Assembly: GCF_020921035.1 (NCBI RefSeq)
Contig: NC_063151.1
Span: 6,076,001 to 6,140,000, forward strand
Direction of reading: 5' to 3'
DNA length: 64,000 bases
From: Rhodamnia argentea
Lineage: Eukaryota > Streptophyta > Magnoliopsida > Myrtales > Myrtaceae
The position numbers and the translations under genes were made by a program. Shown one piece after another: positions 1-64,000 of this stretch. The notes below the pieces were generated by a model. The model was not told the DNA's origin. It made no database searches and saw only the letters and a program-made list of their open reading frames with translations. Position 1 is the first letter of the stretch, and the number at the start of each line of letters is the position of its first letter.

Positions 1-855
1 GCCAATATATTGGCCATTCCTGTTATATTTCAGTGGATTTTTCAGTGTGATTTATTGTTAGATATCATCCTGGAAGGACCATAATTATATTCTGCAGAAT
101 AATTGGCAAGAAGCAGGGGCTGGTTTTCCAGTGTCATGCTTGCATGGGTGTATTGCTTTACTAAAATGAGTCTGTCTCGGTTTTGTTGCTGGAAGTTTGT
201 TTTACTCGCACCCATGGGCATCTTGCTCTGTAGCGTGACGTAGCTAGGTGGGCTGTCTGCCAATCAAGGCCTGCTGTAAATCTCAGCCATACAGATTTCT
301 GTCTTTTTTTTACGAACCAAGAGCTTGCTTTCCAAAAGTATATTGCCTTTCAAAGGATCATTTGTTTTAAAATTTTATGAAGCTGAAATAAGGAGGAGCA
401 TTTCCAGAAGAGATGCCATTCAAGCAGAGCAAGAATACTTCGTTCTTTCTGGTTATACTTCCGCCCATCCAGAGCTTAGTTCCTTAAACAATTTACAAGT
501 GCTGTGACATGTTTAATGCACAATGTATATATAACTCCAGTATGTGTAGTAAGTACTTTCTTTATTGCTGATTTATTTCTTGATTAAGCAATTTTCCATT
601 TTCCATGCCAATTTTACTTTTTGTTGATTGTCTTCTCTTCAAGTCATGCAAGACAGATCTGATCGTCTGCTGAGCAGTACAATTTCACTAATAAAAGGTG
701 TAAGGAAATAAATGCCCTTATCTCTTGTTTAAAAAAGACCATACAAGTTATAGATAAATTGGTAAAAGTACCAGGTTTCTATGTGTAAGTTATAACAAGA
801 GGGAGAGTATTGTGCTCATTTGGTAGACAAATTCTCGTGTGTTCAACCGGAGGAG
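1..855. other. intergenic, no gene recognised
   Basis: AT-rich non-coding sequence with only short open frames and no family I recognise. It could be upstream or intronic sequence of the VAL-like fragment that follows, because the window may begin inside that locus. No exon with good borders was found here. Confidence 0.4.
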
Positions 856-1187
856 GGGAAAAGTACACTAGAAGTGCCATAACTTGTGTACGGCGTTCAC
901 TTGAGTGCCATAACTTTCAAAACGTTCACTTAAGTGCCATAACTTTCAAAAATCGTTCACTTGAGTGCTACGTCGGAGCAAAATCGTTCACTTGAGTGCT
1001 ACAGTAACTTTTCCAGCGTGCCACGTCATCTTTCCGGCTGCCACGTCAGCTTTTCCGGCCGCCACGTCAGCATGACACTCAAGTGAACGATTTTTGAAAG
1101 TTATGGTACTTAAGTGAACGTTTTGAAAGTTATGACACTCAAGTGAACGCCGTACAAAAGTTATGGCACTTCTAGTATACTTTTCCC
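856..1187. mobile_element. Mutator-like MITE with long inverted ends
   Basis: A 332-bp non-coding element. Its ends are inverted repeats of about 110 bp starting GGGAAAAGTA, and the right end reads as the reverse complement with few mismatches. Each arm is itself built from a phrase of about 30 bp, GTTCACTTGAGTGCCATAAC plus CTTTCAAAA, repeated three times or more. The centre has three degenerate copies of a GCCACGTCA phrase. The flanks read ACCGGAGGAG (846-855) and ACCGAGGAG (1188-1196), a 9-10 bp target-site duplication with one indel. A 9-bp duplication plus long inverted ends is the Mutator-like signature. There is no transposase, so the element is non-autonomous. Confidence 0.85.
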
Positions 1188-3180
1188 ACCGAGGAGAGTA
1201 TGCACTCCTACCTCCCTGCCTTATGCTTAATTGATGTTGAAGAGTCGTAGGTGCCATGCAACTCTACTTCTAGTGTTCTTTGTTTTTAACTCCTATTTTT
1301 AGGTTGATTGCAGAATGCAAATTGCAATACTATTAATCTCAGAACTGACCCTTAAGTGAACGCAAATCATAGGCTTTTGTATGAGCCTTGACTTTGGGAT
1401 GCGCCACATATACATACAATAAAACAAATGCAGGACATTCACCTATTTGTGGTCATTAGTCACCCCTGGAAAATTTTCATCAATCTGTTTATTGCTGACG
1501 CTGCTGTATTCACATTTGAGGTATATCTATATACGTCTTAAATAGGGAGTAACTAGTTATTCCTTATCTTGTGACCGAAATGGTTGTTAGGTCTCTATTT
1601 GTTGGTTTGACATAGGTTGTGAAACAGTCTAATTCTCTAGACTGCCATGCAAATCATTTGGACACAAGTAGCCCTTTTTTCTCCTTCAATTTCAATGGAG
1701 GAGATAGGCAAGTAGGGGAAACACGCTTATGATGGAAGAGTTACTTTTAGCTTTTCTTGAAAGATTCTTTAGAGTACCAGATTCCGTCTGCAGCGGAGTC
1801 TCTTTCAACAAGGAAGAGAAGAAAATTAATGTCCATGTGATCTCACATCGATTTGTGTATGTTTCCTTTTTTGACACAACCTGTTACAAGAATCTTTTTT
1901 ACATAAAAATATGGTAGTTCTACTATGAATTTGTGCTAGAATGAGATTTATAACTTTGTATGCTTTCGCTATCCTATTTAATGAGCTTGATGATATTTAC
2001 CAACGTGACTGTTCTTGTGACAAATTGTTTAGTTTCTTATCCTGCACGCAAGTTTTGAGTTTGGCACCCATATCATGAAGAATTAAGCTTGCTTCATCAA
2101 AGCTATTTTTGGAGCTCTTTGGTTGAGATGTTTCCTCTAGCGATGGCAGAAGTTGCAATTTATCTGCTTGAAACAGAAAATTCAAGCCACCTGTAAGATA
2201 TCTTGACATCCGCAGATCTTACATATCTGAAAGGACCACATGTTTAGAAGCATGCCAAAATATTAAAATTAACAGAGATGCAAGTAGATTGGCGATTGAA
2301 GTCTAGGAGAAGTTCTAGATGTGTCTGTAGTGACTGAGATGACAAATACTACTCTTTCTTTGGTTTTGAGGTCTTAATTCAATCTTTTATCCTTCACCCC
2401 ATACATTTATGTCCTGCTGAATAAAAACTCATGAACTTGAGGCTGTTGCTGTGCTATAAGCAACACTATTTAAAGGACTTGACATTACAGTGTCAGATGA
2501 TATTCAAAAACAGAATCTACTGAGAAGTGGTTGGTGGTGGAAGGAAAAAAATAGAAAAATAACTACACTAATCTTCTGTAGATTAAACTGAATTTCATGA
2601 ACCACGATATGCCAAATGTCTCAGGAGGTATAAGCACCAGTGTTGCTTTTAAGATCTTTACGTGTTGACTAAAGGACTAGGTCCCCTCAGTTTCCTTTTC
2701 GGATTAGTCCTGGACAAGTATATATGTGCTTCATGGCATTTCTTCGGCCTACTTCCAAGGCCCATGAGAAGCTTTGACTAGAAGTGGAATAAAGAATAGG
2801 TTAAGCTTTGCTTGTAACATTTTTTTTTTTTTGGTCAGAAGCTTTACTTGTAACATAAGCAGCTGATGTGGGTGTTTTTTCCTCATTCGAAATGGTACCG
2901 GCCTTCTTATTTAGTTAGTCAGAGCAACATCAAATAACAAGTTTCCTGGCTTGTGTTTCTTGCTTTCCAACAAATAATTTGCTCCAGAATATTAAACTTT
3001 CTAGTATCCATCTAAATGTTCTCACCAGTATGGACTGGGATCTAGTAGGTTAATTTTCTTTTATGCATCTTGCTGAATGTATATTACTTCATTACATGAA
3101 TCTGTGAATGGTCAATAGTTATCAGGTTACACAATCTTAGCCTCTGTTCTCATTACAAGTGACTTGACACTCTCTCTTAG
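1188..3180. other. intergenic or intronic, no gene recognised
   Basis: AT-rich, with a T run near 2820. Open frames are under 75 codons on both strands and none resembles a known protein. It precedes the VAL-like exons and may be their upstream intron. Confidence 0.4.
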
Positions 3181-4579
3181 GTCTGCTTATGAGGATGGTA
3201 CATTCTGTGAAACATATCACCCTAATGCTGATGGTTGGAGAAACTGCAATACTTGTCAGAAGGTACGCATGAGATGTTAACAATTTCGTGCCTTTGTTGT
3301 TAGCAATGTGTAGTGCCAATATTGTTGATAGATATGGAAGTGTAGTAGTGCTGACAATGATGTTTGACTTGTTTTTCCATAGAAATTTCCTATTTACCTT
3401 TATCCTGGATTCCTTTCTCAGCTACTCCATTGTGGATGCATTATGTCAGCGCATGCATTTGTAGTATTGGATTTTGGTGGGGTTAGCTGCATGGATTGCT
3501 CAAGGAATGACTTTATTCAGGTGAGGCTTGTTATCTTAGCCATGGTCCAACTAGGTGGATTAATTGTGCTCTTGGTTAAACCATACGTGTTTGCATGTAA
3601 CATCAAGGAGCTCAGGAAATAGTTTGTAGATGCTATCGCTACTCTCCATCTCATGCTCACTTCCTTTTTATTGATGTTTCTGTGATGACTGCATCATCCT
3701 ATTTCAAAATGTGAAACTACGCTGATGTTGTTGAAACAATTTTATTTGACATAGATTTGAGTGAAACAAAAATGCTAGATATCATTTGATCAAATTACCT
3801 TCTCGCTGTAAAAGCAGCGCAATGAGAGATATGTGCAACAGGCCATCTAAGTACAATTGACCCAATTAGTCAGGCTTAGGGTTACATAAAATGATACGGC
3901 AGAAATTTAACAACAATTTCTAAAATTGACGTTACCATAGGGTTCTAAGTACTGTTTTTCCAAAATTAGTAATCAGATCTACCATTTTTACGGCATTAGC
4001 AAGTTCTGGAGTAATTCCAGTCTGTTCCTTTCTGATTTTGTTATACACAAATTACCTCTCAAAATGAGAGTGAAGAAAAGCTATATGCTATCATTCACCT
4101 ATCTTACCAAATATAGAAAAAAAAAAGTTGGCTTTCCATTCTAATTTATTTCTTGCAGAACGTGGATATGCTGACAACTTTTATTACCGTGGAAAAAAAC
4201 ATAATCAGAGGCACCATGTGAGAAGCAACGACTGTCTTGGCCCTTTCGAGTTGGGAAGATTTGTAGCACTTACATGACTTACTGAGTTGAACCGAAAACA
4301 AGTCATGCTAGTACTAACCTTTTTGGCGCTTCCTAAGCATTAAGAGCTGTTAATGCTTCTATACATCTGAGAAATTCACAGTGGAGCTGACCTGCTAGTT
4401 CATAACTAGAAAAATGCTACTGCTCCAACCATATTCCTTATATGCTGTTGTGGCTTCATTTACTCATAAAGATGTTCTTCTAATTAATCCTTGTTGCAGG
4501 ATACCCCCGAGGCTCAGCAGAAATTGGATGAACCCCAAGCGGTTGGACTGTGTGATGTTTCTGTTGAAATGGCTGTTGG
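3181..4579 (+). pseudogene. VAL/HSI2-like B3 repressor fragment (zinc-finger exons only)
   Basis: Two good exons encode the plant-specific Cys-rich (PHD-like) domain of VP1/ABI3-like (VAL/HSI2) repressors. The exon at 3181-3262 reads SAYEDGTFCETYHPNADGW with the Cys pair CNTC. The exon at 3422-3520 reads LLHCGCIMSAHAFVVLDFGG followed by a CMDC pair. Both have AG and GT borders and join in phase 0. A third block with a good acceptor (from 4159) meets a stop in the continuing frame, and a fourth plausible exon (about 4500-4579) reads DTPEAQQKLDEPQAVGLCDV. VAL proteins read H3K27me3/H3K4-marked chromatin and bind RY elements through a B3 domain. No B3 domain, EAR motif or CW finger follows before the next gene, and no start codon is visible upstream. 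Best read as a broken or truncated copy. A gene starting left of the window with very long introns is the alternative. Confidence 0.6.
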
Positions 4580-6192
4580 TAATATTTCTCTTGACCCCTG
4601 AGTATATTTAATGCATTTCACAAGCTATAGCTCTTTACGCCATGTAGTCGCAAGCAATCTATCTAATGTTTCGATAGCAATTGTTCTTTGCAAAGAGTAT
4701 GCTTAAGAGTTTTATTCTGGGCATTTAAGTGAAAAGCAAGAAAGAGAGTTATGAGGAAGGAAATATTTCCTATTGATTCTTCCTTATCCTCTTATTGAAC
4801 AATTATTGCATAAGAAACCGAGAAGAATCACGACAGCCAAGTTCCATTATAGTGCTTGGACTTGATCTGTACGTATATATATGCCATAAAAGCAGAATCT
4901 TGAAAGGTTGTTAAGCATCCTTTCTTCATTTGTCTCTGTTAGTTTAACTAATTCAGTAGATATTTTGTCGCCGTCCTATTTTTTGCAGCATGAGGAGTAG
5001 GTTAGGACGAATATGCTTGAGGAGTGCTAGTCATACAGCATAGTATCTTGGCTGCAGAAATTCAGTATGAGGCGCATCTAAGCGCAAAACGTGCTCCAGC
5101 GGTGCCCCATGCCACCCCCGGTGAAACGGCGTTTCAAAATGTTATTTCCAGTGCCCCATATAATGAATCATCCCCTCTAACTGATTACGGAGTAATGATC
5201 TCTTAGAATTCCTATCATGGAGCAGAATTCAAGTCCCCCGAAAGATTTCCTTTGTATGATCAATGTCTGGCTGCCGAAACCAAAAAGGAACTACAGAAGA
5301 CTTCTGAGAAGCTTCCTCCGATAAGTTTTTACTGATGCTGCGTCCCCATTGCATTAAACAATGTGTCCGGTAACATTTGCAGCTATTTCTAATGCGGATT
5401 TGGAGAAGTTGCAATATTGTCTTCACCGAGTAGGAACTTATCATTTGATGTTTGACATTGCTTTGCACAAAGTAAAGGGTTCAGCAACCCTTCATCGCGT
5501 TTTCCTACAAAAGTTTGGGACTCCTAGCATAATTCCCCCTTCATCAATCAAGTGACTAACTCAAATGTCATTTTCGAGTAATTTTATATGAACCTCAGGA
5601 ATCTTTACATAGTGAACTTTCATAGTGGTTTAATTTCGTCCATATTTTCAAATATAGTAAGTCTTCAAGTAATTAGATTTAGTTGCTTTGACTATGATTT
5701 TGCTATGAATCATTCACTTCAAATGAAGCTATTCCGTTGAATACTCGGTCGAAACACGCCACGTAGCATTTGATTCGATATTCTTCTTTGCTTGCACGGC
5801 AGTCAGCTTGTTTTAGTGAGATATACCTGAGCTATGAATTGGTCAATTAAGGAGACGCCTCATCTAGCTCTGGGTCACGGGCAATACAACGTCATCTTAT
5901 TAGAAAACTCACAGAAACACGGGGAGTAGATTGCAGGGACTTGCACGAAACTAAATTGCTGAGCCCTGAAGGACTAGGAATGACGAGAACAACGGGCATC
6001 CTAGTGAAGATGTAATGGCAATAACCCTTTTCCTATTTAATTCAAGTTACCTTAAAGGTCCTGAAATGTAGGGACCGAATGTGCTGTTCAATCGACCTAA
6101 CTCGTTAAGACGTAAATGGGATTGGAAACTGAATGGAAACCGCACTCTAACTGAACTAAGCTTGTTGATTGAAGTATTGTTAAAGACACTTA
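4580..6192. other. intergenic, possible decayed VAL-like 3' sequence
   Basis: No exon with both borders and an open frame was found. Short open stretches near 5024-5555 have no recognisable product. It may hold unreadable remains of the gene represented at 3181-4579. Confidence 0.35.
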
Positions 6193-6652
6193 GGATGAGT
6201 TTGGTTCAGCATTCCCAAGAGGCTTTCAGTCCTCAAAGCCCATTGGAAGAATGCTGAAGCATTTGATTTAGTTTTAAGCTAGCATTTGATCAAATGCTGG
6301 CTTTGGGAAAGCTGAAAACCCAATGATGATAGGGACCAGCATTTGGTCAAATGCTAAGAGATTTTTTTCCTTCCAAAACTAACCTCATCAATTTCCTATA
6401 TTTTCGATTTTGCCCCTCTTTTTACTATTTATCTTCTTCGCCAATCCGGCAATAGGTAATTTTTTTAGTCAAAAATTAAAAAATTGCATTTGAAGCCCAT
6501 TTGAAATGTTGTTTTTACCAAACACCATTCAACCCAAAGCTCATTTCAAATGAGATTTTACCAAATGTAATTAGCATTTTCTTAAACTCCTTTAGGTTGG
6601 AGGCATTTGCATTTTTCTAAAGCTAATTTCAAATGCTGAACCAAACCCACCC
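6193..6652. mobile_element. PIF/Harbinger-type MITE
   Basis: A 460-bp non-coding element flanked by TTA on both sides (6190-6192 and 6653-6655). The left end reads GGATGAGTTTGGTTCAGCAT and the right end, reverse complemented, GGGTGGGTTTGGTTCAGCAT, so 18 of the first 20 bases agree. The next bases also show AAATGC phrases repeated on both arms. A TTA duplication with GG-starting inverted ends is typical of PIF/Harbinger Tourist-like MITEs. No transposase is present. Confidence 0.85.
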
Positions 6653-8138
6653 TTAGAAGTGAAATACAATGCTCGTGGGTTCTCGAACCACTTATCACTG
6701 AGGCCAAGAGTTTGCTACTGGGCTTCACTAATTTAAGACTGGTCCATTGTAGGAGAGAATCGAATTCAGTTGCGCACTGATTAGCAAAAACCCATAAGAA
6801 CGGGTCACTACCTTTCAATTGATTGTCCAATCCCTCCAAAGTTTTGCAGACCTTAATATGTTCTAATTCAAGTCTTTTGTGCTTGCGCTCTTTTAAGTTA
6901 ATTATGAACTCTTATTTCTGAAAAAAAAAAATCCACGTGGGAAAAGATTGGCATTTGGAAAATGAGAGACAGTTGAGTGGATACAATGAAAATTGGAGTG
7001 GAAAAGTGGAGAGAATTAATAAATTCTCGTGAAATTCGAGATTGTCCGGAGAACCCTCCCTACTTTTATGCAACGGCTTTGATGTAAATTAAATTGTTGC
7101 TGCTTCTGTCATCATCCACCGTCCCTTTGCCCGGATCACGAGAAACGCCGATGAACAGACAAGGCGGCGGCTAGTTTGATGGATAAGATCAAGCCAAGTG
7201 GATAAGCCCTGTCCTAGCCGGCGGTGGCCAAGGCTCACAACTCCCATGGGTGAACCGCTTCGACGTGAATATCAAAAGGAAAACAATTCACTCGTTAGCA
7301 CGAGGAGCCCGGACACGTCTCAACGCTTCCAGAGCACTTTGCTCGGACTCCCCGGGCATTTTGGTAAACACTGGGGAGTGGGGAGGGACACCCGTCCGCC
7401 ACCGACTTTATAATAGCCGTTCAGTCCCAGAAAGAACTTGTTGCCACTTGCCAGTCAGGAGACAGCAGACTTACCGTGCAGACCAGCGTGAAAAACACAA
7501 ACGTCGGATGACGAAATGTTAAAAGGTCAAAAGAAACACTTCTGAACCCAGATATTAATATTGGATACAGCAAAGAACGAATCAAAAAAAAAGAGCGCCC
7601 ACTTGGAAAATTTGCATATTCGATCTAAGAAGGGTCAACTGAAAATGAAATTGGTTTTACACAAAAGGGTGATTGAATGAGACGAGTGATGAAAAGGGAA
7701 CTTTCCATGACCCTCCCCGCCCCAAACAGAAGCCGCCCAACCTCTCGCTTCCACTACTGTCTCGAGCACCACCAATCCAACCCCCCAACAAAAACACAAC
7801 AACTAAGCTAGTCCTAATCATCATGCTAAGAACACCAAACCAGACCAAGGCCAATGTTGAAGAAAGAAAACCGATGTGGACTTCAGACAAATCAGCGTCC
7901 TTTTCAATGTTTTGGCTTTCTCAACACTACTGTAATTAAATACCTAAATAGAACAGCTTAGGACCTTTTCACAGACGTAAACTCATGCCTAGCTACTTCC
8001 CTTCCCAACTTCCGATTCTATCTTCGTTCTCTCTCCCCCACTAATTCTTTCCCGAGAAAGTTTGCCCCACTAGTTTTCTTTTTCCCAGAAAGGGAAATGT
8101 GGCCGACTTCACGACGATTCGAAGTACTCTCTTTAACT
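6653..8138. other. spacer and 3' region of the DUF4408/DUF761 gene
   Basis: No gene is recognised between the Harbinger-type MITE and the minus-strand gene ending at 8139. Open frames at 7198-7522 and 7657-7939 are short and unlike known proteins. The part nearest 8139 should hold the 3' UTR of that gene. Confidence 0.4.
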
Positions 8139-9290
8139 TTAGCCGGCCCCGCGATTGATCATCTCCTGGAGCTGGTTCAGGGACTCCTGCCGCTGCAACC
8201 TCATCTGCTCGTTGAACTTCCTGATGAACGCCTCCACCCGCCGGTTCAGGTCCTCCTGGCCCAGCGACGGCTCCCTCCTCAGCTTCACCGAGCCCCGTGA
8301 CGGGCTCGCCGGCACGTTGGTCGGCCCGGGGCCGGTGGCGAAGGTCTCCGCCTTCTTCATCTTCGGCTGCGGCGGGGGGCTGTTCTCGTCGTTCCGCCGC
8401 GCGTGGGAGTCCCACGTGTCGGACTTCTTCAGGTGCCTCGCCAGCGGCATCGCGCGCCCGTCGGTTATCGTCCTCCACGTGCTCTCCAGCGTGTCATTCC
8501 GCTTCGGCCTTGAGACCCGCAACGGCCTCCCAACTGCGTCGAAATACGAGAAAATCGTCGTTCGCCGTTACTGGAGTTTCGAAATTAGACGTTCGAATAG
8601 AACAGACGGGGGAGAGAGAGAGAGAGAGAGTGTACCTTCGGGACTTGACTTGGCCGACTTCCGATGACCGAACCTCGACGAAACGGGCGGCTTTTCTGTC
8701 CGATCCTCGTTCGGACTCAAGAACGAGAAATCCGAAGAATCGTTTCTCTGCGGCGGACTCGCCGATTCCGGAACCATCGGATCGTCACCGCCGTCCGCAG
8801 CAACCACCGCTTTATCATCCACTTTCTCCGCTTCATCATCCACTTTCTCCGCTTCCAAAGCCCCAGCATCGGCTCCGCCGTAGGCGTCAACCCCAAGCTT
8901 CACCAATCTCGGATCGTACACGTTACCGTACACGGCCCCTGGCACCTTCAGATCCTCCGCCGGAGCTCGAACCACCGCTTCGGGCGGGGGAGCCACGTAC
9001 TCAGCCATGGCGAGCTCCGGCACCACCCGGTCGTCGGCCTTGTGCTGGAGCTTGGAGGAAGCGACTATGGAGATGATGATGCAGTTGATGAGGATATAGA
9101 GGTAAGGGGGCCTGAGCCAGGTGAGGAGGAGGCCGTAGATGGAAGGGAGTTCGGAGGTGACGAAGCCGGTGATGGCCGGGAGGGACAGGTTGAGCAGAAC
9201 CGCGGCGGACAGGACGAGCGTAGAAGCGAGCAAGACCTTGAGGGACAGCAGCCAAGTAGTGGCGCTCGAGCCGCTGGAGAAGATCGCCAT
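8139..9290 (-). CDS. DUF4408/DUF761 membrane protein
   Basis: Exons are complement(8636-9290) and complement(8139-8533), giving 349 residues. The start is the ATG of MAIFSSGSSATTW at 9290. An alternative upstream frame lies in untranslated leader. Two hydrophobic segments (about residues 12-36 and 45-76) form the DUF4408 region, ending in the family hallmark WLRPPYLYILINCIIISIVA. A Pro/Glu/Asp-rich linker follows, then the C-terminal DUF761 motif EDLNRRVEAFIRKFNEQMRL. The donor at 8635-8634 (GGTACA) and acceptor at 8535-8534 (GCAG) join in phase 1 to give SSPEVGRPLRV. A GA microsatellite lies in the intron. DUF761 proteins are plant-specific and often cell-wall or stress associated, and their biochemical role is unknown. 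The gene is GC-rich, which creates long antisense frames that are not genes. Confidence 0.93.
8609..8630. repeat. GA microsatellite in intron
   Basis: An uninterrupted run of about ten GA units inside the only intron of the DUF4408/DUF761 gene, a few bases from its splice donor. Length variation here is likely between individuals. Confidence 0.9.
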
Positions 9291-9408
9291 TTTTGTGCCG
9301 ATTTCGAGAGTTGAAGGACCGAATTGACAGTGTGTATTCAGAGAGAGAGATTTTAAAGAGGGAGGGTTGGCGATGAGCGTGTGTTGGGAGTAGTGAGCGA
9401 CAGAGGAG

Positions 9409-9416
9409 TATAAATA
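9409..9416 (-). promoter_or_regulatory. probable TATA box of the DUF4408/DUF761 gene
   Basis: On the minus strand this reads TATTTATA, 119 bases upstream of the ATG at 9290, at the spacing expected for a short untranslated leader. Inferred from motif and position only. Confidence 0.45.
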
Positions 9417-9589
9417 CGAGGACAGAGAAAGCCAGATGCATGCCAATTTTCCTTTTCTTTTTTCCTTTTTTTTTCCGATCCGGCGAAACTATTTGGAGCA
9501 TTTATCAGTAATAGTAATTCGCAACAATGGGACATGATGAGTCTTTTACGGGGTCCGCACCAGGCAAGATCCCAAAGTGATATATTTTG

Positions 9590-10065
9590 ATGAAATTACT
9601 TAAAATTAATTTTTTTCTTTACCACAATAAATATCAAATTAATGCACCTGTGATAAATTCGCCCCGAGCTAATTTTTTAATCACCAAAAACTACCTAATC
9701 GGTACACCTATGAAAAATTTACCTCTTTGACCACCAAAAAATTCAAATTTGTTACATCCGTGACAAAAATTTACCCTTTTTAGTTTGTGTAAAATTAGGT
9801 TAATACTGTGAAAAAATCACAAATCGGTATGCATGTGACGAATGGATGGTTAAAACCTCAAATCAGTACACCCATCAACTGTCATGTGTCATCTAGCCAA
9901 CAAAACGGTAAAATTTAATGAAAACTAACAAAAGATAAATTAATCACAAGTATACTAATTGAGGTTTTTTCATGGTTAAAAAATTAGTTTTGGATTTTTC
10001 GTGGTCAAAAAATTAATTTGAAATAAATTTATCATCAGTATATCAGTTTGAGGTTTTTCATTTTG
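9590..10065. repeat. AT-rich dispersed repeat, family A copy 1
   Basis: Non-coding DNA made of a recurring phrase of about 55-60 bp containing variants of AATTTTTTGACCACCAAAAA, then TCGGTACACC and GTGACAAATTTACCC. The same order of phrases recurs at 14562-14997, including GGTTAATACTGTGAAAAAAT and AACGGTAAAATTTAA. The ends of this copy are worn, so the borders are approximate. It is probably a decayed copy of the Mutator-like family described there. Confidence 0.6.
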
Positions 10066-12124
10066 TAATCCTGTTTTTATAATTGGTGTATTTTTTTTTC
10101 TCTCTTGTCTAAAAGAGACCGGGGGGGGTTAACAAATAGTGATGAACCTCGATCCAAAGTAAATCCCGTAACCGAGATTGGATTGGCAATTTGTGAGCCA
10201 CTTCGATCTAGCTCCGACAAGAAACAGTTCGATCCTCGATACCAAAAAAGAAACCGACATTGTCTGATCTATTTCTAAGGTCGGGATGCTAATCCGAATT
10301 GGCTGACCGATCCTGGACTAACCCTAGACCAAACTCATTTTAAGTATGCTTGTTGCTTATTTTGCTTTAAGGTGGTTAGAATTTGAAGCAAATTTCGATG
10401 GATGAATGATGAATGAAGTTCTATAATTAATATATCATATTGCATGTTTTGAACTTTTTATAGATTGTTCCATTTTACGAGTTCATCATTGATGAATTGC
10501 TACTTTTGCAAGTGAAAAAATATGTTGTTACTTTAGCTTTCGTTTTGCATGACTAAAGGACGAGCTGGATAAATCCATGTGGCTTTAGATTTCTAATTGG
10601 CCTTTGCCGGTGATTCAATCCTCGTCATTTCGTTGCTGAGTATCGCAATTCTAAATAGGTTGGACTGGTCCAATCTTGAAACACTTCACCCCGAAGTAAC
10701 AAGCCCATCAAAAGTGACCAGTGACTAAATGTAATTTTTCACGCAAGACGACAAGTATTTGAGTTGAATAACATGATTGGTCGGTCACATCACGTTTTAT
10801 TATTTGATGTCATCTTTATCGACCACTGTGCACCACAATCGCATGCTGCTTATGGAGAAATCTTCCAAGATTGAGCCAGCCCGTTGAAATATCGGTGTGG
10901 GTTGTCCAACTGGTTTACCTTCGCAATTCAAACCGACCATTAATATGACGAGTTTATATCAACGTAAAAAAATAAAAAGGTCGGACTTATGATGTATATG
11001 TAGGAATTTCATGCCCCGTAATTGATATATCGCATCCTTTCGTATTTGGTACAGGAAAAGATGATTGGTGTTAGCTGAAAGAAAGCAAATCAAAATGAAG
11101 CCGACAGCCCTCTGAGTCACTTAATTCCCCTTGTGTTGTCGGCTCCTTTTTTGGCTCGAACCTTCGCACGTTTTATATCTCAACGATGACCGACAGGACA
11201 CTTGATGTCGTCCCACGTTATGGTCGCGCCATGTGTCGCTGTGCCGGGGCCGCCACGTGGAGGCTCGCAGAGGAGGGAGGGAGGCTGTATCATGTGCTTC
11301 GACATCGGCTGGTTAAATAAATTGTTCGGATCGGATAGAAAATGGTCCCGATCCATTGCCCCATTTTTTTTTTATAATCAGGCCATTATTATTAAAATAT
11401 TTTCATATTTAATTCAATCTAAACAGCTTGTGCACAAACTAAAATGAGTGAATAGAGCCAGCAAGCATGAGATCGAACAAAGGCAAGAGTGAGTTATAAA
11501 TATGAATTGGATTTAAGTAAATTATCAACTTATATTATCCTAAGTTTTGTTATTCCAAACATATTTATTAAATATAATTAACACATATAACAACTCAATT
11601 AATCAAGTATGTGTTAAAAAGTGGATTTATAATCCATATTAGTAGGCCTACTCGAAAGTTACAGCAAACTCCAAACGGTCCTCGCTTCGATCAAATTTAA
11701 AAATCAGAGTCAAATTACAACATTAACTAAATTTCTTCCCTACTTATTATTATTATTATGGAGGAGGGAGCTAGTGGGGGGCGGTGTCAGACAGGAGCAC
11801 GACACTAATCGAAGGTCGGAGAGAGGCCGTGACAACGATGATCCGACTGTCAACTCGGGCGACGTTTCCGGACCCAATTGGACGGATGCGGATCGGCACG
11901 TTCCCGTCACCTCACTGGGCCGCCTCCTCACCGACCACCGCTTTCCGGGGGACCGGTTGGAGCACAGGCTGGCGGCGGCTGTGTGAAATGTGCACTGATG
12001 GGAGTGTTTTTTGCCTATTCATTAAGCTAAAGTCACTACTCACGACTAAGATTCCCTCGCTTGTTATTATTTAAAAACAAAAATAATAACAATGAAAAAA
12101 AGAAGACTTACTCCTCGAAATTGC
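10066..12124. other. intergenic, no gene recognised
   Basis: Contains a run of eight G at about 10121, a perfect G-box core CCACGTGG at 11253-11260 with no gene next to it, and a GC-rich island at 11760-11990. The island holds a 70-codon frame (11774-11986) without a recognisable domain. I see no splice structure linking these. Confidence 0.4.
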
Positions 12125-12667
12125 GAGAATTACTCCCAAAAAAACCATAAATATATTGTAATTACATAAATTCAACCTTAAATCTTTATCTTTTTTTTAT
12201 TAATTTGGTCATAAACCTTTTGTATTTGTACCAATTCGGTTCACCCAGTCAATTTTGATCGAAAACACCGACGTAGCGTGGGCAACACCGACGTGACAAT
12301 TTTTTAAGAATATTTAATATTTTTTATTTTTTATGATTTATTTTTTTCTTTTCTCTGTTTTATCTTTTCCTTTTTTTTTTCTTTTCTTATCATCTTCTTC
12401 CTCCAGCCGGACGCAAAGGTACGGCGACCGGCCTTAGGCAAAACTCGCCTACCCCTAGCAAGGCGCAACCTCGCCTAGCGACGGTAAGTCGATGGCCCTC
12501 GCCGTACCTCTACGATCGATCGGAGAAAGAAGAATTTCTAGTCAAAATTTGATCGGATGAACTAAATTGACACAAATACAAAGACTTATGACTGAATTGA
12601 AAAAAAAATTAGGATCGAATTGACGCAATTACAATAAATTTAAGACCTTTTTGATAATTTTTCTTTC
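12125..12667. mobile_element. family B repeat, copy 1 (AT arms, GC core)
   Basis: The left arm carries ATTGTAATTACATAAATTC and the right arm, reverse complemented, carries ATTGTAATTGCGTCAATTC, so the ends form imperfect inverted repeats. Between them lie phrases about a missing autonomous gene's worth of nothing: a pyrimidine tract near 12330-12390, then a GC-rich core of about 100 bp with repeated CGCCTA/GGCGA words. The same layout recurs at 42810, 46066 and 46946. No coding sequence. The long inverted ends suggest a non-autonomous Mutator-like element, but target duplications are not clear. Confidence 0.65.
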
Positions 12668-14561
12668 GAAATTAGGATGATTGGCGTGTCTGAAGGTAAA
12701 GACAAACGGTGCGAATAAAATGGACTCTTGCAAAGACTTCTCATCACGAGCACGAACGAATCGGATTAACTTGTCACTCAGTTGGGAGTGGGGACAGACG
12801 CTCTAGGAAACCTATGCTATGTCAAATTAGAGAAGGGGGAAAAAAAAGAAGAAGAAGAGGAAATTGTACAGGGGGACCGAAGATAAATTCTTTTCTCGTC
12901 AGCTAAGATTATCCAGTTTAATTTTTTTTTCAATACAGGACCGAACTAAACAAGATGCAAGTTCCACAAGATTGACCCGAGACCGTGCTGTTCTTTCTGG
13001 TACAGTGACCTAACTCAGGACCAGCCAAAGCTTAATTTATTCGATACGCAAGTGAAGCAAATTCAATAAGGTCGGTTCTTGTGCAGCCTATTCCTTGCCG
13101 CACAATGCAGAAATGGCTTCATCGAGTCAATTGGTGTACCAAAGTCTCCCTCTCCTTTCGTGGGCTCGTCATCACAAATTTCTCGTCCGCGACTCGGGTT
13201 TGTCGTCACACGCGCCATTAACATGACCGATCGCGAATCCAGGCCGCGACGATGCGAATATGAAGTCGTTTTTGTTTTCCTCTTTGGCCACGTGCCGGTA
13301 TTGCTTTCCTAAACGTGATGTCTGTTGTGATTCTACGGCTGGGTTTGATTTGGAGGTTGGAATTATGCCCAACCCGTGAGGTCATAGGAGCTGAAATTTT
13401 GTGGCTAACATTAAAGTCTGCGATTAGGACGAGTCGAAGCACGAGATGGTTTTTGCTTGAAGGAGAATATAGACCAAAGAAATAGGTGATGTTCCGCAAA
13501 GAAGCGAGGAAAAGAATTGGACTTTCTTTTAATTGAGATGCTGAAAACTTTTGGTACACTGCCTATCTATTTGCAAGTGAGAATGCATCACTTCTTCCTC
13601 TTCTTCTTCTTCCTTGGCTGTTATAAAGGCGAACCACTCTTTTGGCGGTGCTAATGGACTCGGAAGATAATTTACAACCCCTGACCATGATGGAGCCGCA
13701 GACACGTGAGATCCACACAATCAATGACTCTGATAGACTCGATTCACGTGAATTTTTTAGGGTCCAAAAAAGTCTAAGCTAGTATAAGAGCATTGTTAAT
13801 TACTATATTGGAAGCCAGAATTTTCGTTATGTAACTTTTAATCTGAAACTGTAGGATTGGATCATCCACTGCTCTTTCGCAGTTTAGTCGAAATTTCCAT
13901 AAGCTCTTCATAGAAGGTCTATTCTTGCACCTCGCATCTCGTCGTGCACCTACTAAACCGCGGGAGAGCTATTGATCATCCCCTGTTCTTTCGGCGAAGT
14001 CTGAGCATTTCGTTTTCCCCACGACAGTCACATCTCTCAGCACATACAGGGCAGAGCGCCCACCGTTTCAATGTCTGAGCATTGCATGACGTGAACTGCG
14101 TTTCAAAGGTGGGGCAACTCAACCAATGGCAGTTTGACCTTTCAAGTACACGGCAAATCATTGCAGGGGATTTGTCCGTACGTGCCGCCTAGCCTCTGGC
14201 GGAGCGACTCGTGTGCACGAGGGGAAAACATCCTGACGGCTGGGATTTCCCCGTTTCGAAAGTCTCTAAGTTGTTCCGCCCACTTTTGGTGTTGAAAAGG
14301 TCCCATGTTCCGACAAGCCTCGCCATTGACTCGACGATGCCAAACCAGTGGTGGCAAATGGGCTTTGCCGCATATGGGCACGTGCGTGGCTTGGGCGACT
14401 CTTCTGGTTTAGCTTCCTTCTGTCGGTGAGGCCTGTTTGGGTGAGCCTAGTACAATACTTAATTGCATATCCTAATGATATGTCCACAAATTGGCTAACC
14501 ACATTCGAGAAAGAGGATGAGAGAACATGCCTAAAGCCTCATGAAGTATGCATTCAAAGAA
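12668..14561. other. intergenic, no gene recognised
   Basis: Short frames only. The GC-richer part at 13900-14440 has overlapping frames on both strands, with no start context, splice signal or domain that I recognise. Confidence 0.4.
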
Positions 14562-14997
14562 GGGTTAACATCACAAAAAAGTTCAAAATTAATAAGCACG
14601 AAATTTACCTCAAATTGATTTTTTTCACCACGAAAAATCAGAAATTGGTAAATGTGACGTACTTACCCCAGTTTAATTTTTTGACCATCAAAATTTCTAC
14701 GCTTGTACATATGTGACAAATTCACCCTCCGCTAGTTTCCATTAAATTGGGTCATTATCATGAAAACCTCTAAACTGATACACTTATGACAAACAAACGG
14801 TAAAAACTCCAAATCAGTATACCTGTCAACTACCACGCGTTATTCAATTCAGCAATTTCACGATAAAATTTAACGAAAATTAACGAAGGGTAAATTTGTC
14901 ACGGTATACTAATTTGAGATTTTTTCATGTTTAAAAAATAGTTTACGGTAAATACATCATAGGCACACTAGTTTGAGATTTTTTGTGGTATTAACCC
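14562..14997. mobile_element. family A copy 2, Mutator-like MITE
   Basis: The left end is GGGTTAACATCACAAAAAA. The right end, reverse complemented, is GGGTTAATACCACAAAAAA, an inverted terminal repeat that continues more weakly inward. The flanks are TTCAAAGAA (14553-14561) and TTTAAACAA (14998-15006), a 9-bp target duplication with two mismatches. Inside are repeated phrases with AATTTTTTGACCATCAAAA and GTACATATGTGACAAATT shared with 9590-10065. No open frame of note. The end structure and 9-bp duplication point to a non-autonomous Mutator-like element. Confidence 0.75.
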
Positions 14998-15635
14998 TTT
15001 AAACAATGATTGTGGCGAATCCTATGTGAAGTCATTATCATGTCACCAAAATTTCAACGTATCCCATCCACATCCCAGCCCAAGTTCAGTTTTGACCATG
15101 CTGGCGTTATGGACAGCCCAACCTAAATAATAGCGGTATTTTCTCTGTTCCTTCGGCATAACAATCTTTGCAATCCATGATGCAGCATGTCTTCTATGCT
15201 GATTCTCTCAACTCACAAACCAAGCAAGGAAGTGCTTTGAACCCAAGCAATAAAGAGAAGGAAGAGATTATCTGCATCTAACAATCCAGGAGAGGAGGCT
15301 TCCATGGAGATTTCCCTTTATAGTGCGAGACGTTAGGGACCAGAGGCAAACATAGAACCACCACACCACAATGTCAGACCCTATGATTTCGTCAAACAAC
15401 AATAATACATGTAACATGTCGGTTTTGAGGATAAGATTCAAATCAATATGAGCTACTTTTTATTACTCAAAAGGGCTACCCATACAAATCACCAACCCAA
15501 TACATGAACGGAAAAACCAAAATCACCCTTAACAAATTGCTTATGACCCATGCTCACAAAAGAAGTTCCAAGCACCGTCCCCCTATAAAATTTTGCTCTC
15601 TCTGGATTTTATGATATATTGCATTCGTGACCTAC

Positions 15636-21323
<5,688 letters not shown>

Positions 21324-24300
21324 GTCGAATGGAGAAAAAGGAAAAGGCTTTCGGTTTTAGAGAGGGAGAAGGACGAGGAGAAGAAGGAGAAGAGCACCGG
21401 CCACTGGTCGGATACAGATTGATCTTCCAACTCTCCCCTCTCTGTGTTCGACCAACAAGAGAAAAGCAAGTAGAGAGAGAAAAGTCAAGTCTTTCACAGT
21501 CTTTTAGCTTTTTCCCATTGTTTTTCATATCGATTTGGTTTCTTTTTGTCTGCACAATCCCCATTTCGTAGTTTTTTTTTTTTCTTGCCATGATTCTCTT
21601 TTCTATCATTTATCGCAAAATGAGCGTAATTCTTGAGTAATTATTTTTGGATTTTCAACAGTCTCTCTCTTGTAAAGAAGAAATAGATTCTCCAGCAACT
21701 TCGACCTCATAATTTATTTTCATTTTATATCCATATATTGCTCGATTATTCCGTGCCTCCGGATAAGAAAAAAAATATCTAGGAATTGACTTTGAAAATA
21801 TCATTAAGATTTATTATTGATTTGATATTTAAATTCGAGGAAGGGCCAATATGATATTCTCATCTTTATTGACCTTAGTCTTCATGCTCACTATCAAATG
21901 TTAAAAAGGAACTTTATTGTTTTCTTGTCAAAATCTACTCTATTGCTCAAATTTAAAATAAGAGAATTATTTTTTTGCGAGTTTTCTTTTGTCAGATTTT
22001 TTTTTTTTGGCTAGTTAATATATTATGAAACTATCGAGCGTTGAAGATTAAAAGAAAAGGCCAAAATGTGTGTGCTAGAATTTAAAAAAAAAATCAACTC
22101 CTAAAAGGAAAATACGACAAAAAAAAATAAATAAAGTGACAATCACTATGATTTTTTTTTTTTGTCATCAAAACGTTAAACTTGTAACAAAAACATTCAT
22201 CTACTACAAAAATCCTTAAATTTTCCCATTAAGGTACTAATACCCTCGAACCTTTTTTTTTTCCTCGTGTCACAGATGTCATAAACTTTTAACGTTACTA
22301 TCACGTTGATACAAGTTTGGAAAATTAGTGTCACGATGAATATATCTTGCCACACAATAAGAACTTTAGGGAATTAGCGTCACAATGAACATAGATTAAG
22401 ATATTCAGCGGTATTAATTATATGCCAAACAGAACTTAAGTCGTGAATTGTGTTGAGACTCATTAATTACTTATAATATCTTGGGTTCTACTTATGACTT
22501 TTTTCCTCCAAAAAACTGAAAAAAAAAAACATCACTGGAATTTCAATAAAAATAGTGATAAAGTTACATACGATTTTGCAAGTCGTACTGTTGAGAAGTT
22601 TTAAGCGTTTGAGGTAATTGTAAAATGAAAATCATGGCATGAATCTTGCAAAATTCTGTAGAGATTCGAAATCTTCAAAAGGAAAAGCCACCTCTGACAA
22701 GAAGAGCTTCGACAATGGTCTGTCGTTTGCTTATTGTTGTCGGACGAGGCACAAGGCCAAAATTCCACCGTGGCACGTACCCAAGGTGTTTTCCCCTGTG
22801 GAATTAACACCCAATTGGCACTTAGTAGGTCTCCAAACGCGTAACGGGGTTTGCTGCTTTAAACGTAGATTCCGGTCGTTTCGCTATAAATGATCTTTTG
22901 AAAAATATTTTTGTAAAATCGCTCGCATATATTGCTCAATAAAATTAGTCAATAAAAAATACCTTCATAATTGACAACAATTTGTATCGATGAAAATATT
23001 TTCGTTCATTCATTTCTATTGAATATGTAATTGATCTCTTTTTTTAATATTTTTTTCAAATGCGTTATTTTTCGCAAAACAAACTTCAATTGTATTGAAT
23101 ACAATTGAAGAAGACGGGTGATATCTGTGTGATATTTTGTGGGATCACTGTCAATTATTCTAAAGTTTAAGCTGTTAGATAAATGCGTGATTTAATATTT
23201 AATTACTTTAATATTTCCTCTCACTGTTTAGTCTAATTTTTTTCAATAAAATTACTAGATAAAATCGTAATTTAATATTTAATTATTTTAACTTCATGAT
23301 ATTGCGGGTCGCAAGTCAAGCGGGCGAGGAGCCAGCACTACATGCCCCATGGTATGGACAGTGGAAAAGAAAGAACCCTTTTGAGTGCTGAGAGTCAATT
23401 CGTTCCTTTCTTACACGAACGAGTCGGATTGGACGGAGAAAAGCAGACCTTTTTTTGTGGGGGGTTGGCCAGGCCATGTGATTCCACGATTGAACAAAAA
23501 GGAAGCCGGGATTTCCCTATCTTTAATCATTGAGTTAATCATGTCCAATGCAATTATAAGATCATGTTAATTTTGCACAGTGCCCCCATTCACATTCTCA
23601 TCATTCCTATCTTGTATCTTTCAGAACTCCTATAATTTTGTACCATCCTGGATTTTTACCGTCCAGTGATTTCTATCGAGCGATATATGTCAACAATTAC
23701 GTTGGTAACGTTTCGTTGAAATTACTATATTCAATAAGAAAAATGGTGGTTTTTCCAAGAACGATATGATCTATGATTTTACATACCATAAAAAGACAAA
23801 GTCATGCGGTACTCTAATAAAAATACTTTGCTTTTCAAGCTCGTGTATCCTTCATCATTGAATCAAATAATTACATAACAAGTTAGATTTCATTCACGAG
23901 CACAACAAGGTTTGATAGAATTATGTCGACTTAGTACACATAACATATAGATAGTAAGGCATGAAATAAAATCTGATCGATTATCGATTTTTTTTCATAA
24001 AGAGTTCGTCTTACTATTGCGGCAAAGATATAATACATAGTGTAGATATCACGTCTACGCTAAATTTTTATGCTGTATTTTGGACAAGATGACTATGCAT
24101 ATTCATTGATATCCGTATATCATATTGTTCAAGTGGTCGGGACTCATGGCACATGACTACCAATTAAGCCTCTCCATCTTTCCAAAAGTTCAATTACAGG
24201 ACAAATGACTCAAAGCATTGACCACGTTGTCTAAACTAAATTGAGGCAACCTAGGTATTACCATCTATTTAATAATCCAAATATGAGGGTCAAAAGTAAT

Positions 24301-24803
24301 TTTTTTTTAGCTTTTAATGAGATTAAACTCTTTTAATAGTTTCCTAATTAGAATCTTGTAATTATATTATTAAGACCTATCATTTAGTTACATAATTGAT
24401 CAATTTCAACTTTCATCAAATAGCCAATTATTTTTATTCTTAAACACTTAAATTTTTCAGTACTTAATTCTTTGCCACGCGCTTTAATTTTATTTCTATC
24501 AATCTAGCCTTCAGTTGTAGTATTAGTATCTAATCCTAATTTACTCGATAAGATCTCATCGTTAATGTTGGGCAGAAACGACACCTGAAATAGCGCGACA
24601 CCACCTGGAGGCGCCGACGCCGTGTCGTATTGGTGCTTGACGGTGGAGTTTTTCACTTTTTCTAGGTTCTTCTCCTGCTTCTCTCTCTCTCTCTCTCTCC
24701 CCTGAATCCGAGGTGGAGAAGAATCGCCAGTTGTTGTACAGTAGGTTTCCCAAGAACGGAACTGCAGGATACTTGTCTCTCTGTATCTGCATCCTCATCT
24801 ACG
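21324..24803. other. AT-rich intergenic region, promoters of flanking genes
   Basis: Separates the minus ARF-GAP gene from the plus gene at 24804, so both promoters should lie here. It holds many A and T runs, AT-rich repeat-like sequence at about 22880-23085 resembling the element at 47565, a 27-base palindrome, and a CT run at 24677-24700 in the likely leader of the plus gene. No open frame resembles a gene. Confidence 0.45.
23084..23110. repeat. 27-base near-perfect palindrome
   Basis: Reads CTTCAATTGTATT, a central G, then AATACAATTGAAG. Both 13-base arms pair perfectly around one central base. It lies at the right end of AT-rich MITE-like sequence. Confidence 0.85.
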
Positions 24804-25800
24804 ATGGATTGCAGGTTGGGTTCGATTCGATCTCCATTCTCTTTGTTTATCTTTAGCTATACTCATGGTGGTTTTCTTCAATTGAAAATGGCTGTTAGTT
24901 CTGTTCGCGGTCCTGGGTAAGAAGGAACGTTCAATTCCCACCGTCTTGCGTTCGCCGTCGTTTGATGCTTAGATGGTTAACGAGGGCTTGGGTCTCGATT
25001 ATGCTTATGAACATGCCAATTTGGCTCACGAGGTTGAATGCTGTTTCCCCGTGTTGGAAGATGTCGTTGCGTGGAAAGTTTTTCTCTGCGTCTTGTTTTT
25101 GTCCCCAGTGCTGTTAGGCTTGTCTTGTATCTTGAGATGGATGTGTTGTTGCTTTGCCCAATATGTCCATCTCCTTCGTGTAGTATTATATTGTTATCCA
25201 GTCATCTTTGCGTCTAGAGATTGATTTTCGAGTCCCTCTGGCTCTCCAGAGGCGGAGGCTTCGAAGTTGAAATAATGGAGGATTAAAGATTTTTATGTGT
25301 GATGTTGATCATGGAGTTAGATTAGGACAAATGAAAATGGCAAAAGTACTATACATTAGCGAGATTTAACTCTTGGGAAATTTGTTCAGAGTAGAATGGT
25401 TGTCCTTCTCTCCTCCTAATCGAAGAACTGATTTAAGTTTCTTGGCTTCATACTGTTTTCTTGCATCTATCTCTGATTGTACATCGGAATGCTCAGTGGA
25501 GGGCGGAACCTGCTTAATCAGTTTGCAGACAAAACTCCTAAAAATCGGGCCAAGGAAAATAGAGAGAGTTATCAAACTGTTAATACTTGGAACCAGCTTG
25601 GGTTTGATGAGAAGAAGGCGGCAGTTGACAAGGAGATGAAGAGAATGAATCAATTGCCTGCAAACAGCTCATATGCAACTCATCGTTTGAAGGTTCTCAA
25701 CAAGGTTTTGCAGCTAATGACAATTCAGGTGCTTGCACTTTTACTTGCAGTCGCATGCGGAATGTCCTTTGCTATTTTCGGTGGTTTTGGCTTTAATTGA
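24804..25800 (+). CDS. small tail-anchored membrane protein, function unknown
   Basis: Exon 1 is only 11 nt (24804-24814) and exon 2 is 25497-25800, giving 104 residues. The join MDC/S is supported by the donor AGGTTGGG and acceptor CTCAG. The product starts MDCSGGRNLLNQFADKTPKN, is polar and charged up to about residue 75 (Gln/Asn/Lys-rich, probably helical), and ends in one hydrophobic segment, about residues 79-101 (IQVLALLLAVACGMSFAIFG). A single C-terminal membrane segment with almost no tail suggests post-translational tail anchoring in an organelle or ER membrane. I believe it belongs to a small conserved plant family but cannot name it. Its last codons and 3' flank are duplicated in tandem (25781-26082). 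Confidence 0.8.
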
Positions 25801-26082
25801 TGAGGATCATAAGCAGCATAGTTTCCAACACTTGGTTCAGCGAAGCCCTTGGTGTGCGGTGATATTGTGTTCATGAATCTTGGGTTGTTAGTCTTTCCTC
25901 CTTTTTCTCTCATTATGGAATTCGTTTGTTAGTGGTTTTGGCTTTAAATAGATGAGGATCATAAGCAGCATAGTTTCCAACACTTGGTTCAGCGAAGCCC
26001 TCGGTGCACATTGATGTTGTGTCCATTACATTGGGTCGTTAGTTTTTCCCTCCTTTATTCTTGTTGTGGAATTCATTCATTC
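25781..26082 (+). repeat. 151-bp tandem duplication over a CDS end
   Basis: Unit 1 begins GTGGTTTTGGCTTTAATTGA at 25781, which is the final codons and stop of the preceding gene. Unit 2 begins at 25932 with GTGGTTTTGGCTTTAAATAG. Both share GATGAGGATCATAAGCAGCA and GGTTCAGCGAAGCCCT. Similarity falls towards the far end of each unit. The second copy lies in the 3' UTR. Confidence 0.9.
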
Positions 26083-27706
26083 CAACATATTGGTAGCTGT
26101 GTATTCCCATTCTATGGAAATCTGTTTCATCCGTTTTCTTTTTGCCGAATATGAAACTATTTCTTTTCAATATTGAGAATGAAGTGAAATTTATAATCTG
26201 AGTGTTTTACAATATCTCATTGCTTGATAACCTGCTTTTGTCTCTTTCTTTTCAATATATACACTTTGTGGGATGCCTTTGTCTAGGTTTCCAATCCTAT
26301 TTACCATGCCGTGATTTCAACAATTTGTGGCATAGCTGCTGATCCACTGATTCTTTATTTCGTTTGTCAGAGAACGACCTCGCAAGATGAAGAGCTGGAA
26401 TTGCTATTTGCTAGCCTGTCTCTGTGATGGAATTTCCTGGGACCGGTTAGTGCCAAATCGGTTTGATGCTACGGTCCCGGATTTGGAGTGATGAATTATT
26501 TTATGTTACCCACTTCCTGAACTACATTAAATTCTCGCTGGTCTACCGGCATTCTCACCTAATTCAGTTACTCTTTTTTGCAGACTCGAAACAGGTGCTG
26601 TAAATATGTTAAATACGCATGTCTAGGAATGTCTGGTTAAGGTGGTTGCAGCATGTGCACTGATTTACTGAGGAATTTCGTTGCCTTCTTTTTTCCATGT
26701 ATCCACTGGCGAAACTAATCAGCCGCCCACAGAATGGGAAATGTCACTTTACCTCTTAACCATATTGGAGCCGATGTTTTTCTCTGCATTTCTGTTTGAA
26801 TCTTTTGGAGTTAGTCCGCTGCTCCTTGTACTGTTTATAGTCGAGCGCATTTGGTGCAATAGGCATGGTGTTCCGGTTATACATGGCTTGTTTTTTAGAT
26901 TACTCCTCAACATTTTGACTCCTGTACAAGTTGCCTGCTGCTGTCTTTGCGTTGTATTTCATCTCATGCCTCATGGAGCTACTAAGAATAGTGGGTTTTC
27001 TGAAATGAGATTTATTAAGTTAATATCTGTTATGACCATGTATGGTTTGTTTACGGTTGGAGTTTACTTTTTACTGACCAAGGAGGTAAGTGTAGAGAAA
27101 TCGATCAACTATAGTCCTTTTGGGGCTTAATTAATGAATAGACTCTCATACAAACGAAACTATATTTACGATGCAAAATACCCATGAGAGAAGATGGAAA
27201 TTTTCGAAACTTATTCCATGGTCTATAAACTATCTCAACCATTAGTTCCGTTTCTTTAGGGGTCTATATGACGATGATCAGCCGTCGAGATGAGTTTGAT
27301 TTCTGGTTAACATTACTTTTCTAAAGTTTCTTTCACGAAAGAATCTTCCAGTGAACTGAAGTAGACGAATTGGTCGGTTAAGCAAGGTTTACTGTCAACA
27401 GTTAATGGAAACGATAAGCATTATTGTTTGGTCAAAAAGGAAGCATCAAGCTATTGAGAATTCCAAATTTTTGTCATGTCGCTAAAGGAAGTTGATATTG
27501 GGCCGACTCATTTTGTCATCTGGTGACCAGAAATCTGAGTTTCAAAGAATAAAAATAATCACGGTGTCCGTATATGCGACGCCACCCTACTTCGTTGTCA
27601 GAATTTCTCACAGCTTCTTTGACGTGCTTGCGGTGCGATCCTCGTACTCGTCTCCCTCCACCTTCGTTTGCCTGCGTTACGCATCAATCGGAAGTGGCCT
27701 CGAACT
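26083..27706. other. intergenic, with one unexplained hydrophobic ORF
   Basis: This includes the 3' region of the gene ending at 25800 and the promoter of the gene starting at 27707. The only notable content is the ORF at 26741-27130, listed separately. Confidence 0.4.
26741..27130 (+). other. hydrophobic ORF, about 129 codons, unrecognised
   Basis: From the first ATG it reads MSLYLLTILEPMFFSAFLFE, continues with three or four hydrophobic stretches, and ends SINYSPFGA before TAA. A donor-like GAGGTAAGT lies in its last quarter. I recognise no family. It could be a remnant exon of a membrane protein or a chance frame in T-rich DNA, where Leu/Phe/Val codons are common. It has no clear promoter or partner exon. 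Confidence 0.25.
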
Positions 27707-29293
27707 ATGGCGGCGTGGGCTGCTGCTGCTCGCCAAGCCGCGACTTCAGCTCGGCTTTCTTCTCTGAAACCATCTGCTCCTTGTCCGACGCCTGGAGCTG
27801 CTACTCTGATTCATCGGCGCGGTCTGGCCAGCGGTGGAGGTTGTCTCTCCCTCCCTCCCTCCCTCCGTCGTGCTTGTTTGAGTTGAAAGCTTGAATTTTT
27901 TTGTGAAATTTTGGGTTGAACGCCTTTTGAGAAAGTGAGAAATGATTCTGTCCGTTAGCATATCATGTTCTTGTACAACCGATGGTTGCTCGTTTGCGAT
28001 GGGACTTGACAAAATGAGAAATTTATTGGGAAGAATTCGAGTGGGTTTATATCCTTATATCTTCTGGCGGTTTCTTGATGCAGAACACCATGGACAGCCG
28101 AAGGTGAACTTTTGGGAGGACCCACTGAGTCCTTCTAAATGGAAAGAGGAACATGTAAGTTGTCCCAGCTTTGTGTTTGCTTCACCATAATATGAATTAT
28201 ATTGTTGATATCTACTATTTTTGGGAATATGATGATCTTATTGGCAGTATGTCAGCAATTGTGTTTGCGAAAGAAATTGTATTGTGTATATACCATGAGA
28301 GGCAAGATTATATCCCCAAGAATTAGCTAGAGCTAGACAATTACATATATCCCTTTGACCTTAAAGAAACTCTCTCACTACCAAGAACACGACTCAAATT
28401 AACACCTTTTAGCCTTTTGTTGTTGCTTGTGTAAGCCAAAGTTTATGACTTTGAAGTTGAAAATTGCCTGTAATGCGGGGTGCAGGTGATTTCTATACTT
28501 ATGCTCTGTTGCTTGGACAATGGTTGGGAAAAGAACTGATTGGCCATCTAGTTTTATGACGCCTATAACGGGATGGAGATGATTTCTAAACTTATGGTCT
28601 GTTGGTTGGACAATGGTTTGGAAAAGAACTGATTGATCATCTAGTTTTACGCAAACTATATCAGGCTCCATCGATGATAAGAAAGATTCCTCTGTCTGTG
28701 GAGCTGCTGTTGATGAAATCTTTGACATAGCCCACTCTGTTCAGTCTTTTGCTGCAGTAGGACTCTTCCTGTATTTCTTATGCTTCTTTCTCTGATGGCA
28801 TGCTTCATTGGGGTTGTCATGCATTTGCAGTTCGTAATTGTCTCCGTAACTGGGTGGGGGTTACTCTTCTATGGGGGCTACAAGTATTTTACAAGAGGAA
28901 AGAATGACAAGAAGGAAGAGGTACTTAATTTTTGCATCTGATGATGACTAGTGTCAATCTTCTGGCGGTTCACCTACTATCTTCAAATTTCACTGAGCAC
29001 CCGATGTTGGGTTCACCATTTGTCATGCGTGTGAAAGCATTTGATTGCATTATGTCTCGATTCAATGTCAGAAAAACTTGTGTTCATATACGCAGTATCA
29101 AGTTTCATCCTTGTTACACCTATGTCATTGCACGAGTGGTGTGACAGAATTGAAACCGTGTGTGACCCAAGTGCTGTTGGAGAAGTCCTAAATTCATCTC
29201 ATAGTATGAGTGACTACGAGGATTTTTTTTTCTGTTCTCTCTGTTTCAAGCTCTTCCCTCTCTTTGCAGAAGGCTAAAGAATCTTCACCCTGA
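27707..29293 (+). CDS. probable mitochondrial complex I ESSS/NDUFB11-like subunit
   Basis: Exons 27707-27839, 28084-28154, 28831-28920 and 29270-29293 give 105 residues with all borders in frame. The N-terminus MAAWAAAARQAATSARLSSL is Ala/Arg/Ser-rich without acidic residues, as in a mitochondrial presequence, and runs to about residue 45 (HRRGLASGG). The mature part holds HHGQPKVNFWEDPLSPSKWK, one membrane span (about 69-88, VIVSVTGWGLLFYGGYKYF) and a Lys/Glu-rich tail ending KAKESSP. Length, single span and the FWEDP-type motif fit what I remember of plant proteins annotated as ESSS subunits of NADH:ubiquinone oxidoreductase, accessory to the membrane arm. The gene model is firmer than the family name. 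Confidence 0.75.
28399..28728 (-). other. antisense ORF with a 31-residue repeat, inside an intron
   Basis: A 109-codon frame from a true ATG (MSKISSTAAPQTEESFLSSM...) lies opposite intron 2 of the ESSS-like gene. It covers a 93-bp tandem duplication (units starting 28487 and 28580), so it contains two similar 31-residue blocks, VKLDDQSVLFQTIVQPTDHK and IKLDGQSVLFPTIVQATEHK, each followed by a RNHLHP sequence. The origin is unknown. It may be a piece of a gene carried into the intron, or chance. Confidence 0.3.
28487..28665 (+). repeat. 93-bp tandem duplication in an intron
   Basis: Two diverged units start TGATTTCTATACTTATGCTC and TGATTTCTAAACTTATGGTC. Both continue through GGACAATGGTT, AAAAGAACTGATTG and CATCTAGTTTTA. 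The second unit fades after about 85 bases. Confidence 0.9.
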
Positions 29294-29850
29294 GGTCTGA
29301 ATCGTCGCACAGAGGACGTGATTGCAGTGAATGCTCTTTCATAAGCTCCGATATGTAGAGAGAAGCCTGTACTTTCATGTGATGGTGAACTTTTCAATTC
29401 AGGGTGTTCTAACTTGTACATGACTGGAATAAGACAAGGATGAATAGATTATGGGTGGTAGCATCAACCTCTTTTGCTGTTTTCCATCTATGTAATGACT
29501 TCAATTTCCCATTCTTCAACGTACTGAAAGAGCGAGCTTGGCTAATTTTCCGCTGTATCAGCATTTCGAGGTACACGTACCATTAACGAAGTCAAGAAAA
29601 GCAAAGACAAAAATTGGACCTGGATCTTTCGATAGGCAAAACACCTAAAAGATGGCCAAGAAAAGGAACCGTCAAACCCAGAGGACCTGGCATTGCAATA
29701 AGTTCCTCCATTGGGACACTCAAACAAGCTTAGCAAAATTTTATTTGGAGACATACACTCCATGGACCGGTATCGGCATTTCTCATCCAGCAGCTACAAT
29801 AAATTACAGTACGCAATTTGTCATATTCCCCGCCAGAGAAGTATCCAAAG
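29294..29850. other. convergent 3' regions
   Basis: This lies between the plus gene ending at 29293 and the minus gene ending at 29851, so it should hold both 3' UTRs. Nothing else is recognised. Confidence 0.5.
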
Positions 29851-31841
29851 TCATTCTCTCTTTTTGCTGGAATCATCTTTGTATGGTTCCACACTGTATG
29901 CATACTGCTGAAAAGCAGAAAATAAGACCATCTCTATGCACACCAATGCATTCTGAAGTGCCTCCTCTATATGCTCCACATCCAGCCAGAAATGATGAGA
30001 CCGAATTATGCCCAGCGCTGCAAGAACATCAAGTGCCACGCCCTGCAGGATCCATTGCAAAAGCTATCATTGAATTGATGCCCAACACACAATTGCACGT
30101 ACATCATGTAAAAATCACCCTGGTTCTGTATCTTTGCAATATGGCCTATTATCATAAAAAGACGAACTTTTTGAAAAGCAAAGAGCGCAGGTTTTTGGAA
30201 CTTCTCAGGGACATGAGCATATAGCCTTACGAGAAAAGTTTACTCAATATAAATATCATAGGAATTTTGAGATGTGGGGGAGAAAATTAAACGGAAAATA
30301 AAAACAATAGGCAGTGGTAGAAAAAGCAGAACTTGCATCCGTTTGGCTCATCCCGCATTCACCAAGATAACTGGATAACCGTATGGCTATTTAAGCTTAC
30401 CTGCCAAAAGCAGAAAAATACTATCCCCTTGATGCACAAGAACTTGGCAAGAGGCTTGTGCGGTTCCAACTCCTTGGAGAAGACATGGTAGAAAAGCACA
30501 AGAGAATACAAAGCGAGCGAGACTGAAATGTTCAGAACAATAGTAAATGTCCAGCTGAGCCAGGTCGAATATATTCCAAAGAGTTGAAGAGCGATCATTA
30601 GGATGGAGCACAAAGGACGAATCACCACAAACTGCCATGTCCAGTACTTAAGAAGCTTTAATGTCCTGTGATTCAAACGAACTGTCCTGGGCTGCAATAG
30701 TTGAATTGAACCATGAGTTAAACTCGAGTTTTTTTAAACATATCTCAAAGACTCAAGACTGTAGAGAAATAGAAAACAGTACTATTGCCTGAATTAGTGT
30801 AATCATTACGTAACAAACCTTCTTGCTCAAGGGCATGATCAGTGGTCTCATGAATATGTTGCCACTTAAAGTCTACCTTTATGTCGGGAACATTTTCTCA
30901 TTGTCACTACATCAACATGTCATGCATGCTATTTGAGAGCATTTAGGTTGATAAATTAACCCATCAAGAGCTGCACTTCAAATAAAGAAGGCTGCTACAC
31001 TCATCTTCATAACTGTTCAGAAGTTAAATAGGATGTAATCATATAGGTGGGATATATATGTAATTTGATTAATTGAAGATTTGAGCTCATGGGACCTCTT
31101 CCAAGAATTAGGTGTTTAGAAAAAACCTTCAAGATTTCCAACAAATTTCTCGGGACAGATACCTAGACATCCAATAAAACGGAATGATGAGTGAAGGACA
31201 TGCATGTGCCACTTGACTGATGTGAATTTCCCCAGCCACACTGAATGTTCCTGAAGGTGCAACATGTAGCCATGCAGACATTCATAAAGTAAACCAAGAA
31301 GAAAATATGTATGAACTCTACCTGGAAGAGTGTCATTGGGAATGAATGGTGAATCTCTCTCCCTTTAATTTCATCTGGGACTATGTTTTTGCTAATGGAT
31401 ATGTTCAAGTAGCTATATAAAAGAGCCAAGAACTTTGCAATCACCTGCACGTGATAGGCACAAACGCTCAACTCATCTAGATGACTTTCACCACCTGTAT
31501 GAGTCATTTTCCAGTAACGCAACATATTGTGATGGAGTAATCCATATCTACAAATGAATTGGAGTATGTGGCTTCAAATATCACGTCCTTACCAGAGCTT
31601 CATAACATTCCTTTATTGAATCCAAGAATGTGAAAAATGCTTTGCTTCCTTGATAGTCTAACAAACCAACATACGAGTCAATAGCATATATAGGGGCCAT
31701 AAGGATGATGATGATTATGGCCTTCTGCTCCTTTGGCTTCTTCCAATGGAAGAAATGCTCAGAAAGAAGCTGAACAGAAAAGTGCGTCGTGAGCATCACA
31801 CAGATTGTGGAACCGAGAAGAGTCAGCTGTCCAGGATTCAT
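29851..31841 (-). CDS. DUF300/LAZ1-family membrane protein (OST-alpha-like)
   Basis: Exons complement(31593-31841), (31322-31444), (30401-30691) and (29851-30042) are all in phase 0 and give 284 residues. The start is MNPGQLTLLGSTICVMLTTH in ACAACAATGA context. Several membrane spans are visible: about 8-28, 41-62, two or three in 125-221 (KYWTWQFVVIRPLCSILMIA, SWTFTIVLNISVSLALYSL, FLCIKGIVFFCFWQG), then LDVLAALGIIRSHHFW. Family hallmarks are the KECYEALVIAKFLAL junction, the FPMTLF motif and HIEEALQN near the end. Length and a short polar tail match the Arabidopsis At1g11200 type (295 residues) rather than the longer LAZ1 proteins. The family is related to organic solute transporter alpha. 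Plant LAZ1 proteins sit in tonoplast/plasma membrane and affect brassinosteroid signalling and cell death. The role of this short type is unclear. A 5' UTR intron acceptor (GGCAG|GTGTTATCAG, near 31883) is likely. Confidence 0.93.
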
Positions 31842-34118
31842 TGTTGTGGTTGTTTGTTTTACTTGAGTAAAGCTGATAACACCTGCCAAATGGCATAAAA
31901 TTCTGGAGACATTAGCCCAATACAACCAACGGATCGGATATCAGCCTAAGTTTTCTAGTGTATTTATAATCTTATTCCAAACCATACTAAAAGGAAACAA
32001 AGCCCGGAATTACAACCTCAATACAATGACAAGATTCACGAGAATGCCACGTACTAAGAGACGATGACAACAGCCACTCAATTTTCGTGGAACTGGGGAC
32101 TGTTTATTCTCTTTTACGAACAATTAGATCCACTTCAGACCCGAGCGGTTGTGAATTGAAAGAACTGATGCGAGTAGCATTCCTTGATTCCCAAGACTCA
32201 CCAAGCGACCTCAGCAAAAGAAAAGTTGCACACTCCCACAATCAACTGAACGAAGAGAAAGCACAAAAAAAAAAAAAAAAAAAAAAGCAAACTTCGAGCT
32301 TTGTTAGATCAGCTCTTGTCAAAGACTAAACCTAAGACTCCCTCCCGCGACGACGCGATCGATGTATTTCTCAAGTATGCAGTTAGTATTTCCAACGAGC
32401 CAGGGAACATGAATCGGACATGAACAACATCGACCCTGTTCGTACTACTACCAGCTTATCGTCGAACAAACGAGGAAGAATCGAAAAGCAGAGAACTTTC
32501 ACAACTCCTCGCTAATCGAAGTAAAGAACACTTGCCAGGAGCGAGGCACAGTCGCGTCTCGAGTTCGATGGAGCTTCAGCCTGCGATCATCGAATTGAAG
32601 TGAGACGCGAAATGACGAAAGCGACAATGCCGACGGTGGCTCTGTGTCCGTACATCCTGCAATTTTTCTTTTTGGTTCCTTTTAGTTTTAGGCAATTATC
32701 CAAAGTAAGACGACCAACGTTGTTTTTACATTTAGGTTTTGTTTGGCAAAAAATAAAACATTTAAAAAATATTTTATTAAAAAAATTATTTTTATCACTT
32801 AAAATAATTAATATACATATTTTTATTATTGATAATAATTTAAATCTGAATATTTTTGTATACATAAAAATATTTTTCGTTTATTTATTTTTACAAGTGG
32901 TTATTTTAAGAAAATATGTCTCAAACCATTCATTTTTCTCAAAATAATGGACCATTGAAAACTAATTCTCCTTAATTCACATATAATTGTATTAAGTATT
33001 TTTAAAAATAAAAAAAAATGCAAAACACAATTACCAAATGAAAGTCACGCCCAGTATACATATTTGCTAGAATAATAACCATCACTAAATCAAATAATCG
33101 TTATGCCTAGCATGATATAACTAATTATTAGCTACATCGAAACTAATAGGATTTAAGGAAGTTGAAATTCATAAATTTGTTCCCAAAATCAAAGACATGT
33201 GGATAGATGCTCTTAAAGGATTGTTCGGTGAATCGTCACACATATACGTAAAATTGTGTTATGGATGGGCTTGTCATCTCACTATAGAAAATTTCTCAGA
33301 AGACACATTTACTGGGTATAGCAGCATTAGGATAATTTCTCTCAAACGATTGCTTTAAGAGATTTTCCTAAATTAATAATCTCAACTTATACATTGTATC
33401 GCGACACGACAAATAATAAGCCATTGCAGTTCGTATCAAATCATGGATACCTTCAATTTTCAAAAGGCTACTTTCTCCTTAAATTATTTAACAAGAGTTT
33501 CGAGGAGATTTAGTTATAGAATGCTTTAGAGAAAGACCCTCTCACAAACAAAAGCTGCTGCCATTTCAATGGAAAGTATAAGTCTCCCTCAAAACACTAA
33601 TCACTAAGCAAGTTCGCAGCAGAATCAGAGAGACAGAGACATATACACTGGACTCACGAAGAAAGAGCATTCTGTAACCGAGATTTCTCTCACCAATCCA
33701 TCAAAATCGTGAAAAGTCAACCATCTCTTCAGCATCAGCTATTCATCACTTTTACAAACAACATCCAAAGGTGTACACACAATTGCACTTTGCAGAGACA
33801 AAAAGGCCAGAGAAAAGCACAAAACGACTACAGTGAAGCCCGATAAGGACGAACGGGTGTCCCAAAGTCCAGCAAAATTTTCCTCCTCCTCTGCAAATGC
33901 GAGTAATACATTGTTTGAGCTACTCCACAACACATCACATACACATCCTTCGGTCATTACTTCTTGGGTCATTACTTCTCCGAAACGGCCAACTCAAAAA
34001 ATTGTTCAGCAGACCTAATCAGTGTCCTTCAGACTGCAATAAATTTTGGTATGTCCTATTGATAAATGAAATCCTTGCCAAATCTAAGCAAAAAAATTGA
34101 CAAGGGACCAAGGACTAG
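31842..34118. other. spacer: leader of the DUF300 gene, 3' region of the LDL2-like gene
   Basis: Contains an A run (about 32266-32287), the probable upstream leader exon of the DUF300 gene near 32500-32600, and very AT-rich MITE-like sequence at about 32740-32960. From 33392 onward it is the left part of the segmental duplication, with the LDL2-like 3' UTR. Confidence 0.45.
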
Positions 34119-36557
34119 CTAGGTATGTACATTGTACTTATATCCATAGAAAAGACGATTCTTGCCCCTAAGTCTCCGGGCACTGGCAATGCTACTAATC
34201 AAGGAGTTAGCAATATTTCCAACCGCACTAAGCCCCATTAACTTCAGATAGAGTGTCTTAGTCAAGTATGATAATCTGCTGTCATCTCCCCCACTCATTA
34301 ATTGCAGGTCCTTAGCCTCTTCACGAGTCAATATTGTGTAGAGTGGCAATGGTCCATTAGTAGAGTGCTCATGGAAGCTATCTAAATTGCCACGCAAACT
34401 GAATTTATTACTGTCAAAGTTAACTCTCAATATGGCCATTGATTTTGGGTCATCATTTGAAGGATCGAAAATGACCATGAAATTCCCAAATGCTAATTCA
34501 GGCTTCAGGAACAAATCCACTAGCAAATCACTGCTTGGCCCGATATTTCTATGCACAAACTTTCTTGGAGTGGTTTCCCAATCCCTGGCAGCACGAGAAA
34601 TGTGTGAAGCTTCTTTCAACCCACTCAAGAAGGCACCATGCATGCTGGCTGGGTACTGCCTACTTGTGGCTTCCCCAGCGAAAAAAAGCCGGTTACCCAC
34701 ATTCTCTCCAAGAACGTCATAATCGCTACCAGATGAGTTCACTCTTATATGGGAATATGAGCCACAAGAAAGGGGATCGCTTCCCCATCTTGTACATATC
34801 GATTGTATGGGGTCAGGCACGTCAATGCCTTTCGGATGATATATACCTGTAACAACCAAAAATAACATCTAAAATAAGAATCGGCCCCAAAAAACAATAT
34901 AAAACAACATGATGGACATGGATTATTCTGAATGAACGGATTGAAAAGAAAAGTCCTACAGTTCTTATCTTTTAGAAAGATCAGAAGCATAAAAATAACC
35001 TAGGCAAATAAAAGCCCTTAAAGATACTTAAATACCTCTGAGTATGCTCAAAACATGACTAAGTGATGTGCATGGATCCATGTATTCAAATGCTTGGGCA
35101 GCTTCTCCGGCCACAAGTGCAATAAGTACAGGACCACCTGAAACCGTGTGATAACTATAGAACAGAAAGAACTCTCCACGGTTTTGGCCCTCTTCACTGA
35201 GACAACCAAATGTGTCCAGATCTTCTCCCCAGAAAACATGAGGAAAAACCATCGCGACTTTATTTAATAATCCAAAACCCAACCTTTCAATTGCTTCAAG
35301 CTTCCTTAGAGGTAATTCTGGCTCAAATTTTATGGTTCGTTTCTTCAAAACACCAAGCGGTACAGTGCATAGGACTGCATCTGCTTGGAACACTTGATCC
35401 CCAGCAATTACCTCAACCCCATCCTCGTTATATCTTATCATATTGACAATCTTGTTATAGAAAATGGGGACTCCTTCACTCAAAGCTTTTACCAACCTCC
35501 CATTCCCTCCGGCAAGAAAGCAATGATCGCCACTCATTTCATAAGGATCATCCTGATCCCAGTATGCTGCCGACAAATTTGAAAGACATCCAGCATTGGC
35601 ATATTCCAAGTTTGCAAAGTGCCAGTCAAGAAGTTGCATTTCCTCTCTGCTTCTCGCCACACCAAACAATTGCCTCAGCGTCTCCAAGACAGCGCCCAAA
35701 GAGATATCATGCGCAAAACCACGCTTTATTTGTCTCAATTCCATGACCTTGTCCAGCAATCTGTTAAAAATAAACTCAACCTTGGAATCGGTTTTCTCAT
35801 CAACAGGTGTGCCATCAGGTTTATACAAAGGGCATTTATCTCTGACCTTATGAAGAGGAATAGAGAGTTGCCTAGCAAGAACCCCAAGAGGATTAGCATG
35901 AATTCCTGTGATCACACTGCCACCTAGATCCACAGCTGCGAAATCGCCCTTTTGACCCATCTTTTGAGTATAGACTCTACCCCCGGGCCTATTTCTACCC
36001 TCTAGAACAAGCACCTTGAAACCAAAAGAGAGGAGCTGTCTCGCTGCTGCAAGCCCAGCAAGTCCTGCACCCACGATTATAACAGACCCTTCAACAACCT
36101 CTAAGGGCATTGGTGGCAAGATCCCATAGTTGATATACCCATTGGATAAAAGGAAATCATAGGCTGAGCCAATCAAGTGCTCGTACTCACTACTAACGGT
36201 CTCTCTTATCCTATCTTTCGACATCCACATCCTTACATTATTCCTCCACTTAGCCAGTATATGGTTCCTCACAACGATGTAGTCATTTTGCTCTTTGCCA
36301 CCCAATTGCCTCACCACTCCAGCCCGGATCTCCTCTTCGAGCAACGCATCAATCGGGAAGCCAAGAGAGATAGCCATCATGGCCTCAGTTTCGGTCTCTT
36401 TCTCCAAATCCTCCCTTGTCCTGTTCCTTTTCCTCGGGCTACTGCCCAAGTGCGTATCTATGAACTCATCAATCAAGTTCTCGTTGTAATTCTTCAGACC
36501 TGCTTTCTTTCTCAACGAACGCTTAGGAACTAAACCATCAGATAATATTCCGTCCAT
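34119..36557 (-). CDS. LDL2: lysine-specific histone demethylase, LDL2 type
   Basis: Two exons, complement(35036-36557) and complement(34119-34846), give 749 residues (Arabidopsis LDL2 is 746). The ATG chosen is that of MDGILSDGLVPKRSLRKKAG. A basic N-terminus is followed by a SWIRM domain (about 62-148, LGFPIDALLEEEIRAGVVR ... VRNHILAKW). Next is the amine-oxidase domain with the FAD dinucleotide motif GAGLAG (163-168) and GGRVYT (192-197), the catalytic-site lysine K433 in GLLNKVAMVF, and the C-terminal FAD motif NRLFFAGEATSRQYPASMHG. No tower insertion is present, as in plant homologues. It should remove H3K4me1/2 with FAD and oxygen in the nucleus. LDL1/LDL2 act with FLD in repressing FLC and other genes. 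The intron (34847-35035) splits G508. A decayed copy of the 3' part lies at 41545-42342. Confidence 0.96.
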
Positions 36558-36591
36558 CTTTGCCACCAGTTAACCGCGATCTCCCCTCACC

Positions 36592-36996
36592 CTATTGAAA
36601 AAAGATCTCTTTGGGATCCCACTCATTATCTCCATTGCGCGAACATTGAACGGGCAATCTTTTCCAAACAGACACCGAGAATGCACCAAAAGAACCACTC
36701 CCCAGCCTTTTCCATTTCAAAATGCAGCCTTCACAATCTTGGAGACAATCCACATTATCCCAGCATGTCACGTACAGAGTCAAACCCAACAAACTCCATA
36801 AATCATCAAATACTCAACAAAACCGCACTGTAATAATGGGAAAACGTCGAATCGCTCCAATGCGCCTTCATCTCCAACGAGGCTCAACAAACCTCCATTC
36901 TTCAAAATATTGAGATTTAACGAAACCGGAATGCGAATCACCAAACTTCTTCATGCAAGAAAGACGCAAGGACACAAGAATTGGGGAATCACTCAC
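36592..36996 (-). promoter_or_regulatory. 5' UTR intron of the LDL2-like gene
   Basis: Donor CAAG|GTGAGT (36996-36995) and acceptor TTTTTTCAATAG| (36592) remove 405 bases of leader. The spliced leader would contain a four-codon upstream frame, MAQG then stop, that spans the junction: its ATG is at 37006-37004 and its stop lies just inside the second exon. This is inferred from splice motifs. Confidence 0.55.
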
Positions 36997-37053
36997 CTTG
37001 GGCCATATTCAGTGGGAAATTAGGTAAAATTTTGGCCGAACTGCCAGGTGCGA

Positions 37054-37063
37054 GTTAGGGTTT
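37054..37063 (-). promoter_or_regulatory. telo-box upstream of the LDL2-like gene
   Basis: On the minus strand it reads AAACCCTAAC, the plant telo-box, about 50 bases upstream of the first leader exon's ATG. Telo-boxes are common near start sites of growth-related plant genes and can recruit TRB proteins and Polycomb. The functional role here is inference. Confidence 0.5.
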
Positions 37064-38469
37064 ATCGAGGGGAAACGAGTTGACTCAGCTAAAATCGAAA
37101 ATTGGCTTGGAGGAAACTGAAGGATTCATGTGGGCCGACTAATATCTATGAAGTGGGCCTCAATGAATGGGAATGCATTCTTTCTTGATTTCATGTTGGG
37201 CCAATTAAAGAAACAAAATCCAATTAGATCATTGCCTTTTTTTTTTTTTTTTTTTTTTCCTATCCAATCCAAGCAAGATTATTTCCTAAGTTCATTACTC
37301 ATTCCATTAAATATGGTGAGGTAAAAATTGAAAAAAAGGAAATTGGTGCAGTTATCATTTCAAATTGATAACAAACCCACTGATCAAACTATCTCTTAAG
37401 TTTCGATGTGCAACCGATAAGATAATTCGAAAATCGGGTATCTTGCGTGATGAAAAGCGAGCAAATGATTTTACATTCAAATGTAAAATCGGTTAGGGAA
37501 CATATCACAAGGATAATATGACTTGTACTACGTCATTCGTGTAATTAATCAATAAAGGACCTCCAAACCATGAAATTAATTAAATTTTTGATTTGTCAAT
37601 AACACGGGGTTTTTAAGCTAGTAATTAATCTAGTGATTGGATAAATGGAATTTGATCTAAGTCAACTTGGTCTTTGCCTTTGAATATACCAAATTCATAT
37701 CTTCCAAATTTTAGCATTAATAGGCCGTTAATCACCACCCGTCATTTTAATAACGTGACATGAGAAAATCCTTCTGCATGATATAGAAGTGGGTTTGTTG
37801 AATAATAATATGGTAATGCATTAAGTGGACTATTCTTCTATGATATATCTTCATTTTCTTTTGGGGGGATTTTGGAAGGCTTGATCTAAGTTTTGAGCGC
37901 ACATGTGGTACGACTTGTGAAAGTCAACTACAGCTAGGACAAATGACTAATCACGGGCTCAACAACTTGTAATTCTAAAATAAAGAGAGAGCGAATTGAA
38001 TTGGATGCGATGGGGGTGATACATTTCGAACGGTCGGTTCATCACGGAAGATAGAAACCATACACGCCTAGAAGTGGAGCTTGCACAAGCTGAGGGCGTT
38101 GAGTAGACTGTAAGGTGTGTGTTTCTCTCGGCCACGGTCTGGCCTCGAAGCAGTGTTTTGGCCCGGTTGCTTGCTTGGCCGGAAAGGTCACGAGGCATGT
38201 GACCGCCCCTCCGCGCCGTCTTCTCTTGCGTTGTAAGCCACATAATCAGACGCCAGAAATCTGTAGTAGCGTGAGAGATGAGCATTATGCAAGCCCCAAG
38301 GCATTGACCCAGATCCTAAAATTGCACCTCTGTCCTAAAAGTATTCAAGCCCACCGACAGTCACATGTTCCTGAATTCCAAGTGATATCTTAGACTATTT
38401 CGAGCTTGGATTCGCCGAAGTTAGGCAAGACAGATCCAAGACAGCGCCACTTGTGGCTAGACGAAACTC

Positions 38470-38476
38470 TATAAAT
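38470..38476 (+). promoter_or_regulatory. TATA box of the root-cap protein gene
   Basis: TATAAAT in the context CTCTATAAATGGC, 93 bases before the ATG at 38563, which fits a leader of about 60 bases. Confidence 0.65.
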
Positions 38477-38562
38477 GGCGCAGAGCAGAACATAGTACAG
38501 GCATTGGGGAGTTGAGTTCCGACCGAAGCATCTTCCTCTTTCCATAATCAAAGCGAAGCGAG

Positions 38563-39833
38563 ATGAAGTTGTCGAGAATCTATGGCTTTCTTGCCACCGT
38601 GTTGCTGATTGTGTGTGGTTTGGCACGAGTCCATGGAGCCACCATTTCATGCCTTAGCAGAGGCAGTCCATGCTTCCTCAAGAAGATGACTTGCCCTGAT
38701 GAATGTCCCTCCAATTCACCCAGCAATTCTAAGGCCAAGGTCTGCTACGTCAACTGCAATTCGCCAATCTGCAAGCCCGAGTGCAAGAGTAATGTCACTT
38801 TCCTAGACCTCTCTCGATCCTCTAGCACTTCACATGTCATCTCTTTTCGGCAATCGAATGCTGCACATTTGGTAGCCTGATGGTATTGTTTAGTGTTTCA
38901 TTAGTCTGATGCTATTCTAGATTTGTGCTCTTGTTTCAAATGTATGCAATAAGGAACGTGAAAGTTTCTTTTAGCACTTGCCAAGATCATTTACTTCTAT
39001 TTGGTAACTTTACTATGTTTTCCGCGTTAATGGTTGCAGACAAGAAACCAAACTGCAATGCTCCAGGTGCTGCATGCTTGGACCCCAGGTTCATCGGTGG
39101 AGACGGCATCGTCTTCTACTTCCACGGCAAGAGCGATGAGCATTTCAGCTTAGTCTCTGATCGGTATATTCAGATCAATGCCCATTTCATTGGCCTCCGG
39201 CCTGCCAGCCGGCCCCGAGACTACACGTGGATCCAAGCCCTCGGAGTTCTCTCAGGCTCTGAGAGCTTTTCTATCGAGGCCATCCGAGCTGCCAAATGGG
39301 ACTCCGAGATGGATCATCTAAGGTTCTCTTACAATGGGAATGAACTAACCGTGCCAGAGGTAACTCCCTCCACTTGGCATTCCCCTGAAGGTCACTTCAG
39401 GGTAGAGAGATCGACAAGCAAGAACAGTGTCGCGATCACTATCCAAGGGGTTGCGGAGATTTCAGTCAATGTCGTGCCTGTGACAAAAGAAGACGATCGG
39501 ATCCATAACTACCAAATTCCTTCTGATGACTGCTTTGCTCACTTGGAAGTGCAATTCAGGTTCTTTGGCCTCTCTCCAAAGGTCGAGGGAGTGCTCGGCA
39601 GGACGTACCAGCCCAATTTTGAGAACCAGGCAAAGCCGGGGGTCGCGATGCCGGTCGTGGGTGGAGAGGACAGGTACAGGACTTCGTCACTCCTCTCGGC
39701 GGATTGCGCAGCTTGCATCTTCTCTCCACTCACGCACCTTGATCAAAAGCGGGATTCGATGGGGATGGAGCATAGTATTCTGGACTGCACTGGGGGTGCT
39801 ACTAGTGGGAACGGCATCATGTGCAGGAGATGA
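38563..39833 (+). CDS. secreted root-cap domain protein (LEA-like)
   Basis: Exons 38563-38788 and 39040-39833 give 339 residues. The donor AAGA|GTAATG and acceptor TTGCAG join as ECK-NKKPNCNAPG. The N-terminus MKLSRIYGFLATVLLIVCGL is a signal peptide with likely cleavage near A26. A Cys-rich segment (about 29-90: CLSRGSPC, CPDEC, CYVNC, CKPEC, NCNAPGAAC) is followed by the root-cap domain (Pfam Root_cap, formerly LEA-like), with DPRFIGGDGIVFYFHGKSDE, the FSLVSD motif, SPKVEGVLGRTYQPNF, and the terminal PVVGGEDRYRTSSLLSADC. Family members are extracellular, many of them root- or pollen-expressed, with unknown biochemistry. The gene is divergent from the LDL2-like demethylase, and both were copied together (see 41545-42690). 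No truncation is seen. Confidence 0.92.
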
Positions 39834-40646
39834 TTGTGGGCCTTTGAGTTTGCTTGGTCAGAAACGATCAATCAAGAAAAGTTTCAATAAGCTTTAGCGA
39901 ATAACAAGGTGGTTTGGTTTCTCGTTGCCCCTGCCAAAATTTCAATGTTTCTGATGTAGTTCCAGAGCTCTTCTGAGTCCGACAAGAGTTTTGTTTTTCA
40001 GTGTGTCCGAGATCAACTGAATTGAAAGAATCGACTTTTTATCTTTCTACAATAGTAGACCCACCTTGCAAAATTGAGCACAGTCCATTTTCCCGCAGGA
40101 TTGCTTCGACTTTGTCGTGTATCATCTATTGACATCGTTAGAAGTTGCGAAAGACTCATAAATTAGTGCCCGCCAAGCGAAAAAAGCAACCTATCGTACC
40201 AGTCTTCCTAGGTCGGCGGCTAAAGCACCCCTTCATCCTCATTTCCATACGTACCATCAAAGAGAGAAATCTTATTAATTGTTGTCCCGAGTTTTTATCG
40301 ATCGGCCATTTCATTTGATAAGAGTTTCATTTATCTTAACCCCCAATAAAGAGCAAATCTTGCATGCATTCAACACAAGTGAGCTCACTCTATCTTGAAT
40401 CAAGTAAATTCCTTATTGACTTTTTTAAATACTTAACGGCTAAGATGAAGTGAACTCACATGATCTAGGCGATACATGGATTGTTTGCGATAAACAATAA
40501 CCACGTGATCTAGTAAGAGGGCTTCAGTGGGATTTCTTAGTATCTCTGGCTTAAAGTTATTCTATTACATCAATGGTTATGTGGCTATGTATGGGTCATT
40601 GTGTGCTCAAATGCATGATTCACTCGTGCTAGAACCATGTGCATTG
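39834..40646. other. 3' region of the root-cap gene, right part of duplication unit 1
   Basis: Non-coding. It aligns in order with 42700-44351 (for example AGACCCACCTTGCAAAATTG against AGACCCAACTTGCAAAACTG). The plus frame starting at 40527 is not supported by the copy. Confidence 0.6.
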
Positions 40647-40943
40647 TGTAACGGCCCAGAGGCTTTTAAAGCAAAATTTTGTGAGGAATTGTCCAAAATA
40701 ACCGAAGGAACCTCAAAATTTTTATGGACCTTTCTTGAGTACTCTAAAACCTTGTTGAGGGTAATATAGAAAATGTACACAAGGGCGTTCTAGAGTATTC
40801 TTCGGGGTAGATTGGAAAATATATCTATATTCTAGAGACTTCTCATCAATCTCCGCCATTGGATTGGGTTGGAGATCAAATGGTTGTAATTAGAGGTGTT
40901 CTTGTATTAATAGGGATCCACTCCTTTAGAGAGGCCTCTTACA
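40647..40943. repeat. possible solo LTR at the duplication junction
   Basis: This sequence begins TGTAACGGCCC and ends CTCTTACA, is absent from the matching places in both duplication units, and lies exactly between them. The TGTAA/TTACA ends are inverted, as in an LTR. The flanking CATTG (left) and ACTG-containing right flank do not make a clean 5-bp duplication, so the assignment is tentative. If an LTR, it is a fossil remnant with no coding part. Confidence 0.35.
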
Positions 40944-41544
40944 CTGTACGGCGACATGACAAAGGATATGTTGAGAAATGCCACACCGCAGCTCGTATCA
41001 AATCCTCCTTATAAGTATACCTTCAATTTTCAAAAGAAAGGTTGTGATTTGAAAATTATAGTACTTTCTCATTAAATTATAATACATATAATGGACATTA
41101 ACAAGTCATGAAGAAAGAGCGTTCTGTGATGGAGATTTTGCTCGCCTAATCATCAAAATTGTGATAATTCAACCATCTCTTCATCATCATCTATTCATCG
41201 CTTTTACAAAACATCCAAAAGTATACAAAAAATTGCATTTTGTGGAGATAAAAAAAGCCAGAGAAAAGCACAAAAGCGCCTACTATAAACCTGATCAGGA
41301 CAAACGGGTGCCCCGAGAGTACAATCAAATTTTCCTCCTTCCGTGTGAATGCGAGTAATACATTGTTTGAGCTACTCCACAACACATCACATACACATTT
41401 TTCAGTCTTTGAAATCGGCCATGATCAGATGCAAAAAAATTGTTCAGCAAATCAATCACCTAATTGTCTGCAATAAATTTTGGTGTCTTGTAAAGGAAAT
41501 CCTAAAGAAAAAAATTGATAGGGTACCAAGGGCCAACTAAGTAT

Positions 41545-42342
41545 GTACATCTCTTATGTCCACAGGAAAGACGATTCTTACGCCTAACTCTCCCTCAGTC
41601 ATTAATTGCAGGTCCCCTCTTCACGCGGTCCACTAGTAGAGTACTCATGAAAGCTATCTAAATTGCCAGGCAAACATTTTCTTACTATCAAAGTTGACTC
41701 TCAATATGGTCATTAATTTTGGGCCAAGGATTGAAAATGACCGTGAAATTCCCAAATGCTAAATCAAGCTTAAGGAACAAATCTACCACCAAATTGTTGT
41801 TTGGCCGATATTTCCGTGCACAAACTTTCTTGGAGTGGTTTCCAATCCCTGACAGTACGAAAAATGTGTGAAGCTTCTTTCAAGCCACTCAAGAAAGCAC
41901 CATGCATGCTGGCTGGGTACCACTTAATTGTGGCTTCCCAGCAAAAAAAAGCTGGTTCCCACACTCTCCAAGTATGTCATAATCGCTACCAGGCGAGTTC
42001 ACTCTTATATGGGAATATGAACCAAAAAGGAATTGGGACCGCCTCCCCATCTTGTACATATTGATTGTATGGGCTCAGTCACATCAATATCTTTCGGATT
42101 TCTGAGCAAACAGATTGAAAAGAAAAGCCCTATGGTTCGTCCTTTAAAAAAATTAGCTACATAAAAATAAGCTAGGCAAGTCAAAACCCACTCAAAGTAC
42201 CTTTGAGTATGCTCAACATATGACTGAAGTAAAGTGTGTAGATCGACGTATTCGAATGGTTGGCAGCTTCTCTCGCCACAAGTGCAACAAGTATGAACCA
42301 CCTGAAACTGTGCGATAACTACATAATAGAAAGAACTCTTCA
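41545..42342 (-). pseudogene. decayed 3' copy of the LDL2-like gene
   Basis: This corresponds to 34119 to about 35180 of the intact gene. Matches include the minus-strand reading of HGAFLSGLKEASHI and DPIQSICTRWG. Frames are broken by small indels, the SWIRM and FAD-binding halves are absent, and it ends abruptly at the junction with root-cap sequence. It cannot make an oxidase. Confidence 0.9.
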
Positions 42343-42690
42343 CATAATTGAATTGCTATCACTATTCGGGAAGTGGCGATTTCTGTCACCGTTATGCCCA
42401 TGACAAAAGAAGACAATCAAGTCCACAACTACCAAATTCCTTCCGAAGACTGCTTCGCTTACTTGAAAGTTCAATTTAAATTCTTTGGCCTCTCTCCGAA
42501 AGTTGAGGGAGTGGTTGGCAAGATGTACTAGCCTGATTTGAAGAACCTGGCCAAGCTGGCGGTCAAGATGCCGGTCATGCGCGGAGAGGACAAGTGTTGG
42601 ACTTGGTCGTGCAGCTTGCATCTTCTAGCCAACCAGGAGTCTTATCACAAACTGTCCTGGGAGGAACGACATTGTGTGCAAGAGATGGTT
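42343..42690 (+). pseudogene. decayed 3' copy of the root-cap gene
   Basis: This corresponds to about 39431-39833. It still reads TKEDNQVHNYQIPSEDCFAY and FFGLSPKVEGVVGKMY before an in-frame stop. It lacks the signal peptide, the Cys-rich region and the first half of the domain, and is joined directly to the LDL2-like copy. Confidence 0.9.
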
Positions 42691-42809
42691 GTGAGACTTT
42701 GAGCTTGCTTGGTCAAGACATCAATTAAGAAAAGTTTCAATAAGCTTAGGGAATAATAAGGTGGTCTCGTGATGCTCCTGCCAAAATTTCAATGTTTTTT
42801 TGTAGTTAC

Positions 42810-43350
42810 AAGGAAAAATAGTAAAAGTCTTAAACTTATTACAATTATCCCAATTCAGTCTTAATTCTTTTTTTTTTTTTTGTGATTCACTCTTAAACAT
42901 TTTCAATTGTGCCAATTCAGTACATCCGGCCGGCGCCGGCATGGACTTTGGCCAGCACCGCACCGTTTGATGACATAATATTTTGATATTTGTTGGAATC
43001 TTTTGAATTATTTTATTTTATTTTTCCTTTTTTTTGCTTCTCTTTCTTTCTTTTTCTTCCCTCTTCTTCCTTCAACCAGAGACACGATCGACGAGGTCGA
43101 ACCGCCAACCTCAGGTAAAGCTCACCCCCGTCGGCCACTAGAGAGGCTCACCCTTGCCGAAGAGTAAAGAAAGAAAAAAAAAATGAAAAAAATATTAAAA
43201 GATTATATCGCCGGCGGGCATCCACGTCAGCCCCGACAAACCAAAATTGGTCGATTGAACCGAATTGACATAATTACAAAAAATTATAATCGCATCGGTA
43301 AAAAAAAAAAAGGACTAAATTGTCACAATCGCAATATGATTAGACCCATT
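42810..43350. mobile_element. family B repeat, copy 2, inside duplication unit 2
   Basis: The left arm reads GTCTTAAACTTATTACAATT with CCAATTCAGTCTTAATTC. The right arm carries CGAATTGACATAATTACAAA and, further out, AATTGTCACAATCGCAATAT. The core is GC-rich (43060-43160, with GAGGTCGAACCGCC and GGCTCACCC words). It is absent from the corresponding place in unit 1 (around 39960), so it was inserted after the duplication. Borders are approximate. Confidence 0.65.
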
Positions 43351-44351
43351 ATCACTTGAGTCCAACAAGAGTTTTCATTGCAGTGTACAAGTGATTTTTT
43401 TTTTTTTTGGTCGAAGGTGTACTAGCGATTAATTTAACTAAAAGTATTGGCTTTCATCTTTTTACAATGGTAGACCCAACTTGCAAAACTGAGTATACTC
43501 CATTCTAATATCCACTCTAGATTCCCAGGATCTGTGAACTGTTACATCTTGATGTGATTTCACGTGCTCAAGAATTTTGTATTTCCCTCTATAGGAATTG
43601 CATATCTCGTCGATCCATTATGCTGCCTGCCGAACTCAAGTAGTATCTCCATATTCGACCAAACCACATGTTTTGAGCCAAAATAGTCAACGTAGATAGC
43701 AAATTCTTTCCCCGCAGATTTCAATCGTTTTTTTTAATTTTTTGACTTTGCCGTGCATCATTTATTAACATGGTTAGAAGTTGCAAAAGATTCTTAAATT
43801 AGTACGCGGCACACGGGGAAACAACAACCTATCGCCATCTCATAGCCGTTCCAAGGGCGGCCGCTCAAGCACCCGTTCATCTTCTCTCTGTTTGACACCC
43901 CTGTTCATCGAGAAATCTCATCAAAGCGATACCCCCGGAATTTTCTTCATCGTCGATCATTTGATGCGAACATCCCACTCATTTGTACCCTCAAATAGAA
44001 GATCAAGTCACGCATGCACTCAACGCACACAAAGCTCGCCCCATCTTTTAGATCCCGCGACTCCCGAGAGATCTTTCGACATTTATTTCTAAGATAAAGC
44101 GAGGTAACGTGACACCGATCCCGCACGAGAAACTTTCCTAACAGACCATAACCACGGTTTAGCAAGAGGGCTTTGATGGGATTTCTTAATTTGCCTAATA
44201 TCACCTATGTATGGTTTCATCGCATCCCAACGTACGCGCTCGGGACGACGGGGTTGTTGACACGGCAGCGACGGGAAACAACGTTGCGGGCACGAGTGTC
44301 TGTATGCTCAGATGCATGAATCACTTGTGCTTGGACGGACCATTCTCATTG

Positions 44352-44753
44352 ACATCAAAACTCAATCACTCTCCCCGCCTTCTCTCACTGCAAATTTTTC
44401 CGTATGGTAAGTGCCGCAAAGAACAGAAAATAATATGCAGCTCATCGAATTCCAATATTAAAAAGAGAGAACACACGGGCTCTGCAAAAGGAAAGGGTAG
44501 AAAGAGTCCAACCGGAGAAGAAGAAGAAGAGACATCAAACCAGCTCATGATCATATGAATCTGTCCATAACCGAGTCTACTTGCAAAGTTAGCCGAAAAC
44601 AGCATAAGAACCTTCTTCATCTATCCAAACTCCTACCTCTGTTGTCGATTCATATTGAAACCATCAATCCCCACCAAATTTCCTAGAAGAGGAGCAAAGA
44701 TATCACCGTGGAAAATAGAAAAGAAAACCCACATGATCGTGCGCGCCCGGGAA
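44352..44753. other. 3' region of the zinc-ribbon gene
   Basis: Short spacer after the duplication. The open frame there (44366-44620, minus) has no recognisable family. It should include the 3' UTR of the gene at 44754. Confidence 0.45.
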
Positions 44754-44960
44754 TCATCTATAAGACTTGAGAATAGCACCGCAGAAGGTGCAGATGACGG
44801 CCTTCCAGGACTTCCAGTAGAACGGGACGTGGCAAAACCGGGTCGCCGTCTTCATGTCGGCCACGCTGGCCCCGCGGCCGCACCGCGAGCACGTCCCCGC
44901 CACCGGCTTGCTCCGCCTCACCTTCCTCTCCTGGTCCACCAGGAAACAGAAACACACCAT
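44754..44960 (-). CDS. small zinc-ribbon-like protein, 68 residues
   Basis: A single-exon frame from ATG at 44960, MVCFCFLVDQERKVRRSKPV, ending CGAILKSYR then TGA. It has two Cys pairs, CSRC (about residues 25-28) and CTFC (about 58-61), flanking the stretch TRFCHVPFYWKSWKAVI. A pair of CxxC knuckles around an aromatic/hydrophobic middle resembles the LITAF-like arrangement that binds zinc and dips into membranes, but the length is shorter. I remember near-identical short proteins annotated as unknown in many angiosperms, which supports a real gene. Its GC content is higher than its surroundings. The frame extends upstream through a TTG, but the ATG is the better start. Confidence 0.75.
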   Translation of the reverse strand: MVCFCFLVDQERKVRRSKPVAGTCSRCGRGASVADMKTATRFCHVPFYWKSWKAVICTFCGAILKSYR

Positions 44961-46065
44961 CGAAAAAATGCTCCGGCGCAACTCGGTCCCGATTCAAACC
45001 CACGAGATTTCGCTCGATCTGCAAAATTCACCTCAGCTTATTCCAGTAGTGTTTACGCAGCGATCGCTCCACATGCCATCATCCATCCACACTTGTAGTC
45101 TTGAGTGGTTGAGGGATGGCCCGATCTCTTCACGATCACGCGAGGCTGGCCGTCAGATGACCGACACGTGGAACGCTGAGCGGTACGATGGCACCGATCT
45201 TGATCTTGATCCTGATCCTGATCCTGAAGTCACGTATTTGCGGAGAGGAACCTGCTTGCCCATCATGGGTTCACGATGACCCATGTACAATCGTGTGGGA
45301 CAAAATTGCCACGTTAAACAGAGAGGTATTATGGTTGTGAAAATGCATTTAATGCCCCCTTCTTTGTCCTTGAGCAGTGTTTCTGAAGCGAAATCGAAAC
45401 CAAGTTCTTCTGCTAAGAACGACATGTTACGTGACCTCGTCCACAAATCCTCGCATTCATACATGGAACATAGGCAGCACACGTTTCCTATGACATCGGT
45501 GGAAAAAAAACAAAATGGTATGTTTTACACGAGCGCCCAGCAAAACAATCGCAAATTTTAAAAGATGGGGGAAATTTTGCATATTTTGTATGCTTGACAT
45601 TCCGGCTGAATTCCGCCGTTTCTTCATATTTGAAAGGCCGAGCTGTGTCGGTCGGGAAGAAACAAAGATATTTCAATGGCTTTCTTGACATAATAAAATA
45701 AGTCTAGGAAATAATTTCGGTAGGCGGAAGACAAGTCGTGGGTTGTCCTTTGTTTTAGCTAGAATTTCCTATGTAATGTGATAATTATCACTTTAGAGTC
45801 GAGCACATTTCCCTTTCGTTATTCATTGCGGGAATGAGAGATGTGAATGTGACCTATGTTGACGTCCGATCGGCGGAAGTCTGTCCGCCTGTTGTCGCGA
45901 GGCAGGAGCAGCATGCTATGATGGAAAAGGGGGTTTTTGAGAATTTTTTTACGAAATTTGCGATTTAGAAAATAAGAAGTGGAGCGGCTCGTAATCAAAA
46001 TTTGAGGATTATTTTAAAAGAAACTTACACGTGGCCCAATGAGATGGTTTGAAGTTCTCCTTTTT
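44961..46065. other. promoter of the zinc-ribbon gene, then intergenic
   Basis: Includes a short hexamer array at 45199-45227 (CTTGATCTTGATCCTGATCC...). No gene is recognised beyond it. Confidence 0.4.
45199..45227. repeat. hexanucleotide array (TTGATC/CTGATC)
   Basis: Five tandem units, of the forms TTGATC and CTGATC. Confidence 0.85.
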
Positions 46066-46557
46066 AGAAAATTGCCCAAAAAAAATTCTAAACCTATTAT
46101 AATTGTGTCGATTTAGTGATTATCTTTCTTTTTTTTTTTTGCCAATTCAGCTATAAATCTTTTGGATTTGTGCCACTTCAGTCTATCCGATCAATTTTGG
46201 CAAGTCCGTTTACATGGACTTTTTTAATAATAATTTTTAAAAATTTAAAATTTTAATTTTTTTTTTCTTTTCATTTCTTTAGTTTGTTTTCCTCCACTTA
46301 GGATCGCCGGCTATAGGTGATGCCCGCGACGACCTCACCTCTCTAGCCGGCGAGGGCGTCGCGGCCCTTGTCAACCTAACTCAAGGAAAAAAAGAAAAGA
46401 AAAGAAAATATAATTTAAAATATTATTAAAAAATTCACCTCATTGTCCATTGGTCAAAATTTTACTTGATAAACTTCATTGACACAAATACAAAAGGTTA
46501 GAGCTGAATTGATACAATTGCAATAGATTTAAGACTTTTTTTGGGGGCAATTTTCCC
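46066..46557. mobile_element. family B repeat, copy 3
   Basis: The best-preserved copy. The left end is AGAAAATTGCCCAAAAAAAA with CTAAACCTATTATAATTG. The right end, reverse complemented, is GGGAAAATTGCCCCCAAAAA with CTTAAATCTATTGCAATTG. Between are arms with repeated CAATTCAG and CTTTTGGATTTGTGCCA phrases, a pyrimidine tract, and a GC core (46290-46380) with GCCGGCGAGGGCGTCGCGGC. Non-coding. Confidence 0.75.
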
Positions 46558-46945
46558 TCCTTTTTTCTTTCTACTTCTCACAATTTTTCGCTTATTTGAA
46601 AGCAATTTTTACTTTTTGTTGAAGCACTTTCCTGTAATTCAAATTATTCATTATGAAAAGAGATATCCACCCATATGTCCTCACGATACTTTCGAAATAT
46701 CGTTAAAGCGTTCCTAGGTTCCCAAGTGGCTATGGCTTACTAATAGCTTTGGTGACATCGAAATATATTTAGAGCTATCAAATATATGGCTATTGCTCTA
46801 TTGGAATAGATTAAGAAATTTGTTGATTTAGCCGAACAAGTGGTGAATATGCATTCTGCGTGATCTTGATAAAATGAGTTCTCATCAACAACTCTGACAA
46901 GTTTAACGAAGGATTCAAAAAGCTCTTTTGTGGTGCTGCCCAGAT

Positions 46946-47511
46946 GGGAAAAGAACCAAAAAAGTTATACACCTATTGCAATGGTAACAATTCACTCATA
47001 AACCTTTCAATTGAATCAATTAAGTCTTAAACCTTTTTCGTAATGATACCAATTTATTCCATCCAACCAAATTTAGCCGGGAATTGGTGACATGGATGCT
47101 AGCTATCTTATGTAGGTCGCTAGCGCCGATGTGGACATTTTTAAATATTTTTTTAAAAATATTTTTTTTTTAAAATTTTTTACTTTTTTGTCTTTTACTT
47201 TGGCTAGGGAGGATCACCGACAACCTCGTTGGCCACTGGACATGGGCCAGCAAGTCCTTGTTGGCCAAAGTTTAAGGAAAAACAAGGAATCAAAATAATA
47301 ATTTTAAAAATACTAAAAAATGTATATGTTAGTGCAGATCGCGCCACGTAGAACGGTTATCATCCACGTCAACGATTTTCGACCTAAATTAGTCGAATAG
47401 ATTGAATTAATACGAATGCAAAAATTTTAGGAATAAATTGGTCCAATCGAAATATTTAGAAATGAATTGATATCAATGCAATAAGTTTATGACTTTTTTA
47501 GTACTTTTCCC
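46946..47511. mobile_element. family B repeat, copy 4
   Basis: The left end is GGGAAAAGAACCAAAAAAGT with ACACCTATTGCAATGGT. The right end, reverse complemented, is GGGAAAAGTACTAAAAAAGT with AAACTTATTGCATTGAT. The GC core lies at about 47205-47275 (GGCCACTGGACATGGGCCAG). I see no convincing target duplication. Only about 390 bp separate it from copy 3. Confidence 0.75.
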
Positions 47512-47564
47512 ATGGGTGGATATGTGGACAATGCTCGAACGAGCGATAAACACAAGGTTTCTTA

Positions 47565-47796
47565 GGTTCCATTTCTTTTATAGAAAATGAATTTTTGAAA
47601 AATATTTTCATGGAAAATAATCACTTGTATAACTTAAGATAATTAGTCAATGAAAAATATTTTCGTATTAACAATAATTTATGTTTAAATATTTCCGTGA
47701 ACAATGAAAATGTACGTTATTCATGCATTTTTGTATTACAAGTGATCAATTTTATGAAAATATTTCAAAATCATTAGTTTTTTGTGAAATGCAGCC
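47565..47796. mobile_element. Harbinger-type AT-rich MITE
   Basis: Flanked by TTA at 47562-47564 and 47797-47799. The ends are GGTTCCATTTCT and, reverse complemented, GGCTGCATTTCAC. The interior is palindromic in style: GAAAAATATTTTC phrases appear on both arms and AATCACTTGTATAA mirrors ATTACAAGTGATCA. Related sequence seems to occur near 22880 and 32740. Confidence 0.65.
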
Positions 47797-47799
47797 TTA

Positions 47800-48055
47800 G
47801 GGTGGTGCGTTTTCATTTTCCTTGAAAACTTTATGGAAAAGGAAAATAACCTTAGTTTTCATTCTCTTGATGGTTTAGGAAAAGTGATTTTATTCTTGTC
47901 AAAAGGGGAAGTTGTTTTCCTCCTATCTAAACTTGTTATTTTCATTCTATGAAAAACGTTCTTTATAGGAAATCGATTAATTTTCCATTATCTAAATACC
48001 GACGAGTCGTAAAATAATCTCCCGAAAGCAATTTTCCTTCAAACAAGCCGGACCC
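47800..48055. mobile_element. second MITE-like element sharing the TTA
   Basis: Begins GGGTGGTGCGTTTTCATTTT directly after the TTA at 47797-47799. It ends CAAACAAGCCGGACCC before another TTA (48056-48058). Inverted similarity of its ends is partial (GGGT...GTTTT against GGGTCCGGCTTGTTTG), with TTTTCC/GGAAAA words on both arms. Less certain than its neighbour. Confidence 0.45.
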
Positions 48056-48058
48056 TTA

Positions 48059-51000
48059 GTCAATCGAATGAGGAAAATCGCGTTTATGGATTTTTCAATT
48101 ACCTCTTAACTTTCGATAGGAAAAAAAAAAGTCGTCTTCATCCCTGATTAACTTAATGGAACTCCAAGTTGATAAAAAGCCGATGTAATTGAGAAAAACA
48201 ATTGACATTAGGGCGATGTTTTACGATGTATTTTATATTGTATGTTTTTTTCTTTTTTTTTTTTTTTGCTGTTCTGGATGCGAATGTATGTCGGAAGAGG
48301 GCACCCTTTTTAATTTTCTGAAGAGAGCGCAACTTTTGCTTGACATTTTGACTACTGGATGGGTGTATCGACCCATAAGGGTATACTGTGGAATCGATAC
48401 TTATTAATGTCATTAATATCTCCATTGACAAAACATTGGCTTGAAGGATTACTCGAGACTACCTAATTTTGCACAACATATCTGGTTAGGTTAGTCACTA
48501 GTGTTGCACGTGACGATCATCTCATAGTTTGGAGCGATCCGAACTGTCGATCTCTAAGTTGTTTAAACCTTCCCCGTACGCAATGTTCGTGGGAAAACTA
48601 CATCCAACCCTCGCAATGGGCTGGAAACAATCTAAAAGGCCCGTCGATTCCCTTGGGTTAGGGTTACGCAGATGTCTAACATGGTCCAAGTCAACGAAAC
48701 TCGTCTGCAATGGGCAAACCTTTCTGAGCCCCATTTGCAAGATAAGAAAAAAAACAAGTGTCTTGTGTCACTTTGCCACTAAGCTGAAGTTTTATCTCAA
48801 ATCGATTTTTCCTCCCCATAAATTTGACACTATGTGCCAATGTGCCCAGATCCTTACTATTTAGGGTGAATGTAGTAGTCTCGATCGAAACGCGTGATGC
48901 ACAATTTTTTGAAATGAACGGCCAAAATTGGCTGGGCGAACTCATTGCGCCAATTTCCATCAATTTTCGTCTTTCTTCTCTAGGTCACGAGCGTCAAGAG
49001 AGTATAAACCCGACTTAAATGTTGTGATCAAAATAGGTTGTTGCATATGGAGGAGATTAGTTTACCATAATTATCTAACAATAGCCGACTATTGATGTCG
49101 TGTTATGGATTGGTTATCTAAACAATTTTTAACCCACATTGATGGATGGTTGTTGAATATTGTATATTCAATAGGTTAATAGTAAACTATGTGTGTAGTT
49201 GTAATAATTCTTTAACCCCCTTATAATTTCTCTCGATCTCGTGCTCGCTCTTTCTCACTCTTACCTTAGTTTGAGTATGAATTTCTCTATATCAAATTAA
49301 TTACGAAAGTATTTTAGAAATGTAGGTTGGGTTCGGACATGGGGTCACTAGAAATTTATTTTTTTTTTTTCATAATGGGTCACTAGATTTACATTATAAT
49401 AAATGGGTCATAAACATGTTAAATGAGTTTATTTGGATCGAATCATCTATCACCCGACCCGACACACCCCGTTTGACCGGTCTAGCTTTAAAGCATGTAA
49501 GTCCAAGCAAATCCGCGAGTGCATCTTTTCCTGAATTTGACCTTTTCGTTCCCAAAAGTCCATGTTAGGATAATACCCCGTGCAGCAGGCATTCTCTTCA
49601 GGTTGGTGACGAATCAACTTGATGTCCCTCTTTGACGAATCCTCAAATATTAGTTATAAGACAGTTTGGTGCTTATACACTAAAAAAGAGAGAGCCTGCC
49701 TGTAATTATAAACCCTAGTTGGAGAAGAGGAAGAACGTAAGTCAATGTTAGGTTCGATATTTCTATTGGGGGATCTCGTACTTAGCTCGTGAGGACCAAG
49801 CCCATGTTTCTCTGATTTCCCCACCAACCAGGTTTTGACCTCACGCCTGCGACTATCGTTAAAATATGAGCGAGCAACAGAGGGGGAGAGATTAGTCAAA
49901 GTACGAGGATATAATATTTCCAGCACATGATAACCATGTTTTAACATTTAGGGGAGTGTTTGACACTTGTAGATTCGTTAATCTTGACGAGAAAGAAGCA
50001 CGTTGCTTCCCCTTCATCTCACTCAAACAGGGTCAGAACAATTAATTTTGTTTACTTGGGGGGAATTAATGAACGAGCCAGGCCGACCTCGTGATTAGCA
50101 CGTGATGATTGTGTCCGTGTCTTATGGGCTGTGTCACTAGCAAGTCCGTGCATTTGAAGAGCCCCATTTTTCCCCATCGCGACGAAGTGTCGGCAGCAAG
50201 GTCTTCGAACGTTAATGGGAAGCATCCGGACTGAACAGCAAAAGGATAACGGGATGTTCATTCGAGCAAATATGAGATCTGGGATCAGTTGAGGTGTGGC
50301 CTTGATCAAATGTCGAAAAGGGATGTTCTTCGTTTGAAAATATCGATAACGGGATGAGAAATCAATTGAAGATTAACCATTTAAAAAATGACATTAGGAC
50401 TTGCAAACGGCCGAGGGTAAGGTGGAAAAGGCGATGTAACATGGCGGTTCTGTGATTGAACTGCGAATAACGACCCGGGTGCAAGTCACAACGTTGACGG
50501 ACAAGCACAAAGAGTAAAAATGCGATTTCGAAGGAGTCATTGCTTAGAAACAAGTGGAGTGTCGCGAGACGCAAGCGCAAAATTGAGGATCGTGGAGCCA
50601 TGGAATCGTGGAGACGCGGTCGAAACCATTGAAGAACTACTTGTTAATATTAATCGCTATGTGTTGTTTAAGACCATACGCAAAATTAATTCGAATTTGT
50701 ATGGGGTCATTTTAGTGCATTGGGTAGCCGGAATTCACGTTCAATAACATATTGAGGTCGCACTAAATTCCACAAAACATATATAAATTTAAATAACGAA
50801 AAAGACAAAATTGTTGCGTCATACGAAATTCAGCTGACGGAGCGTTGGGCGCATCGTCAAAACCGGCGGGCAGAGTTCGTGCTTCCCACCCCACACGGGC
50901 CACACCCATACAACCAACCACCACTACCGCTACTCATTCCCGCGTTTTTCCCTTTGTTTGGACTCTCCTTTTAATTTCGATTAGTCTAATGTTTCATGTT

Positions 51001-51287
51001 CGATAATAACAATAAAATCCGAGGTTGCGTTTTCCCGTGTCCACATGTTTGTGGAATTTTGGCGCAAATTTGACTTCAAATTGCCATTGCAAAAGGCTTT
51101 TTAAATTTTTTTTTTTAATTTTAGAAGCCCTTTTGCTTCAAAACCCCGCAAAGCAACGACAACCCAAGAGCGTATGGACAAACACGAGCATGAAAAAAAT
51201 AATTAAAAAAAAACATTTCGGGTGGGTCCATAAGAAAGACGATGGCGAGTCTGAAGCCAATGACGAAAATCACTTTTTTTTTTTTTT
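48059..51287. other. intergenic, no gene recognised
   Basis: Frames are under 115 codons and unlike known proteins. At 49330-49490 a phrase set (GGGTCACTAGA, AATGGGTCATAAACATGTTA, ACCCGACCCGACACACCCCG) looks like part of a dispersed plant repeat, but its ends are not visible. A telo-box-like AAACCCTAG lies near 49710 without an adjacent gene. Confidence 0.4.
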
Positions 51288-51562
51288 TTCGTTTGTTTGC
51301 GGGACTCTGAATGTGCTTGGCCAAAAGTAATATACACATCAAAGTAAAAGCTATTGAATCCATCAATTTCTAGATGGTCTTTGTCGTCGATTCATGTTTC
51401 GCACGGTGCCTTTGAATTAATCTGTCGGTAACGTACTTTTGATTTAAGGAATACTGTGCGAAGTGTGTTTCTTTTTCGTTTGTTTGCGAGAGCGGAGTGT
51501 GTTGTGTCAAAAATGATATACGCATCAAAGTAAAAGCTATTGGATCAGTCAATTCCTGAGAT
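51288..51562 (+). repeat. pair of ~88-bp direct repeats
   Basis: Units at about 51288-51376 and 51476-51562 share TTTCGTTTGTTTGCG, then ACATCAAAGTAAAAGCTATT (GCATCAAAG... in the second) and a TCAATT...AGATGG end. They are separated by about 100 bp of unrelated sequence. Confidence 0.85.
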
Positions 51563-52814
51563 GGGTCCCTTTGTAGTACGACGTGGTCTTGGCCTAATTT
51601 CCTTGATTTGCGGTGACTGATCGTAAGTGGGAAGGACAAGAAAGAAGCGGTCAAATCCGACATCGTTCTTCAAGACGGTGACCCCCTTTCTTTTTCCTTT
51701 TTTTCCCTTTTTTCCTCTTGAAGCTACGTTCTAGCTTGAAAGTTACGGCATACCCCTCGATATTTTATGCTCTCTTTCGTAGTTTAAAAGGGAAAGACAA
51801 ACCCAAGAATCGAATCTTCGTGTGGTGAATTTTAGCGAAGGAGGGGGTGGTGTTTTAATTCGCACCGAAGTTGCATCACTTTCAATGCCACGTGGGGAGG
51901 GTCGTTCATTCAAGAGGCTTACCTAATAGTGAGGGCTCATTACTTGCCATAAATTTTCGTGGAGCCAAAACCTCTTTCCAAGGATACGAAGCTAAATCTT
52001 GTTCGGTTGGTCCACGAAAGTTGTCGAAATCGTATGCAACGTTTTGTCTTGGGGTCTTGATGGGTCTCGTGTCCGCTTTGGATAGAACATGTCTAGGAGT
52101 GAAGGTTTAACCACAAGCATCAAAAGAGAACAAAAATTATATGGCCACTGCTCCCTAAGTACAACCTAATCCACAACTCCAGAAAGCAAGTGCTCCAAAA
52201 TCCCCTTGTAAAGATCCGTCGTAACCCACCGGCATAGCTCCTGCCTAACCTAAAAGATATAAGATGAGCGAGCAATCATTGGCTCGGTAAACGAGTTTTC
52301 TAGATTTAAAATAGCAAGATATTTAAACTTGTTCAAGGATAACTAGTTGCTTAAATAGGCAAAACTTTTATTAGCTTCAATTTAGTCGTAATGATAACTT
52401 GTACTCATCGATCAATTTCACCTCGTTTCGATTCACATGATTCGGGCACTCGACGGTCTAGCGTGAATGGTATGACGATACGGGCACACAAAGCATGTGT
52501 CTTAGAATGTAGCAGATGCCTCATAATACCATTACATAAATAGATGGGGTTTAACAATTTACTTGTCTACTGGCGAGAGACTCATTTGCAAAAGGGGCAT
52601 CGCCCTTGAAGTTGGTCGATACACAACTTTCCCCATTTGCAGTCCACATGGTCTATTGGTTCAATATCGCTTCCTATTCAAAGGCAACGAGATATCGTGG
52701 TCACATATTTATATATTCTTGCTATTATTCTATATTTTCTTGAAAAAGGCAGTCAATCTTCTGAAACTGTTTATAATACTTTAAAGAAGGTACTACGGAT
52801 ATGGATATGGATCC
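51563..52814. other. intergenic, no gene recognised
   Basis: Only short frames (for example 51871-52110 and 52563-52784) without domains. I see nothing else here. Confidence 0.4.
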
Positions 52815-53043
52815 GGATCCCCTAACATTGCCATGTTATCGGTGACATTGATCAAATTGGGCCGTCCAAATCAAAATGGACGAGTCTAATTTAATCCATG
52901 TTATCTCTTCAAAATTTTTAAAAAATTCCCTCTAAAATTTTTCCCTCCTTTTCAAGATGTGACATGGATCAAATCGGGTCGTCCATTTTGATTTAGACGG
53001 TCCAATTTGATCAATGTCACCCAATGCCAATGTTAGACGATCC
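52815..53043. mobile_element. foldback (inverted-repeat) element
   Basis: The left arm (about 52815-52885) contains CCTAACATTGCCATG, GTGACATTGATCAAATTGGG, CCGTCCAAATCAAAATGGAC. The right arm (about 52976-53043) is its reverse complement with few changes: GTCCATTTTGATTTAGACGG, CCAATTTGATCAATGTCAC, AATGTTAGACGATCC. The arms are about 70 bp around a spacer of about 90 bp that itself repeats GTGACATGGATCAAAT. It is non-coding and would fold into a long hairpin if transcribed. Confidence 0.8.
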
Positions 53044-54416
53044 ATTTCCCTCTGGCAACTACGTAACTTTATATAAAATGGTATTACTTGCAAGCATTTA
53101 TGTCAATAAAATCTCATGCGATAAAAGTCATATCATTCCATGCATATCTTTTCTATTTTGTCTCTATATCCCGCTTACACGAGCTACAATACCTTATTTC
53201 CCATTGGATACCGACTCTACGAAAGGAATAATCAATACCACATTAACATTAATATAGGCATTAAAGCACAATACCACAAAAGTAAATGATCCATCTGTAT
53301 AGAGTAATACGTTTGCAGGGGGGTTCGTCTTGGTTGCCACAAGTAAGATTAGTGGGTGATTAGTGCACGTGATTTTCGTTAATCCGAAACAGATTTTGAA
53401 GGCATAGATAGATATGGGCAGACCGTAACCAATCGCTGCGCCCTTGATTAGCCATTGCGGCCTGGGGAGCAAAGATTTCAAAATACATGCCCGAGCTCCT
53501 GTAAAATTTTTCCTTAAAAAAGTCGGAGGAAAATTTCGACAAGACCGCGTCGGCTTGGCTCGGCTGCGACCGGGTTAACCGGCTTTGCCGCAACTAACTG
53601 ATTCGTGTGTTCTTTCATGTTATCATTCCATTTGCCGCCGTACCTTAAAATCAGCCACTGCGAATGAGAGAGAGAATTTCATTGAAGGTCTGAAAATTCA
53701 AAGCCCCACAGAAAAAAAAAAAAGAGATTATTTATCACGAATTTATCAATTTAACCCGACACTTGCAGGCCTACTGCCCCTTCTCTCTCCCCTCTCTCTC
53801 TCTCTCTCTCTCTCTTACATATGCGAGTCTCTGATCTGCAGAGAATGGGATTTTAGCAGTACTTTGCTGCAATTTGGTTCCTTCGTTGTGATCTTCTCCC
53901 GCTTTCCGCGTGGGGATCTCCAGGATCCGCGGCTGTGGCTCTGTTTCACTGTTTTCAAGATGTGTAAATCACTGTGAATAGCAAACGTCCAAGGGCTCCA
54001 CACTCTCTGGATTGGCCTCTGTTCGTCTCCTCCCACAGAAGTTTTCAAGCATCCTCTGGTCAGTCTCCCTCTCTCGTTTGTTGTTGAATGCATCTTGATG
54101 TTCGCCTGCCACACCGAATCTGAACGCTTTTCTGTTTTGCGATTTCATTGCATTTCAGTAAAGGGCGCCTCTCACTTTCCAACCCGGTAGATCACTCCCA
54201 GATCGATAGCTGTCACTGTCTGAACTGAGATTTCCGTGAATTCGCAGGTTGAATTGGAGGAACCAAACCTCATTCCCTTTCAACCCCCATCAGTACTCGC
54301 AATTTACGGGAAACCTCACTGAAAAAGCACCAAACTTTGGCCATACCTCACCACCCTATTGCAAATCGATCACTACCCACTAATCAAAATTACCCACAAA
54401 ATATAAAAAAGTAAAA
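53044..54416. other. promoter and leader of the methyltransferase gene
   Basis: Includes a CT microsatellite at 53788-53814. A likely leader intron acceptor (CGCAG|GTTGAATTGG) lies near 54248. No separate gene is seen. Confidence 0.45.
53788..53814. repeat. CT microsatellite
   Basis: A pure CT run in the probable promoter or leader of the methyltransferase gene. Such CT runs are common in plant leaders. Confidence 0.85.
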
Positions 54417-55510
54417 ATGGGGAAGCCATCGACGAACAGGGATTGGTCGCAGATCTACGTGATATACGGCATGGACCAGTGGCAGACCCTGCTCTTCCTC
54501 CTGCTCCACGCCGTCGTCTTCTCCTCCATGTCCGTCCTCTTCCTCCTCTACTTCGACCCCATCTGCGCCTACTTCGAGGCGACCCTCCTCTCCTCCGCCG
54601 CCTGGGCCCGGTTCGCCGCCGGATTTGCCGGGTGCGTGACGGCGCTGTCGGCGGTCTGCATGTTCTACGCCGCGGGGAACTTCTTCTACTCGGCGCTGCC
54701 GCTGCGCCACGACATGGCCCAGCGGATCGTCGGCGCGGTCAGCGACTGGTCGACGGTGAAGAACGCGCTCGACCTCGGGTGCGGCCGGGGTATCCTGCTG
54801 AATGCGGTGGCGACGCAGCTCAAGAAGACCGGCAGCTCAGGCCGGGTCGTGGGGTTGGCCCAGTGCAAGAGGACCGCCCTCTCTACTTTAAGGACCGCAA
54901 ATATGGAAGGTAATTTCTTTTTCACTGTCTTATCAGATTTTCACATGGAAAGTTGAAATTAACTCCCCCTACACATAACTTCACATCTGATCGTCCACGG
55001 AGGATGAATATGAACTAATGAATTTTGAGTTTATCCTGCTCAAATCACATCCGGCTCCTCTATAGTATATTTGCAAATCCGAATTCATCAGTTTTCTCAC
55101 GGGAAAACATTCTCTATGTAATATCGCTAGGCGTGCAAGAGTACGTGACGTGCCGGGAGGGAGACGCGAGGAGGCTGCCGTTCCCGGACAACTACTTCGA
55201 CGTGGTGGTGTCGGCGGCGTTCGTGCACACGGTGGGGAAGGAGCACGGCCACCGGACGGCGGAGGCGGCTGCGGAGAGGATGCGGGTGGTGGGGGAGCTG
55301 GTGCGGGTGCTGAAGCCCGGCGGGGTCGGGGTCGTCTGGGACATGGTCCACGCGGCGGAGTACGTGCGGCGGTTGCAGGAGCTGAGGATGGAGGACATCC
55401 GGGTGTCGGAGCGGGTCACGGCCTTCATGATGAGCAGTCACATCGTGTCGTTCACCAAGCCCAGCGAGCACGTTGTGGGCCTCGGTGAGGTCCGTTTGGA
55501 CTGGAGATGA
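54417..55510 (+). CDS. membrane-anchored SAM-dependent methyltransferase
   Basis: Exons 54417-54909 and 55131-55510 give 290 residues. The donor GAAG|GTAATT and acceptor CGCTAG| join as NMEG-VQEYV. The N-terminal half carries two membrane spans (about 24-46, LLFLLLHAVVFSSMSVLFLL, and 66-90). The class I methyltransferase fold follows: motif I is ALDLGCGRG (117-125), then RVVGLAQCK, GDARRLPFPDNYFDVVVSAA (motif II-like) and LVRVLKPGG (motif III). The SAM-binding residues look intact. The substrate is unknown. The membrane anchor suggests a lipid or a membrane-bound target, but that is inference. The reading frame is strongly GC-rich, far above its AT-rich flanks, and this creates spurious frames on both strands. 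Confidence 0.88.
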
Positions 55511-56025
55511 AGGCGGGGTATATACCATATAGTTTTTAATATTTTAATTGCAATCGTTCTTTTGGTGGGAAAAAAAAACATCGAAAGAGCGAAAAATAAA
55601 AAATAAAAAAACTTATATATTTTTTTAAGGGTATGGGGTTTTTTGGATTTGGTCAAGTGTCTGGGGAGGCGAAGTCAAACCAGGTGAATTTGCTCGGAGC
55701 AACATATAAGGTAAAGAAAGAGAGTAGGTAAAATTATGGCCATAAAAAAAAAAATCAGTGATTGATGGCCAGGAAAAATCTGATGAAGACTTGGTATTGT
55801 ACATATTCATTATCAAATGCTTATGCGAAATTTTCTGAATGCTTATTATGCGCATTCGAAATGCTACGGTGCAAAAATTACTGCCAAAATCAAACGCTTG
55901 CCCGAACCTAAATTCCTTGTGATTAAGCTAATTTGCCTGGTTTATTCATGAGTTTGGCTTTTCTTTCATAATCTGAAACGTGAAAAAAAAAAAAAAAAAA
56001 CCTTGTGATATTGTACGTGCCGACG

Positions 56026-56237
56026 CTTTTCAAGTGATTTTTGTCTGGTTAAAAGAATGGTCGATAGACGCTGATTTCGACAGATGCGGCTTTTGCCACG
56101 AAGCGGCTATTTCCTATCGTGAAATGTGGAACTTTTCAAGTGAATTTTGTCTGGTTAAAAGAATGGTCGATAAACGCCGATTTCGACAGATGTGGCTTTT
56201 GCCACGAAGCGGCTATTTCCTATCGTGAAATGTGGAA
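56026..56237 (+). repeat. 106-bp tandem duplication
   Basis: Unit 1 is 56026-56131 and unit 2 is 56132-56237. Both start CTTTTCAAGTGA and contain GGTTAAAAGAATGGTCGATA, GGCTTTTGCCACGAAGCGGC and TATTTCCTATCGTGAAATGT. Only a handful of differences are visible, so it is fairly recent. Confidence 0.95.
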
Positions 56238-56915
56238 TGTTGAGTTATCGCGATATCGACCATTCCATCTTTCTTTCTTTTTTTTCCTTTTTCTGTAGGG
56301 AAAGTATTGCCCTCGGGAATAAAATACAGTACAAGTTGCTGCAAGCTAAAGTGGTTAATAATTCACAGATTTGTATCGCAATAGACCGTGCTCCATCCAT
56401 TCATTCATTCATTCGAATAAAGAGGTCCACAGCCACAGCGAACGATCGTAATCATGTCCCTTTAAATTGCTTTCTCGTCCCCGAAAAGCAGTGGAACAGA
56501 AAGTGACGTGCTGAAAAGGATGGTGGACATGGACAATATGTAAAGTCTCAAGCGCGTAGCCAAAAAGGTGAAAAGCAAAGCGCAAAAAGAAAAAAGAAGA
56601 AGACGAAAAAAAAAAATTCCATTCAACTTTTTTGAAGTTCAAATTGAAGCTGGTTTATTCCTTTTTTTCTTTTCTTTTTTGGGTATATTCAGTTTCAAAT
56701 AGCTTTCCTCGTTGATTTTAATGTTTTTTGCCTTTCTCGCGTAAAGAAAAAATTTAAAGGGTGCGAATCCATGTGGACAACGGTTCTATTATTTAGTGGG
56801 CGCAAAAAGAAGAATTGATGCAAAAATTTATTTGCAACTCGCATCCCTCATTTTTCCTGCCCTTCCCCACCTTCCCAATAATCAAAACGTTTCGAGGCGG
56901 GCGAGCTTGACTCAT

Positions 56916-56950
56916 GTCAAGTCTAGTCCAGTCCAGTCGAGTCGAGTCGG
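56916..56950. repeat. pentanucleotide array (GTCNA)
   Basis: About seven tandem units of the forms GTCAA, GTCTA, GTCCA and GTCGA. Confidence 0.85.
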
Positions 56951-57908
56951 GTTTTATGATGTAATGTGTTTTGTCTTGCTTAGACCGGTTTGAATTATTG
57001 ATCTTTGGATCCGCCCATCTTTTCATCTTTAGTCTTGGACCAAAGATTAAGCCGAGGATAAAAAGATCGTTTCTCCTCGCTCTGATTCCCCCTAATTGTT
57101 GAATTGATTTCCATCTTTTCCTTTCTCTAAGTTTGGTATCAAGGAGAGTTTGACCATTGGGCCTGACTTGCTGACTAAGTCCATCCACAGAAACTTTGCA
57201 GGGCCGAGCCGGCCGACTCAAGCCCAGCAGGGCTGGTCTGGATTTCGTTAAGCTTTATATAGGGGCCCCTCAATCTCGAGTCTTCACTAATCATGATAAC
57301 TTCTCACTCAGACCGGCTAAATCATTCAATTTTTTTTGCTCCTTGAGAAGAGAAAGAAAATACGGAAAACTTCAAATAAGGGTATGAAATAGCTATGGCT
57401 CTAGGGTCAATCCGAAGCTTCTTCAATTTAGATCAAAATAGAAAATTTCCGACAAAATTGCCTTTCCTCCAAGAGTCCGTCGGGAAAAATTTTACTGGTT
57501 ATTGATCTCGGGCTTTTATTTGAGACTAAATTGGTCACTCTACGATTTTATTTAAGACAAAATCACGTGAACCTTTTTTTTTTTCTTTTTAAGAAAACAA
57601 CCCCAAATTCATGCTCTGATTTGAAATTTTCCCGAACAAGTATATGGATTGACGGTCAAGAAATTTAGTGATTTCTTGAAACTGACCTATTGAGAAATTA
57701 AGAGGGGGTGTGGATTGCAGAGGTTATAATAGTTCGAACCATTTAAAATAAGGACGTCAGGAAATTTTAGGGGAGTCCGACCAACTTGGACGGTTGAATG
57801 CGCGACGCCTTAAGCATTTGCCAGCAACATAAATAAGCATTTGAAAAGGGTACCAACAAGGAAGCAAGGAAACAAAAGACCCTCTCCACCAACAACCAAC
57901 GCCCATTC

Positions 57909-60900
57909 ATGGCTTCCCCTTTATCCTCATCCCCATCCTTCTCTCACACTCTCAAACCCTCTCTTAATTTTCTCTCCAATTCTCCAAAACAAACTTCGGT
58001 CAACGCCCATTTGGCGTTTCCGCTACTCAATGGAAAGTACAGCAAAAATGGTGCCGATTCAGGCAGTCTCAGGATCTACTGTGGTTCTTCGGACGAGACT
58101 GTACAGGTCGGTTTTGAATTATTTAGTTTTCGTTTGTCATGACACTGGCTGATGGGTTTCATAATCTCACTGTCTTGGTGGTATATGCTCATCGACTAGC
58201 GAGTTCTTCTCTTTAATGGCTCTATACTTTAATGGACATTGGGAGCTCATTTCGCCAAATTTTGCGCAATGCCCTTATCTGGGAGAGAAATCACCTAAAA
58301 CGAGCATGTTGAGTTTTATGAAGTAATCGAAATGACGCTATGTGCTTTGTGGGATAGTGTTATCAATGAGATAAGTACAGTTATGATATTGCAGATGAAA
58401 TATTTGAGGAAATGTGTCACTTAAAGAAGAGTTGCTTCACTGGTTGTAGCTAAAAATAAAAGTCTGACTTTGTTGTCCATTGTAATTGGGAAAGAAAGAT
58501 TACATTTTTTTTTTGGAGCTGTGATTTCGCTCCTGATGATTAATTCAAGGAAACTAAGCCGCGATCAACCTCTTTTTAGTGAATGCTAGCTATCTTACTG
58601 AGTAATGATATAGTTCTTAAGTTGCTGGGCAAGATTACATGCATGTTCTTTCTCTCGTAAGTGTTTCCTGCTCTATGGAATGGGTTTTCAGTCACGCAGG
58701 ATAAATTGGAGCGTAAAGGCTCTCCTTACAACTTTTTCCTATCAAATCATGGACATGCACTAAAGAAACTTGAGAGTCTCGTCGCCGCAGCCCTTATTTT
58801 TGTTAATATCGCTTCTCCAATTACTTCATTGGGCTCGGATTATTGGTCTATCGCTCCAGCCAATGCTGTTCTCTATTCTCCTGACACCAAAGTCCCCAGA
58901 ACTGGGGAACTTGCTTTGAGGAGAGCTATCCCTGCGAACACAAATTTGAAGGCTATACAGGTAATTGGTCAACATTCTGTCGGTCTTAAGATCCTCTCTC
59001 ACTAGACTAGTAAGGCCTATCTTAATTTTCTTATAGGTATCGTTGGAGGACATCTCGTACTTACTGAGAATACCACAGAGAAAGCCATATGGAACCATGG
59101 AGGGTAATGTCAAGAAAGCTCTTAAGGTACCATTATCTTTTCCTCTTTTATCTGATTCGGTGCACTGCATAGGAGTTGGTTGTCCAAAGCGTTTTCATTC
59201 TTGGAAGTTATGTTATCAAGAAACACCCATCTCTTCCCAAACCTGGCCTATCTTGTGCCAAAATTTACTGGAGAATTGCAGTAACTATTTTCAGTTGGTA
59301 GCCATACTGTTCTGGTCTTGGGTGTTTTCTCATTTACCATCAGTTTGTATTACTTTTAAATCAGGAACATTCTCCTCGTGGCTCATTTGATAGCCTCTCC
59401 CAAACCTAATGTAATGGTCCCCTATTTTAGATAGCAAAGGATGAGAAAGATTCTATTCTGGCCAGTATCCCAGCAGAGCTGAGAGACAAAGGTTCCTTGC
59501 TGTATGCATCTCTCGTTGACGGGAAGGTATGGTAAGGTACTCGAGGATATGTAAGCTCTGTTGTTCTATAACTCTATAGTGGATTGCATGAATACCAATA
59601 TAAACATAGGACATATGAATTATGGATTGCCCTAGGTGATAAACCCAGTCGATTAGCAGAACAGAAAAAAGAGACCCCTGTGTTATGCCATCCTCTCAAA
59701 ATTCTTTCCAGTCCTCTTTGCTACTACTTTACTACATAACCGCTGTCAAAAACTGTTGGACAGCAATAACTCAATCTAGTACGGATGGTAGAGGAGAGGA
59801 CAAAATTTTTCTTCTGGCACCCAAGCAAATTCTATATGATCTCGGCCTAGGTACCTGTCAGTATTAGTGATACAGTGCTTCATCAAAATTTTCTCAACCA
59901 TATTTGGCTGTAGGTGGTTCATTTACCACATCTACCAAAATGATCCAAAGTTTCTTCCATTTCTCAGGGTGGATTGCAAGACCTCCTTCAATGTATCAAT
60001 GATAAGGACCCTGATAAAGTATCTGTAGGGCTTTCATCATCATTGGATACTGTTGCAGAAATCGAACTATTGCAGGTAATAATTACGCATTAAATTTCCA
60101 GCTCCTTCTTGCATCAGCAGACTTTAAACTGTTGCACTTTCTTACAATTCGTTTTGCAAGAGAATGTAAGAATGGCCAGATTCTGAACTTATAACTTGCA
60201 ACAGGCCCCCGGATTGTCTTTTCTTTTGCCAGAGCAATACTTGAAATATCCTAGGTCAGTCCTTTTGAGACATGGTGAATAACTATTTTGTTTTCTAACA
60301 ATTGAAATTCTTACATGAATATTACTCAAACAGATATTACCAACTAATAGCTTTTGCCTGTTTCTGGAATACTTGTTGACGTTGATGGCCTTAGGTCTAA
60401 TATAGATCTGGCATTTTTGTCTCATGAAATATGAATAGGTTGATAGGATAAGTAGGATTGCCTGTCTCGATATCTTGTTAAACGAACTTTTTTTGGCTGC
60501 ATTAGGATTTTTGACGCAGTTCTTTTCCTGTCTGAATTGGTGGATTAATATATAGGGCAAGATAATATCTTTTCCAAAAATTTCATTGCAGGTCAATTTC
60601 GTTGTAACTCGACGATGATATGATGGTCTTTTTACATGACCTAACTTCATTTACTAGTTAGCGTTGCATAATTTCAAGATGACAATTGCATACCATTATC
60701 CAGTTCCTATTTCAATAACTGCTCTGCGATGTGAAGACCATTCAATTGACATGTCATACTTCCTATGTGTAACTATCTGCTGTTCTCATTGATGTTTATT
60801 ACTTCAACAAACTGCACATCTGAGTTCTACCACTTGTAGACTGACGGGAAGAGCAACTGTTGAACTTACAATTGAGAAAGGGGATGGAACTGCATTTTCA

Positions 60901-63533
60901 CCTGAAGCTGGAGGTGAGCCAAGAAAGACTGCCACAATTCAGGTATTCACAGTTCTGTTAGGATTCGGCGCACAATCACAACGAAGTAAAGCGCAAAAAT
61001 GCGAGAAAGAGACATCGAGACACGAGATTTTATCTTGGTTCACCTTTAAACTAGGGTTACGTCCCGTAAAGGATTCCATTATAATTAGCACCTTGCATCT
61101 CTCGTTACATCAATTAGTTACAAGCGAAAAAGAGTATATATAGCAGTAGTTATTCATGAGCGGGACCCACGTGCCTTCCTATCGAGGGGGAGTATGAATC
61201 ACACACTAACAAGTTCAACATAAGTTAGTTGACAGGAAAACGACCCTGTGTGCATAATCTAGCATGGAGAAACTGCAACCAAATCGCTTTCACTGCTAAA
61301 GAGGATATCTAATTTCTTTTAAGTTTTGATACCAAAATTCTTGGAGCAGTTTGGATTCTTCCCCATATCCCAAAACAAATCAGTGAGAAAACTTTGGCAG
61401 TTACCATTGTTCATCTTTCTGGCCTCTTATTAGCAACAAATTTGGTGCTTAATAAATCATGTTGTAGAGGTAGAGGAAAATTGAAGAATCTCAGGTCACA
61501 GCTGCTATGGATTCTCACTTCTCAGCATGCAGAAATATCCGGAGACATTCATCCAAGTGTTCACCACAAATGACAGCATGCTGTGTGATGGTCAGACTAA
61601 GACTAACCAGACAATGTGGGGATACTGGGTCTAGTAGGAAGTATTTCTGACTGTATAAGTTTGTCCAGTGTGCTTCCCTTCGCTTGATCACCTTCCAGCA
61701 TGCTTCACTGAAGTAACCACTGTCTGAAACTAAAACATAGTTATTCAAGGAGGACCATAAGAAAGAAGAAAGCATCTGTCAGCTCTTATGCACTTGAACT
61801 ACATGTGCTTGGCTAGCCAGCTGTACAGTTTTCTGGGTGCAGATAATTTGAGGGGATTAATATTAGTTTTTTCAATGGATTACTATAGGGTGGATTTTAT
61901 GAACCCATGGAGTTATCAATTTGCAGAGCCCTGCTCATGTATTTTCAGGCGCTCTAACTAGTGGAGCCAGCGTCAAGTTAGATACTCACAACTTGAGTTT
62001 CCACATGGTGTGGCTCTGACTGCTGTACGTGAAATGGTTTATGCAGATGGTTATTGATGGATACTCAGCGCCATTGACTGCAGGAAATTTTGCAAAAATG
62101 GTAAGGTGCTCGAACTTCTCTTTTAGCCTCCGGAAAAAAAATGTCTAGTTCAGTTGATGTTTGACGTGTTGTGTGCCGATCTGGATGTGGCATGCAAAGA
62201 AGTGAAAGTCATATACGTACTTTACTTATGTTAGAGTTTGGTCGGTTTTATTTTGTCTCGGCATACGCTTGCTTAGGTTTATAGGGGATAAATGAAATGA
62301 ATATGGTAAAAAAGAAGAAGAAAGTGGCATGCCAAAGATGTTTCCTCACATTTGACAGCGAAAACATGGTTAATATTAGCATAATTTAAAAACGCTACGT
62401 AGGAAAATATTTAAAGTTAGTTGACATATACTGGCATACCGCTTAGTATGAGTTAGCTCTTTATTCTTGGATTTCCCATGGGAAATAGGGAAAATAAAAG
62501 GTTGGTGGTCAGCCATTTGGATATTCGTTTCAGTTTTTGAGGCAGAATCCAGGAGGCTTATATGAGTTTGCTTTTTCCATTGTCTTCAAGTCTTGAGTTT
62601 TACTAGTCAACGCTTCTATAATGGCATCCAGAGAGCTGATTGATTCAGAATCAATCATGTGCGTAAAATATCATAGGCATTGAACTTACTAATATGTTCA
62701 AGAAGCCATAATTTTCTTTCCATAGGGTGTATTTATGTTTCATATTTGTATTTAAGGCGAAACTCTCAACAGTAAGCACCAACATCCCATTGGACAATTT
62801 CACAGTGGCGTCAAAATCTGTAGGTAGTTGATGGAGCATATGATGGAGCAAAGCTCAGTTGTGCCAACCAAGCTGTTCTCACAGATAGTGGCATTGATAA
62901 GAGCACTAGCTTTAGAGTTCCTTTAGAGATAATGCCATCTGGGCAATTCGAACCATTGTACAAGACGATGTTAAGTATACAGGTAACAACTCCTCTTCCT
63001 CCTTATTTCAAATCTGTTAAAACTGACAATACTGTTTCTTGGTGGCATTGAAGGATGGTGAATTGCCAGTTCTTCCCATGTCTGTTTATGGGGCAGTTGC
63101 AATGGCGCACAGTGCTGACTCTGATGAATACTCTTCGCCTTATCAGTTTTTCTTCTATTTGTATGATAAAAGAAACGTGAGTAGAGTTGAGCTATATTCA
63201 ATTGGAACTCAATGATTATAAAATGAGTAAGTGTCCTCATGTGTTTACATTTTGGAGGTGCAGTCCGGCCTCGGAGGTATATCTTTTGAAGAAGGGCAAT
63301 TTTCTGTTTTCGGGTAGGTATCTAATCCTTCGAGCTTTTCCCTTGTAATGCGGACCTGAATTTTGTTTTTTAATATGGACAACCATTCTTTCCTTGTCTA
63401 ACAAGGCTCTCTGTTTGACAGCTACGTAACTACAGGTAGAGATATCCTTTCACAGATTAAAACAGGAGATGTTATTCGATCGGCGAAGCTAGTGGAAGGC
63501 CAAGATCGCCTTGTAGTCCCTAGTGAGAGTTAA
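57909..63533 (+). CDS. CYP37: thylakoid-lumen cyclophilin-like protein CYP37
   Basis: Twelve exons: 57909-58106, 58700-58960, 59037-59126, 59431-59526, 59968-60075, 60205-60254, 60840-60942, 62047-62100, 62824-62982, 63054-63176, 63264-63313 and 63422-63533. All have GT/AG borders and frame is kept, giving 467 residues (Arabidopsis CYP37 is 466). The start MASPLSSSPSFSHTLKPSLN is a Ser-rich chloroplast transit peptide. A second, Sec-type lumen signal follows (KK at 88-89, hydrophobic 92-106, cleavage after APANA at 122). The mature part opens VLYSPDTKVPRTGELALRRA, has a helical region (DISYLLRIPQRKPYGTMEGN), then a cyclophilin-like domain (about 268-460: NFAKMVVDGAYDGAKL, SVYGAVAMAHS, GYVTTGRDILSQIKTGD). 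Lumen CYP37/CYP38 proteins support photosystem assembly and electron transport. Their isomerase activity is weak or absent. Confidence 0.96.
60956..61211. mobile_element. solo LTR (fossil) in a CYP37 intron
   Basis: A 256-bp sequence beginning TGTTAG and ending CTAACA, flanked on both sides by AGTTC (60951-60955 and 61212-61216), a perfect 5-bp target duplication. It contains GAGACACGAGATTTTATCTT and a GGTTCACC word, as in many plant Copia LTRs, so Copia is the likelier superfamily. There is no internal domain. It arose by insertion and LTR-LTR recombination. The perfect target duplication suggests modest age. It lies just after the exon 7 donor. Confidence 0.85.
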
Positions 63534-64000
63534 TCTGCTTGTTTTATAACCAAGGAATGGAATTGTTCATATACGAGGATTCATACTTTTGCCCGGTTTT
63601 ATATCAGATATGTCTTGTTGGAACCCTTTTGGCTATCATGCTTCGGGGCAATTGCTTCGATCGAAATATATCGTAATTCTTGAACATTCTCCGCTCATCT
63701 AGACATCATTATCACTCTTCATCGTATATGTTGTGGCCATGAGCTCACAACCTCATATTTTCTGAGCTTCCGATCTCACGTTACCGGTGGAAAAATTGGC
63801 TGCGAAAAGGATATTTCGTGCTCATCCTTTGTTTCATTTCTTCCAACGCACTGGATGTAATCCAACTACACTAAAACACATCTTCTTGCGCTGACCTGTC
63901 CTTTAAATTCTCAGTAGCTAGAAGAAAGCAAGGCGGATGTAGATACAGATGGCCATAAATTTTCAGAAAACTTTAGGTTTTTCCCTGTTGAACTTGTTAC
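63534..64000. other. 3' region of CYP37 and following spacer
   Basis: Should contain the CYP37 3' UTR. No further gene is visible before the window ends. Confidence 0.5.

Follow-up and report, generated by a model that had tools for sequence, protein, structure and literature searches.

The window analysed here, a 64,000-nucleotide stretch of the Rhodamnia argentea genome, carries two genes in head-to-head arrangement: an LSD1-type demethylase gene, read from the minus strand, and a Root_cap gene, read divergently from the plus strand. Demethylase exon 1 (35036..36557, minus strand) contains SWIRM and amine oxidase sequence and ends at the donor GTATTT. Exon 2 (34119..34846, minus strand) includes the stop codon, and the acceptor TTACAG lies just upstream of it on that strand. 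The corresponding open reading frames matched Pfam Amino_oxidase (5.6e-56) and SWIRM (1.1e-13) at 35028-36569 and Amino_oxidase (1.3e-17) at 34119-34868. The exon model runs for 749 amino acids to its stop with no internal stop, and both domains lie in one open frame, as defines the LDL/LSD1 type. The best PDB match of exon 1 was lysine-specific histone demethylase 1A (7.5e-87). The gene is probably LDL2-like, an assignment made by elimination. It shares SWIRM and flavin amine oxidase with LSD1-like (LDL/FLD) histone demethylase genes, and differs from them in having one intron in the amine-oxidase part.

The Root_cap family gene (38563..39833, plus strand) was drawn by eye as two exons from open reading frames and Pfam matches. 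The frame of its exon 1 (38548-38880) has a signal-peptide-like start and no Pfam match, and that of exon 2 (38910-39833) matched Root_cap (2.8e-27). The whole Pfam domain (PF06830) is present and no difference from the family was noted. The assembly contains 14 PF06830 matches above cut-off, including a remnant described below. Among the papers listed in literature searches, none had a title or a beginning of an abstract about this locus.

A preliminary description had proposed that this demethylase/root-cap block is duplicated in tandem, and had suggested comparing the window with itself. Self-BLAST gave two collinear diagonals, that is, two adjacent copies on the same strand and in the same order, with ten matches (E-values from 6e-158 to 8e-5). 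Unit 1 (33390..40646) is the complete copy and unit 2 (40940..44351, left edge approximate) the decayed one, the left edges being set by eye. The matches, given as unit 1/unit 2 and all on the same strand, are 33426-33466/40988-41036, 33654-34177/41106-41593 (77% identity with gaps), 34285-34325/41589-41625, 34351-34837/41627-42099 (86%), 34926-35179/42100-42343 (78%), 39432-39964/42355-42810 (70% with gaps), 40011-40089/43427-43504, 40105-40240/43741-43884, 40494-40539/44145-44188 and 40600-40630/44301-44331.

Apart from gene paralogs, no third copy of the block was found in the assembly with 33392-36392, 38548-39833 and 39834-40640 as queries. The flanks searched matched only each other, and the sole match of the root-cap 3' flank was unit 2. 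The two units are closer to each other than either is to the paralogs: their demethylase pieces are 84-89% identical, versus 66-75% for paralogs. For the root-cap piece the margin is small (about 79% between units versus 74-78% between unit 1 and paralogs). One paralog, L033, is with 77.9% nearly as close to unit 1 as unit 2 is, so it is the collinearity and the flanks that identify the units as sisters.

The preliminary description had put the loss from the middle of unit 2 at about 4.2 kb. The alignment bears this out: unit 2 has no counterpart of 35180-39431 (4252 bp), and after 42343 it carries 11 bases of its own (42344..42354) instead. Elsewhere in 33-46 kb this filler matches over 9 nt at most, at 37994; that place is in unit 1, within the stretch missing from unit 2. 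The deletion takes the 5' part of the demethylase gene, all that separates the two genes, and the 5' half of the root-cap gene. Two smaller scars were also detected. At 41589..41593, 112 bp inside the demethylase 3' coding end are missing between TCTCC repeats (34173-34177 and 34285-34289 in unit 1). At 42096..42100, 86-88 bp including the exon-2 splice acceptor are missing between GGAT repeats (34834-34837 and 34920-34923 in unit 1). What is left of the demethylase (41594..42343, minus strand) comprises parts of exon 2, the intron and a 3' stretch of exon 1, and contains gaps that shift the frame. The root-cap remnant (42355..42705, plus strand) is the 3' half of the gene and has a TAG within the domain and gaps of 17 bp and 48 bp. 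Both genes in unit 2 look dead, in a way that looks like ordinary genome decay.

Unit 2 carries a MITE-like insertion at about 42811..43345, so the insertion of a dispersed repeat (family B) reported earlier is real. The element has at least 97 matches in the assembly, itself included (40 scored of 1311 candidates); some of these are the two arms of one copy, and at several places each arm gave a match, one per strand. Its weak inverted arms (42831-42931 and 43249-43342) share 64% identity across 101 aligned columns. The element at 42811-43345 thus has inverted repeats at its ends and is dispersed in many copies, as a MITE should be. No target-site duplication was evident by eye at the edges, and it may have decayed. 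A further segment of 203 bp occurs only in unit 2 (43505..43707) and was overlooked in the preliminary description. Nothing else in the assembly matches it, and either unit 1 lost it or unit 2 acquired it.

Distances (K2P) and codon counts were taken from BLAST-aligned pairs. The noncoding distance between the units was 0.186±0.016, with 16% of aligned noncoding sites differing; it is biased low because only BLAST-aligned blocks are counted. A forced global alignment, with 51 gaps between units, gave 0.43 and 0.63 in two flanks; these values are inflated by the pairing of unrelated inserts and were set aside for the block-wise pairs. The noncoding distance points to an old duplication. Substitution rates per site per year are 7e-9 in Arabidopsis and about 2e-9 in woody plants, and with these rates, which are not specific to this species, the age would be about 13 or 45 million years, in order of magnitude only. 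An assembly artefact or unpurged haplotig is extremely unlikely at this distance. Nothing was found in its favour. Two alleles retained in the same assembly are usually much more alike than this, and the noncoding differences, the gaps of the global alignment and the insertions and deletions private to each unit all speak against it.

For exon 2 the distance was 0.123±0.016, below the noncoding one, which fits continued constraint on one of the copies. The root-cap distance (0.257±0.033) was above the noncoding one, which one neutral rate would not predict. Differences at first, second and third codon positions numbered 18/187, 22/190 and 23/188 in exon 2, 8/47, 7/48 and 8/47 in exon 1, and 19/110, 21/113 and 31/111 in the root-cap piece, the last leaning to third positions. 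With paralogs as outgroups, which assumes that the units are sisters, the resolved coding differences fell mostly on unit 2. For the root-cap piece (three paralogs agreeing), 28 of 54 differences were assigned to unit 2, 2 to unit 1 and 24 were undecided. The 27 in the exon-1 piece (two paralogs) divided into 15, 1 and 11, and the 32 in exon 2 (one distant paralog) into 16, 10 and 6, respectively, so that exon 2 shows the bias least clearly. Disabling changes with little codon-position bias are the pattern of a pseudogene, and unit 2 has this pattern. Somewhat against this reading, 51 nt in the 3' flank are perfectly shared (33896-33946/41348-41398), with P of 0.008 for the flank and 0.09 for the whole alignment.

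The left edge of the homology, placed by eye near 33390/40940, reads ACATTGTATCGCGACACGACAAA in unit 1 versus ACACTGTACGGCGACATGACAAA in unit 2. Outside it 8 of 30 bases agree (ungapped), and to the right of 40646/44351 4 of 30. CATTG is present, as described earlier, at 33392-33396, 40642-40646 and 44347-44351. At the fourth place, the left edge of unit 2 itself, the letters are CACTG; they start at 40942, whereas 40944 was given before, a shift of two bases.

Between the units lies part of a dispersed and diverged repeat (40641..40939, plus strand), which also occurs at 8 other places in the assembly with 69-77% identity. It starts with TGTAACGG and has TATTAATAGGG at 40905-40915. The earlier label LTR-like is plausible, but the sequence is not proven to be an LTR. 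Among seven related stretches from six loci, two direct copies were found at the C4 locus only, 3.4-3.5 kb apart and 65% alike, and this direct repeat extends past the homology with the joint. By eye, letters resembling CAT also stand at about this position in some relatives, and the CATTG at the joint may therefore belong to the repeat.

The joint repeat may itself have taken part in the duplication, through a break in or at it or by capture of a piece during end joining; we consider this less likely than not. It sits between the units, and it seems 3'-shortened compared with five of the seven relatives: in joint coordinates, alignments among L009-L013 that cover the repeat 3' end reach 40941-40975, whereas the joint copy aligns to 40928 at most. 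When L014 or L015 is one of the pair, however, the alignment already ends at 40892-40929, which leaves the 3' limit of the family imprecise. No repeat copy was found at the outer edges, where the two loci holding them (L001 and L016) gave only the known unit match, and the repeat may instead have inserted later and then undergone a secondary deletion.

The mechanism suggested in the preliminary description, a microhomology-mediated duplication from CATTG to CATTG with the repeat inserted at the joint later, is rather unlikely. The CATTG sites do lie near the homology edges, and CATTG and CACTG around the joint repeat would suit a 5-base target duplication of an LTR insertion. But the plus strand of the window has 97 occurrences of CATTG, and any two positions drawn at random from it share some 5-mer with a chance of 13% within ±8 bp, 21% within ±10 bp and 45% within ±15 bp. 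Two of the three sites are at homologous places, the right edges of both units, and are thus not independent. The CACTG at the unit 2 left edge, the coincidence that a later insertion would have had to hit precisely the joint, and the apparent shortening of the repeat also argue against it. The duplication itself has left no clear signature.

Unit 2 could in principle be a functional noncoding locus, for example one producing antisense RNA against the intact demethylase from the LTR-like TATA at the joint. TATTAATAGGG points rightwards, so that RNA made in this direction would run antisense to the demethylase, and the units have six stretches of 21-51 nt in common without a mismatch. If so, small RNAs could be directed onto the intact demethylase (antisense) and root-cap gene (sense), and the decayed copy would regulate its parent. 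Judged from the sequence, we regard this as highly improbable. The coding remnants look neutral, and some perfect stretches are expected at such divergence. No Rfam match was found at gathering thresholds in 30-48 kb.

Taken together, the locus very probably reflects an old local tandem duplication of a gene-pair block, followed by decay of unit 2 as a pseudogene. This reading starts from what is observed directly: collinearity, losses, repeats and the bias of resolved coding changes towards unit 2. A duplication of about 7.25 kb, presumably at a break and through either end joining or unequal exchange, would have copied the head-to-head pair. The 4.25-kb deletion with its 11-base filler would then have removed the inter-gene region, where the promoters of both genes should lie, together with the adjoining gene parts. 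Further decay would have brought frame shifts, the stop and the small deletions flanked by repeats of 4-5 bp, and a MITE-like element would have inserted into unit 2; the deletion scars are presumably products of end joining. Unit 1 has neither the large deletion nor the MITE-like insertion, so both most simply postdate the duplication. This much of the earlier order of events holds, but which of the two came first cannot be read.

Unit 2 most likely does nothing, and any function of the gene pair is supplied by unit 1. For annotation, 41.6-42.7 kb should not be counted as extra demethylase or root-cap genes; the significance beyond annotation is little. The locus shows clearly how one deletion across the inter-gene region can disable both members of a duplicated divergent gene pair. 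As in other tandem segmental duplications with pseudogenisation of one copy, there are two adjacent same-strand copies, one complete and the other deleted, frame-shifted and invaded by a repeat. Nothing essential differs from that usual course, except that the block holds two unrelated divergent genes.

Self-comparison of the window revealed two collinear copies on the same strand, unit 1 (33390-40646) and unit 2 (~40940-44351), which confirmed the duplicated block. The assembly (346.7 Mb, 74 contigs), in which the window occupies C2:6076001-6140000, was searched with 33392-36392, the root-cap gene and the root-cap 3' flank. The first query hit unit 1 once, unit 2 in three pieces, and paralogs on C5 and at C2 29.57 Mb three times (66-70%), seven matches in all. 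The root-cap gene gave 11, nine of them to paralogs (69-76%) besides the two units, and its 3' flank matched the two units alone.

Unit 1 carries a two-exon LSD1-type demethylase gene on the minus strand. Exon 1 (35036-36557) contains SWIRM (1.1e-13) and Amino_oxidase (5.6e-56) matches, and exon 2 (34119-34846) the remainder of the oxidase domain (1.3e-17). The two-exon model, with a GT donor and an AG acceptor, runs for 749 aa up to its sole stop. Its best solved relative was lysine-specific histone demethylase 1A (32 distinct sequences under 1e-20), and by elimination it may be LDL2-like. Seven SWIRM matches were found in the assembly, three of which (the window, C5:4.23 Mb and C2:29.57 Mb) lie in genes also matching the oxidase part. 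The divergent Root_cap gene (plus strand, 2.8e-27) is 2 kb from the demethylase gene and belongs to 14 Root_cap matches above the cut-off, the unit 2 remnant included. Its top-scoring paralogs, L032, L033 and L034, are three consecutive Root_cap genes at C2:28.24-28.26 Mb, spaced ~8-9 kb apart. Both other SWIRM-oxidase genes are 0.5-1.3 Mb from Root_cap genes (L066 and L042 at C5:4.23 and 4.75 Mb; L067 and L032-L034 at C2:29.57 and 28.25 Mb). This proximity may be due to chance or to relics of an ancient genome duplication.

Unit 2 has no counterpart of 35180-39431 (4252 bp). Eleven extra bases occupy the deletion junction (42344-42354), and their longest match elsewhere in 33-46 kb was 9 nt, at 37994. 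Two shorter losses are flanked in unit 1 by direct repeats, TCTCC at 34173/34285 and GGAT at 34834/34920, and the latter loss removes the exon 2 splice acceptor. The root-cap remnant has gaps and one TAG inside the Root_cap match. The repeat insertion described earlier was recovered as a MITE-like insert at ~42811-43345, with weak inverted arms and dispersed matches (at least 97 scored, including itself, from 40 scored of 1311 candidates). Unit 2 most likely does not work. The segment 43505-43707 is present in unit 2, absent from unit 1, and gave no further match in the assembly. It may therefore have been lost from unit 1, and decay is perhaps not restricted to unit 2.

Changes were assigned to the units on the presupposition that they are each other's nearest kin, which their collinear flanks support. 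When paralogs served as outgroups, 28 changes in the root-cap piece fell to unit 2 and 2 to unit 1, while 24 stayed unassigned; the corresponding figures for the exon-1 piece were 15, 1 and 11. Exon 2, with one distant outgroup, had 16, 10 and 6. Against single paralogs, the root-cap ratios of unit 2 to unit 1 were 38:6, 41:6 and 31:13, and identity to the three paralogs was 65-71% for unit 2 and 74-78% for unit 1. Differences at the three codon positions were 18/187, 22/190 and 23/188 in exon 2, 8/47, 7/48 and 8/47 in exon 1, and 19/110, 21/113 and 31/111 in the root-cap piece, which tilts toward third positions. These distributions follow the pattern of a pair in which one copy is constrained and the other free. 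K2P between units was 0.186±0.016 for noncoding sequence (971 sites), 0.123±0.016 for exon 2, 0.185±0.041 for the exon-1 piece and 0.257±0.033 for the root cap, with exon borders off by up to 8 bases. The noncoding set is biased downward, which may explain part of the high root-cap value. A 51-nt perfect run (33896-33946/41348-41398) lies in the demethylase 3' flank, the rest of the alignment being 84% identical (P ~0.008 for that flank, 0.09 for the whole alignment); it matched units 1 and 2 alone in the assembly.

The joint, ~300 bp between the units, matched eight other places at 69-77%. Among seven relatives examined, the match starts at 40640-40647, where unit 1 stops, in four and at 40692-40709 in three. 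The matching of the joint copy stops at 40928. Among five of the relatives, alignments covering the 3' end extend 13-47 nt past this point, and those with the remaining two, L014 and L015, end at 40892-40929. Within the joint, 40905-40915 reads TATTAATAGGG and the start reads TGTAACGG; we take both features to be LTR-like, as the preliminary description had the joint, but no proper LTR pair was found. The piece may have been present beforehand, participated in the duplication or arrived later. The window also has an inverted repeat pair at 856-967/1076-1187 (96%) and direct repeat pairs at 56026-56237 (96%) and 25781-26074 (86%).

The two units stop being homologous near 33390/40940 at the left edge and near 40646/44351 at the right edge. 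CATTG, previously read as a trace of microhomology-mediated duplication, is present at 33392, 40642 and 44347, but the left edge of unit 2 is CACTG. In 21% of draws, two random window places had a 5-mer in common within ±10 bp, so a role of microhomology was not established; the tandem duplication, the ~4.2-kb loss and the repeat insert in unit 2 stood. Most likely, a tandem duplication copied the demethylase/Root_cap gene pair, and a deletion in unit 2 then removed the intergenic region and the 5' parts of both genes, leaving two 3' remnants head to head. Filler joining and short-repeat deletions are known outcomes of break repair in plants. For mammalian genomes, one report concludes that new tandem duplications can be explained by end joining at breaks with protruding ends (PMC5730883).
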